Positions 1-47,362 of a DNA stretch of 47,362 nt are shown here, piece after piece; position 1 is the stretch's first letter, and the number at the start of each line of letters is the position of its first letter. The notes beneath the pieces are model-generated. The model saw only the letters and a program-made list of their open reading frames with translations. It did no database searches and had not been told where the DNA came from. Made by a program: the position numbers and the translations under genes. This DNA comes from Romeriopsis navalis LEGE 11480 (GTDB taxonomy: Bacteria; Cyanobacteriota; Cyanobacteriia; Leptolyngbyales; Leptolyngbyaceae), in the NCBI RefSeq assembly GCF_015207035.1, contig NZ_JADEXQ010000047.1, positions 1 to 47,362 on the forward strand, read 5' to 3'.

Positions 1-504
1 AGCGGTTCCGCCGCTTCATAACGTCCCATTGAACGATACAGTAAGGCTAAGTTATTCAGACTAGCAGCGGTGTCTGGATGACGCTCCCCCAGCTCCGTTT
101 GACGGATTTCCAACGACGACACATACAGCGGTTCCGCCGCTTCATAACGTCCCATTGACTCATACAGTAACGCTAAGTTATTCAGACTCGTGGCGGTGGA
201 TGGATGACGCTCCCCCAGCGCCGTTTGACTGATTTCCAACGACGACACATACAGCGGTTCCGCCGCTTCATAACGTCCCATTGAACGATACAGTCCCGCT
301 AAGTTATTCAGACTAGCAGCGGTGGATGGATGACGCTCCCCCAGCGCCGTTTGACTGATTTCCAACGACGACACATACAACGGTTCCGCCGCTTCATAAC
401 GTCCCATTGACTCATACAGTAAGGCTAAGTTATTCAGACTCGTCGCGGTGGATGGATGACGCTCCCCCAGCGCCGTTTGACGGATTTCGAGCGATCGCTG
501 ACAA
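1..504 (-). repeat. Tandem 126-bp repeats encoding 42-residue TPRs
   Basis: Four direct repeats start at 1, 127, 253 and 379, each exactly 126 bp (42 codons), and the array may continue beyond the left edge. They encode kinesin-light-chain TPR units with the core LNNLA-LY-SMGRYEAAEPLY. Copies 1 and 3 share one set of variants (RS before MGRY, LAS before LNN on the coding strand), while copies 2 and 4 share another (ES, TS). This alternation points to amplification in 252-bp, two-TPR steps. Neighbouring copies are roughly 90% identical by eye, much closer than protein selection alone would need, which suggests recent amplification or gene conversion. Confidence 0.92.
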
Positions 505-1952
505 CATCGTTCCGCCTCAGCCCATAGACTCAAGCTCTGATAAAACCGCGCTAACCCCGTACAACACCAGGTCTTATCATCACTGTCTAAAGCCGCTGTC
601 CATTGCGCTGCCACTTCTTCCATATGCCGCACTGCACCGGCCACCCGCGCTCGATCTGCCACCGTCACCGTCGGCGGAATCGTCTTCGCAATCGACGTCA
701 TCACTTGGGCAAAGTGTGCCTCCAAAGCCTCATCTCGCGGCTTCTCCCACACAAACTCCCGCACCAGCGAATGCATCACATAACCACCATCCGCCCCACG
801 ATTCAGCAAGCTCCGCTTCACCAGCTGCCGATCCAGCACTTCCCGCACCGCATCCCCATCTTGCTCCGGCAAACAATCCACCACCCAGTCCGCCACCACC
901 GGCGCTAAGGCAAACAAGCCTAACACCGACGCCACCCTCTGCCCCAGCTCATCCAAAGTCACCCAGCTCAGTTCAATTGCCGCCCGTACATTTCGCTCAT
1001 AGTCCATCTCATCGGAGACTTCCTCGATCGGTCCTGCCACCAACGATTTCTGCTTTAGCTGTTTCAATACCGACGCGATCGTCCCCGTCTCCGACAAATA
1101 CCGACCAACCAGTTCAATTCCCAATGGCAAATAGCCCAGCCATTCACACAGCTCTTTTGCTGCCGGGACGTCGGCACGCAGCCGTTCATCATCCCCCATC
1201 AATTCTCGCAACAATCGAAAAGCCGCAGCCTTCTTCAACACCCCCAAATTCAAACAATTCACCGGACGCTGCATCCGCACCCGCGTCGTCATCAAAACCT
1301 GAAACGCGCCCTGCTGCGGCAAAAACGTCTTCACCGCCTTATATTCACCCACATCATCCAGCACCAGCAGCTTCCGCGCTGGAAACTGCGCCTCCCACTT
1401 CGCCAAATAATGCTGAACGATCGCCGCCTCAGCCAAATTCGGATTGAGATCATCCAAACCTACTGATCGACCGGCATACGCCAAAATCTCCGTCACAACC
1501 GCTTGCGCCGACACCCACCAGATCCCGCCCGGATAAGCCTCCCGGTAATCTCGCACATACCGCCGCGCCAAAGTCGTCTTCCCAATGCCACCCATGCCGA
1601 CTGCAGCGATCGCCACTCGATCGCGACTTTGCAGCCGATTATGCAGATCAGTGAGTTCACGATCGCGACCGACAAAAACCGCACCATAGAACTCTTCAGG
1701 ATAAAAATATCGTTCGACAATAGTTTGAGAGTTTTGCGCCATGCCTTGCAGCACTTCTCTCAATGCATCTGCGTCAATATGAATGTCACCAATATAAGCC
1801 GTGCCACCTTCCACCCTGACCTGGAATCCTTTGGCTTGACCTTGGTTAATTTGTAATGGTTGATTTGATCCTTGCAACAACAACGTCAACAATCGTGCAC
1901 GATCGTCATCGCTCAGTTGCCCTAGAAAATTTTGTAACTCAGCATTATCCAT
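1..1952 (-). CDS. NB-ARC/TPR NLR-like STAND ATPase (3' end beyond window)
   Basis: A reading frame opens at an ATG (1952-1950) and stays open to the left edge, giving about 650 residues without a stop, so the C-terminus is missing. The first 60 residues hold a short helical leader and then a Gly-rich motif (residues 34-59, core GGTAYIGDIHI). An NB-ARC-type NTPase follows: P-loop GMGGIGKTT at 119-127, Walker B KLLVLDD at 194-200, a sensor-like LMTTR near 220 and a GxP-type LGYLPLG near 255. The C-terminal part is kinesin-light-chain-type TPRs of 42 residues. Proteins with this layout act as signalling ATPases that oligomerise after ligand sensing by their repeats; cyanobacteria carry many, some in defence or regulated cell death. 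The gene starts 17 bp after the small gene at 1970-2404, so the two are probably co-transcribed. The ligand is unknown; the architecture is secure. Confidence 0.9.
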   Translation of the reverse strand, partial: MDNAELQNFLGQLSDDDRARLLTLLLQGSNQPLQINQGQAKGFQVRVEGGTAYIGDIHIDADALREVLQGMAQNSQTIVERYFYPEEFYGAVFVGRDRELTDLHNRLQSRDRVAIAAVGMGGIGKTTLARRYVRDYREAYPGGIWWVSAQAVVTEILAYAGRSVGLDDLNPNLAEAAIVQHYLAKWEAQFPARKLLVLDDVGEYKAVKTFLPQQGAFQVLMTTRVRMQRPVNCLNLGVLKKAAAFRLLRELMGDDERLRADVPAAKELCEWLGYLPLGIELVGRYLSETGTIASVLKQLKQKSLVAGPIEEVSDEMDYERNVRAAIELSWVTLDELGQRVASVLGLFALAPVVADWVVDCLPEQDGDAVREVLDRQLVKRSLLNRGADGGYVMHSLVREFVWEKPRDEALEAHFAQVMTSIAKTIPPTVTVADRARVAGAVRHMEEVAAQWTAALDSDDKTWCCTGLARFYQSLSLWAEAERCCQRSLEIRQTALGERHPSTATSLNNLALLYESMGRYEAAEPLYVSSLEISQTALGERHPSTAASLNNLAGLYRSMGRYEAAEPLYVSSLEISQTALGERHPSTATSLNNLALLYESMGRYEAAEPLYVSSLEIRQTELGERHPDTAASLNNLALLYRSMGRYEAAEP

Positions 1953-1969
1953 ATCGGCTTAAACACCCA

Positions 1970-2404
1970 CTAATTCTGACCGTGGATATGAATCTCACCG
2001 ATATAGGCTGTGCCCCCCTGGACCTTGGTTTGCCAACCTTTCGCATTATCTCGATTAATCTGCGTCATCGTACTATCATCATCAATCTGCACGATCGTCT
2101 GCCGAATCTCCTGCACGATCGGCTCAACCTCAGCCTTCAGCTTTGCGTCCACCAAAGCCTTGTCTAAATAATCCTTGAGCGCCGTTTCCGCCTCCGAATT
2201 ACCCTTTTCCGCTTGAGCAAGTAAGTCTTCAGTTCCCGGCTTGCCCTTAAAGCATCGCTGCCAGACCACCTCACCCAGCTTCTTAATCGGCGCAAGCACC
2301 GTATCAATCACCCGCTCACCCAGCTTCGTACTCAAGCCCTCATAGAACTTATCCAGCACAATCTTACTCAGCACGATCGCAGCCGCAGTCGAAATCGGTT
2401 CCAT
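1970..2404 (-). CDS. Small helical putative effector with NLR-shared C-terminal motif
   Basis: 144-residue protein starting MEPISTAAAIVLSKIVLDK. The first ~45 residues form a hydrophobic or amphipathic helix, followed by charged helices (45-112) and a C-terminal Gly-rich motif (115-140, core GGTAYIGEIHI). That motif matches residues 34-59 of the downstream NLR at about 18 of 27 positions, including a leading QIN. Known family pattern: in bacterial amyloid-signalling pairs the NLR carries the motif N-terminally and the neighbouring gene's effector carries it C-terminally, with an N-terminal HeLo- or Bell-like membrane-active domain. I see no catalytic motif, so membrane disruption is the likeliest effector activity, by inference. 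The 17-bp gap to the NLR suggests one operon led by this gene. It could instead be an adaptor or inhibitor of the NLR. Confidence 0.82.
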   Translation of the reverse strand: MEPISTAAAIVLSKIVLDKFYEGLSTKLGERVIDTVLAPIKKLGEVVWQRCFKGKPGTEDLLAQAEKGNSEAETALKDYLDKALVDAKLKAEVEPIVQEIRQTIVQIDDDSTMTQINRDNAKGWQTKVQGGTAYIGEIHIHGQN

Positions 2405-2496
2405 AGTGGGGGTCGCTCTAGAACGTCTATATCCTCTGTTCTACCGCAAGAAACTCAACTTTTCCGCAAATTCCCCCGAAAAAATTTATACCCACC

Positions 2497-3732
2497 CTAC
2501 TTTGAACTCGTCACCCGCCAATTCAGCTTCAAATTAATCCAGAAATTCCAGAACGTGACGATCACGATCGCCAACAGATTCGCCACATAAGCATTAATCC
2601 CAAACAGATTGAACAGTAGATTCAAAATCAACACATTCAACGTCAAACCCAACAAACAGATCAGATTAAACTTCACGAAACGCTTCACCCACTGCCCCAC
2701 CGACTTCTGCTGCCCCGCCAGATCCTTAAACGTCCACCGATCGTTCCAACAAAAATTATTCAAAATCGCCACCTCCGACGCAATAATCTTGCTGCGCGTC
2801 AGCCCCCAAGCCAACCCCAAAGGCGAAGCCGCCGAATGCAACAGATACAGCACCGCCATATCCACCACCACCCCACTCAACCCCACAAACCCAAACCGCA
2901 AAAACCGGCCGATCGGAAACGGAATCTGATTCCGCATCCGGCTCACCCGCCCCCGACTCCGCAACTTCAATAAGTGGTGAATATAATCCACATACTGCCG
3001 CGCCGTCACCTTACTCTCCCCCGCCTGCCGTTCCTGAAACACATACCCAACTTCCGCAATCCGATCGATCCGGCCCCGGCCCAAAGCTTCCAGCGAAATC
3101 TTATAGCCCTTCGGATTCAGCTCCACCCCCGCCAGCGCCCGCCGCCGCAACATAAAATAGCCACTCATCGGGTCACTCACCCGACCCACCACCGTCGGCG
3201 CAATCACCAACCCCAACAGCTGTGCCCCCCGCGACAACAACCGCCGCACAAACCCCCACTCACTAATCCCGCCACCCTCCACATGCCGACTGGCGATCAC
3301 AAAATCCGCCCCCGCATCGATCTCTCCCAAAAGCTGCAACAATACCTCCGGCGGATGCTGCAAATCCCCATCAATCACCCCAATCACCTCACCCCCCGCC
3401 GCCTGCCAACCGCGAATCACCGCCGTCGCCAAACCACGCTCCGTCTGCCGCCGGATCACCCTGACGCGTGGCAACTGCTCCGCCGCCCCCAACGCCACCT
3501 CCCAAGTGCGATCGGGACTATCATCATCCACCACGATAATTTCATAGCGATCGGCATAGGCCTCATCCAACAACGCCACCAACCGCTGCAACATCGCCCC
3601 AATATTGCGACTCTCATTAAACGTCGGAATCACCAACGAAAAATAGCAGGGTTGAACCATCACCGCATCCAGCTCCGGAATCACCAAAGCCCCAGACGGA
3701 TTTTCCAGGAGTTGCACGGAATTAAGCACCAT
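2497..3732 (-). CDS. DPM1-like GT2 glycosyltransferase fused to GtrA domain
   Basis: The N-terminal ~240 residues are a family 2 glycosyltransferase of the dolichol-phosphate mannose synthase type: FSLVIPTFNES opens the Rossmann-like fold, IIVVDDDSPDRTW is the nucleotide-binding strand, and IDGDLQHPP carries the metal-binding DxD. The C-terminal ~130 residues have four membrane helices and the GtrA signature (FLRFGFVGLSGVVVDM, then NNFCWNDRWTFKD). The enzyme should transfer a sugar from a nucleotide donor to polyprenyl phosphate on the cytoplasmic face; the GtrA part is thought to help move the lipid-linked sugar across the membrane. Start choice is uncertain: ATGs at 3732 and 3660 both have purine-rich upstream sequence, and a longer frame to 3780 is also open. 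The sugar cannot be deduced. Confidence 0.88.
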   Translation of the reverse strand: MVLNSVQLLENPSGALVIPELDAVMVQPCYFSLVIPTFNESRNIGAMLQRLVALLDEAYADRYEIIVVDDDSPDRTWEVALGAAEQLPRVRVIRRQTERGLATAVIRGWQAAGGEVIGVIDGDLQHPPEVLLQLLGEIDAGADFVIASRHVEGGGISEWGFVRRLLSRGAQLLGLVIAPTVVGRVSDPMSGYFMLRRRALAGVELNPKGYKISLEALGRGRIDRIAEVGYVFQERQAGESKVTARQYVDYIHHLLKLRSRGRVSRMRNQIPFPIGRFLRFGFVGLSGVVVDMAVLYLLHSAASPLGLAWGLTRSKIIASEVAILNNFCWNDRWTFKDLAGQQKSVGQWVKRFVKFNLICLLGLTLNVLILNLLFNLFGINAYVANLLAIVIVTFWNFWINLKLNWRVTSSK

Positions 3733-3805
3733 GAAATTAAACCGTTGCCCTCGACAATCTACAAAAATCAGCCAACCCATTCGCCACGACGAACCATCAT
3801 CCAGC

Positions 3806-4270
3806 CTATTGAGACTTACGCTTCACCGGATTAAGTTCCCGCGCCTTCGCCTTCGCCGCCTCAAACGCCTCCTGATATGCTTTCCCACCCAACATCTGAT
3901 CGCCATAATAGGCATAGGGCGACGCCCCATAAATCGGCAATGGGTCATCCTCGGGATAATCTTCCTGCGCTTCCTCGATCGCCGCTTTCAACTGCTTCAA
4001 CGTCAGCGTCTGCGCCGGAAAATAATGTAAATCCTCCGCCTTCTTATTGATATAAGGCAAATTCGGATCAAGAATCGTCTCCTCGACCTCCAGCCAAACA
4101 TGCTCGATCGCCCGAAATGGCTCCCCCGGAAACGCTAAAAAACCCTGCACATACACCGCATCCGGCACCAACATGATCGCCCCATAGGCATTATCAAATG
4201 GCGCCTTCGATCGGCACTTCGCCGCTTGGGCCAATTCACGGGATTTTGCTGCGTCTAAAGTCTTAGCCAT
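3806..4270 (-). CDS. Conserved hypothetical protein, soluble, acidic
   Basis: A 154-residue protein from an ATG at 4270. That start has GGAAG six bases upstream and is preferred over the in-frame GTG at 4294. It has no signal peptide or membrane segment. The middle (FDNAYGAIMLVPDAVYVQGF, then EHVWLEVEETILDPNLPY) reads like an alpha/beta fold, followed by an acidic helix (EEAQEDYPEDDPLPIYG) and an Ala/Lys-rich C-terminal helix. Codon use and frame are consistent with a real gene. I do not recognise the family and assign no function. It lies directly downstream of a long stem-loop (4301-4350) on the same transcript strand. Confidence 0.75.
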   Translation of the reverse strand: MAKTLDAAKSRELAQAAKCRSKAPFDNAYGAIMLVPDAVYVQGFLAFPGEPFRAIEHVWLEVEETILDPNLPYINKKAEDLHYFPAQTLTLKQLKAAIEEAQEDYPEDDPLPIYGASPYAYYGDQMLGGKAYQEAFEAAKAKARELNPVKRKSQ

Positions 4271-4300
4271 CAATTCTTCCGCCACCCCAAACACAACAAC

Positions 4301-4350
4301 GGGGGCGATTCGTTAAGTTTGCTGGCAACAGCATATAACGAATCGTCCCC
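4301..4350. promoter_or_regulatory. Nested stem-loop upstream of the 3806-4270 gene
   Basis: Arms 4301-4315 and 4336-4350 are inverted repeats matching at 14 of 15 positions (GGGGGCGATTCGTTA against the complement of TAACGAATCGTCCCC). Inside the loop, TGCTG and CAGCA (4320-4324 and 4329-4333) form a second stem around GCAA. Neither strand has a U-tract after the stem, so a standard Rho-independent terminator is unlikely. It sits 31 bp upstream of the ATG at 4270, which suits a leader structure or an attenuator between this gene and the one at 4423-4857. Confidence 0.55.
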
Positions 4351-4422
4351 ACGAGTTGGCTTGATCAATCGACCCGGTCGAACCAGTCCGCATCGATCAT
4401 CAATTAATTGTCTAGGCCGCCA

Positions 4423-4857
4423 TTACGCCGCCATCGCCACCTGCTGATTGAAAAATCCCATCAAATCCGCCACAGTCTTCAACTGCGTCACATCCAAATA
4501 ATCATCCAACTCAAACCCAAATTCTTCGTAGAAGTCTTCACACAAAGACATCTCCCAATCAAACCAACAAATTAACGGCAGCTTCAGGTCTTCGCATAAA
4601 CGATCGCTCGGCAGCACCTTGGCAAACTGCAAACCCGAATACTTCGCTAACGACTGATAAATAAATGTCGCCACTTCACGCGAAACTCCCCGCGAAGCCC
4701 AAAACTTCTGGTACCACTCACTCACCTTGTGAGCCGGGCGAGCCGCCAATACTTGACGATTAATTCGACGGCGCAGCGCCAAATCAGGCCGCAAGTCGTT
4801 GTAGCTCCATAGCGCGAGAAACCAATTATAGAGCCGGGATAAAGTTAGCCGTTGCAT
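4423..4857 (-). CDS. Hypothetical protein with acidic ACP-like C-terminal segment
   Basis: 144 residues from the ATG at 4857; the frame is open to another ATG at 4977, but the extra 40 residues are low-complexity and lack a good ribosome-binding site. The N-terminal half is basic with aromatic residues (LYNWFLALWSYNDLRPDLALRRR). The C-terminal half contains WFDWEMSLCEDFYEEFGFEL and ends in a helix with KTVADLMGFFNQQ. An acidic loop, then FGFEL-D and a final V-DL helix, loosely recalls acyl-carrier-protein-like domains, but I see no DSL phosphopantetheine site. The function is unknown. Confidence 0.65.
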   Translation of the reverse strand: MQRLTLSRLYNWFLALWSYNDLRPDLALRRRINRQVLAARPAHKVSEWYQKFWASRGVSREVATFIYQSLAKYSGLQFAKVLPSDRLCEDLKLPLICWFDWEMSLCEDFYEEFGFELDDYLDVTQLKTVADLMGFFNQQVAMAA

Positions 4858-5039
4858 AAACACACGAGGTCGAAACAAAACAGGGTTTAGGGGAGCAGCA
4901 ATCTCTGTCCCACTAAATATAGATTGCCCCGACGACGACGGAATATCGATGTGAAGGTTAAAGAAGTGACCACTCATGAGGCAAGAAGAAGAAATAAAAA
5001 TAAGGAACGGGGGAAGTTCAAATCGCCTACATCTAGCGA

Positions 5040-6281
5040 CTACAAAGCCGATTGGGCCAGCAGCGCCACACCATAGGCGGCTTCAATTTGAGGCGCCGGC
5101 GATACGGGAACACCGAGTTGCTGCTGACGCAGCGCAGTCCAAGCAAGGTTTTGGGCACCACCACCGGCAGTTTTGACCTGGATCAAAGGGCTCGCCCCTA
5201 GCTGTTGCAAGAGCGCATAGCCTTTCGCTTCAATCCGAGCCATCCCCTCCAACATGCCCTGCAAAAACCGAACAGAGGATGCGGGACGGGGCACTAAACG
5301 CGGTGGCAAAGTCGGGTCGTTAACAGGAAAACGATCGCCCGGCTTGATTAATGGATAGTAATCTAACTCAGTTAATCGATTTGGATCAATTTGTTTGCTC
5401 AGTTCCACCAACTCTTTTTTCGAGAAAAACGCTTTAAGCACTGCCCCACCAGTATTTGAAGCCCCACCAACCAACCACAAATTTCCCAACCGATGACTAT
5501 AGATACCGTAACGACTATCATCAACCCGCGTTTCGCTGAGCAGTTTCACCGCCAAAGTTGAGCCGAGGGAAGTCACCGCTTCCCCCGGCACCGCCACACC
5601 ACTGGCCAAAAATGCCGCAATACTATCCGTCGTCCCAGCACAGACCAAACAGCTCGCTGGCAAGCCAAACGTTTCACACAGAGACGCCGTAACGGGCCCA
5701 ATCACTTGCCCCGGCGACATCACTTGGGGCAACAACGGCGCTAGGTCCAAGTCCGTGAGCCAATCCGGGTAGCGGAGTGCCCCCACGTCATACCCCAACT
5801 TCAACGCATTGTGATAGTCACTCACACCCCACTGCCCATGCAGCAACGCCGCGAGCCAATCCGCCTGATGCAGGAAATACTGCGCCGCCGCAAATTCTGG
5901 CTGCTGCTGCAACCACAGCAACTTCGCCAGACTCGACGTCGGACTCAAGACTGTATGCCGGGGCGGGGCGATCGTCCTTAAAAAATCAACTTGCCCCGCG
6001 CCCCGAGCATCGTTGTACATCAATACCGCCGATCGCGGCTGCCCCTGCGCATCACACATCAGCACGGTGGAAGAGGTGCCATTCACGGCGATCGCGCCAA
6101 TCCGCTGACGCAACACCGCCGGAATCTGCCCGAGCAAATCAAAGAGCGTCGCCCGCCACACCTGCGGTTGTTCGGGTTGCGATAACGTCACAACGACTTG
6201 GGCCAGGAGCTGCTGTTCCGCATCAATCACGATCGCCCGCGCGCCGGATGTCCCAAAATCAATCCCCAAAGCGCACAACAT
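5040..6281 (-). CDS. FGGY-family sugar kinase (D-ribulokinase-like)
   Basis: 413 residues from the ATG at 6281, chosen because the family begins just before the phosphate-binding loop LGIDFGTSGARA; the open frame extends to 6377. Other FGGY landmarks are AVNGTSSTVLMCD, LMYNDARG (substrate side), CAGTTDSIAAFLASG and SLGSTLAVKLLSE (ATP domain), and a C-terminal KTAGGGAQN. The N-terminus matches the cyanobacterial and plant SePSK/AtXK-1 group, which acts on D-ribulose rather than xylulose. It would phosphorylate a pentulose with ATP in the cytoplasm. The length is right for this compact subgroup, which is shorter than canonical ~500-residue xylulokinases. Substrate is by family inference. Confidence 0.88.
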   Translation of the reverse strand: MLCALGIDFGTSGARAIVIDAEQQLLAQVVVTLSQPEQPQVWRATLFDLLGQIPAVLRQRIGAIAVNGTSSTVLMCDAQGQPRSAVLMYNDARGAGQVDFLRTIAPPRHTVLSPTSSLAKLLWLQQQPEFAAAQYFLHQADWLAALLHGQWGVSDYHNALKLGYDVGALRYPDWLTDLDLAPLLPQVMSPGQVIGPVTASLCETFGLPASCLVCAGTTDSIAAFLASGVAVPGEAVTSLGSTLAVKLLSETRVDDSRYGIYSHRLGNLWLVGGASNTGGAVLKAFFSKKELVELSKQIDPNRLTELDYYPLIKPGDRFPVNDPTLPPRLVPRPASSVRFLQGMLEGMARIEAKGYALLQQLGASPLIQVKTAGGGAQNLAWTALRQQQLGVPVSPAPQIEAAYGVALLAQSAL

Positions 6282-6472
6282 TCCCCGTCCCCAATCCGTT
6301 AAATCAACTACCGTTAGCGCTAATTTCCAGCCATTTTCTACCAAATTAGCAATCAATCCACCTGACTGCTTAAACATTTATTAAACTGTAGCGAATTATC
6401 CTATTCGATCGGCTTTAGAAATTTTTAATATATGCCCATCATTTGCTGTATTTCGTTAGGAGTTAGCAAGGA

Positions 6473-6814
6473 ATGTTCACATTCAATATCATCGGTGTTT
6501 CTCCAGTTTTACACTTTTTCAACTATCAGCAAAAGCAAGCACAGTGTTACTACAGCTCTGGCATTACCTACCTCTCCAGCCACCGGTGCAGCTTAGATGC
6601 GGTGCTCAGAACGCTCGACCATACTGATTTTGATCCCACTTGGAAAACCGAGGATATGGCCAAAACCATCATCAATTTTTGGCTCAGCAATTTAGAGAGT
6701 GTGACACATTGGCAACGACGCTTAAAAGATGCCGACGCCCAAACAATTCTCGTCAGCCGCATTGCTTATACCGAAGCCCTACGTTACGAACTCGAAGACT
6801 TATTTAACGAATAA
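6473..6814 (+). CDS. Conserved hypothetical protein, 113 aa
   Basis: The ATG at 6473 is preceded by TTAGGAG about 11 bases upstream. The protein begins with a beta-rich stretch (FTFNIIGVSPVLHFFNYQQ) followed by two predicted helices rich in Trp, Glu and Arg (NFWLSNLESVTHWQRRL, then AYTEALRYELEDLF). It has no signal peptide or membrane helix. It lies divergent from the FGGY kinase and about 105 bp upstream of gatC on the same strand. I do not recognise the family and give no function. Confidence 0.7.
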   Translation: MFTFNIIGVSPVLHFFNYQQKQAQCYYSSGITYLSSHRCSLDAVLRTLDHTDFDPTWKTEDMAKTIINFWLSNLESVTHWQRRLKDADAQTILVSRIAYTEALRYELEDLFNE

Positions 6815-6920
6815 CGAACCAGTCGCGCCACCGCAAAAATCTCCCAGCGCGGTAGCCCAGCGTCGCCATCTCAACGTACAATGGTGGGCACTGAAATATT
6901 TTGACTGCCGAGAACTCACC

Positions 6921-7211
6921 ATGCTCGATCGTGATGCCGTCCATAAAGTTGCCCACCTCGCCCGGCTCAAATTAACCGAGGCGGAGGAAACGCAATTCGC
7001 CACACAGCTAAGCGGCATCTTAGATTACGTTGAGCAACTCAATGAATTGGATGTCAGCGATGTCGAGCCCACAACTCGGGCGATCGACGTCGCCAACGTT
7101 GTGCGTGAAGACAAACTCCAACCGTGGCAAGAACGCGAAGATTTATTAGATTGTGCACCCGATCGCGACGGCGAGTTTTTCCGCGTCCCCAAAATTTCGA
7201 CGAATAGCTAA
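6921..7211 (+). CDS. gatC: Aspartyl/glutamyl-tRNA amidotransferase subunit C
   Basis: 96 residues starting MLDRDAVHKVAHLARLKL, the usual GatC opening, with the typical QLSGILDYVEQLNELD helix and the DVEPT turn leading to the extended C-terminal segment that wraps between GatA and GatB. GatCAB converts mis-charged Glu-tRNA(Gln), and where needed Asp-tRNA(Asn), to the correct aminoacyl-tRNA in the cytoplasm. Cyanobacteria lack GlnRS and need it. The longer frame from 6729 overlaps the previous gene and is not used. gatA and gatB are not in the window. The next gene begins 21 bp downstream, so read-through into the membrane-protein paralogues is possible. Confidence 0.95.
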   Translation: MLDRDAVHKVAHLARLKLTEAEETQFATQLSGILDYVEQLNELDVSDVEPTTRAIDVANVVREDKLQPWQEREDLLDCAPDRDGEFFRVPKISTNS

Positions 7212-7232
7212 TCCCAACTAGGCCGCTTCCGT

Positions 7233-9041
7233 ATGATGTTTCGTGCCGGCATTTACGCCCTGATCGCCATGACAGGGCTATTTTTGTTTCTCAAGGAAAC
7301 CTTAGTCAGTGGACTACAGAACATTCCTGGAGATTTAGGCGATGCATGGCTAGTCAACTATTTTTTTGAGCATTCCTGGCAACTCATCAGCAATCCGCAA
7401 TACGTCGGCAGCTTATTTTCGCCAGCATTTTTCTATCCCCAAGTCGATATGTTGGCCTTATCGGAAAACATGTTCGGCACCGCCCCCATTTACTGGCTAT
7501 TTCGCGGATTCAACCAACCCGCAACCGCATTTGCCCTGTGGGTGATTGCCATTTGCCTGCTCAATTTCAGTGCGATGGTATGGACATTGCGTCAATGGCG
7601 TATCCATCCGGTACTAGCGAGTTTCGGGGGCTTATTAATGGCTTATTCGGCGCAACGGGCTGTCCGCATCGGCCATGCCCAACTTTTGCCGCAATTTTTC
7701 ACCCCGATCGCGTTATGGTACCTCTGGCAATTTTTTCAAAAGCCCACCAAACGTCGATTTATCATCCTCTTAAGTCTGAGCTATTGGCAGATTCTCAGTG
7801 GCGTTTATCTCGGTTGGTTTTTGTTATTTGGCATCGGTCTGAGTAGCCTCATCAGCCTTGTCATCATCCCCAAACTCCATACCAAGTTATGGCAGTTTGG
7901 GCGACAAAAATGGCGCTTCACCATCGCCACAATGCTCATCTGGGCCGCTGGGTTAGTCTGGCTGTTTACGCCCTATGTCAAAATCAAGGCGATTATTGGC
8001 GATCGTTCCTATCGCGAAGTTGAGTCCATGCTGCCCCGACTCACATCTTGGGTCATGGCACCACCATGGGAAAACATCTGGTCACCACTCTTCCACAAAT
8101 TTAGTGCTGACTTGCCGATGGCCCACGAACATACTATTTTCCTGGGCACTGTCTTATATGTGCTGACGGCTTGGACTGCCTATGTCCTGATCGCTAAACG
8201 CAGCACTTGGCTATCCGCCGATCGGCGCCAGATTGTTCTAATTTGTCTATCCAGCGCTAGCATTTTGTTTGTCCTAGCGCTCTATTGGCCCAATGGCATG
8301 AGTGCTTGGTGGTTTGTTTACCAAGTGGTGCCGGGCGCGTCGGCCATCCGCGTCGTCACCAGAATTGCCAGCTTAATTAATATCTACCTGCTGATTGCCG
8401 GACTGATTACCCTCGACAGTTGTCTCGCCGCACGGAAACTGCCCGCCGCTTTCAAGGCAATGTTCCTCGCACTGCTGCTCATCTTGGGCACGATCGAACA
8501 GTCCACCTCCTTCCAGCACCGCCACATTACAACACCACAACGCGCACAACGCGAGATCACCCAACTGCTCCGCCAAGATTGCCAATTAGCTTACTACCAG
8601 TTTCTCCCGTTCACCGATTTACCACCCAAAACACAGACACAAATCACCGACCAATCATCGCCTGTCGCGTTTCCTCGCCAGTACCCAGGCATTCCCCTGA
8701 CACTGCGCTGGAGCGTGGCACAGTTGCTCATGATGTGGGCCGGCATTAGTGCCAACGTCCCCGTCGTGAATGGTTATTCGGGCAGCTTCCCCCCTGGATC
8801 ACCCAATTTCTATACGCACTGGGATGTTCCAAAAATCTTGCAGTGGCTTGACAACACACCTGTTAACCCAAAGCAACCGATCGCACAAATCCACACCTTT
8901 TGCTACATCACAGAACGCCTTCACAACACACCACCATCATTCACAAACAATGATTGGACGACAACGAGCGTCCAATCAGAAAATTATGTGATGCAAGTTT
9001 TCCGGCGCAACAGCCACAGGACAAACCCGGCTAATTCGTAA
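7233..9041 (+). CDS. GT-C-like polytopic membrane protein, paralogue 1
   Basis: 602 residues with about ten to twelve hydrophobic helices and a soluble C-terminal segment after residue ~410. The first non-cytoplasmic loop holds IPGDLGDAWLVNYFFEHSW and then LSENMFGTAPIYWLFR. Acidic residues in the first loop after TM1 are the hallmark of GT-C glycosyltransferases, which use polyprenyl-linked sugars outside the membrane. Other conserved points are GHAQLLPQFFTPIALW, VPGASAIRVVTRIASL, NVPVVNGYSG and a late CYITER. It is the first of three consecutive paralogues. GT-C assignment is by architecture only; I cannot name a Pfam family or a substrate. It starts 21 bp after gatC. Confidence 0.85.
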   Translation: MMFRAGIYALIAMTGLFLFLKETLVSGLQNIPGDLGDAWLVNYFFEHSWQLISNPQYVGSLFSPAFFYPQVDMLALSENMFGTAPIYWLFRGFNQPATAFALWVIAICLLNFSAMVWTLRQWRIHPVLASFGGLLMAYSAQRAVRIGHAQLLPQFFTPIALWYLWQFFQKPTKRRFIILLSLSYWQILSGVYLGWFLLFGIGLSSLISLVIIPKLHTKLWQFGRQKWRFTIATMLIWAAGLVWLFTPYVKIKAIIGDRSYREVESMLPRLTSWVMAPPWENIWSPLFHKFSADLPMAHEHTIFLGTVLYVLTAWTAYVLIAKRSTWLSADRRQIVLICLSSASILFVLALYWPNGMSAWWFVYQVVPGASAIRVVTRIASLINIYLLIAGLITLDSCLAARKLPAAFKAMFLALLLILGTIEQSTSFQHRHITTPQRAQREITQLLRQDCQLAYYQFLPFTDLPPKTQTQITDQSSPVAFPRQYPGIPLTLRWSVAQLLMMWAGISANVPVVNGYSGSFPPGSPNFYTHWDVPKILQWLDNTPVNPKQPIAQIHTFCYITERLHNTPPSFTNNDWTTTSVQSENYVMQVFRRNSHRTNPANS

Positions 9042-9230
9042 CCAAAGCCGATGCAGCGCCCAATTCTCCCAGCTCTGTGGTGAGCGGATGTACGTCAACC
9101 AGTATGATGACTCTGAATCAACTTATCCGCGTATTAAAGCGGATAAGCCGCTGCCGCCAGCGCAGCAACACCACATTGAGGGAGCAACATCTCTGCAGAT
9201 TCCTCATCTCGTAACTCAAGTAGAACAACT

Positions 9231-11015
9231 ATGTTTGCTAAAGGCTGCCTTTACGTCGTCATCTGTAGCATTGGTCTACTGCTCTTGTTAGAAAACACGG
9301 TATTGAGCGGCCTCACGCAAGTACCGGGGAGTTTTGGCGATGCTTGGCTCAACAACTACTTCCTTGAACATTCATGGCAAGTAATTAGCAATCGGCAATA
9401 CGCTGGCAGTCTTTACTCACCCATATTTTTCTATCCGCAATCAAATGTCTTAGCACTATCCGAGAACCTATTTGGGACCGCCCCGATTTATTGGTTATTT
9501 CGGGTATTCAGCAAACCCAATTTCGCTTTTATCCTCTGGTTTATTACAAATACGATTCTCAATTTTGCCGCCACGGTATTTACTTTACGGCGCTTTCGAG
9601 TCCGCCCCATCCTCGCTTGTCTCGGCGGTCTGCTGATGGCCTATGCCGCACAGGATGCCATTCGAATGAGCCATGCTCAGCTCATCCCCCAATTTTTCAC
9701 CCCATTGGCTTTATATGCCATCTGGCGGTTTATTCAGCAACCCTCAAAACGCCTGCTGGCAATCATCTTAGGTCTCACCTATTGGCAAGTTTTATCAAGC
9801 ATTTATCTGGGGTGGTTTTTGTTATTCGGCATTGGCATTACATTACTGATTACGCCTCTAGTCGTCCCTGGAACCACAACTAAGATCTATCGCTTCATCC
9901 GCCAGCATTGGTTATTTAGCAGTATCGCGATCGCAATTTGGGGTGGCGGCTTAGCCGTCCTCTTAGCGCCATACTTACAGGCTAAATCGGTCGTGGGCGC
10001 AAGGCCCTACTCCGAAATCATCCTCACACTCCCTCAATTATCCTCATGGTTCTTGACACCGCCTTTCCAAAATATCTGGTCACCCATTTTCTATATCTTG
10101 GCGCCGCTCCTGCCCCAGGAGCGCATCGATGAACATATCCTGTTCTTAGGCATGACCGTATATGTGCTGGCTGGTTGGACCGCTTATGTTTTGCTCACAA
10201 AACGCGCCACCTGGCTAAATCCCGAATCGCGCCAGTTAGTTACCGTAACGCTGGGCAGTGCCGCGATTCTCTTCTTGCTTTCCTTATCCATCTCCAGTGA
10301 TGGCCTGAGCGCTTGGTGGTTCGTCTACCGTTTTGTTCCAGGGGCTTCCGTGATCCGGGCCGTAACCCGAATATCCAGCCTCATTAATATCTATCTATTG
10401 ATTGCGACATTAGTCATGCTCGATCGCCGCCTCGCCGCCAAACCCATGCATCGTGGCTTGAAAGCAGCATTTTTAGCATTTTTGCTGTGCTTTGCCACGA
10501 TCGAACAATCAACCGGCCAGTTAAGTCGCGACATTCAGGCACACCAAGTCGCACAGCAAGAACTCAGCCAACTACTCAAACAGAATTGCCAACTGGCTTA
10601 TTACCAATTCCCCCCATCCGCGGCTTTAGGTCAACTTACCGCCACCCAAACGGAAAATTTAGAACGCTTCAAAATATTCCCGCGCAATCACCCAGAAGTC
10701 CCGACCCAACTGGACTGGATCGCGGCACAATTTCTGATGATGTTTGCCGCGATCGACGTCAACATTCCTGTCGTCAACGGTCATTCCGGTAGCACACCAG
10801 AGGGTTTGCCCCACTTTAATACAACCTTTGACCTGCCCAAAATGCTCAATCTGATTGAGCAACGATCACCTCAAGAAATCCAGCAATTTTGCTACATTAC
10901 CGAACGATGGCGCGAAGACACTCTATCCACACCTAGCAAACCTTGGAGCCAAAACATCATCCAATCAGAACACTACACCGTGCAACAAATCAGTAAAACC
11001 AATCCACCCTCGTAA
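9231..11015 (+). CDS. GT-C-like polytopic membrane protein, paralogue 2
   Basis: 594 residues, collinear with paralogues 1 and 3 over the whole length. Shared blocks are GDAWLNNYFLEHSWQ, GSLYSPIFFYPQ, ALSENLFGTAPIYWLFR, SHAQLIPQFFTPLAL, VPGASVIRAVTRISSL, NIPVVNGHSGS and CYITER. One difference stands out: the first acidic residue of the loop motif IPGDxGD is Ser here (VPGSFGD), while the second Asp is kept. If that Asp is catalytic, this copy may differ in activity or specificity. The start ATG at 9231 follows a short 189-bp spacer. Likely inner-membrane; substrate unknown. Confidence 0.85.
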   Translation: MFAKGCLYVVICSIGLLLLLENTVLSGLTQVPGSFGDAWLNNYFLEHSWQVISNRQYAGSLYSPIFFYPQSNVLALSENLFGTAPIYWLFRVFSKPNFAFILWFITNTILNFAATVFTLRRFRVRPILACLGGLLMAYAAQDAIRMSHAQLIPQFFTPLALYAIWRFIQQPSKRLLAIILGLTYWQVLSSIYLGWFLLFGIGITLLITPLVVPGTTTKIYRFIRQHWLFSSIAIAIWGGGLAVLLAPYLQAKSVVGARPYSEIILTLPQLSSWFLTPPFQNIWSPIFYILAPLLPQERIDEHILFLGMTVYVLAGWTAYVLLTKRATWLNPESRQLVTVTLGSAAILFLLSLSISSDGLSAWWFVYRFVPGASVIRAVTRISSLINIYLLIATLVMLDRRLAAKPMHRGLKAAFLAFLLCFATIEQSTGQLSRDIQAHQVAQQELSQLLKQNCQLAYYQFPPSAALGQLTATQTENLERFKIFPRNHPEVPTQLDWIAAQFLMMFAAIDVNIPVVNGHSGSTPEGLPHFNTTFDLPKMLNLIEQRSPQEIQQFCYITERWREDTLSTPSKPWSQNIIQSEHYTVQQISKTNPPS

Positions 11016-11464
11016 CCCAAGCTGATAATTTACGCCACGGCATGCGGTGTCCCGCGCTCAAATCAAGTTCAAGCTGACATCACCAGCATTCATCGACATT
11101 CATCCAACGACGAATCTAGCAACTGGGCATCCAGCCGAGCCATACCAATGAAAACCATACATCCAATCAATCAATCGCCAGCGTAGAACCATCATCACAA
11201 CCAATAAAGCCTTAAATAATCTCAAACACAAGACGCAGATTAACTTCAACAAAACACGCGGATAAACGTGGCCATCCGGCTTTATGCTACGTTGAGTCAT
11301 CATCAATCATAGTTCAGCCCCTCCCGGAGTATCTCGGCCAGAACACTTGAGCCTGATTGACCTCAGCCCGCAGGCAAACTACGGCCACACACTACGCCAA
11401 ATTTCAGCCGATCGTGATTTCGGCTTCGACCGAATCAAACATTGCCATTGGGGGATAGCTAAAG
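11016..11464. other. Intergenic gap between paralogues 2 and 3
   Basis: 449 bp with no convincing gene, RNA or terminator. A 68-codon minus-strand frame (11100-11306) encodes a hydrophobic but repetitive peptide without a ribosome-binding site and is judged spurious. No fragment of the paralogous gene is recognisable. It may hold the promoter for paralogue 3. Confidence 0.5.
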
Positions 11465-13273
11465 GTGCGCTTTCGGTATTTGTTCTATAGCCTCATCGGC
11501 ATTCTGGGTCTCTATCTACTTTTTCCACAAACCCTCAGAAGTGGACTCCTGATGATTCCTGGTGATGCAGGAGATGGACGCCTTAACAACTATTTCTTAG
11601 AACATTCCTTTCAGTGGATTAGCAATCCCAACTATCGAGGCAGTTTACTATCACCCATCTTTTTCTATCCCCAGCCAACGGTCTTACCTTATTCCGAGAA
11701 CCTATTCGGCACGGCCCCAATTTACTGGTTATTTCGACAAATCACCGAACCAGTTAAAGCATTTACCCTTTGGATGTTTGCGCTGAGCTTCCTAAATTTT
11801 GGGGCAATGGTATTCACCCTACGCCGATGGCAAATTCACCCGGTCATTGCTAGTTTAGGCGGTTGGCTATTTGCCTTTTCACTGAATCGCGCGGTACGAC
11901 TCACCCATGCCCAATTAATCCCACAGTTATTTACACCACTCGCGCTTTTATCGCTCTGGCATTTCCTTACCCGGCCTAGCAAAAAGGCTTTCTGCGGGTT
12001 ATTAATATTCAGCTATTGGCAAATTTTGTCAGGCATCTATTTAGGCTGGTTTCTATTCTTCAGCATGGCCTTATTGAGCGTACTGACGCTGGTTCTAGTG
12101 CCGCAATCGAGAAAAAACATTTATCGATTTTGCCAACAATCCACCCGTTTGGTCGTTGTCGGTAGCGGTCTTTGGCTCAGTGGGCTCGTACTCTTACTCT
12201 ATCCCTATGTGCAAGTTGGACAAGTCTTTGGCAAACGTTCCTACGCCGAAGTTACGAGCATGCTACCGCGCCTTGCTTCTTGGTTTGTCACCCCGGCCCA
12301 AGGCACGATTTGGAGTGCCATATCCGCGCCCTTTAGCCAAGGATTACCAGCATTACATGAGCATCAGATTTTCCTCGGGGGCGTGACCTATATTCTGTCA
12401 GCTTGGACGCTGTATATTGTCCTCCGCCCGCCAAACTGGATTACGCCCGATCGTTACCAAGCCATCCGCGTCTTTTTTGGTGCCGCTGTTCTGATGTTTT
12501 TGATTTCCCTGATTTGGCCCAATGGCAGTAGTGCCTGGGTTGGGGTTTATCGTTTCGTTCCCGGCGCCTCAGCCATGCGAGTCGTCACGCGGATTGCCAG
12601 TTTGATTCAAGTCAATTTGCTCATCGCCAATCTGCTGGTGCTCGATAGCTTTTTTAAAGCACAGCGATACCGGCGACTAGCGCAGGCCTTGCTACTCAGT
12701 GGGTTATTGTCGATCGCGATATTCGAGCAACATACAACGCTTGCCTATGTCTACCATCAAGATGAAATTCTCCCGCAAGAACAGGCCTTGGAGCAAGTCT
12801 TACAACAGCGCTGTCAAGTTGCTTATTACGCCTTGCCCACGGTACTGAAACAAGCATCAACGGGGGGGGATCTGGTTTTTCCCAAATACTCTGCACCCTA
12901 TCCAGTCAGCTACACCGGCCATTTATCCCCGCGCCTCATCTGGATTCTGGCACAAGTGTCGGTGATGTGGAGTAGCTTGAATGCAAATGTCCCCATCATC
13001 AATGGTTACTCCGGCCATATTCCCCCCACCTTCCCACGCACTGAAGCAAATTGGAGCGTGGCCCACACGCTAACTTGGCTGGAACAACAAGAGCAACAGC
13101 AAGCACAAACACCAACAACAGCATTTTGTTATATTACTGATCGCGTCAACCCAACTCAGAACACAGCGCCCGTGGGCAATTGGCAGCTCCAAAGTCAGCA
13201 AAGCACGGCACTTTACAACATCCAAATCTGGCAAAAATCACGCCAATCAATTACCGGCTCAACTGGCCGATAA
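11465..13273 (+). CDS. GT-C-like polytopic membrane protein, paralogue 3
   Basis: 602 residues from a GTG start at 11465, chosen because the next residues (RFRYLFYSLIGILGLYLL) align with the first helix of the other two paralogues. It keeps both loop acids (IPGDAGDGRLNNYFLEHSF), the PYSENLFGTAPIYWLFR block, LTHAQLIPQLFTPLAL, VPGASAMRVVTRIASL, NVPIINGYSG and CYITDR. The C-terminal soluble part is Gln-rich (LEQQEQQQAQ). It is separated from paralogue 2 by 449 bp, so it may have its own promoter. It converges with the methyltransferase gene, 13 bp away. A lipid-linked sugar transferase role is inferred from topology only. Confidence 0.85.
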   Translation: MRFRYLFYSLIGILGLYLLFPQTLRSGLLMIPGDAGDGRLNNYFLEHSFQWISNPNYRGSLLSPIFFYPQPTVLPYSENLFGTAPIYWLFRQITEPVKAFTLWMFALSFLNFGAMVFTLRRWQIHPVIASLGGWLFAFSLNRAVRLTHAQLIPQLFTPLALLSLWHFLTRPSKKAFCGLLIFSYWQILSGIYLGWFLFFSMALLSVLTLVLVPQSRKNIYRFCQQSTRLVVVGSGLWLSGLVLLLYPYVQVGQVFGKRSYAEVTSMLPRLASWFVTPAQGTIWSAISAPFSQGLPALHEHQIFLGGVTYILSAWTLYIVLRPPNWITPDRYQAIRVFFGAAVLMFLISLIWPNGSSAWVGVYRFVPGASAMRVVTRIASLIQVNLLIANLLVLDSFFKAQRYRRLAQALLLSGLLSIAIFEQHTTLAYVYHQDEILPQEQALEQVLQQRCQVAYYALPTVLKQASTGGDLVFPKYSAPYPVSYTGHLSPRLIWILAQVSVMWSSLNANVPIINGYSGHIPPTFPRTEANWSVAHTLTWLEQQEQQQAQTPTTAFCYITDRVNPTQNTAPVGNWQLQSQQSTALYNIQIWQKSRQSITGSTGR

Positions 13274-13286
13274 TTCAGGCAACACT

Positions 13287-14333
13287 TTAACGCTTGAGTT
13301 TGGCGATCGACTTCCGCACAATCCGTTGCGCGGTGGCCCGCAAAATCGCCAACTCCCCCTTTAGCCCAATTTCCCCGGTGGATTCAACTGCCACGGGGGA
13401 GCGACTTGACTTGGCCGCGTTTGTCACATTCATCACCACTGGACACAAGCCTTCAACCTTTAAGTTTCGCGCTAACCCACCCGACTGCTTGGCCACAATC
13501 ACTGTATTCCAAACATGATCATTCAGGATACGGTAATGCACTCCATCAGCCACAGACTGAACCGGTGGAAAAAACCCATTGAGCGGATAGAAAAACTGAT
13601 ATTCCGCCAGATTCGCCAAATTTAAGGCTTTAACCAACTGTTCTCGACTGTAAGGACGCTCCAGAGTGTCATAGCGCTCCATAATTTCTGCCTGATACGC
13701 ATCTCCCTGTTGATCAGAAGCCGCTTCCAAAATCACAATCACACCATCATCCGACAAACTATCGGCAATGTTGCGGAGGGTCTGAATTGGATTCACAAAA
13801 TGGTGTAGCGCCGACTCCAACACCGCGACATCACATTGTGCCCCAGGGTCGATCGGTTGCTGCTCAATGTCATGAACATACAGTCCAACATGGGGAAACG
13901 CATCTAACTCCACCGTCGCAATCTGGTCCAACGCCAGTCGCTCTTGCGCTAGCTCAATCATCTGCGGCGAAATATCAATCCCCACGACCGTTAAATTCAA
14001 TTTGGCGAGGAAATGTGCCAACCAGCCAGAACCACAGGCCACATCCAAAAAGCGCGTTTGTGATGACACCGATAGGATGGACAACAGGTTAAGACAATGA
14101 CTAAACTCCCGCGTGAACTCCGTAAGCTGCTGATTAATCGGCGTCTCCGGATAGACTGAGTGAAACGGTTTGATGAGATGGAATCGCCGCTGTGCTGCGC
14201 CATTTTCCTGGGCTAAAATATTCGCGACATAGTCTAGGGCACCTTGCTTCCAATCCACATCTTGGGGCAAACCGGCATTGAGTTCGCTCAGCAGTTTGGC
14301 TTCTGCATCAGATAATGGAGTTTTCGAAGACAT
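13287..14333 (-). CDS. Class I SAM-dependent methyltransferase
   Basis: 348 residues from the ATG at 14333, which has GAGG about ten bases upstream; the frame is open to 14363. The SAM-binding core is clear: motif I FLDVACGSGWLAHFLA, motif II VVGIDISPQMIELA, then CDVAVLESALHHFVNP and a motif III region GVIVILEAASD. An N-terminal ~95-residue helical region precedes the core, and a ~60-residue basic tail follows (ending RKSIAKLKR). The substrate cannot be read from the sequence. Its closeness to the GT-C-like genes hints at methylation of a surface glycan or lipid carrier, a guess from context only. Confidence 0.85.
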   Translation of the reverse strand: MSSKTPLSDAEAKLLSELNAGLPQDVDWKQGALDYVANILAQENGAAQRRFHLIKPFHSVYPETPINQQLTEFTREFSHCLNLLSILSVSSQTRFLDVACGSGWLAHFLAKLNLTVVGIDISPQMIELAQERLALDQIATVELDAFPHVGLYVHDIEQQPIDPGAQCDVAVLESALHHFVNPIQTLRNIADSLSDDGVIVILEAASDQQGDAYQAEIMERYDTLERPYSREQLVKALNLANLAEYQFFYPLNGFFPPVQSVADGVHYRILNDHVWNTVIVAKQSGGLARNLKVEGLCPVVMNVTNAAKSSRSPVAVESTGEIGLKGELAILRATAQRIVRKSIAKLKR

Positions 14334-14449
14334 AAGATACGCCTCACAATCGGCATCCGGCATTGTTCGTCTTAAATATCATGGCAGAGCGGAGCATAAA
14401 TACCCAGTAAACCGGGGATAACACGGCCCGATCCACACACATCGGCTGA

Positions 14450-15775
14450 CTAAAGTACCCGCAGCACACTGGCCACTTGAGCAATTCCAGGGATTGCCTC
14501 AATCTGCGCTAACGCTTGGCGAAAACTACCCTCTGGCACTTCATGGGTAACTACCACGATTTCGGCATGACCATCGCGCATCCCAGCTTGTACAACCGAT
14601 TCTAAGCTGACATTTTGGTCGCCAAAACTGGTACCAATCCGCCCAATAATCCCCGGATTATCTTGCGTTAGAAACCGCACATAAAATCGCATGTTCAAGG
14701 TTTCAATTGGCGCGATCGCGCAGTAATCCTGGTGTTCACAAGCCAACAACGGGTCGAGTAACGGCTTGCCATCCGACTGCTTCATCCCATCACGGCCCAC
14801 CTTCAGTAATGCGGCAATATTCAGAATATCGGACACAACCGCACTGGCCGTCGGACCCGCACCCGCACCACGACCAAAGAACATGACTTGGCCGACTGGA
14901 TCACCTTCAATCAAGATGGCATTGAACACATCGTTCACACTCGCCAGCGGATGGGCCTTCGGCAAAAGGGTCGGATGCACGCGAATTTGTAGCGTATCTT
15001 CCGCCGAATCAGGGGTTTCTAAGCGATCGGCGATGCCCAAAAGTTTGATTGAGTAGCCCAATTTATCGGCATAGCTAATCTCCGTCGCCGTAATTTGTCG
15101 AATCCCTTCACAGTGAATCGCGTCTCGGTCGATCTTACCGCCGTAGGCCAAGGACGCCAAAATCGCAATCTTATCCGCCGCATCTAAACCATCAACGTCA
15201 GCGGTCGGGTCAGCTTCCGCATAGCCCAACTGCTGCGCATCATCGAGAACGGCATCAAATTCAGCTCCCTCTTGCTGCATCCGCGTCAGGATATAGTTGG
15301 TCGTCCCATTGATAATGCCCATGACGCTTTGAATGCGGTTGCTACATAGGGACTGCTTCAACGGCTCAATCACCGGAATCCCACCACCGACTGCGGCCTC
15401 AAGCAAAACATAGACACCGGCTGCCGCCGCCGCCTGAAAAATCTCTTCGCCAAATCGCGAAATTACCGCTTTGTTGGCCGTGACAATATGCTTACCATGG
15501 GCGATCGCGCTCAAAATCAACGTTCTCGCGGGTTCCAATCCCCCCAGAACTTCAACCACGATCGCAATCTCTGGGTCGGTGACGATCGATTCGAGATCCG
15601 TTGTCAAACAACTAGCGGGCAACTCAACCGGACGGGGTTTATCAAGTGATCGCACCCCCACACGGTGAATCTCTAACTCCTTGAGCAATGGATGACGCTG
15701 CGCCGGATTTTGCAGAATCTGTACTGTCCCAGCACCCACTGTTCCCAATCCAAGTAACCCAACCTTGAATCCCAC
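14450..15775 (-). CDS. hom: Homoserine dehydrogenase
   Basis: 441 residues. The N-terminal NAD(P)-binding fold has VGLLGLGTVGAGTV. The catalytic domain includes VTANKAVISRFG, EAAVGGGIPVIEPL, IINGTTNYILTRM and the family block GYAEADPTADVDGLDAADK. The C-terminal ~80 residues form an ACT domain (FYVRFLTQDNPGIIGRIG), typical of feedback-sensitive bacterial homoserine dehydrogenases. It reduces aspartate semialdehyde to homoserine in the Thr/Met branch in the cytoplasm. The length is normal and all key blocks are present. It appears to be a single gene divergent from the ChaN-like gene. Confidence 0.96.
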   Translation of the reverse strand: MGFKVGLLGLGTVGAGTVQILQNPAQRHPLLKELEIHRVGVRSLDKPRPVELPASCLTTDLESIVTDPEIAIVVEVLGGLEPARTLILSAIAHGKHIVTANKAVISRFGEEIFQAAAAAGVYVLLEAAVGGGIPVIEPLKQSLCSNRIQSVMGIINGTTNYILTRMQQEGAEFDAVLDDAQQLGYAEADPTADVDGLDAADKIAILASLAYGGKIDRDAIHCEGIRQITATEISYADKLGYSIKLLGIADRLETPDSAEDTLQIRVHPTLLPKAHPLASVNDVFNAILIEGDPVGQVMFFGRGAGAGPTASAVVSDILNIAALLKVGRDGMKQSDGKPLLDPLLACEHQDYCAIAPIETLNMRFYVRFLTQDNPGIIGRIGTSFGDQNVSLESVVQAGMRDGHAEIVVVTHEVPEGSFRQALAQIEAIPGIAQVASVLRVL

Positions 15776-15962
15776 TGTGCCTTCCCTAGGAGTTTCCCAA
15801 TATGCGACAGTCTTTCATTGTAAAGGAGGAGGGACACGCAAGGCAGCGGCGCAAATAATCCGCTTCGCATTAAATTCCCAACCGAGCGGCTATCGACAAT
15901 ACCATCCGGCTCCAGCGAAGAGTGTTAGGGTGAAATACCGGGATTATTTCGAGCCTACGGTC

Positions 15963-16988
15963 ATGCAAGACAAGACAAACCCACAAGCACAAAGCAATCA
16001 ACTGCGCGGCCGATTGCCAAGCACCGATCACCGGGCCTATTTCCACCGCATAAGTGTCCGGTTCACCACACTGCTTTGTCTCAGTGGACTGCTCTTCAGC
16101 GATCCACATCTCACCCCCGCCGCCATTGCCAACAATCTACCGCTACAATTCGCCAATCATCAAGGCCAACGACAATCGCCACAACAACTATGGCAACGCC
16201 TCCGCCAGGCGCAAGTGATCTATCTGGGTGAAACCCATACAAATGTCGCGGATCATCAGGCCCAGCTCCGCCTAATTCAAGCATTACATCAGCGCAATCC
16301 CCGTCTGGTCATCGGGATGGAAATGTTTCAGCGCCCCTATCAAGTCGCCATCGATCGCTATTTGGCCGGGGAACTCAATGAGGCCGAATTACTGGATCGC
16401 ACAGAGTACAAAACACGTTGGGGATTTAACTGGGAACTCTATGCCCCGATTCTGCGATATGCTAAAGCCCAGAAAATTCCCGTCGTCGCTTTAAACACCC
16501 CGACGGAAGTCACCCGCAAAGTTGGCCGTCAAGGGTTAAACCGCCTCAACTTCAGCGATCGCCGGTTTATTCCGCCGCCCTCCGCAGTCAAAACCGCGCC
16601 CGCCGCCTATCGTCAAATGCTCGTGGATATTTTCAAAAACGCCCACCATGGCGGCTCCTCCAACCCCGATCGATTTGAGCGGTTCTTCCAAGCCCAAGTG
16701 CTCTGGGATGAAACCATGGCCGAACAAATCACCAAAATCATTCAAACCAATCAGCCCGAAACCCAAGTTGCCGTTTTAGTCGGCCAGGGGCATTTAATCT
16801 ATCGCTATGGTATTCCTTGGCGGGTCGATCGACGCTTTCCCAAACCGATCAAACAACAAGTCATCCTGCTCAGCCCCAACACCAATCAGCCATCTACTGA
16901 TACCCAAGGTCAACCGATCGCGGATTTACTCCGCATCCCGGAAAACGGGGCTTCCCAACAACCAGCCGAGCCAATCCCAGCCAAATAA
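15963..16988 (+). CDS. ChaN/DUF399-family secreted protein
   Basis: 341 residues from the ATG at 15963; the frame is open back to 15765, but that part overlaps the start of hom and looks non-coding. A basic stretch and hydrophobic helix near residues 30-50 (FTTLLCLSGLLFSD, ending AAIA) look like an export signal. The domain shows the ChaN hallmarks: VIYLGETHTNVADHQ, GMEMFQRPYQVAIDRY, GFNWELYAPILRYAK and VLVGQGHLIYRYGIP. In Campylobacter, ChaN is a haem-binding lipoprotein; in cyanobacteria the role is untested. No lipobox Cys is evident, so it may be periplasmic or membrane-anchored. Confidence 0.82.
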   Translation: MQDKTNPQAQSNQLRGRLPSTDHRAYFHRISVRFTTLLCLSGLLFSDPHLTPAAIANNLPLQFANHQGQRQSPQQLWQRLRQAQVIYLGETHTNVADHQAQLRLIQALHQRNPRLVIGMEMFQRPYQVAIDRYLAGELNEAELLDRTEYKTRWGFNWELYAPILRYAKAQKIPVVALNTPTEVTRKVGRQGLNRLNFSDRRFIPPPSAVKTAPAAYRQMLVDIFKNAHHGGSSNPDRFERFFQAQVLWDETMAEQITKIIQTNQPETQVAVLVGQGHLIYRYGIPWRVDRRFPKPIKQQVILLSPNTNQPSTDTQGQPIADLLRIPENGASQQPAEPIPAK

Positions 16989-17194
16989 ACGTCAGAGCTA
17001 ATTCCTCAGGAAAATCGAATAAATATCTGGAATCGAGCCAGCTTCGGAACGTTTTGGGGCTGCTAGCGTGATTGCTCAAGCGCGGATAGAACGGCGCGAA
17101 ACTGAGATGGCATGGGTCGCTGAAGCTACTCTAGGCAGCACTTTCGTGGGTCGTTAGACATTTTTTTAGGGCACCGGTTGACCTGATTAAACAC

Positions 17195-17368
17195 ATGGCC
17201 AAAACGTTTGTAATCCGGCCGAAACGCTGGGTGGTTGAGCACACATTTGGCTGATGAAATCGCTACCGCCGTTTGAGCCAGGACGAAATGGAAGTCGAAT
17301 TTAGTCGAGCAATGATTTATGGAGGGATGATTCAACACATTACCCAACGGTTCGCCGCTTTATCCTGA
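17195..17368 (+). pseudogene. IS5-type transposase 3' remnant
   Basis: In one frame this encodes KTFVIRPKRWVVEHTFG, two consecutive stops, then NRYRRLSQDEMEVEFSRAMI and YGGMIQHITQRFAAL before a final stop at 17366. This is the C-terminal end of an IS5-group DDE transposase (family pattern [23 protein letters not shown]). The two stops replace the expected WL, so one short lesion turned GGC-TGG-CTG into GGC-TGA-TGA. The rest of the transposase and both IS ends are not recognisable. The gap 16989-17451 (463 bp) otherwise holds only the promoter region of the GT2 gene. Confidence 0.8.
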
Positions 17369-17451
17369 TCGACTTGAGAAATCAGCTCTTAGGGTCAAAT
17401 TCTTTGATAGAGTATGCTTCATATTCTTTCAACGGTGCCTAGGCGATCCCT

Positions 17452-18243
17452 ATGAAACTCTCCGTCATTATTCCTTGCTATAACGAAATTAAAACCATTG
17501 AGCAGGTAATCGTGGCGGTTAAAGCATCCCCCATCCAGCCCTTAGAAATCATCGTGGTCGACGACGCATCGACGGATGGCACCCGCGATCTCCTCAGCAG
17601 CACCATCGTCAACCAGGTCGATCAAGTCCTATATCATCGGCAGAATAAGGGCAAAGGCGCAGCACTACGCACTGGATTTCAAGCCGCCACGGGTGACGTG
17701 GTCGTTGTGCAAGATGCCGACCTAGAATATGACCCCCAGGAATATGGCTTACTGATGGAACCAATTATCCACGGACAAGCCGACGTCGTTTTTGGTTCAC
17801 GCTTCCAAGGTAGTCGCCCCCACCGCGTGGTGTATTACTGGCACATGGTAGGGAATCGAATTTTGACCACACTTTCGAATATGTTCACCAACCTCAATTT
17901 GAGCGATATGGAAACCTGCTATAAGGCTTTCCGCCGTGAGGTGATTCAGTCCGTCGATATCGAAGAAAATCGCTTTGGATTTGAACCGGAAATTACCGCC
18001 AAGGTCGCCAAAATGGAATGCCGAATCTACGAAGTCGGCATTTCTTACTACGGCAGAACCTATGACGAGGGTAAGAAAATTGGCTGGAAAGACGGCTTCC
18101 GAGCAATCTTCTGCATTGTGAAATATAATTTGTTTCGTTCTCGCAAACAGTATCGCAACCGTCACTTAAAGTACCTAGCAAGCGATACATCCGCGACACA
18201 ACCCCCCAGCAACTTAGTCGGCAGCAATGGCTCCACATATTAA
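17452..18243 (+). CDS. GT2 glycosyltransferase, DPM1-like, without membrane domain
   Basis: 263 residues. The domain starts immediately ([19 protein letters not shown]), with [16 protein letters not shown] for nucleotide binding, [16 protein letters not shown], and [14 protein letters not shown] as the DxD metal site. MetCysTyr-Lys ([11 protein letters not shown]) and [12 protein letters not shown] match dolichyl-phosphate mannose/glucose synthase-like enzymes that charge polyprenyl phosphate. No transmembrane helices follow, unlike the GtrA fusion at 2497-3732. It lies just after an IS remnant and is followed by a strong bidirectional terminator. The donor sugar is unknown; GDP-mannose is possible given manC in the window, but that is inference. 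Confidence 0.88.
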
Positions 18244-18533
18244 GAAAAATCGCCCCACGGATCAGAATTGCCTAGGGAAAAACTAACTCGACGCAAAACA
18301 TCATGTCTGGTTTTGCACACCAAGGGTGATTCAGCACAGCCAGCCGGTTAGCCCATCTATCTCACGTCTCAAACCGCTATTGCAAAATATGGCTCAAGAA
18401 CCGTTTGATCTCAACCGCTGAGCCGCAGCGACCCAGCAGTGATTTAGTTTTAGTGGTGCTCGCCATCGCGACAATACGGATCAACAATCAAAACCGATGA
18501 TTCCTGATCCAATCTGCAAAGTCTGAAATCACA

Positions 18534-18571
18534 AAACAGCCCGGTTGAAGATATCTTCAACCGGGCTGTTT
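18534..18571. terminator. Perfect 38-bp palindrome, bidirectional terminator
   Basis: Each half is AAACAGCCCGGTTGAAGAT or its exact complement, giving a perfect inverted repeat with A-rich and T-rich flanks on both sides. It lies between the convergent GT2 (plus) and petE (minus) genes and so can terminate both. The rest of the gap 18244-18651 shows no gene or RNA. Confidence 0.85.
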
Positions 18572-18651
18572 GATAAGTCTGCGTTTAACTGTCCTCTGGC
18601 TCGCCAACTAACGAAATTACTCGTCAATTGAAAACAAAATGTGCAGCAGAA

Positions 18652-19053
18652 TTACTGAACAGTAATCTTACCAACCATGCCAGCACCACGGTGAGGCATG
18701 CAGAAGAAGCTATAGTCACCAGCGGGTGCACCAGCAAAGTCAATGGAGAAAGAAGCGCCATTGCCTTCCAGACCCTTGTGCGAAAGCTTTGCAGCCAAGT
18801 CCTTATCGCCACCAGGAACGCTTTCAAACACCACGTTGTGCGGCGGCAACTGACCAACAGCGAAGTTAACCGTATCGCCAGACGCAATGGTCAAACTTGC
18901 AGGTTCAAATACCAACCCCTTAGCACCACCCATCGCGATGTCGTGGGAAGCTGCCGAAGCCGGAGCAGCAGACAAAAAGAAAGTACCCACCATCAGCAAG
19001 ACGGAGCATACGACTACCGAAAGCCGACGGGCAATTGTGCTTAGAGATGTCAT
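18652..19053 (-). CDS. petE: Plastocyanin precursor
   Basis: 133 residues from the ATG at 19053; an upstream in-frame start at 19092 is less likely. A twin-Arg-like basic start and hydrophobic core end in APASAA, giving a lumen-targeting signal peptide of about 34 residues. The mature ~99-residue cupredoxin has all copper ligands: His72 (PPHNVVF), Cys118, His121 and Met126 (CMPHRGAGM). Plastocyanin carries electrons from cytochrome b6f to photosystem I in the thylakoid lumen. In copper-replete cyanobacteria it replaces cytochrome c6. It lies downstream of psbV and psbV2 on the same strand; the 134-bp spacer allows its own promoter. Confidence 0.97.
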   Translation of the reverse strand: MTSLSTIARRLSVVVCSVLLMVGTFFLSAAPASAASHDIAMGGAKGLVFEPASLTIASGDTVNFAVGQLPPHNVVFESVPGGDKDLAAKLSHKGLEGNGASFSIDFAGAPAGDYSFFCMPHRGAGMVGKITVQ

Positions 19054-19187
19054 GACCAATCCCTCAAATCGAATTAAAAAACATTCCAGCACCGATCATA
19101 GCTTAGACGGGCGGTCCTATGACAAGTTGTCATAGGAAAATTATTAAATTTCCGCAACATCACTGTCATCGTCGGTCGGAAATCCAT

Positions 19188-19742
19188 CTAGAACTGTGAT
19201 GTACCCCACCCTTTAGCGTATTCTGCAGCACGCAAGATAAACGCCGAAATCTTCTCAACTTGATCATTCGACAACCAATCTTCGTCCACTTCACGACAGG
19301 AGTAGTTATCATCCGTCCCGTCGTAGGCAAGCGGATGACGGATATAGGCCATCATTGATTCAACGGTATCGCGCGGCGGGGTTGCACCTTGCAATGCCGG
19401 CAATGCTAACGACACTTCAGGACTAGATAATGTGCTCCCTCCCACATGACAACTCAGGCAATTCTGGGCAAATAGCGCCTTTCCTTCCACCATGTCATCG
19501 TAGGCAAAAACTTTTGTCGTACCCGCTGAATCCAAGGTCATCGTGGCTGGCTTCGACGGAAATACCTTCATAAACTGCGTAATGTACGGGTCCGGCGCGG
19601 CGATCGCCACACTTCCCAAACTCGTCCACACCAATAGGCAACCGATCGCCACCAAAACACCAGCGCGTGCTTGTCGCGTACCCAACCAAACAATCATCTG
19701 CAGCATTCGTAGAAATCGCTGTGCTTGACTGGCTTTAAACAT
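19188..19742 (-). CDS. psbV2: Cytochrome c550-like protein PsbV2
   Basis: 184 residues with an N-terminal export signal (VLVAIGCLLVWTSLG, cleavage near SVAIA). The mature part follows PsbV: haem site CLSCH at 95-99, then LQGATPPRDTVESMMAYIRHP. PsbV uses a distal His as sixth haem ligand (SEEHP); here the equivalent stretch reads DDNYSCRE with Cys149 and no His. PsbV2 of Thermosynechococcus is known to use a Cys/His pair, so this copy fits that type. It is the middle gene of psbV-psbV2-petE. Its electron partner is not established, and it is not the PSII extrinsic subunit. Confidence 0.92.
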   Translation of the reverse strand: MFKASQAQRFLRMLQMIVWLGTRQARAGVLVAIGCLLVWTSLGSVAIAAPDPYITQFMKVFPSKPATMTLDSAGTTKVFAYDDMVEGKALFAQNCLSCHVGGSTLSSPEVSLALPALQGATPPRDTVESMMAYIRHPLAYDGTDDNYSCREVDEDWLSNDQVEKISAFILRAAEYAKGWGTSQF

Positions 19743-19881
19743 AAATCACAGTACTCCGTCATAGGATAGGCAATCGACAAAAAATCGATCCTTGCAATGC
19801 AAGAATCGATTAGCAACTTAAAAACTGATCAAACCTTGTCACAGTCAAATCGACTGAACAAATTCTACAGTTAGTTCAACT

Positions 19882-20373
19882 TTAGTAATAGATCTTGCCG
19901 CCGCCCCACTTAACTCCAACCACACGTGGCTGAATCAAAATGTAACCGGCAATCGCCTGCAAATCATCATCAGTCAAGTTCCGCATTTCTGGGAACAGAT
20001 CCTTACTACTTAAAGCCGGATGCTCTTCCGAGATGTCATTGAAGCCGTCAAAGCTCATCGGCGCTCGCATAAAGGAAACCAACTCCTCAACGTTGTCGCG
20101 AGGGGGGGTCGCTAATGCCAGCGTTTCTGGCTCAAGACCGACGTTCGGGTTAGTTTTAGTCACACCACCCGCATGACACTGGGCACAGGCATACTGGAAC
20201 ATCTTTTTACCCTGAGCCAGTTCCGGCACGCTAATGGTCAGCGTATCGCCATTGGCATTCAAGGGGACAGTCCGCGATTCGGCGTCTAAATCAACCGCAT
20301 TCGCGCTGGGGGTTAATACCTGAAACGCAAAGAACAGGGTCGCAACCGCCAGCCAAACAATTTTCTTAAGCAT
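19882..20373 (-). CDS. psbV: Photosystem II extrinsic cytochrome c550
   Basis: 163 residues with a signal peptide ending near SANA. The haem site is CAQCH (63-67), and His118 in SEEHPAL is the distal ligand. The C-terminal GYILIQPRVVGVKWGGGKIYY is the family's signature ending. PsbV binds the lumenal side of photosystem II and stabilises the Mn4CaO5 cluster. Length and all ligands are normal. It leads the psbV-psbV2-petE group, with a 139-bp spacer to psbV2, and is separated from accD by about 190 bp. Confidence 0.97.
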   Translation of the reverse strand: MLKKIVWLAVATLFFAFQVLTPSANAVDLDAESRTVPLNANGDTLTISVPELAQGKKMFQYACAQCHAGGVTKTNPNVGLEPETLALATPPRDNVEELVSFMRAPMSFDGFNDISEEHPALSSKDLFPEMRNLTDDDLQAIAGYILIQPRVVGVKWGGGKIYY

Positions 20374-20563
20374 GGTTCTCCTTCAGACCTGGCTCAGTTC
20401 TCTCAAAAGTTTCACAACACAACAAGCCTTTTACTATGAATACCATGCCAGCACGCCGCACGATCAGGGAATCTGAGAGATGGCCTTCACAAAGCGTTAC
20501 AAAGCGATTGTGCCAGGCAACAAGTCACCACAGATTCAGCCACAATTCGAGCCGTCGTTAGAC

Positions 20564-21508
20564 TTAATTCACATCAACATGACTATAGGTTTTGACATCC
20601 GGCAGGTGGCGATTATTCGCTTCAGCGGCGCCATTTGCGGCCGCCGGTGTCAGTGGATGATGCAGCTTCAATAACTGTGACAGTGTGGTTTTCATTTGGG
20701 GCCGTGGCACAATCATGTCAATGAAGCCATGGTCCAAAAGGTATTCCGCTGTCTGAAAGTCATCGGGCAATTTTTCGCGAATGGTCTGCTCAACCACGCG
20801 ACGCCCCGCAAAGGCGATCGTCGCTTTCGGTTCTGCCAGAATTAAATCCCCTAACATTGCAAAACTTGCGGTCACACCACCTGCCGTTGGGTGCGTCAGA
20901 ATCGGCACATACAGCAAGCGTTGCTCCTGATGTCGGGCCAGCGCTCCAGAGATTTTGGCCATTTGCATCAAGCTCAACATACCTTCCTGCATGCGGGCCC
21001 CGCCCGATGCGCAGGCAATAAATACTGGTAAGCGTTGCTGGGTCGCGGCTTCCACTAAGCGGGTAATTTTTTCACCGACGACGGAGCCCATACTCCCGCC
21101 CATAAACCGAAAGTCCATGACCGCCAAGGCCACCATCATTCCATCTAATTGGCCAATTCCCGTCTGTACCGCATCCGTGAGTTGCGTTTTCTCTTGCATA
21201 TCGCGCACCCGATCGACGTAGGGTTTCCGATCAGCAAATCCCAGGGGATCGACGGGCTGTACCGCCTCATTCAACGGCTGCCAAGTACCTTCATCGATCA
21301 ACTGCTGAATACGATCGTTACTGTTGACCCGCATGTGATGTTCACATTCGAGGCAAACCATTTGATTTGCGTGAAAGTCCTTGGTGTACATCACCGCACC
21401 ACAAGACTCACACTTCGTCCATAGACCATCAGGAAATTCGCGCTCCGGCTGTGACTGAATTTCTGGGTCTTTCTTTTGCCGATTGGCAAACCAATCAAAT
21501 AAGGACAT
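20564..21508 (-). CDS. accD: Acetyl-CoA carboxylase carboxyltransferase subunit beta
   Basis: 314 residues. The N-terminal C4 zinc finger reads CESCGAVMY, then [12 protein letters not shown]. The crotonase-fold core includes [28 protein letters not shown] and [20 protein letters not shown], the carboxybiotin and CoA-binding blocks. With AccA it moves CO2 from biotin-BCCP to acetyl-CoA, the committed step of fatty-acid synthesis. The length is usual for cyanobacteria. A short Ala/Asn-rich C-terminal tail follows the domain. accA is not in the window. Confidence 0.97.
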
Positions 21509-22295
21509 GGTGGCTAGGCCTCTTACAGGATGCGATCGAGTCGGTCAACGGTGAAGGGGATAAGCTGTTGCTGCACCGATGCTCAAACTAGCTCTCGGGA
21601 TCCAACGAATTAAACGCATTCCGCCAGACACCGTGAGACGATCGCAATTATAGGACCCGATGGGTTAGAACAGAAGCCTGTATCACCGAACCCATGCGAG
21701 CAGCTCACCGCATCCAAATTCCCGGCGGAAACTTTTAACCAACTGACTCAGAGTCAAAATTCCACCGCACTATTTGCCCCCTCACAGACCAAATCATTGA
21801 GGAATTTAATCAGTCCTATTGAAGATGTTAATCAAACCAGTAATTCAGTAACAAGTTGCAATATTTCCAGCGTCAACAGACCGTCAAAAGCATAAATTAA
21901 TACAACGTTCTTTCTAATAATTCGGGCGCCTGCACTTTGGCAAAACCGCTAATTAGCCGGGAAATCTCAGACTTTGTCTCGGTTCGAGGTAACTCGCCAG
22001 TTCATTTTCTGACAATTTTACTCATCCGGATTCATGTAAGTTGACACAGCTTTACATTTGCAACTGTTACGTTGATTTTAGCGGTACACAACTCCCCCCA
22101 TTCACCGATTAAAATTAAGGTATTCAAATTTAGGTCGACGTTGAGTCTTTTTCGCAAAGGGGATTCAGCTTGGTCTAGGTTTCGATCGAGTTTGTTCATG
22201 ATTCGATGGCGCAGCCAATGATTGCGATTCGATTTCGAACAAATTGGCATACAGCGATTAAACCGTCATAAATTCGGCAACGAGGCTAACTGCAA
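21509..22295. other. Long divergent intergenic region accD / usp
   Basis: 787 bp between divergent genes with no convincing ORF or RNA gene. It should hold promoters for accD (minus) and the universal stress protein (plus). A TTGACA lies at about 22040, but its -10 partner is weak and about 250 bp separate it from the usp start. The size is large for this gene-dense window, and an unrecognised small RNA is possible. Confidence 0.45.
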
Positions 22296-23141
22296 ATGAT
22301 TGAGAAGATTTTACTCGCTGATGCGGGCCGTGGGCCTTCAGAGAAGATGCTCAAAGCACTGATGAAGGTGCCTTATATGCAACGAGCCAATGTGACGTTG
22401 CTCAATGTGATTCCGAATAAATCGTCGGAAACCGAGATGACCGAAAATCGGGCGACGGGTCAAGCCGTGATGGAAAAGGCAATCGCATCACTAGACCTTG
22501 ATCCCAACAAAACCAACATGATCATCCGAGAAGGCGACCCAAAGGGCGTGGTCTGTGAGGTGGCCGAGGAATTACAAACAGACCTATTGATTATGGGCTC
22601 ACGGGGCCTCAAGCGCTTGGAATCAATTCTGAGCAACTCGGTCAGTCAATATGTTTTTCAATTGTCATCGCGGCCAATGCTATTGGTGAAGGATGACATT
22701 TACATTCGCGACATTGAACGGATTACGGTGGCGATGGATAAATCGGACGCCTCCAAGCAATGCTTAGAGATGGCGATCGCGATGCTCCGCGACATCCCAA
22801 ACAGCACCCTTAATCTGATTCGGGTTGACCCCAAAGCCAAAACGGAATTAGTCGGGCGTGAAGCCGCTCAGGATCCAATCTTGGCTGAGGCAAGCAAGCA
22901 AGCAGAGCGTTATGGCAATATCAGCATTCGCTGTTTTGTCGGCACCGGAAAAGCGGGGAAAGCGATCTGCCGGTTAGCCGATAGCGCCAAAACTGACTTG
23001 CTGATTTTGGGATCGCCCGATCGCCGTCCATCGATCGCCAAAAACATGCCAGACCTCGATCGCCTACTCGGCAACTCCCTCTCTGACTACGTTCGGGTGA
23101 ATGCCACCTTCCCAGTTTTGCTAGCCCGAACCCTGGGTTAA
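22296..23141 (+). CDS. Tandem-domain universal stress protein
   Basis: 281 residues made of two UspA domains. Domain 1 (1-130) begins EKILLADAGRGPSEKML and carries DLLIMGSRGLKRLESILSNS, close to the G-x2-G-x9-G(S/T) nucleotide site but with Asn for the last Gly. Domain 2 (140-281) begins ERITVAMDKSDASKQCL and has LLILGSPDRR, an insertion (SIAKNMPDLD), then GNSLSDYV. Tandem Usp proteins bind ATP or act as stress regulators; the partner is unknown. Followed by a good terminator at 23198-23231. It is monocistronic. Confidence 0.9.
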   Translation: MIEKILLADAGRGPSEKMLKALMKVPYMQRANVTLLNVIPNKSSETEMTENRATGQAVMEKAIASLDLDPNKTNMIIREGDPKGVVCEVAEELQTDLLIMGSRGLKRLESILSNSVSQYVFQLSSRPMLLVKDDIYIRDIERITVAMDKSDASKQCLEMAIAMLRDIPNSTLNLIRVDPKAKTELVGREAAQDPILAEASKQAERYGNISIRCFVGTGKAGKAICRLADSAKTDLLILGSPDRRPSIAKNMPDLDRLLGNSLSDYVRVNATFPVLLARTLG

Positions 23142-23197
23142 TCAGCTCAATCAAAGCCCCACGAAGTGGCACGAACTCGTAACAAATACAATTGACA

Positions 23198-23231
23198 AAA
23201 GCGCGATCCAGCAATAACTGGATCGCGCTTT
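23198..23231 (+). terminator. Rho-independent terminator after usp
   Basis: A 14-bp stem (AAAGCGCGATCCAG against CTGGATCGCGCTTT) flanks a 6-nt loop CAATAA and is followed by TATTTAT. It is 56 bp past the usp stop. The convergent manC gene may also use it. Confidence 0.85.
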
Positions 23232-23356
23232 ATTTATGATCAAGTCAGAATCACCGATCAACACGATTGCGTCATGAATATGCCCGCTGTGACATCTGCG
23301 CCATCGCCCACTTCACCCTGTTGAGCAACATCAATCCCCGTGATTTCAGTTCAGCC

Positions 23357-24433
23357 TCATAGCAAGTCCTGATGCGCTGGCATTTCTCGCAACGTCTTCA
23401 GCACCTGCTTAATGTCCTGAGTGCGATCTTTTTTCACCACGAGGGTAACGTTACCATCGCGCACAATCACGGTATCTTCCATGCCAATCGTCACAATTAA
23501 ATCATCATCACTGGTCGAGTAGAGCAGCGATCCCGCCGTATCCAGCCCGACATGCTGGGCCAGCTCAACGTTCGGGGCATCCGACTTGCGGAGACGGTCG
23601 ATCGCCCCCCAATCACCCAAATCATCCCAACCGAATTTCACCGGCATCACCGTCGCTTTTGTGGTTTTTTCCATCAAAGCGTAGTCAATGCTATTTTTCG
23701 GCACCTCCCCATAGGCCGCAATTCCCTTTTCCTTGAGGGGATTCAGAATCTCCGGCGCATGCTTTTCAAGTTCTTGTAAAACGGTCGATGCCTTAAAAAC
23801 AAACATGCCACCATTCCAGCTAAAGCGGCCACTCTGGATAAATTCCTCGGCGGTTTGACGATCGGGCTTCTCGGTAAATCGGCTGACCTTATAGGCGGGA
23901 TAACCCTCGCCATATTCCCCCAAGGCATCCCCCTGCTCAATATAGCCATAACCCGTTGAAGCGTAGGCCGGGGCAATCCCTAAGGTAACAATCACATCAT
24001 CTTTCACTGCCATTTCGGCAGCAGCAGCCAACGTCGCTTGAAAAATATCCAGGTCCGCAATCCAGTGATCCGCAGGAAAGAAGCCTAATACTGCATCTTC
24101 GCCGTAGCGCTTCGCCACTTCCAAAGTGCTCCAAGCCAACGCTGGGGCCGTATCACGCCCCTCTGGCTCAACCAACAGATTCGCATCCGGCAGCTCCGGC
24201 AACTGCGCCTGCATACCGGATTCCAGATGTGCCGCAGTCACGACCCAGAGATTTTCCCAGCCCGAGGACGTCGCCAATAACCGATCGGCCGTTGCCTGTA
24301 ATAAGCTGCGATCGCCCCCATCCAAACATAAAAACTGCTTTGGACGACTGCGACGACTCAGGGGCCAAAAGCGCTCACCTTTACCACCGGCAAGAATCAC
24401 GGGAATCAGGGTCGGAGTAGTTGATTGGGACAT
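23357..24433 (-). CDS. manC: Mannose-1-phosphate guanylyltransferase
   Basis: 358 residues from the ATG at 24433, with another in-frame ATG at 24442. The nucleotidyltransferase signature PVILAGGKGERFWPLSRRSRPKQFL is visible in two parts (VILAGGKGERFWPL and RPKQFLCL), followed by VEPEGRDTAPALAWS, FFPADHWI, RFTEKPD and FSWNGGMFVF. It makes GDP-mannose from mannose-1-phosphate and GTP in the cytoplasm. There is no C-terminal isomerase domain; the protein stops where type II PMI fusions continue. Its product feeds gmd (41976-42950) and possibly the GT2 enzymes. Single gene, convergent with usp. Confidence 0.93.
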   Translation of the reverse strand: MSQSTTPTLIPVILAGGKGERFWPLSRRSRPKQFLCLDGGDRSLLQATADRLLATSSGWENLWVVTAAHLESGMQAQLPELPDANLLVEPEGRDTAPALAWSTLEVAKRYGEDAVLGFFPADHWIADLDIFQATLAAAAEMAVKDDVIVTLGIAPAYASTGYGYIEQGDALGEYGEGYPAYKVSRFTEKPDRQTAEEFIQSGRFSWNGGMFVFKASTVLQELEKHAPEILNPLKEKGIAAYGEVPKNSIDYALMEKTTKATVMPVKFGWDDLGDWGAIDRLRKSDAPNVELAQHVGLDTAGSLLYSTSDDDLIVTIGMEDTVIVRDGNVTLVVKKDRTQDIKQVLKTLREMPAHQDLL

Positions 24434-24907
24434 AAAATTCAATTGCTTGCTGACGCTAATAAGTAGGATGGCTAAGGTGCATCGGCGGCAATCGCCGCAC
24501 CAACAAAGTTATTCCAGCATGTATCACACTGAGTTACAGCATGAGATGACAGACCTATGGGACAATACCCCAAATCTTTATTGCGGGAAGGTGGGTGATG
24601 AACCGGACATATTACGGATTTTTGAGTTGAGTCATTTTATACTTGCATTCTCAAAAAACACTGTAGAATTCCATAGGTTAATTCCCCAAATGTAGAAAAT
24701 TTGTCCGGAATCACCGGCCTCAGCCATGAGGAACAGTATGGATAGATGGCACGTCCTGCAGGCGTAGACGATTGGAAAATCAGAATTCCCGTCGGTCTGG
24801 CCAGTAAACGAGGCATGATTGATCCAAATAAATCTAGCGCCATTTAAATGATTCGGTAATGGCTGTATCGTCAATGCCCCAAGAGTTGAACTAAGGATAA
24901 GTGGCCT
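24434..24907. other. Divergent intergenic region manC / LCP gene
   Basis: 474 bp. A plus-strand frame from about 24522 to 24695 would encode 57 residues (starting MYHTELQHEMTDLW), but it lacks a clear ribosome-binding site and known homology, so it is not called. The region otherwise looks like promoter DNA for both flanking genes. Confidence 0.4.
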
Positions 24908-26344
24908 GTGAGGAGTCTGGAGCGCGACCGAAGTGAGGCTGGTTTGAAAAAAGTTGCCGATGAATCAAGACCGGATCCTAAATCGATTCATGATTCGGGA
25001 AAGTTTGGTGCAGCCACAAACCATGCTGTTGCAAAACCTAACAAGATGCATCATCACCCGCAGAAATTTCGCTTTGGCCAATGGATTGGTCGGGCCGCAA
25101 TTGTTCTGGGCGCCAGTGCGGTGGCGGCATCACTGGGCGCACTCGCCGCTGTCACTATTCCAATTCCGGGGGCGCTATCACCGCAGGAAGGCCAGCGTTT
25201 GCTGAGTGGCCTGGTCAAAAATGGCTTCCAATATAAAGTCTCCCGACCGGTCACCGTTCTGGTCATGGGTATCGATCGCGTGCCGGATGCCGCCGATCAG
25301 GCCGCCATCTTTAGTGGACGCAGTGACACCATGCTGATCCTGCGGATTGACCCAAAGGAAAATAGTGTCAATATGCTATCGATTCCCCGCGATACCCAAG
25401 TCGAAGTACCGGGTATCGGCGTCACCAAAATCAACCAAGCTAACGCAAGTGGTGGGCCACTCCTAGCCCGCGAAACCGTCGCTGGGGCCCTGAATGGGAT
25501 TGAAATCGATCGCTACGTGCGCGTCAGTACCGATGCTTTTCGAGAACTGGTGAATCAACTGGGTGGCGTGCGCGTCTATGTCCCCACGGACATGAAGTAC
25601 GAAGACAAAACGCAAAACCTTAATATTGATCTCGAAGCCGGTTGGCGACATCTCAATGGCAATCAAGCCGAACAATTTGCCCGGTTCCGCAATGACAACT
25701 TCGGTGATATTGGCCGGGTCCAGCGCCAACAAGCCTTACTTAAAGCGCTGCGCGGTCAGGTCAGCAACCCTCTAACGATTGCCCGCATTCCGAGCATTAT
25801 CAAATCGATGGAAAAATACATCGATACCAACTTGAGTTTCGAAGAAATGATCGCCCTCGTGACATTGGGGCTCAAGATGGAGCAGAAAGACTTTCAGATG
25901 GTCCTGTTGCCAGGCCGCTTTAGTGGCGTCGACGAATTCCGCTCCAGCTATTGGATTATGGATCCGGATGGCCGTGATCGGATCTTACGCCAATACTTCA
26001 AACAAACCGACGATCGCGATACAGAAACAGCTGATACGTCGCAGTACGATCTGCGAATTGCGGTTCAGAACGCCACCGATGATCCCGACGCAGGTGTCCG
26101 AGTTGCGGACTACCTAGCAGCCCAGGGTTACTACCGCGTATTCATGACCAAGCCATGGGCTGAAAGTCAGGCCAAAACCCAAGTGATTGTCCAAGGTGGT
26201 CAACTGGACGCAGCCAAATCGATTCAACGAGAGCTGCGCATTGATCAAGTGGAAGCCGCGTCAACTGGTGATCTCGACTCCGACTTAACCATCCGAGTGG
26301 GCAATGACTGGGAACAGCTATCCCTCGATAACTTCCGCCGTTAA
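24908..26344 (+). CDS. LytR-CpsA-Psr family glycopolymer ligase
   Basis: 478 residues from a GTG at 24908 with an AGGA about 13 bases upstream. A basic cytoplasmic head (1-60) precedes one membrane helix (61-85, AAIVLGASAVAASLGALAAV). The LCP domain follows: VLVMGIDRVP, FSGRSDTMLILRID, NMLSIPRDTQVEVPG (key Arg/Asp) and FRNDNFGDIGRVQRQQ. A C-terminal LytR_C domain (DLRIAVQNATDDPDAGVRVAD) spans about 385-475. LCP enzymes transfer lipid-linked polymers to peptidoglycan on the outer face of the membrane. It sits near manC and an L,D-transpeptidase, suggesting a wall or surface-polysaccharide locus. All usual motifs are present. Confidence 0.93.
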   Translation: MRSLERDRSEAGLKKVADESRPDPKSIHDSGKFGAATNHAVAKPNKMHHHPQKFRFGQWIGRAAIVLGASAVAASLGALAAVTIPIPGALSPQEGQRLLSGLVKNGFQYKVSRPVTVLVMGIDRVPDAADQAAIFSGRSDTMLILRIDPKENSVNMLSIPRDTQVEVPGIGVTKINQANASGGPLLARETVAGALNGIEIDRYVRVSTDAFRELVNQLGGVRVYVPTDMKYEDKTQNLNIDLEAGWRHLNGNQAEQFARFRNDNFGDIGRVQRQQALLKALRGQVSNPLTIARIPSIIKSMEKYIDTNLSFEEMIALVTLGLKMEQKDFQMVLLPGRFSGVDEFRSSYWIMDPDGRDRILRQYFKQTDDRDTETADTSQYDLRIAVQNATDDPDAGVRVADYLAAQGYYRVFMTKPWAESQAKTQVIVQGGQLDAAKSIQRELRIDQVEAASTGDLDSDLTIRVGNDWEQLSLDNFRR

Positions 26345-26399
26345 GTCTCCAACCTTTGGGCCTGCGTGATATCCGGCTATTTAACCTATTTAACCGAAA

Positions 26400-26429
26400 G
26401 TCGGTCTTGAGCTATGGCTCAAGACCGAC
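26400..26429. terminator. Bidirectional hairpin between LCP gene and L,D-transpeptidase
   Basis: A 13-bp stem (GTCGGTCTTGAGC against GCTCAAGACCGAC) flanks loop TATG. It lies between convergent genes, 55 bp after the LCP stop and 28 bp after the transpeptidase stop. There is no strong U-tract, so efficiency is uncertain. Confidence 0.75.
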
Positions 26430-26457
26430 CGTAAACCTGCACGACTAAACGACAGTT

Positions 26458-27078
26458 TTAAGGAATGACTTTGACAGCAGTTCCTGGTTTCACCTGAGCA
26501 TACAGCCGCACAACATCGCGATTGTGCATGCGAATACAGCCGTGGGAAACCGCCCGCCCGATTAAATGTGGCTGGTCCGTACCATGGAAACCAAGTTGCG
26601 TTTTACCGTCAGTCCAAATGCCAATCCACCGCACACCCAGCGGATTATCAGGTCCTGGGGGGATAATGACACCGGACTTAAAACTTTTAAATGTGGGATT
26701 CTTTTCCATATTGAGCACTTTAAACTGCCCCAACGGCGTTTCCCATCCCCGCTTGCCTACGGCTACAGGATAGCTACTGACAACTTTGTCATCCTTATAG
26801 ACATAAACCCGACGCTTACTACGCTTGAGGACAAGTCGCACCACGGATTCCTTCACGACCGACCCCAACGGCGCTTCCGTTGCCGCCGGTGTCACAGTAG
26901 CAGGCGTCGGTGCAGTTGGCTGAGTTAGGACGTTACCCGGCGTCTCCGCTAATGTCGGCTCAGCCGTTGCACCACCACTCGCCTGGGCCACCGCCGCTGA
27001 TCCCGCACTGAGACAGATTCCAACAGCAAGCAACACACTCACATAACGACGAGGTTGGGAATTCATAGAAAAACGCAT
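26458..27078 (-). CDS. L,D-transpeptidase (YkuD domain), exported
   Basis: 206 residues. A signal peptide (residues 1-32, VSVLLAVGICLSAGSAAVA) and a Thr/Pro/Ala-rich linker (35-70) precede the YkuD domain (80-206). Catalytic residues are His165 (GFHGTD) and the SHGCIRM motif with His179 and Cys181. Such enzymes form 3-3 cross-links in peptidoglycan or attach proteins to it in the periplasm. The protein stops right after the domain (AVKVIP), with no LysM or other anchor. ATGs at 27078 and 27066 are both possible starts. Confidence 0.93.
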   Translation of the reverse strand: MRFSMNSQPRRYVSVLLAVGICLSAGSAAVAQASGGATAEPTLAETPGNVLTQPTAPTPATVTPAATEAPLGSVVKESVVRLVLKRSKRRVYVYKDDKVVSSYPVAVGKRGWETPLGQFKVLNMEKNPTFKSFKSGVIIPPGPDNPLGVRWIGIWTDGKTQLGFHGTDQPHLIGRAVSHGCIRMHNRDVVRLYAQVKPGTAVKVIP

Positions 27079-27403
27079 ATTCGAAAAACTGGATGATTAA
27101 GTTCAACTGACTAAACGCACCAACTCGGACAATTGTTACGCGGACTGATCAAGCGGCAGGCTTTGAACTGACACCATAACGGCTCAAAACGTTATACACG
27201 TCAAACTCAATGTCGGTTTGCATCACCGCAACAATTTATCAGAATAATTTAATTGCCGGGTGATCGCCCGAGTCCTCAACCTGGGACTATCAAAATCCGC
27301 CCAAAGTTCCCCACAATCAGCGATATAGTGACTTTAACATTCTATTCCTTAGACTCCATGATGGGGAATACGCAATTCACCGCGATTTTCTTCCGTAAAA
27401 ATA

Positions 27404-27520
27404 ATGAAATCCTTACCGGATGATTGGTTGATTTTTTTGCTGTCGATCGGCGCCTTTGGGCTTTATCTCGTTTGGTCAGCGGCCACTGAAATGGGAACCC
27501 GCTGGCCATGGCGCAAATAA
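27404..27520 (+). CDS. Candidate 38-aa single-span membrane peptide
   Basis: The frame encodes MKSLPDDWLIFLLSIGAFGL then YLVWSAATEMGTRWPWRK, with one membrane helix (residues 8-25), acidic residues before it and a basic Trp-rich end after it, which reads like a natural bitopic peptide. It is too short for routine gene calling. The upstream CCGTAAAAATA lacks a clear Shine-Dalgarno, which is common in cyanobacteria. It lies in the 568-bp gap 27079-27646 between the transpeptidase and grxC. No family is recognised; the composition is the only support. The rest of the gap shows nothing. Confidence 0.5.
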   Translation: MKSLPDDWLIFLLSIGAFGLYLVWSAATEMGTRWPWRK

Positions 27521-27646
27521 TGTCACAATCGTCAATGCAGAATATCGCGACCCAATCCGCCACACCCAGTCGTAATCACCGACACCCCGAGGGTCGACTC
27601 AACGCTTTACAATCAATAACTACATCCCACGCTTTGCGAACAAATT

Positions 27647-27910
27647 ATGGCTGCTAACGTCGAAATTTATACCTGGAGCACCTGTCCTTTCTGCATTCGA
27701 GCCAAAGCATTACTCGATCGCAAAGGCGTTGAATATACCGAATATTGCCTGGATGGCGATAATGCGGGTCGCGCCAAAATGGTGGAGCGCACCGGGGGAC
27801 CCAAGTCCGTGCCCCAGATTTTCATTGATGACAAATATATTGGCGGCTGTGATGATATCCATGCGCTTGATCGCCAGGGAGGCTTAGACCCCTTGCTACA
27901 AGCGGGTTAG
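27647..27910 (+). CDS. grxC: Glutaredoxin 3
   Basis: 87 residues. The redox site is CPFC (STCPFCIRAKALL). Glutathione-binding landmarks are SVPQIFIDDKYIGGCDD (the cis-Pro TVP-type loop and the GG motif). It reduces disulfides and mixed glutathione disulfides in the cytoplasm. The stop at 27908-27910 is followed by an AGGAG-like sequence and then gshB, 8 bp on, so the gene is translated with the glutathione-synthesis gene in one operon. Confidence 0.96.
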   Translation: MAANVEIYTWSTCPFCIRAKALLDRKGVEYTEYCLDGDNAGRAKMVERTGGPKSVPQIFIDDKYIGGCDDIHALDRQGGLDPLLQAG

Positions 27911-27918
27911 GAGTAACG

Positions 27919-28905
27919 GTGAACATAGCATTTATTATTGATCCGATCATGGGGCTTGATCCAACCCATGATTCTAGTGTCGCAATGATGGAAGCGGCCA
28001 GCGAACTAGGTCATACGGTTTGGATTACCCAACAGTCACAGCTTAGTGTCAAGGCCGACCAAGCCTGGGCGACCCTGCAGCAGGTCAATATCCACCCCGT
28101 CAAACTGGTTGACGGCAACTGGGTCGCGCCGCAACCCTGGTTCACTCTAGGGTCGATCGTGCATCAGCCGCTTGAAACGATGCAAGCGGTGTTCATGCGG
28201 GCGGACCCGCCAGTCGATACGGCCTACCTTTACACGACCTACATTCTCGACTACGTTGATCCGCGGCGCACCTTAGTCATGAACCGGCCCGCCGGCCTGC
28301 GCGCGGCCAACGAGAAAATGTATGCACTGCAATTCCAAGACGCGATTCCCAAAACCGTTGTCACCCAAGACAAACAGGTGATTCGCGAATTCCTCGAGGC
28401 CGAGGGAGCCGCAGTCATAAAACCCCTAGGTGGCAAAGCCGGGGAAGGCATCTTGTTTCTCGAAGCAGGTGATCGCAACTTCAACTCGCTTGTCGAAATC
28501 AGCACCCAGCAAGGCCAGTTACCGATTATGGTGCAGGCTTATCTACCCGATGCGAAGTTGGGCGATAAGCGCATTATTGTGCTGGATGGGGCACCGATCG
28601 GCACGGTCAACCGAGTACCAACTGGAGAAGACTTTCGCGGCAATATGGCCGTTGGTGGACGGGCCGAAGCGTCCCCTCTGACTGATCGAGAACGCGCGAT
28701 TTGTCGCCAGCTCGCGCCCAAGCTACGGCAGGATGGTTTGATTTTTGTTGGTGTCGATGTGATTGGCGGCTACCTCACAGAAGTGAATGTCACGAGTCCT
28801 ACCGGGATTCGGGAAGCCGATCGGCTGGGGTTAAACCCCGGCGAATCGCCGCGTCAAATTGGCCATCAGGTGATTCGTTGGGTCGAACAACAAATCACCC
28901 CCTAG
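27919..28905 (+). CDS. gshB: Glutathione synthetase
   Basis: 328 residues from a GTG start; its ribosome-binding site (GGAG at 27910-27913) overlaps the grxC stop. The protein begins MNIAFIIDPIMGLDPTHDSS, as in bacterial GshB. The ATP-grasp core has MNRPAGLRAANEKMYAL, VIKPLGGKAGEGILFLE (glycine-rich loop), MVQAYLPDAKLGDKRIIVLDG and the metal-binding NVTSPTGIREADR. It joins gamma-Glu-Cys with glycine using ATP in the cytoplasm. Pairing with grxC is functionally coherent and common in cyanobacteria. gshA is not in the window. Confidence 0.97.
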   Translation: MNIAFIIDPIMGLDPTHDSSVAMMEAASELGHTVWITQQSQLSVKADQAWATLQQVNIHPVKLVDGNWVAPQPWFTLGSIVHQPLETMQAVFMRADPPVDTAYLYTTYILDYVDPRRTLVMNRPAGLRAANEKMYALQFQDAIPKTVVTQDKQVIREFLEAEGAAVIKPLGGKAGEGILFLEAGDRNFNSLVEISTQQGQLPIMVQAYLPDAKLGDKRIIVLDGAPIGTVNRVPTGEDFRGNMAVGGRAEASPLTDRERAICRQLAPKLRQDGLIFVGVDVIGGYLTEVNVTSPTGIREADRLGLNPGESPRQIGHQVIRWVEQQITP

Positions 28906-29097
28906 CGGGATCAAACGGCAGCGGGATTATGACGCAAATCAAACTGCTATAAGCTAATTAACCATTGCGTTAGAGCGGGCTGAACAGGTATAGTCACATC
29001 CAAAGGAATGGGCGTCCCCATCTGCCTTTTGTTCGGTTGCAGTGCTAGGACTTGGCTTTGCATCGATGAACCGCTAACACTGCTGTGGACATAACAT

Positions 29098-31389
29098 ATG
29101 TTCCCCGTTCCGCGTCAACGTCAAGTTATTCCACCCACCCCACGCCGTAATCAGTTACGGCGACTGTGGAATCGCGGTCGCGTAATCTTAACGGCCAGTG
29201 GCATTGCCCTGAGTGTGATCGGCATCCGATTTACCGGCATTTTGCAGCCGCTCGAGCTCGCCACGCTCGATCAAGGCTTTCGTTGGCGGGCCACCAAGCC
29301 CCCAGATGATCGCATCGTGATTGTCGGCATTACCGAAACCGATATTCGCAGCCTGAATCAATGGCCCTTAAGTGATGCCAAGCTCGCCGAGTTACTCCGC
29401 AAAATTCAGCAGGGCAACCCACAGGCGATCGGCCTCGACCTTTATCGGGATTTACAAAGTCAATCCGGCAGTGCCGAAATCAATCAGCTGTTTGCCAAGT
29501 CGCCCAACATCTTTGGGATTCTCCTGCTACAACCCGATGCCAACAATCAAAGTGTTGAGCGGCTTGAAGATGCGATTGCCGTGCGCCCACCCGCGATTTT
29601 GGCCCAAAAAAATCAAATCGGCTTCAACAATACCATTCAAGATGTTGATCAAAGAGTGCGCCGATCGCTCCTATATTGGCCGGTTCAAATCCGCACCACT
29701 GACCCCAATGGCGAACCGCAGATTCGGACTCAGCACTATGAGAGTTTTGCGCTGAAAATTGCCCAGCACTACCTCAAACCCTACGAAATTACGCCCCAAG
29801 CGGCACCGGGTTATCGAAATCCCCGGGTCATGCAATTAGGGAAAGCTATCCTACCATCCCTTAAACAATCCGATGGACTGTACACAAGGGCCGATACGGG
29901 GGGGTACCAAATTTTCGCGAACTATCGCGGTCCCACTTCACACTTCAAGCATGTCTCCGCGCTAGATGTCTTAACCGGCAAACTCCCCGCCGACACCTTT
30001 CGCGATCGCATCGTCCTTATCGGGTCCGTCGCTGGCAGCCTCAAAGATACCGTAGCGACTCCCTACAGCACCCTCAAACAAGACAGTCCACAGTTAATGA
30101 GTGGCGTCGAACTCCAGGCGAATTTGATCAGTCAATTGATCACCGCCGCCCTGAATGATGGTCAAGGTATTTTCCAAACCCTGCCGGAGGGCGTTGAATG
30201 GGTTTGGGTTTGGGTCGCCGCCTATTGGGGGACCTATATCAGTTGGCGACTGCGCTCTCCCCAAAAGTCTTTTGTGGTGATTTGCCTATCGAGTTTAGGG
30301 TTAATCATTATCACCTACGGCGCCTTTATCAGCGGCTGGATCGTGCCATTATTGCCACCCCTGATTGCCTTGCTCGGGGCTTCCATGATGGTGACGAATT
30401 ACATTGCTCATGCAGAGCAAGAAATGAATCGATCGAAGGAGTTTCTGGCCCAGATTATCGACTCGATTCCGGACCCAATTTTTGTCAAAGATCGGCATCA
30501 AGATTGGATCGTCCTGAATCAAGCCTATGCCAATTTTATTGGCCTGCCGATTGATCAACTGCTCGGTCAAAATGTCCACAGCATTTTTCCCGCCGCCCAA
30601 GCCCAATGGCTACGGACCCAAGATGAATGGGTCTTTGGCCGTCAAGCGACGCAGGAAGTCGAAGAAGAATTTGTGAACCTTCAAGGCCAACGCTATCACA
30701 TCTCCACCAAACGATCGCTGCACCGCGACCGCGCTGGCAACGTCTTTTTGGTCGGCGTCATCCACGACATCACGGAGCGGAAAACCCTCGAAGAGGAACT
30801 CAAGCAAGCACGGGATAAATTATCCCGCGATAATTCTGAACTGAGTTATCTGGCCAACCATGATGCACTGACCGGGTTGCCCAACCGCAAGCTCTTCCTT
30901 GAATGCCTCCAGCAAGCGATCGAGACTGCGGCCGCGGCCAGCCACCCCCATCACAAAGTTGCACTCCTCTTCCTCGATCTCGACGGCTTCAAAGAAGTCA
31001 ATGACACTTTGGGACACAATGTCGGTGATTTGTTACTCCAAGCCGTTGCGCAACGCTTACAGTCTTGTCTGCGGGCCGGTAGCGATACAGTGGCCCGACT
31101 CGGCGGCGATGAATTTGTCGTCGTGCTGCCAAATGTCCCGGGAGCCTTAGTCGCGAAACGTGTGGCCCAGAAAATTTTGACCACTTTGGCCGAAGAATTT
31201 ACGATCGAGAGCCACGGCATTCAGGTCACCACCAGTATCGGGATTAGCTTATATCCCCAAGATGGCGAACAAATCACCGGTCTAATTCAAGCAGCCGATA
31301 CTGCCATGTATCAATCAAAAAATAGTGGCAAAAATCAATACACGATCGCCCAAATCACACGCACAGCCGTTAAACGTCCGGCACGCTAA
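29098..31389 (+). CDS. CHASE2-PAS-GGDEF diguanylate cyclase
   Basis: 763 residues. A membrane helix (25-45) leads to an extracytoplasmic CHASE2 domain (about 50-340; DRIVIVGITETDIRSLNQWP, AIGLDLYRDL, FRDRIVLIGSVAGS), then three helices (about 365-435), a PAS domain (445-560; IIDSIPDPIFVKDRH), and a GGDEF domain (about 590-755). The active site GGDEF is at 669-673, so cyclic di-GMP synthesis is expected. The usual RxxD inhibitory site five residues before it reads AGSD here, so product inhibition is probably absent. It should couple an external signal to c-di-GMP, often linked to motility or aggregation. The ligand is unknown. Confidence 0.93.
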   Translation: MFPVPRQRQVIPPTPRRNQLRRLWNRGRVILTASGIALSVIGIRFTGILQPLELATLDQGFRWRATKPPDDRIVIVGITETDIRSLNQWPLSDAKLAELLRKIQQGNPQAIGLDLYRDLQSQSGSAEINQLFAKSPNIFGILLLQPDANNQSVERLEDAIAVRPPAILAQKNQIGFNNTIQDVDQRVRRSLLYWPVQIRTTDPNGEPQIRTQHYESFALKIAQHYLKPYEITPQAAPGYRNPRVMQLGKAILPSLKQSDGLYTRADTGGYQIFANYRGPTSHFKHVSALDVLTGKLPADTFRDRIVLIGSVAGSLKDTVATPYSTLKQDSPQLMSGVELQANLISQLITAALNDGQGIFQTLPEGVEWVWVWVAAYWGTYISWRLRSPQKSFVVICLSSLGLIIITYGAFISGWIVPLLPPLIALLGASMMVTNYIAHAEQEMNRSKEFLAQIIDSIPDPIFVKDRHQDWIVLNQAYANFIGLPIDQLLGQNVHSIFPAAQAQWLRTQDEWVFGRQATQEVEEEFVNLQGQRYHISTKRSLHRDRAGNVFLVGVIHDITERKTLEEELKQARDKLSRDNSELSYLANHDALTGLPNRKLFLECLQQAIETAAAASHPHHKVALLFLDLDGFKEVNDTLGHNVGDLLLQAVAQRLQSCLRAGSDTVARLGGDEFVVVLPNVPGALVAKRVAQKILTTLAEEFTIESHGIQVTTSIGISLYPQDGEQITGLIQAADTAMYQSKNSGKNQYTIAQITRTAVKRPAR

Positions 31390-31767
31390 CTGACAGCGCG
31401 CATCACACAAACTCACAGAACGCCTAGTACCCAGCGACACGTTGCCAAATCGTCGCATTTGCGACCGCATTATGGTTGCTTCGCCGGCCGCCACAGGACC
31501 GACGCCAACAGATAGCGAAGCGTGGTTCATGCCGACTTTCTGACACATACTTACACAGTAATTTACCGGATGTTTTAAGGTTTAGTTCAGCTGCCCCTAG
31601 GAGCAAAGACTTACAATTAGAGAACTTATTTGCTCGATCGTTGAAGTTCGAGGCATCTAGCGTCTTAAACCACATATGGAACGCCATTTGACGCAGCGGC
31701 AATCCCCTGATTGTTATCGCAATAATTGCGCTCCAGTCTGCATTTTTGTTTCAGCGTTGTATCCGAC
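31390..31767. other. Intergenic region upstream of metG
   Basis: 378 bp. No gene, RNA or terminator was recognised. Minus-strand frames here overlap the end of the GGDEF gene and show no domain. It likely carries the metG promoter and leader. Confidence 0.45.
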
Positions 31768-33372
31768 ATGTCAGCTTTAAACCACAATCAATTTGCCATT
31801 ACAACGCCGCTGTACTACGTCAACGACGTGCCGCACATTGGTAGTGCCTATCCCACCGTCGCCACTGATGCGATTTCCCGGTGGTATCGACTCAAAGGCA
31901 GTGATGTGCTGTTTATCACCGGTAGTGATGAACATGGCCAAAAGATTCAGCGCACCGCCGCCGAGCGTGATCGGACACCGCAAGCCCATTGCGATGCGAT
32001 CGTCGGAAATTTCAAGTCGCTCTGGGAAGAGTTACAAATCACCCATGATCGGTTTATCCGCACGACGAGCGATCGCCATGCCGCGGTTGTGCAAGAGTTT
32101 TTTCAACGGGTCTGGGACAACGGCGATATTTATCTCAGCCAACAGCAAGGATATTACTGCGTTGCCTGCGAAGAATTTAAAGATGAGAAAGAGTTACTCC
32201 CAGAACAGCATTGTCCGATTCACACCAACCGAGCCGTAGAGTGGCGCGATGAAGAGAACTACTTCTTCCGCCTCTCCAAGTACGAAGACAAACTCCTACA
32301 GCTCTATGCCGAACAACCCGATTTAATTCAGCCGAATAACCGGCGCAATGAAGTTCTCAGTTTCGTCAAGCAGGGGCTACGCGATTTCTCGATTTCGCGC
32401 GTCAATTTTGATTGGGGGTTTCCAGTACCCACTGACCCCAGTCACGTAATCTATGTCTGGTTTGATGCGCTGTTGGGTTATATCACAGCATCAGTCCCCC
32501 CCGATCAAGCCCCAACTTTAGCGAATGCCAGTCATTGGTGGCCCGCTCATACGCACATCATTGGTAAAGACATTCTGCGATTCCACGCAGTCTACTGGCC
32601 AGCGATGTTAATGTCAGCAGGATTGCCTTTACCATCCCGCATCTTTGGTCATGGGTTTCTCGTCACTAAAGATGGCATGAAGATGGGCAAAAGCACTCAA
32701 AATATCAAGCCCGCCTATTTGCTCGAGCGTTACGGCGTCGATGCGTTTCGCTACTATTTCCTGAAAGAAATTAAATTCGGTCAGGACGGTAATTTTGAGG
32801 AAGTTCGGTTTGTGAATATTCTCAATGCCGATTTAGCCAATGATTTGGGCAACCTGCTTAATCGGACGCTGAAAATGGTACTGAAATACTTCGGCAACCA
32901 AGTTCCCGAGCTCGATGTCACCGCAATCGCGGCGGACCACCCCTTGAAATCCGATGGGTCAGCGCTCGGCAAACAAGTCGCGCAAGCCTACGAGTCGCTG
33001 GCATTCCATGATGCTTGCGAGGCAATTATCCGCTTAATGCGAGCCGGTAATCGCTACATCGATGAACAAGCTCCCTGGAAGCTTTACAAACAAGGGGAGG
33101 CAACGAAAGTGGCGGAGGTGCTCTACACCATTATCGAATCCGTGCGTCTCGCCGCCTATCTTTTATCGCCAATCACACCGACCATCAGCACCCGGATTTA
33201 TCAACAATTGGGATATTTAGTGGATTTTGGTAACAGTCCGATAAATGATGTGTCGATCACCTTCCAACACCATAGTCAATGGGGAATACTGGCACCAGGA
33301 CAAGCCCTTGGAGAACCACAACCTGTTTTCCAAAAGCTAGAACTGCCAGAAACCTCGGAAGCTGACTTGTGA
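31768..33372 (+). CDS. metG: Methionyl-tRNA synthetase
   Basis: 534 residues from the ATG at 31768, where FAITTPLYYVNDVPHIGSAY places the HIGH-type motif; the frame is open to 31726. A zinc-knuckle region (YYCVACEEF, then EQHCPIHTN) and the KMSKS loop (GMKMGKSTQN) follow. The C-terminal anticodon-binding helices include DEQAPWKLYK. It charges tRNA(Met) in the cytoplasm. It lacks the C-terminal tRNA-binding EMAP-like domain found in longer forms, and ends normally for a monomeric type. A NYN-domain gene starts 100 bp downstream. Confidence 0.96.
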   Translation: MSALNHNQFAITTPLYYVNDVPHIGSAYPTVATDAISRWYRLKGSDVLFITGSDEHGQKIQRTAAERDRTPQAHCDAIVGNFKSLWEELQITHDRFIRTTSDRHAAVVQEFFQRVWDNGDIYLSQQQGYYCVACEEFKDEKELLPEQHCPIHTNRAVEWRDEENYFFRLSKYEDKLLQLYAEQPDLIQPNNRRNEVLSFVKQGLRDFSISRVNFDWGFPVPTDPSHVIYVWFDALLGYITASVPPDQAPTLANASHWWPAHTHIIGKDILRFHAVYWPAMLMSAGLPLPSRIFGHGFLVTKDGMKMGKSTQNIKPAYLLERYGVDAFRYYFLKEIKFGQDGNFEEVRFVNILNADLANDLGNLLNRTLKMVLKYFGNQVPELDVTAIAADHPLKSDGSALGKQVAQAYESLAFHDACEAIIRLMRAGNRYIDEQAPWKLYKQGEATKVAEVLYTIIESVRLAAYLLSPITPTISTRIYQQLGYLVDFGNSPINDVSITFQHHSQWGILAPGQALGEPQPVFQKLELPETSEADL

Positions 33373-33472
33373 AGTTGGCTTGGGGAAATACAAGTGGGCA
33401 ATCGGCCATTGCTTGGCATCATACCCAGCAATCTTCCCATCACCCACTCCGTAATATTGAGGTATCGCAACT

Positions 33473-34090
33473 GTGTTCAGCTCAAACCATGAAAATGACC
33501 AAGTCTTCTCGCCAGAACAGGTGCTAGAAAACCGGGGCAGAGTCGCAATTTTTATTGACGGCTCGAACCTCTTCTATGCCGCACTGCAACTCGGGATCGA
33601 AATTGATTACACGAAGCTGCTAGTGAAGTTAACCGCTGGTTCCCGCTTGCTCCGATCGTTCTTCTATACCGGCGTCGATCGCACCAATGAGAAGCAACAA
33701 GGCTTTTTGCTGTGGATGCGCCGCAACGGTTATCGCGTTATTTCCAAAGACCTCGTTCAGCTGCCCGATGGCTCCAAAAAAGCTAATCTCGATGTCGAAA
33801 TCGCGGTTGATATGATGTCCCTTGTCGGGTCCTACGATACGGCAGTGTTGGTGAGTGGCGACGGTGATTTAGCCTATGCCGTCAATGCCGTAAGTTACCG
33901 GGGCGTCCGGGTGGAAGTTGTCAGCTTACGCTCGATGACAAGCGATAGTTTGATTAACGTCGCTGATCGCTATATCGATCTCGATTCGATCACCGAGGAT
34001 ATTCAGAAGAATCCTTCGCGCAGCTATACCTATCGCCCCCTCACAGGCGTTGGTTCCGAAGAACGCGATGAGGCTCAGCAGCCCAGCTAG
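33473..34090 (+). CDS. NYN-domain (LabA/DUF88-like) protein
   Basis: 205 residues from a GTG start. The PIN-like NYN fold has its acidic residues in place: AIFIDGSNLFYAAL, KANLDVEIAVDMM and VLVSGDGDLAYAVNAV. Members are putative ribonucleases; LabA of Synechococcus elongatus dampens KaiC-dependent circadian output. A basic, Ser-rich tail follows the domain (residues 180-205). It lies between metG and psbK on the same strand, with 160 bp to psbK. A clock or RNA-turnover role is possible but not shown. Confidence 0.9.
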   Translation: MFSSNHENDQVFSPEQVLENRGRVAIFIDGSNLFYAALQLGIEIDYTKLLVKLTAGSRLLRSFFYTGVDRTNEKQQGFLLWMRRNGYRVISKDLVQLPDGSKKANLDVEIAVDMMSLVGSYDTAVLVSGDGDLAYAVNAVSYRGVRVEVVSLRSMTSDSLINVADRYIDLDSITEDIQKNPSRSYTYRPLTGVGSEERDEAQQPS

Positions 34091-34249
34091 AGATGCTCAT
34101 CCACGTTGATTCTGATGAGCGATCCGCCACTTATAGTTCTTAGTGCTCACTCGCTTCAGCAAAAACTGACACCTGAGAATTTGCCATCGCTAAACATGCT
34201 AAGATTGTGGTCAAACTAGCTGTGTTTATTTGAAGAGGCGATCGACATC

Positions 34250-34384
34250 ATGGAAGCAATGCTGCTGGCGAAGCTCCCGGAAGCTTACTCTGCGTTTGGT
34301 CCACTGGTTGATGTATTACCAGTAATTCCGGTATTTTTCTTGGCATTGGCGTTTGTCTGGCAGGCAGCGATTGGCTTCCGCTAA
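34250..34384 (+). CDS. psbK: Photosystem II reaction centre protein K
   Basis: 44 residues: [20 protein letters not shown] followed by [20 protein letters not shown] and IGFR. The mature form starts near KLPEAY after processing, and the Pro-rich start of the single helix (VLPVIPVFF) is the PsbK signature. PsbK is a one-helix subunit at the edge of the PSII core, near CP43. GAAGAGG lies about 12 bases upstream of the ATG. The gene is monocistronic, with a strong hairpin at 34434-34461. It is shorter than the usual gene-calling cutoff but certain by sequence. Confidence 0.96.
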
Positions 34385-34433
34385 GCGTTATTTTTGAATG
34401 ACATAGAGCCTTTAATAATACATTGGATCAATA

Positions 34434-34461
34434 AAGCGGGCTGTGCTAGCACAGCCCGCTT
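34434..34461. terminator. Terminator after psbK
   Basis: A perfect 28-bp palindrome, half AAGCGGGCTGTGCT, preceded by AATA and followed by TCTTTAT. It sits 50 bp past psbK and 54 bp past the end of the convergent DUF2854 gene, so it can stop both transcripts. Confidence 0.88.
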
Positions 34462-34514
34462 CTTTATAGGCTTAAGTCTAAATTAGGGTTTCCACCTCAT
34501 CAGCGATGCTGCCA

Positions 34515-35066
34515 TCAAGCCGTCGCAACAATCGCCACCTTGACATACTCTTTGCCATCATCCGGCTCTGAGACTTCGACTTTGACATCTGGACCAAAGA
34601 AGCGCGTTAAGGCTTCCTCACGTTCTTTCCACATATCGAAAGTGAAGTCGTCCAGCAATCCAAAAGCCAGTAATAGCGCATAGGCACCATCCACATTCGC
34701 TTCGCGAATTCCTAACAGCGGTGGATGTTCATCAGTTTCTTCGGACTCAATTCCCAGACGCTCAAGCGCCACTTCAAGATGCACCGTCGCACCGTATTGA
34801 TAACGTGTCACATCCTCCAAAATTTGCGCTTGAGTCGCGGTGGACTTAAGTCTGAGGGCTTCTATCTCCGGTGTTGGAGCCGGTAACGTGAGTGGCGAGA
34901 GTTCCGCCCCCTTCAAGCCAAGCCCCACCAACGCCATCGGAACCCCAACTAGCGTCGCAATCGCCGAAGGAATCGAGGCTTGGTGCAGATAGTAAACCCC
35001 ACCCACAAACCCCAGCACTGAACCTACAGACAATAGCAATACTGCCCACCGAATTTGTCGCAGCAT
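34515..35066 (-). CDS. DUF2854 family membrane protein
   Basis: 183 residues. Two membrane helices at the N-terminus (8-29, VLLLSVGSVLGFVGGVYYL, and 35-53, IATLVGVPMALVGLGLKGAEL) precede a soluble domain with LRLKSTATQAQILEDVTRYQ, YGATVHLEVALERLG and a C-terminal FGPDVKVEVSEP strand. This layout is the DUF2854 family of cyanobacteria and chloroplasts, of unknown function. It is probably a thylakoid or plasma membrane protein. It converges on psbK across a shared terminator. Confidence 0.88.
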   Translation of the reverse strand: MLRQIRWAVLLLSVGSVLGFVGGVYYLHQASIPSAIATLVGVPMALVGLGLKGAELSPLTLPAPTPEIEALRLKSTATQAQILEDVTRYQYGATVHLEVALERLGIESEETDEHPPLLGIREANVDGAYALLLAFGLLDDFTFDMWKEREEALTRFFGPDVKVEVSEPDDGKEYVKVAIVATA

Positions 35067-35176
35067 AAGTGGCCTGCCCCGTTACAAAACTACATCTCTT
35101 CACTATATCGCAGTGGTGGGAAATGCCGCAGTGAGGGACATAAAGGTTGCCTGGAAAAGGTGCGCACACCCAGTCA

Positions 35177-36130
35177 TTAATCAAGCGGATCAGCTGGTTG
35201 CTCCATCGGCTGCCGTTTCAAGGGTGGCTGCGCCTGCGGCTCAGCTTGAGGCGCAGGATATTTCACCGGTTCATAGGTTTCAGGTTCAGGGGGTGGGGCC
35301 GCCTGGGCAGCGGCCGGTTCGTAGGCTGGCGGGGTTGGATCGGCCGGCTCATACTCCAGATCCATTTTCGCGACCTGCTCCATCGGTTGCTGTTGCTCCG
35401 CTGCTGCCGGAATTTCAACAGGCACGGTTTCCGGAATCTCCAGCGGCTGCAATTCGCGTTCCTGTTGCTGATCTTCTAGATTGACCGGCATCCGGATCGG
35501 CTGCAATTCCTGCAACCAACATTCTGCCAACGGCATTGCCCGTTCCAAATCATCCAATGGCCGAGGAATCATCATCACGGAATGCAACTCGCCGACGCGT
35601 TCCGCTTCCGCCATCCCCGCCTCGATCGCCGCCGCCACATTTGAGACAGAGCCGCGAATAATTGCCGTACATAGACCGGCCCCAATTTTGTGATACGCGG
35701 AAAGCGAAACATCCGCCGATTTCAGCATGGCATCGGCCGCCGCCACCATTGGTGGAAAACCCACAGTTTCCACCAGCCCTACCGCATGATCACGAAACCG
35801 ATTGCGCTCACGACCCGAAATTAGGCTGGCCAACTTCGAACCGATCGGTAAAATCTCATCTAAATTTGGCATTGGGCGGGCTGTTACCAAGGACGAAATC
35901 GCCTGGCCAAATTGCGCCGCGACTTCTTCACCGGTTTCGATTGCCAACCGCACATCGGAAATTCCACCCCGGACAACCGCCGTACAGTGACCGGCACCAA
36001 TTTGTTCATACCCAACGAGTTCAACACTGGAGGATTTCAGCATCATGTCTGCTACCCCCACGATCGCTGGAAAGCTTTGCACTGAAATCAGTCCTAAAGC
36101 CTTATCCATATAGGGGTCGTAGCGATCCAT
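35177..36130 (-). CDS. ccmO: Carboxysome shell protein CcmO (tandem BMC)
   Basis: 317 residues from the ATG at 36130; a TTG two codons earlier is also open. Two BMC domains are evident: 10-95 (ALGLISVQSFPAIVGVADMM, then GAGHCTAVVRGGISDV) and 113-200 (AVGLVETVGFPPMVAAADAM, then GAGLCTAIIRGSVSNV). CcmO is the minor tandem-domain shell component needed to build beta-carboxysomes. A long C-terminal extension (about 205-317) is rich in Pro, Glu, Gln and Ala and has no fold I can name. The gene is alone here, without ccmK, ccmL, ccmM or ccmN nearby, which is common in cyanobacteria. Confidence 0.93.
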   Translation of the reverse strand: MDRYDPYMDKALGLISVQSFPAIVGVADMMLKSSSVELVGYEQIGAGHCTAVVRGGISDVRLAIETGEEVAAQFGQAISSLVTARPMPNLDEILPIGSKLASLISGRERNRFRDHAVGLVETVGFPPMVAAADAMLKSADVSLSAYHKIGAGLCTAIIRGSVSNVAAAIEAGMAEAERVGELHSVMMIPRPLDDLERAMPLAECWLQELQPIRMPVNLEDQQQERELQPLEIPETVPVEIPAAAEQQQPMEQVAKMDLEYEPADPTPPAYEPAAAQAAPPPEPETYEPVKYPAPQAEPQAQPPLKRQPMEQPADPLD

Positions 36131-36575
36131 GAGCAAAATTCACGCGCGAAGGACTAGTTCTATCCTATCGCGTCCAATGGTATCCATTGACAATCACCCG
36201 ATTAAATTGAGGTTTGGAATGATCAAACTGATTGATTAGCATTCATGATTGATCGTGAAAATCCCATGATGTAGGTTAGACCAACACCCTGAACTGAAGA
36301 CAAAAGCGCCCAAAAAAGCGGCATCAGCACAACAATGTTTGCGACATCTAAACGAATCAACAATGCCATCAGTTGCTCGCACCGCCAGCTTGGCAAGGTC
36401 AACGTGCCCATATCCGGACAATTCACCGTTCAAATCGTTGCGCGAAAAGCACCGGAGACCAAACCGTCAGCAGCCAACAAAAACATTCAGCCGCTAAAAC
36501 CATCACGCTCGCAAGCAGATGTATGGGAGCGTGAACCTACGTCAACCAGCCTGAAGCGATGAACCCTAGGATGAT
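36131..36575. other. Intergenic region ccmO / crtB
   Basis: 445 bp. Short frames on both strands (36223-36433 minus, 36335-36562 plus) show no domain and no ribosome-binding site, and are not called. No terminator hairpin or RNA gene was found. It likely holds the ccmO promoter. Confidence 0.45.
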
Positions 36576-37523
36576 TTACAGCACCTTTGCTCGCATCAGC
36601 GCGACGGGCAGGGCCGAAAGTTTCCGCTTGGTTGAGACATAAGCACGACGATTAAACACATCATACTGATTGCGTTCGATCGCCCTGAGAATCCAGCTAT
36701 AGGTCATGGACGCGGCCCAAACCGGCCAGCGTGCATCATCATTTAAGAACGTAATGCCCTGCTCCGCTTCAACAAAATACTGGCGCGCTCGACGAATCTG
36801 GAATCGCATCAAGCGCTTCCAGCGTTCATCATTCACACCCTGAAACAATTCAGCCTCAGTGTAATTAAATCGTCGGAGATCTTCTAAGGGCAAGTAAATC
36901 CGGCCACGCCGGGCATCTTCACCCACATCGCGCAGAATATTCGTCAGCTGATTGGCGACCCCCAAGGCAACTGCTTCCTTAATCGGCAAATAGGGCGCAC
37001 GACCGGCATTCCAGGGCGACTTATCCCAGGCTGATTCATTAATGCCCATAATCACCGTCGACATTAGGCCCACGGTGCCGGCAACGCGATAGCAGTACAA
37101 GTCCAGCTCTTCAAAAGTCTCGTAACGATTGCGATATAGATCCATCCGTTGCCCTTCAATCATGTCGCGGAAGGGCTGAATATCGAGATCGGGATAGCGA
37201 TCGATAGTCTCGACCAAAGCGACATCAAAGTCATCTTCGGGTTTCCCAGCAAACAATCGTTCGAGGCGTTCTTCCCACGCATCTAAATGCTGACCAAGGG
37301 TAATGCTATCCAGCTTGGAAGCAGCTTCACTATCGACCAATTCATCGGTGCGACGACACCAGACATAAATTGCCCAAATCGCTTGGCGCTTCTCGACCGG
37401 CATTAACAATGTCGAAAGATAGAAGCTTTTGGCAAAGTCCGCCGTCACCTGCCGACAGGACTCATAGGCCACCTCGACACTAGCGAGGGACTTGATACGT
37501 GGGGTTTCGGGCAATTGCAGCAT
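36576..37523 (-). CDS. crtB: Phytoene synthase
   Basis: 315 residues. The two Asp-rich motifs of squalene/phytoene synthases are present: RRTDELVD (first DxxxD) and NILRDVGEDARRGRIYLP (second). CYRVAGTVGLM lies between them. It condenses two GGPP molecules into phytoene, the first committed carotenoid step, at the membrane surface. The gene follows pds by 111 bp on the same strand, the standard cyanobacterial pds-crtB order, and they are probably co-transcribed. Length and motifs are normal. Confidence 0.97.
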   Translation of the reverse strand: MLQLPETPRIKSLASVEVAYESCRQVTADFAKSFYLSTLLMPVEKRQAIWAIYVWCRRTDELVDSEAASKLDSITLGQHLDAWEERLERLFAGKPEDDFDVALVETIDRYPDLDIQPFRDMIEGQRMDLYRNRYETFEELDLYCYRVAGTVGLMSTVIMGINESAWDKSPWNAGRAPYLPIKEAVALGVANQLTNILRDVGEDARRGRIYLPLEDLRRFNYTEAELFQGVNDERWKRLMRFQIRRARQYFVEAEQGITFLNDDARWPVWAASMTYSWILRAIERNQYDVFNRRAYVSTKRKLSALPVALMRAKVL

Positions 37524-37634
37524 TCCGATGCAGGTTGCGAAGTTGGTAAAAAGGCTAATTCATCATCTCATGGATCTTTGGCCACAGGGGAGGACGATTC
37601 AGGATTGACCTCCCTTTTAGGCCCCGGCAGGGGC

Positions 37635-39080
<1,446 letters not shown>

Positions 39081-39152
39081 TCAGCTTCGATTATACGTTA
39101 CAAGCTGTTACATTGCGGCGCAGCCACGCCAAACCATTCAATTTAATTAAAC

Positions 39153-40766
39153 CTAAAGCCCGCGGCTCAGATGTTTCAGTCGACTTCTCAAAAGTAGCAC
39201 CTGGGCCACTAATACCGTTCCCTGAATCGTCAGAGCCACTAAAGCACCATAAAACATCATTTCGGCCGATGAGAAGACAAATTCGGTGGACCGTGCTAAC
39301 GACCCGATCGGCCACCAGATCAAAGGTGACAAATAGGGGGCAATCCAGTCTAAGCCCGGAATAAAACTCGCGACCATCGGTAAAATGACCGCCACCACCA
39401 AACTCCCCAAGGCCCAAGTCTGGCGCTTGGGCGTTTCGAGCAGCAGCATGATCTGGATCAAGAGGCTATAGTTGGCCACCAGCAGCGTCGTCAATACCAA
39501 CCCCAGAATCGCGTAGGGTGTAAACGCACCGAGCCAAGGCAATAACAGTGACAATGCCACATATACGATCAGCCAATTGACCCAAATCGCCGTCACCCCC
39601 AAACTCTTCTCTCCAAACAGCCAAGCTCGAATTTGGTTGGCCCGCCGCTGCCCCGGTGAGCGATTTTGGGCACGTTGCACCAGCATCACTTCCCGACGAC
39701 TGCGCAACCAGTCAAACACCATCTGGCGCGGGGTGGACAATGCCCCAATCAGCAGCAACGCCGCATACATCACCATCGAGGCCAATACGGTTAAACCAGC
39801 GAATAACTCACCCGCAGGCGCGCCCCAGCCAAACATAAAACCGATCGTCAATAGCGACAGATAAGCAACCATCGCATAACTCTGACGTTTGCTAATCGCC
39901 GTCGCTGTGGGCTTCTGGAATAACCGCTGACCGACACGCCAGAACCAATAGACAATCAACCCAATATTGCCGACCAAAAAACCGTGGGCAATCAACGGCT
40001 GGGAATTAATCGGCAGACTAAACCAATCGATCGGCAATGCATTCGGCAATGCATTATAAAAATTCAGTTGTTGAAAATCCCACAGTCGCCACACCGTCAG
40101 GGTATTCCAATAGCGGGTCAGCGGGATAAAGATCAACGTCAGGATCAAGGCCAGCGCCGCACCGGGGGAGGTGCCGGCCCCCGAAACCTGTGCCCGACTG
40201 CCAATCATAATCAGCGCTAACACCAACAACAGCAGCAACCCACCCCAGGCCCCAAGCATCAGATAAACACTAATGAACAAGCCCAGCGGCACCCCACCCG
40301 ATACCGCCGCAACGATCGTCAGCGGCAGTAGCAACAGGCCGACCAAATAAACCAGAATAGGCACCCCCACGAGCTTGCCCAAAATAATATTCGCGCTCGA
40401 TCGCGGGCTCAACCGCAGAAAATTAATCGTGCCCTGCTGCACTTCCTGGGTGATATTGGTCGTCAACAAAAACACCGCTGGCAAATACAGTACATAGGGC
40501 ATGAAACTCGTCAGCACCACAAAGACTTTCCGCCACCACTTCGGCCAATCCGTCGCGCAAGTATCCAGACTTGGCGGCAAGCAAAATTCAATATTGCCAC
40601 TCCCCTCGTACGGCAGCAGCGCCCCAAGCAATAAAATCAGCAGCAATTGGGCAATCAGCGTCAGGGCGATCGTCACGCCCACACTGCGCATCTGAAAACG
40701 ACTGCGCAGTTCTCGCAGTAATTGGGGATTACGATCGCCCAAACCATTCAACCAATTAACATTCAT
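39153..40766 (-). CDS. ABC exporter permease, about 12 TM helices
   Basis: 537 residues. A short cytoplasmic head (MNVNWLNGLGDRNPQLLREL, then RSRFQMRSVGV) leads to about twelve hydrophobic helices in two groups. PQLLRELRSRF, TTNITQEVQQGTINFLRLSP and ANIILGKLVGVPILVYLVG match the ABC-2 permease pattern, where the amphipathic helix after TM2 contacts the ATPase. It pairs with the ATPase at 40965-41900. Substrate unknown; ABC-2 systems of this kind often export glycans, lipids or drugs. A MITE-like element separates the two genes, so co-transcription must pass through it. Confidence 0.9.
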   Translation of the reverse strand: MNVNWLNGLGDRNPQLLRELRSRFQMRSVGVTIALTLIAQLLLILLLGALLPYEGSGNIEFCLPPSLDTCATDWPKWWRKVFVVLTSFMPYVLYLPAVFLLTTNITQEVQQGTINFLRLSPRSSANIILGKLVGVPILVYLVGLLLLPLTIVAAVSGGVPLGLFISVYLMLGAWGGLLLLLVLALIMIGSRAQVSGAGTSPGAALALILTLIFIPLTRYWNTLTVWRLWDFQQLNFYNALPNALPIDWFSLPINSQPLIAHGFLVGNIGLIVYWFWRVGQRLFQKPTATAISKRQSYAMVAYLSLLTIGFMFGWGAPAGELFAGLTVLASMVMYAALLLIGALSTPRQMVFDWLRSRREVMLVQRAQNRSPGQRRANQIRAWLFGEKSLGVTAIWVNWLIVYVALSLLLPWLGAFTPYAILGLVLTTLLVANYSLLIQIMLLLETPKRQTWALGSLVVAVILPMVASFIPGLDWIAPYLSPLIWWPIGSLARSTEFVFSSAEMMFYGALVALTIQGTVLVAQVLLLRSRLKHLSRGL

Positions 40767-40780
40767 AGAATTTCACCATG

Positions 40781-40968
40781 GTAGGGGCGCGTCTCCCGCG
40801 CCCCGTTCGTCAGGGAATCGATGCAACCTCGATCAATGCCATCCACCATCAATCCATACCGCCAATTCAATCCGTCCGGTTTTTCGCCCTTCAATTTGCC
40901 CGGTTTTTCGCCAAGGAACTGACAATCGATTGGCATTACCCGGATGGGCGCGGGAATCGCGCCCCTAC
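40781..40968. mobile_element. MITE-like inverted-repeat element, 188 bp
   Basis: Terminal inverted repeats 40781-40803 and 40946-40968 match at 21 of 23 positions (left arm begins GTAGGGGCGCG, right arm is its complement). GTAGGGGCG...CGCCCCTAC ends are a common form of short cyanobacterial repeat. The interior is non-coding and holds two near-copies of CCGGTTTTTCGCC. It has no transposase and no clear target duplication was confirmed. Its right end supplies the stop codon of the ABC ATPase gene (CTA at 40965-40967). Confidence 0.7.
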
Positions 40969-41900
40969 GCTGTGCGTTGGTAATCCATTTTCAGAAAAAT
41001 TGATTCCAAATTCTCCTGGGTTACATGGAAATCGGTAATTGCTACCCCCGCCTCCATCAACGTTTTTAATAGGGCCAACCGATCGCCATCGTTCCCCGAA
41101 AATGTCGCCTGCAAAGTCGTATCATCCACGACTTCAATCGCCTGAATTTGCCCCTGCTGCGCCAACAGCGCCTGCAACCGGGCCAGCTCATCCAGCACCG
41201 AAATGCTCAACCGCCGCACACTTAGTCGATCGTACAAATCCGACAGCAGCGCACTTTCCACCAAGCGTCCCTGCTCCATCACCCCCACAGCTGAACAAAA
41301 ATCCTCCAGGTCACTCAAGATATGCGAGGAAATAATGATTGTCATCCCCTCGGCTTGCAGCCGTTTCACAATTTGTCGAAACTGCGATCGGGCCAATGGG
41401 TCCAGCCCCGACACCGGCTCATCCATCAACAGCAAATCCGGCTGATGAATAATCGCTTGGGCCAAACTCAGTCGCTGACGCATCCCGCGTGACAAAGTGC
41501 CGATCCGGCTATCGCGCTTGGATTCAAGCTGCACCAATTCCAGCACTTGATTAATCCGATCGGCCCGCTGCGGCTCCTGCATCAAATACAGCCGCGCCAT
41601 ATAGTCAAGGTAATGCCACACCAGCATTTCGTTATACAGCGGATAATCATCCGGCAAAAAGCCAATCCGCTGTTTCTGGGCGGGTAAATGTCGCCCGTAG
41701 ACCAACGGCTGCCCGTCGAACCACACCTTCCCCAGGGTTGGCTCATCGGCCAAAGCCAATACTCGCAGCAGCGTTGTCTTACCCGCACCATTTGGCCCAA
41801 TCAAGCCATACACATCACCTTGACGAATCTGTAAGTTCACATCATCAAGGGCCAGCTGCCGCTCGAATTGCTTACCTAAATGCTGAGTTTCAAGAAACAT
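40965..41900 (-). CDS. ABC exporter ATP-binding protein
   Basis: 311 residues from the ATG at 41900; a TTG at 41915 is also open. Walker A is GPNGAGKTTLL, the signature motif LSRGMRQRLSLA, and Walker B LLLMDEPVSGLDP, with the His switch in IIISSHILSD. After the ~220-residue ATPase core a C-terminal ~80-residue domain (ISVLDELARLQALL, TLQATFSGNDGD) is typical of DrrA/YhcH-type exporters. It drives the permease at 39153-40766. The last three codons and stop lie at the edge of a MITE-like element, so the original C-terminus may have been longer. Confidence 0.94.
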   Translation of the reverse strand: MFLETQHLGKQFERQLALDDVNLQIRQGDVYGLIGPNGAGKTTLLRVLALADEPTLGKVWFDGQPLVYGRHLPAQKQRIGFLPDDYPLYNEMLVWHYLDYMARLYLMQEPQRADRINQVLELVQLESKRDSRIGTLSRGMRQRLSLAQAIIHQPDLLLMDEPVSGLDPLARSQFRQIVKRLQAEGMTIIISSHILSDLEDFCSAVGVMEQGRLVESALLSDLYDRLSVRRLSISVLDELARLQALLAQQGQIQAIEVVDDTTLQATFSGNDGDRLALLKTLMEAGVAITDFHVTQENLESIFLKMDYQRTA

Positions 41901-41975
41901 ATTTTGCTGACGCAAGGGTTTTATCCATCTTGCCCGACAAAATCTATTTCGGAACGGAAAAGCTGGGGGTTGGCC

Positions 41976-42950
41976 CTAGGAGGCAGAGCGATCGGTCAAT
42001 TCCTTCAGATCATTTTCGACCATCAACTCCACTAAATTCTTGAACGAATAACGGGGTTTCCAGTCCAGCTCTTTGTGGATTTTATCGATCGAACCGGCCA
42101 ACAAGACCGCCTCATCCGGACGGTAAAACGCCGGGTCTACCGAAACATAATCCTGCCAATTTAAGCCCACATAATCAAAGGCATACTTCACCAGATCCTT
42201 CACCGAATTCACGGCACCACTGGCGATGATGTAGTCTTCCGCCTGCTCCTGTTGCAGCATCAGCCACATCGCTTCCACCACATCCTGGGCAAAACACCAA
42301 TCACGCCGGGCATCCAAGTTACCAAGCTTTAGCTCTTTATCCAAACCAAGCTTAATCTTGGCTGCGCCTTGAGTGATCTTGCGAAACACAAACTCCGAAC
42401 CCCGCCGAGGCGATTCATGGGTATAGGTAATCCCACAGCAGGCATACAGGTTGTACTGATTGCGATAGTTAATCGTCATCCAGTGGGCATAGGCCTTGGC
42501 CACACCATAGGGATTCCGCGGCCGAAACGCCGTGCGCTCCGTCTGGGGCGATTCATCCGGCTGACCAAACACTTCACTACTTGAGGCTTGGTAGAACTTC
42601 GCATCAGGCTTACAGCGGCGAATTGATTCGAGTAATCGCGACACCCCGAGGGCCGTATATTCTGCCGTCAACGCCGGTTGGGTCCAAGACAATGGCACAT
42701 AGCTTTGAGACGCCAAGTTATAAATCTCATCCGGGGCCGACTCGGTAATCACATCCATCAGCGATGACTGATCAAGTAGGTCCCCCGAGAGGATTTTCAC
42801 TTTATCTCCAAGATGTCGAATCCGGCCCAAATTACTGGAACTCGATCGACGCACCAGTCCATAGACTTCATACCCTTTGGAAACAAGCAGTTCGGCCAGG
42901 TAGGAACCATCTTGTCCAGTCAAACCCGTGATCAGCGCTTTTTTTGTCAT
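41976..42950 (-). CDS. gmd: GDP-mannose 4,6-dehydratase
   Basis: 324 residues. NADP site ALITGLTGQDGSYLAELL, then VYGLVRRSSSSN. Catalytic elements are SSSEVFGQ and YGVAKAYAHW (YxxxK), and the family block ITYTHESPRRGSEFV. NLDARRDWCFAQDVVEAMW follows. It converts GDP-mannose to GDP-4-keto-6-deoxymannose, the precursor of fucose or rhamnose. Its substrate is made by manC at 23357-24433. The partner reductase or epimerase (fcl or rmd) is not visible in the window. Length normal. Confidence 0.96.
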   Translation of the reverse strand: MTKKALITGLTGQDGSYLAELLVSKGYEVYGLVRRSSSSNLGRIRHLGDKVKILSGDLLDQSSLMDVITESAPDEIYNLASQSYVPLSWTQPALTAEYTALGVSRLLESIRRCKPDAKFYQASSSEVFGQPDESPQTERTAFRPRNPYGVAKAYAHWMTINYRNQYNLYACCGITYTHESPRRGSEFVFRKITQGAAKIKLGLDKELKLGNLDARRDWCFAQDVVEAMWLMLQQEQAEDYIIASGAVNSVKDLVKYAFDYVGLNWQDYVSVDPAFYRPDEAVLLAGSIDKIHKELDWKPRYSFKNLVELMVENDLKELTDRSAS

Positions 42951-43046
42951 CGCCCGGTTGTTTCGTCAATAATGGATGAATCAGTAAACACTCTATAGCA
43001 AGCGGTGACGTCACGCTTACGCTGCGGCTTTACCAAATTCCCTAGC

Positions 43047-43610
43047 ATGGTCCATCTCCAGTTCGCAATCCCCGATGATTTGAGCTTTCCACAGGCAATC
43101 GCCCTTGCCCAGGAAATCCTCGACTTGCCCACTGAAACCGATGCCGCGATGCAAACCGCTGCAATTATCGGCCTGCTCAAAACCAGCAATGGGGCACGGG
43201 GATTTTTCGTCACATTTCTCACGGGCGACAACCCATTAGCCGACCATCCCACGGACGGCATCCTCAAGGCGTTGCGATCGGCACCGACGACCGTCGCCGA
43301 TTTAATGACCAAAAACCTCGCCATGTCTACGGCCATGGAACTGACCCACCAAACCAACGGTGATACCGACCAAGCAGCTGGCTCTGCCCGCGTCAAAGCG
43401 CGATCGCGCCAACTGATCAAACAGCTCCAACTACCAGAACTCCAGACCAGCTTGCAGCAGTTACTAGACAGTACCGCCAGCGAAGGAGGACAATACCAAG
43501 ACTTTCTACACCGTTGGGGTTACGATGCCATGCAACGTCAGGCGATTCATCACACTGTCAGCGACATTTTGGCAATCAACGACGCTGGCAGCAGCGATGT
43601 GATCAAGTAA
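43047..43610 (+). CDS. Conserved hypothetical protein, 187 aa
   Basis: Start chosen at the ATG 43047; the frame is open to 43005. The protein is soluble, mostly helical, and acidic, with DETDAAMQ-like helices, a GARGFFVTFLTGDNPLAD strand-loop, and a C-terminal helical block (LQLPELQTSLQQLLD, then FLHRWGYDAMQRQAIHH). No catalytic motif or export signal is seen. It lies divergent from gmd and 55 bp before the Wzm-like permease. I do not recognise the family. Confidence 0.72.
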   Translation: MVHLQFAIPDDLSFPQAIALAQEILDLPTETDAAMQTAAIIGLLKTSNGARGFFVTFLTGDNPLADHPTDGILKALRSAPTTVADLMTKNLAMSTAMELTHQTNGDTDQAAGSARVKARSRQLIKQLQLPELQTSLQQLLDSTASEGGQYQDFLHRWGYDAMQRQAIHHTVSDILAINDAGSSDVIK

Positions 43611-43665
43611 TCTTTCAGCCCAGTTGTTTTTAATTTCAGTCTTTGTTTAACCCCGAGATTTCCCC

Positions 43666-44559
43666 TTGCTCGTGACCAACCGCATCCGTAATCGTATTGT
43701 CCGTTCTCGCTATGGCAAATGGTGGGAGAAGCTCGATTTACTTCAAACGTTGATTCAGCGCGATCTGGAAGCGCGCTACAAAGGCGCGATGCTCGGGCGC
43801 GCTTGGGTCATCCTGAATCAAGTGGCCCAGTTGTTGGTCTACACCTATGCCTTTTCGATCGTCCTGCGCACCAAACCCGCCGAATTGAGTGCTTTGCCAA
43901 TTAGTAACCAAAGCATGGCTTATGGATTATGGTTATTCACCGGGTTAGTGCCTTGGACGGCCTTTACCCAGGGTTTAACTCAGGGCGCTGTCGCCGTACT
44001 CAACCAACCCAACCTGGTCAAGAAAGTCATTTTTCCACTGGAGCTATTACCGTTAGTCCCGGTGGGTTCGGCTCTGATCGAAAGCACCATGGGATTAATG
44101 CTCTTGCTGAGTGCGATCGTTCTTGCCGCCAAAATGTTGCCCTGGACCATTGCTTTGTTACCACTAGTTTGGTTCCCCCAACTCCTACTGACCGCCGGGT
44201 TGTCATATTTCACCGCCGGACTCACCGTATTTCTGCGGGACATTCCACAAACCTTGATGGTGATTACCAATCTCATGTTTTATCTGACCCCCATTGTCTA
44301 CTCTGCGAGCATTTTGCCCGGGGACTGGAAAACATTGATTTTCTGGGTTAATCCGATGGCGGCGATCGTCCAGCTATACCGGGATTTTCTGGGGTTTCGG
44401 GGGGTGGAAACGATCATCGTCAACGGGGCAGAAACCACCGTTCAAACCCCGATTCATTGGGGCGAACTCGGGATTGTCTGGAGTATTAGCATCCTGATTT
44501 TTATCCTCGGATACGGACTCTATCGTCGTCTGCGCCGGGGCTTTGCCGATGTCCTTTAA
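43666..44559 (+). CDS. ABC-2 polysaccharide exporter permease (Wzm-like)
   Basis: 297 residues from a TTG at 43666, with a GTG two codons later also possible. A basic head with LLQTLIQRDLEARYKGAMLG (the RDL..RYK.S.LG pattern of O-antigen and teichoic-acid permeases) precedes six membrane helices, with NLVKKVIFPLELLPLVP, MFYLTPIVYSAS and FWVNPMAAIVQLYRDFL, all hallmarks of Wzm/TagG. It would move undecaprenyl-linked glycan across the plasma membrane. The usual ATPase partner (Wzt) is not adjacent: downstream is an M16 peptidase whose start overlaps this gene by 11 bp. Confidence 0.9.
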   Translation: MLVTNRIRNRIVRSRYGKWWEKLDLLQTLIQRDLEARYKGAMLGRAWVILNQVAQLLVYTYAFSIVLRTKPAELSALPISNQSMAYGLWLFTGLVPWTAFTQGLTQGAVAVLNQPNLVKKVIFPLELLPLVPVGSALIESTMGLMLLLSAIVLAAKMLPWTIALLPLVWFPQLLLTAGLSYFTAGLTVFLRDIPQTLMVITNLMFYLTPIVYSASILPGDWKTLIFWVNPMAAIVQLYRDFLGFRGVETIIVNGAETTVQTPIHWGELGIVWSISILIFILGYGLYRRLRRGFADVL

Positions 44560-45820
44560 TGCCCACAGACCAGCACGTATCACCCTCGACAATGGCCTTA
44601 CCCTAATTCACCAACACCGGCCCCATACCGGCGTAGTCGCGATCGACGTCTGGGTCAAAGCGGGCGCAATTTATGAGTCTGATGCCTGGTGCGGCATGGC
44701 CCATTTTCTGGAGCACATGATTTTTAAGGGCAGTGAGCGCGTGCAGCCCGGCATGTTTGATCAAGCCGTTGAAAGCCATGGCGGCGCGGCGAATGCGGGC
44801 ACCGGCTACGACTATGCCCACTATCATATGGTGATGGCACAGCAGCATTTTGCCGACACCTTGCCTTATCTGGCCGATATTTTGGTGCATGCCACAATTC
44901 CTGAAAGTAGCTTTGAATCGGAGCGGCAAGTTGTATTTGAAGAACTGCGGCAATGCTGGGACAATCCGGATTACGTCGCCTTTCAGCAACTCGGCGAACA
45001 GCTCTATCCCACCCACGGCTATCAACGCCCCATTCTGGGCACACCAGAAACCCTAGCCGCACTGTCACCCGAGACCATGCGGCAGTTTCATCGAGCATTT
45101 TACCAACCCGATAATATGACGATCGTCGTCGTGGGCGATCTTGATCAAGCCACCACCGTCGATTTAATCCACCAACATTTCAGTGACTTCGCCGCACCCA
45201 CAGCAGTTATCACGCCGCCACCACAAACGGCCCAAGCCATCGTCAAGCATCAACATCAAGATATTCATCTATCACAGATTGAAGAATCACGGCTAATTCT
45301 GTCCTGGCTGATGCCGGGATGGCGCACCGAGGTGACTCAAGCCTTGCATCAAGGGTATTGCTGTGACATGTTGTCGGTCATCTTAGCCAGTGGTCGGAGC
45401 TCGCGCCTGATCCAAGAACTCCTGGAAACCCAAGGTCTGGTCTATGACCTTGATGCCAACTTCTCGCTACAACGTGATGCGGGGCTATTCAGCATCACCG
45501 CTTGGCTCCCCGAAACAAAACTGGCAACGGTTGAATCAATTTTGCACGATCACCTAGGCACGATCGCCGAAACACCCGTGAGTGAAGTTGAACTAGCCCG
45601 CGCCCAACGCTTTCTCAGCAATGAAGCCGCGTTCTCTACTGAACTCCCAGAACCCATGGCAGGCATCTATGGCTATTACGACATGGTCGGGGATCTCAGC
45701 GCCGCCTGGAAATATCCGGATCGGATTAATGCGATCAGTGCCGCCGCAATCCAGCAAGTTGCCCAAACTTATCTCGGCTTCGACCAGTCACTGACCACAA
45801 TGGTCCATACATCCGACTAA
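44549..45820 (+). CDS. M16-family zinc metallopeptidase
   Basis: 423 residues from the ATG at 44549, which overlaps the stop of the Wzm-like gene by 11 bp; a TTG at 44543 is also open. The inverted zinc motif HFLEH is at 52-56, and the third ligand is a Glu in ESERQVVFEELRQ near 131-132. Family blocks AWCGMAHFLEHMIFKG, GGAANAGTGYDYAHY, YQPDNMTIVVVGD and the C-terminal domain with GRSSRLIQELLE and VYDLDANFS are present. It is active by sequence. Cyanobacterial M16 proteins often occur as active/inactive pairs; no partner follows here. It is probably a peptide or protein processing enzyme. Confidence 0.93.
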   Translation: MSFNAHRPARITLDNGLTLIHQHRPHTGVVAIDVWVKAGAIYESDAWCGMAHFLEHMIFKGSERVQPGMFDQAVESHGGAANAGTGYDYAHYHMVMAQQHFADTLPYLADILVHATIPESSFESERQVVFEELRQCWDNPDYVAFQQLGEQLYPTHGYQRPILGTPETLAALSPETMRQFHRAFYQPDNMTIVVVGDLDQATTVDLIHQHFSDFAAPTAVITPPPQTAQAIVKHQHQDIHLSQIEESRLILSWLMPGWRTEVTQALHQGYCCDMLSVILASGRSSRLIQELLETQGLVYDLDANFSLQRDAGLFSITAWLPETKLATVESILHDHLGTIAETPVSEVELARAQRFLSNEAAFSTELPEPMAGIYGYYDMVGDLSAAWKYPDRINAISAAAIQQVAQTYLGFDQSLTTMVHTSD

Positions 45821-45869
45821 ATCCACTACAGGCAGTCATACCGCTCCACATCGATTACATAAGCGCTCA

Positions 45870-46958
45870 TTACGCCAACACCACCAGCCAAATCGGAATC
45901 ATGACCAATAGGCCAAACGTACTTAGGGCGATCGTACTGGCCGCCAAATCGCGGTCTAGCTCATACTCTTCGGCCAAAATCAAGCCGGCAAACGCACAGG
46001 GCATACCTGACATCATCACTAGGGCCAAACGCGGCTCCCCCGTGAAGCCGAGAAAAGTCGTTCCCACAGCAACAAACACCGGCAATAGCAACAACTTCAG
46101 CAGCACTGGCGGCACCGCCCGCTGAATACTTTTCCAACCTTGCATTTGGCCCAACCGCATCCCCATCAATAAAAATGATGCCGGAATCACCCAGTAGTAC
46201 CACCCCTGAGCCAGCACATCCGCCCAAGCGGGCGTTGGCCAAGCGCGCGTAAAGTACCCCAGACAAAATGCCCAGAGTGACGGGACCAAAATCACATTGC
46301 GCACCAGTGCCCACCAACGGGACTGCGGCGTCGTGCCCCCAAAATGACTCGCGACCATTACCCCCAACGTATAGGTGCCAATCAAATTCTGCGTCAGACT
46401 GAAAAAGACCGCCCAGCGCATATTCTCCGCACTAATCAAGTCAGGCAGTAATCCCAACCCTACAAACCCTGTATTCCCCAGCATCCCCGCTAGAATAAAG
46501 CTACCCTGCTGATTTCGATTGTAATTCGGCCAAATCTGACGCAACTTCTGCCACCTCGTTGGGTTCGTCGCCGCATCACTGAGTCCAGAGGCCGACTCCG
46601 ATACCGCAATTTCGACCGCCGATGCTCCATCAACCTTGGGCAAAACCGACTCTGTGACCATTACACCTGTGGCCTCAACCGGCGACACTAACGCAACTCG
46701 ATTTAACAAACTGGAAGTCAACCAAGCCAACAAAATCCCAAAGCTCAAAGTAGAGACGGTAATTACTGGCACCAAACCAACTCCGCCCGAGAGATCGGTA
46801 TAGCGAGCGAGGGCGAAAATCTGCCAAGGGACACCAACCCAATAGAGACTGCGCGCTAAAATTCGCGGCAACTTATCTGGCAATATTCTCAAGACCAACA
46901 GGCCCATACCAACCCAAAAAAGCAGCGGTGAATAGGCTTGAAACAAAGTTTCAACCAT
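45870..46958 (-). CDS. AEC family membrane transporter
   Basis: 362 residues. About ten hydrophobic helices are split by a hydrophilic loop (about 93-138, rich in Val, Glu and Ser). The second half has GNTGFVGLGLLPDL, the family's GN-GF-GLPL-type motif, plus VMMSGMPCAFAGLILAEEY and ASTIALSTFGLLVMIP at the C-terminus. AEC proteins are secondary carriers for organic acids or, in plants, auxin. The substrate is unknown. It converges with the M16 gene and starts 18 bp before the next gene, so that gene and this one may be co-transcribed. Confidence 0.88.
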   Translation of the reverse strand: MVETLFQAYSPLLFWVGMGLLVLRILPDKLPRILARSLYWVGVPWQIFALARYTDLSGGVGLVPVITVSTLSFGILLAWLTSSLLNRVALVSPVEATGVMVTESVLPKVDGASAVEIAVSESASGLSDAATNPTRWQKLRQIWPNYNRNQQGSFILAGMLGNTGFVGLGLLPDLISAENMRWAVFFSLTQNLIGTYTLGVMVASHFGGTTPQSRWWALVRNVILVPSLWAFCLGYFTRAWPTPAWADVLAQGWYYWVIPASFLLMGMRLGQMQGWKSIQRAVPPVLLKLLLLPVFVAVGTTFLGFTGEPRLALVMMSGMPCAFAGLILAEEYELDRDLAASTIALSTFGLLVMIPIWLVVLA

Positions 46959-46976
46959 GACTCTTAGCGCCCTAGA

Positions 46977-47362
46977 CTACCAATTTTTAATCTTCCACTG
47001 CCCAGCTTCGCGTACCACGCTGTAATTCAACACTAGCTCATCCGTTCGATCGTCGATGGGACTATCTTCCTTCGTATAAGTTCGTTGCTCACGCACAAAG
47101 GCAGTAATGGTCGCCTGGTCCGGATTGTCGGGATCAACCTCAACTGCCCGCACTTCCATCTCATGCTCATAGGCAATGATCAAGGCTTCTTGCTTCGCCC
47201 CGATCGATTCACTGCGCCAATCCGACAACCGTGGTTCAGTCAAAATTTCCGCCAGTTTAGTCGTGTTATGGGAAGGGCCAAATGCCGCCTTCTTCGCCGC
47301 GAACCAAAACTGCAAAACATTCTGCGCCGTCGCTTTGTTCATTTCACCGCGCACTCCGGGTT
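46977..47362 (-). CDS. IMS (DUF4101) domain protein, 5' end beyond window
   Basis: The frame is open to the right edge without a stop; only about 128 residues lie in the window. They form an IMS/DUF4101 domain: ATAQNVLQFWFAAKKAAFGP, LAEILTEPRLSDWRS, IAYEHEMEVRAVEV, then ITAFVREQRTY and LNYSVVREAGQWKIKNW at the end. This is the C-terminal domain of ARC6/Ftn2 division proteins and of several other cyanobacterial proteins, including kinase and cyclase-type fusions. Which N-terminal domains it carries cannot be seen. An in-frame GTG at 47354 could start a small stand-alone protein but is less likely. Confidence 0.78.
   Translation of the reverse strand, partial: PGVRGEMNKATAQNVLQFWFAAKKAAFGPSHNTTKLAEILTEPRLSDWRSESIGAKQEALIIAYEHEMEVRAVEVDPDNPDQATITAFVREQRTYTKEDSPIDDRTDELVLNYSVVREAGQWKIKNW

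What the first reader, a model, noticed from the sequence alone, without database searches (positions are those of the whole stretch)
7233..13273. Three tandem GT-C-like membrane protein paralogues
Three ~600-residue genes in a row share all landmarks (GD...EHS loop, SEN-FGTAPIYWLFR, HAQL-PQ-FTP, VPGAS..R.VTRI, NGYSG, CYITxR). Loop acids suit GT-C enzymes using polyprenyl-linked sugars, but I cannot assign a known family. Divergence (about half the positions by eye) says the triplication is old and kept, so the copies probably differ in substrate.
Basis: partly seen in the sequence, partly recalled or inferred. Interest (0 to 1): 0.62.

Follow-up and report, generated by a model that had tools for sequence, protein, structure and literature searches.

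The report
Three tandem GT-C sugar transferases
A cyanobacterium carries three side-by-side copies of a membrane enzyme of an unnamed family that most likely moves sugars from a lipid carrier onto molecules outside the cell membrane, with the three copies probably serving different targets.

Summary
In detail: three intact + strand genes (7233-9041, 9231-11015, 11465-13273; 602, 594, 602 aa), 43-53% identical, the only copies found in the genome. No Pfam or NCBIfam family fits and no PDB sequence matches. AlphaFold2 on a 25-sequence alignment models copy 1 confidently (pTM 0.91); its best structural matches are GT-C enzymes. An Asp invariant in 25 of 25 sits at the tip of the long helix after TM1, where class A GT-C enzymes keep the catalytic Asp. 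In 18 of 31 loci elsewhere, a polyprenyl-phosphate-sugar-synthase-like GT2 gene lies within 2.1 kb upstream on the same strand; the genome's only close copy of it lies 4.2 kb downstream of the trio. So this is most likely the transferase of a three-component extracytoplasmic glycosylation system. The trio is a lineage-specific expansion (100/99 support), not seen in the other genomes surveyed. That the copies differ in acceptor is plausible but untested; the sequence hint for it is weak. A new member of a known kind: an unnamed GT-C family.

The parts
7233..9041 (+). GT-C-fold membrane protein, copy 1 (602 aa)
   Evidence: ORF; AlphaFold2 pLDDT 88.8, pTM 0.91; best structural matches are GT-C enzymes
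9231..11015 (+). GT-C-fold membrane protein, copy 2 (594 aa); fold inferred from copy 1
   Evidence: ORF; 53% identical to copy 1; 17 of 19 family-invariant columns kept; not folded itself
11465..13273 (+). GT-C-fold membrane protein, copy 3 (602 aa, GTG start); fold inferred from copy 1
   Evidence: ORF; 46% identical to copy 1; 17 of 19 family-invariant columns kept, one of the two misses being the GTG start read as V; branches first in the trio; not folded itself
7341..7343 (+). Asp37 codon of copy 1, candidate catalytic residue
   Evidence: Invariant in 25 of 25; first residue of helix 37-53 after TM1
9339..9341 (+). Asp37 codon of copy 2
   Evidence: Same alignment column
11573..11575 (+). 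Asp37 codon of copy 3
   Evidence: Same alignment column
8502..9014 (+). C-terminal extramembrane domain of copy 1 (residues 424-594) with the invariant Asn513-Gly514
   Evidence: Folded alone: pLDDT 81.6, pTM 0.80; no clear PDB relative (Foldseek none at E <= 0.001, best VIA-align Z 6.0)
17452..18243 (+). GT2, inferred polyprenyl-phosphate sugar synthase and donor supplier (inferred partner)
   Evidence: PF00535; best solved match dolichol-phosphate mannose synthase 5mlz, E 2.1e-19, then ArnC-type enzymes; 71-78% identical to the GT2s near 16 cyanobacterial orthologues; next best in own genome 32%
2497..3780 (-). GT2 fused to a GtrA domain; alternative donor synthase and candidate flippase (context, not shown to belong)
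   Evidence: PF00535 + PF04138; the only GtrA-domain match in the genome

Best explanation
Each of the three genes encodes a GT-C class A glycosyltransferase of the cytoplasmic membrane. Proposed mechanism: (i) the GT2 at 17452-18243 loads a sugar (identity unknown, a hexose at a guess) from a nucleotide sugar onto polyprenyl phosphate on the inner face; (ii) a flippase, either the EamA/SMR-like homologue elsewhere in the genome or the GtrA domain at 2497-3780, turns the lipid-linked sugar outward; (iii) the GT-C enzyme binds the lipid-phosphate-sugar between its membrane helices and first outer loop, Asp37 takes the catalytic role, and the sugar passes to an acceptor held by the C-terminal outer domain. 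The single ancestral GT-C gene was triplicated in this lineage; the copies probably share one donor but glycosylate different acceptors or positions. Shown by computation: family, fold of copy 1, invariant Asp, GT2 linkage in relatives, monophyly of the trio. Inferred: the reaction, the use of this particular GT2, the flippase, the role of the C-terminal domain, and the division of labour.
For: Model pTM 0.91, pLDDT 88.8. Foldseek: 11 PDB matches at E <= 0.001; 10 of the 11 titles name an oligosaccharyltransferase, the other a translocon complex. VIA-align: Pmt4 Z 18.6 (361 aligned, 4.3 A), yeast OST chain 8agc_A Z 17.1 (445, 6.0 A), AftD Z 15.1 (452, 5.0 A), PglB Z 14.3 (431, 5.1 A), AftA Z 14.3 (456, 4.3 A), ArnT Z 14.1 (441, 6.1 A). 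Asp37 and Glu46 invariant in 25 of 25. A GT2 of the window's type lies 0-2.1 kb upstream on the same strand in 18 of 31 loci (16 of 19 cyanobacterial, 2 of 12 other): next to the GT-C gene in 10, one gene away in 8. In the window's family 8 of 9 GT-C-bearing genomes hold the GT2 at E <= 1e-60 against 8 of 33 without GT-C (one-sided Fisher p 0.0008, not corrected for relatedness). The one GT-C genome without the GT2 has its GT-C gene in two pieces. G262 has the same locus as G169 with only a PMT_2-like protein beside the GT2, as expected if the GT2 feeds exchangeable transferases. The window GT2's best solved relatives are DPMS and ArnC.
Against: In the window the GT2 is not in an operon with the trio: 4.2 kb and three genes lie between, two of them on the other strand. 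No GT2 of this type (tblastn E 1e-25) is in the fetched stretch of 13 of 31 loci, including the sister lineage Alkalinema (where it is on another contig) and 10 of 12 non-cyanobacterial loci. The GT2 also occurs in 8 family genomes without this GT-C (one of them at only 46% identity), so it is not dedicated to it. Foldseek's alignments are loose (TM 0.38-0.48, rmsd 10-20 A in the 11 best), and warns that helical models can reach Z about 14 by common arrangement alone. Donor sugar, flippase and acceptor are unidentified. A fold match does not prove activity.
Confidence: 0.66

Rival explanations
1. The genes are oligosaccharyltransferases: they transfer a whole glycan from a lipid pyrophosphate carrier to protein, as STT3/PglB do, rather than one sugar from a lipid monophosphate.
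For: Foldseek's 11 matches at E <= 0.001 are OST, PglB or AglB entries and one translocon complex; OST chains reach Z about 15-17 over 430-456 residues.
Against: VIA-align ranks Pmt4 (monophosphate donor, recalled) as high or higher, with AftD, ArnT and AftA close behind, so structure does not separate donors. The linked GT2 resembles monophosphate-sugar synthases (DPMS, ArnC).
Confidence: 0.12
2. The three copies form a hetero-oligomer with one shared reaction, like Pmt1-Pmt2 or EmbA-EmbB, rather than three enzymes with separate acceptors.
For: Structural matches include the Pmt1-Pmt2 and EmbA-EmbB complexes named in the titles; all three copies stay intact and adjacent.
Against: Of 23 other GT-C-bearing genomes searched whole, 22 have one gene (one of them in two pieces) and one, G415, two weak partial matches (G116 and G157 left out), so an obligate hetero-oligomer is not ancestral.
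Confidence: 0.12
3. The copies are redundant (dosage), or one or more has lost catalysis and serves as a scaffold.
For: GT-C folds without reported transferase activity exist (a GPI-transamidase subunit appears at Z 7.5; its lack of activity is recalled).
Against: Asp37 and Glu46 are kept in all three; each keeps 17-18 of 19 family-invariant columns; 43-53% identity is far for mere dosage.
Confidence: 0.08
4. The donor is made by the GT2-GtrA fusion at 2497-3780, not by the GT2 at 17452-18243.
For: It is in the same window and carries the only GtrA domain found in the genome.
Against: The GT2 that accompanies the family in 18 of 31 loci is the 17452 type (47-78% identical to it); the window copy and the Nostoc flagelliforme one, the two scanned with Pfam, have no GtrA domain.
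Confidence: 0.15

Closest known systems
Three-component / multi-component transmembrane glycosylation systems (GtrABC; CsbB-GtcA-YfhO; GT136 system of Citrobacter youngae)
   Same: A polyprenyl-phosphate-sugar synthase, a flippase and a GT-C transferase (PMC8035078 and PMC11127046, passages); here GT2 near GT-C in 18 of 31 loci, with an EamA-like small protein nearby in five Nostocales loci and one Chroococcidiopsidaceae locus (one scanned by Pfam)
   Different: In the window the components are not in one cluster; the three proteins match no Pfam model; donor and acceptor unknown; three GT-C copies against one close GT2
Mycobacterial arabinofuranosyltransferases AftD / AftA (GT-C class A)
   Same: Fold match Z 15.1 and 14.3 over about 450 residues; 2 of 25 family members show a weak hit to GT-C_AftD, best E 0.0011
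   Different: The window proteins have no hit to PF11847 (genome search); about half the length of AftD
Protein O-mannosyltransferases (Pmt4, Pmt1-Pmt2) and oligosaccharyltransferases (OST, PglB, AglB)
   Same: Highest structural scores (Z 13-19)
   Different: 7-11% identity over the VIA-align alignments; no Pfam PMT, PMT_2 or STT3 match
ArnT with ArnC
   Same: Fold Z 14.1; the partner GT2's next solved matches after DPMS are ArnC-type enzymes
   Different: No sequence match to a PDB chain; acceptor need not be lipid A

Membership tests
GT-C superfamily, class A (GT-CA) | Conserved multi-helix membrane module of the GT-C fold | tested here: met
   Copy 1 model pTM 0.91; the 44 entries listed at Z >= 8 are GT-C glycosyltransferases by their titles (class recalled for some). 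Copies 2 and 3 inferred from 53 and 46% identity
GT-C superfamily, class A (GT-CA) | Catalytic Asp at the tip of juxtamembrane helix 1 after TM1 (PMC12041299, passages) | tested here: met
   Asp37 invariant in 25 of 25, first residue of helix 37-53, which follows helix 2-19 and a short helix 21-25. Taking helix 37-53 as juxtamembrane helix 1 is inference; position in a cavity not measured
GT-C superfamily, class A (GT-CA) | Glycosyl transfer from a polyprenyl-phosphate-linked donor | not testable with these tools
   Needs biochemistry
Three-component glycosylation system | Polyprenyl-phosphate-sugar synthase partner | tested here: inconclusive
   GT2 near the gene in 18 of 31 loci; in the window it lies 4.2 kb away, not in an operon; activity unknown
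Three-component glycosylation system | Dedicated flippase (GtrA, SMR/EamA, MATE or Wzx type) | tested here: inconclusive
   Own genome: one EamA/SMR-like homologue at 46% on another contig and one GtrA domain in the window; neither linked to the trio. MATE and Wzx types not searched
AftD (PF11847) | Match to the family profile over its cut-off | tested here: not met
   No hit for the three proteins at E <= 1; no match in the genome
PMT / PMT_2 / YfhO / Glyco_transf_22 Pfam families | Match over the gathering score | tested here: not met
   No hit for the three proteins at E <= 1; in the 25-member scan YfhO appears once at E 0.09, PMT and Glyco_transf_22 not among the 18 families listed
CAZy GT136 | Sequence relatedness to ORF12 of C. 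youngae O1 | not tested
   No GT136 model or sequence was fetched

The most novel reading that the evidence does not exclude
This is a so far unnamed GT-C family, spread over Cyanobacteria, Myxococcota, Planctomycetota and Bacteroidota, that acts as the exchangeable transferase of a GT2-driven extracytoplasmic glycosylation system; in this genome one donor synthase serves three paralogues that attach the same sugar to three different acceptors, a natural specificity series in one organism.
Probability: 0.3. Interest if true: 0.6.

Novelty: new member of a known kind. Interest (0 to 1): 0.42.

Why it matters
The enzymes that build cyanobacterial surface sugars outside the membrane are, to my knowledge (recalled), largely unassigned. 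A polyprenyl-phosphate-glucose synthase from Synechocystis has a solved structure (PMC4728340, passages), yet the listings of the library searches made here show no paper on a cyanobacterial GT-C partner. This family gives a concrete candidate with a recurrent partner gene, and the trio offers a built-in comparison of acceptor specificity on one fold.

Tried and rejected
Search of genome contigs with copy 1 alone found no relative; the family alignment was needed. Viral contigs: 28 pattern matches, none a relative. Phage protein families: none. Plasmids: one distant relative (32% over 62%) in a polysaccharide-like gene set of a deltaproteobacterial plasmid.

The hit in genome G116 (E 1.8e-4) is spurious: the ORF is an acetyl-CoA-synthetase-like AMP-binding enzyme. 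It was dropped, leaving 13 of 388 class genomes including the window's own. G157 (E 7e-4) was not followed up and may be spurious too. In the class and phylum searches only the best 3 candidates per genome were scored, so presence and copy number there could be low; in the family search, where all candidates were scored, the same 9 genomes came up.

L070 holds only two fragments of the gene and was left out of the alignments and of the 31-locus count; L067, truncated, was left out of alignment A4 and of the tree but is in the 31. L036, L040, L039 and L042 are the same contigs as L055, L054, L056 and L057 (contig lengths agree) and were left out of the tree and of the 31; L037 and L043, partial, were left out of the tree but are in the 31.

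Profile comparison with the PMT_2-like neighbours matched only the extra C-terminal Ig-like domain, not the membrane part; with the unassigned membrane proteins near the GT2 in two other genomes there was no match. The C-terminal domain folded alone has no clear solved relative. A second ORF at L050:13232-13840 that first clustered with the family is a separate small protein with only the Ig-like domain, not a second GT-C copy. I considered a claim that the GT2 decays in genomes without GT-C (in-frame stops listed) and dropped it, because intact ORFs cover two of the three loci concerned (L123, L125) and the third was not fetched. No direct repeats of 20 bases or more, tandem repeats, Rfam families or tRNAs mark the duplication. 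Promoter-like sites are fewer than in shuffles (2 against 8.7) and terminator-like sites about as many (9 against 8.0), so operon structure is open. A simple hydropathy scan found only 7-9 segments, fewer than the helices of the model, and was not used for topology.
Full report
OBSERVATION. Three complete + strand genes lie at 7233-9041, 9231-11015 and 11465-13273 (602, 594 and 602 aa). They start 21 bases after the stop of a gatC gene (start taken at 6921; family) and are separated by gaps of 189 and 449 bases. The next gene is a convergent methyltransferase. Pairwise identity is 53.0, 45.8 and 42.8%. A search of the 6.47 Mb draft genome with copy 1, and again with a 25-sequence profile at E up to 10, finds these three and nothing else.

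FAMILY. The three proteins reach no Pfam or NCBIfam model (two chance-level Pfam hits at E 0.45 and 0.041, under the cut-offs), and no PDB sequence matches copy 1 (one chance hit, E 0.45) or the family profile. A scan of genome contigs with a 10-sequence alignment brought 24 loci: cyanobacteria (among them Nostoc, Anabaenopsis, Phormidesmis, Leptolyngbya, Alkalinema, Geitlerinema, Dendronalium), Myxococcota, a Planctomycetota MAG, Bacteroidota, an unnamed bacterial bin (RUG14125) and one truncated copy in Dyella. The family is patchy: 13 of 388 genomes of the class, own included, after one spurious hit is dropped; 9 of 42 of the window's family; 17 of 386 in a draw from the phylum, of which one (G157) is marginal. 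The draws overlap, and in the two large ones only three candidates per genome were scored. Leaving out G116 and G157, 23 other genomes bear the gene: 22 show one gene (in G004 it comes in two abutting pieces, a frameshift or an assembly error) and G415 shows two weak partial matches. Among the contig loci one ORF per fetched stretch matches the profile, apart from L070, which holds two fragments.

FOLD. AlphaFold2 on copy 1 with 25 sequences gave pLDDT 88.8 and pTM 0.91. Foldseek against the PDB gave 11 matches at E <= 0.001; 10 of their titles name an oligosaccharyltransferase and one a translocon complex. Its alignments are loose (TM 0.38-0.48, rmsd 10-20 A), and ranks 12-24 are again GT-C enzymes before unrelated transporters begin. 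VIA-align gave Pmt4 Z 18.6 (361 residues, 4.3 A), a yeast OST chain Z 17.1 (445, 6.0 A), AftD 15.1 (452, 5.0 A), PglB 14.3 (431, 5.1 A), AftA 14.3 (456, 4.3 A), ArnT 14.1 (441, 6.1 A). Of 998 chains aligned, 48 reach Z 8, and the 44 entries listed at that level are GT-C glycosyltransferases by title. The tool warns that helical models can reach about 14 by common arrangement; the case rests on the top values lying above that and on the list being of one kind. Rows within one Z unit are tied, so the ranking does not name the closest relative. For class A GT-C enzymes, PMC12041299 (passages) states that a catalytically essential Asp sits at the tip of juxtamembrane helix 1. In copy 1, Asp37 is the first residue of helix 37-53, which follows helix 2-19 (TM1) and a short helix 21-25, and is invariant in 25 of 25 sequences, as is Glu46. 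Also invariant are Arg91, Gln150, Tyr192, Arg377 and, in the C-terminal domain, Asn513-Gly514. Whether these line one cavity was not measured (no coordinates in the script box). The C-terminal domain alone folds (pTM 0.80) but has no clear solved relative.

PARTNER GENE. Comparison of neighbours showed one recurrent partner: a GT2 of about 215-320 aa as called. With the window's own copy (17452-18243) as query, it lies upstream on the same strand, 0-2.1 kb from the GT-C gene, in 18 of 31 loci outside the window: 16 of 19 cyanobacterial and 2 of 12 others (47% identity in a deltaproteobacterial MAG, 57% in a Bacteroidia MAG). In 10 it is the next gene; in 8 one gene stands between (a methyltransferase, an epimerase, an EamA-like or a PMT_2-like gene). 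The script labels three overlapping pairs 'downstream', but their coordinates show the GT2 upstream with a short overlap. Two of the misses (L064, L065) have under 2.1 kb of upstream sequence. Three Bacteroidota loci (L066, L068, L069) are near-identical, so the loci are not all independent. The window's GT2 is 71-78% identical to the 16 cyanobacterial ones, while the next best GT2 of its own genome is 32%. Its best solved relatives are dolichol-phosphate mannose synthase (E 2.1e-19) and ArnC-type enzymes; no NCBIfam cut-off is reached, the best being AglJ, 127 of 325 bits. The sugar is therefore not identified. In the window's family the GT2 (E <= 1e-60) occurs in 8 of 9 GT-C-bearing genomes and 8 of 33 others, one of the latter at 46% identity (p 0.0008, not corrected for relatedness). 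The exception, G004, is the genome whose GT-C gene is in two pieces. In G262 the locus corresponds to that of G169 (9 of 11 genes have best hits at 93-99%, 7 of them in the G169 stretch) but has only the PMT_2-like protein next to the GT2 and neither this GT-C nor its methyltransferase neighbour. The GT-C gene thus behaves as an exchangeable cassette beside a donor synthase. Other neighbours vary: an ABC exporter of the Wzm/Wzt type in Alkalinema and a GT22-like protein in Bacteroidota (cluster in five loci, one scanned).

TRIPLICATION. In a maximum-likelihood tree of 31 sequences the three copies form a clade (100/99), copy 3 branching first and copies 1 and 2 later (100/99), with Alkalinema RU_4_3 as sister (96/94); copy 3 is among the rows flagged for unusual composition, and the deeper forks outside the cyanobacteria join long branches. 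So the expansion is specific to this lineage. Distances between copies (about 0.9 to 1.6 changes per site) are as large as between orthologues of different cyanobacterial families, but no congeneric genome is held, so old and fast cannot be separated. All copies look functional: 18, 17 and 17 of the 19 columns invariant in the other 22 sequences are kept (one miss of copy 3 is merely its GTG start read as V). Copy 3 is more diverged from copies 1 and 2 in the C-terminal domain (35 and 32%) than its core identity (53 and 49%) predicts from 55 orthologue pairs (z -1.96 and -1.77, not independent; 5 of 55 orthologue pairs are at -1.5 or lower); copies 1 and 2 show no such excess between them (z 0.23). 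Against this as a mark of copy 3, copies 1, 2 and 3 are all low against the 11 orthologues (mean z -0.98, -2.13, -1.51), so the domain may simply evolve faster in this lineage. It is a weak hint of acceptor-side change, no more.

MECHANISM. The evidence fits the scheme reviewed in PMC8035078 and shown for pentofuranoses in PMC11127046 (outline and passages): a synthase loads polyprenyl phosphate, a flippase turns it, and a GT-C enzyme transfers the sugar outside. Here the GT-C identity is well supported, the synthase is supported by linkage in relatives, and the flippase is open: the genome has one EamA/SMR-like homologue (46%, another contig) and one GtrA domain, fused to a different GT2 in this same window (2497-3780). 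One close synthase for three transferases suggests a shared donor with different acceptors; that is inference. GDP-mannose genes lie further along the window (mannose-1-phosphate guanylyltransferase-like 23357-24442, 290 bits against a cut-off of 373; GDP-mannose 4,6-dehydratase-like 41976-42950, 397 against 415), but they are too generic to name the donor.

LITERATURE. Searches for GT-C with cyanobacteria and polyprenyl, undecaprenyl or three-component terms listed 0, 2 and 4 papers, none by title or abstract start on a cyanobacterial GT-C partner of this kind; the library holds only open-licence papers. GtrB of Synechocystis, a UndP-glucose synthase, is known (PMC4728340, passages).

VERDICT. 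A real, lineage-specific set of three paralogues of an unnamed GT-C family; membership in GT-C class A is met by the fold of copy 1 and by the catalytic Asp position, while the tested Pfam subfamilies are not met. New member of a known kind.

Noticed in passing
window 2497-3780 (-): GT2 fused to a GtrA domain, the only GtrA-domain match in the genome.
   Followed up: partly
L043:8239-9552 (G004): The GT-C gene of G004 comes in two abutting pieces, and this is the one GT-C-bearing genome of the family without the GT2.
   Followed up: partly
L041:6654-12110 versus L120:5882-8502: Two related genomes share this locus (9 of 11 genes with best hits at 93-99%), but one lacks the GT-C gene and its methyltransferase neighbour: a presence/absence cassette.
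   Followed up: partly
L035:6462-8312, L041:10197-12110: PMT_2-like neighbours carry an Ig/NBR1-like C-terminal domain that resembles the extra domain of several GT-C orthologues; the window copies lack it.
   Followed up: partly
L050:13232-13840 (+): A 202-aa protein with a lipoprotein-like start (by eye) carries that same Ig-like domain on its own, 1.2 kb after the GT-C gene; 52% identical to the domain of that GT-C.
   Followed up: partly
L122:8499-10163, L125:7751-9316: Unassigned membrane proteins (554 and 521 aa) near the GT2 in genomes without this GT-C; no Pfam match and no profile match to this family; they look GT-C-like by eye only.
   Followed up: partly
window 41976-42950 (-), 23357-24442 (-): GDP-mannose 4,6-dehydratase-like and mannose-1-phosphate guanylyltransferase-like genes, both below NCBIfam cut-offs.
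   Followed up: no
L126 (CP026659.1): Distant GT-C relative on a plasmid of a cockroach-gut deltaproteobacterium, in a polysaccharide-like gene set.
   Followed up: no
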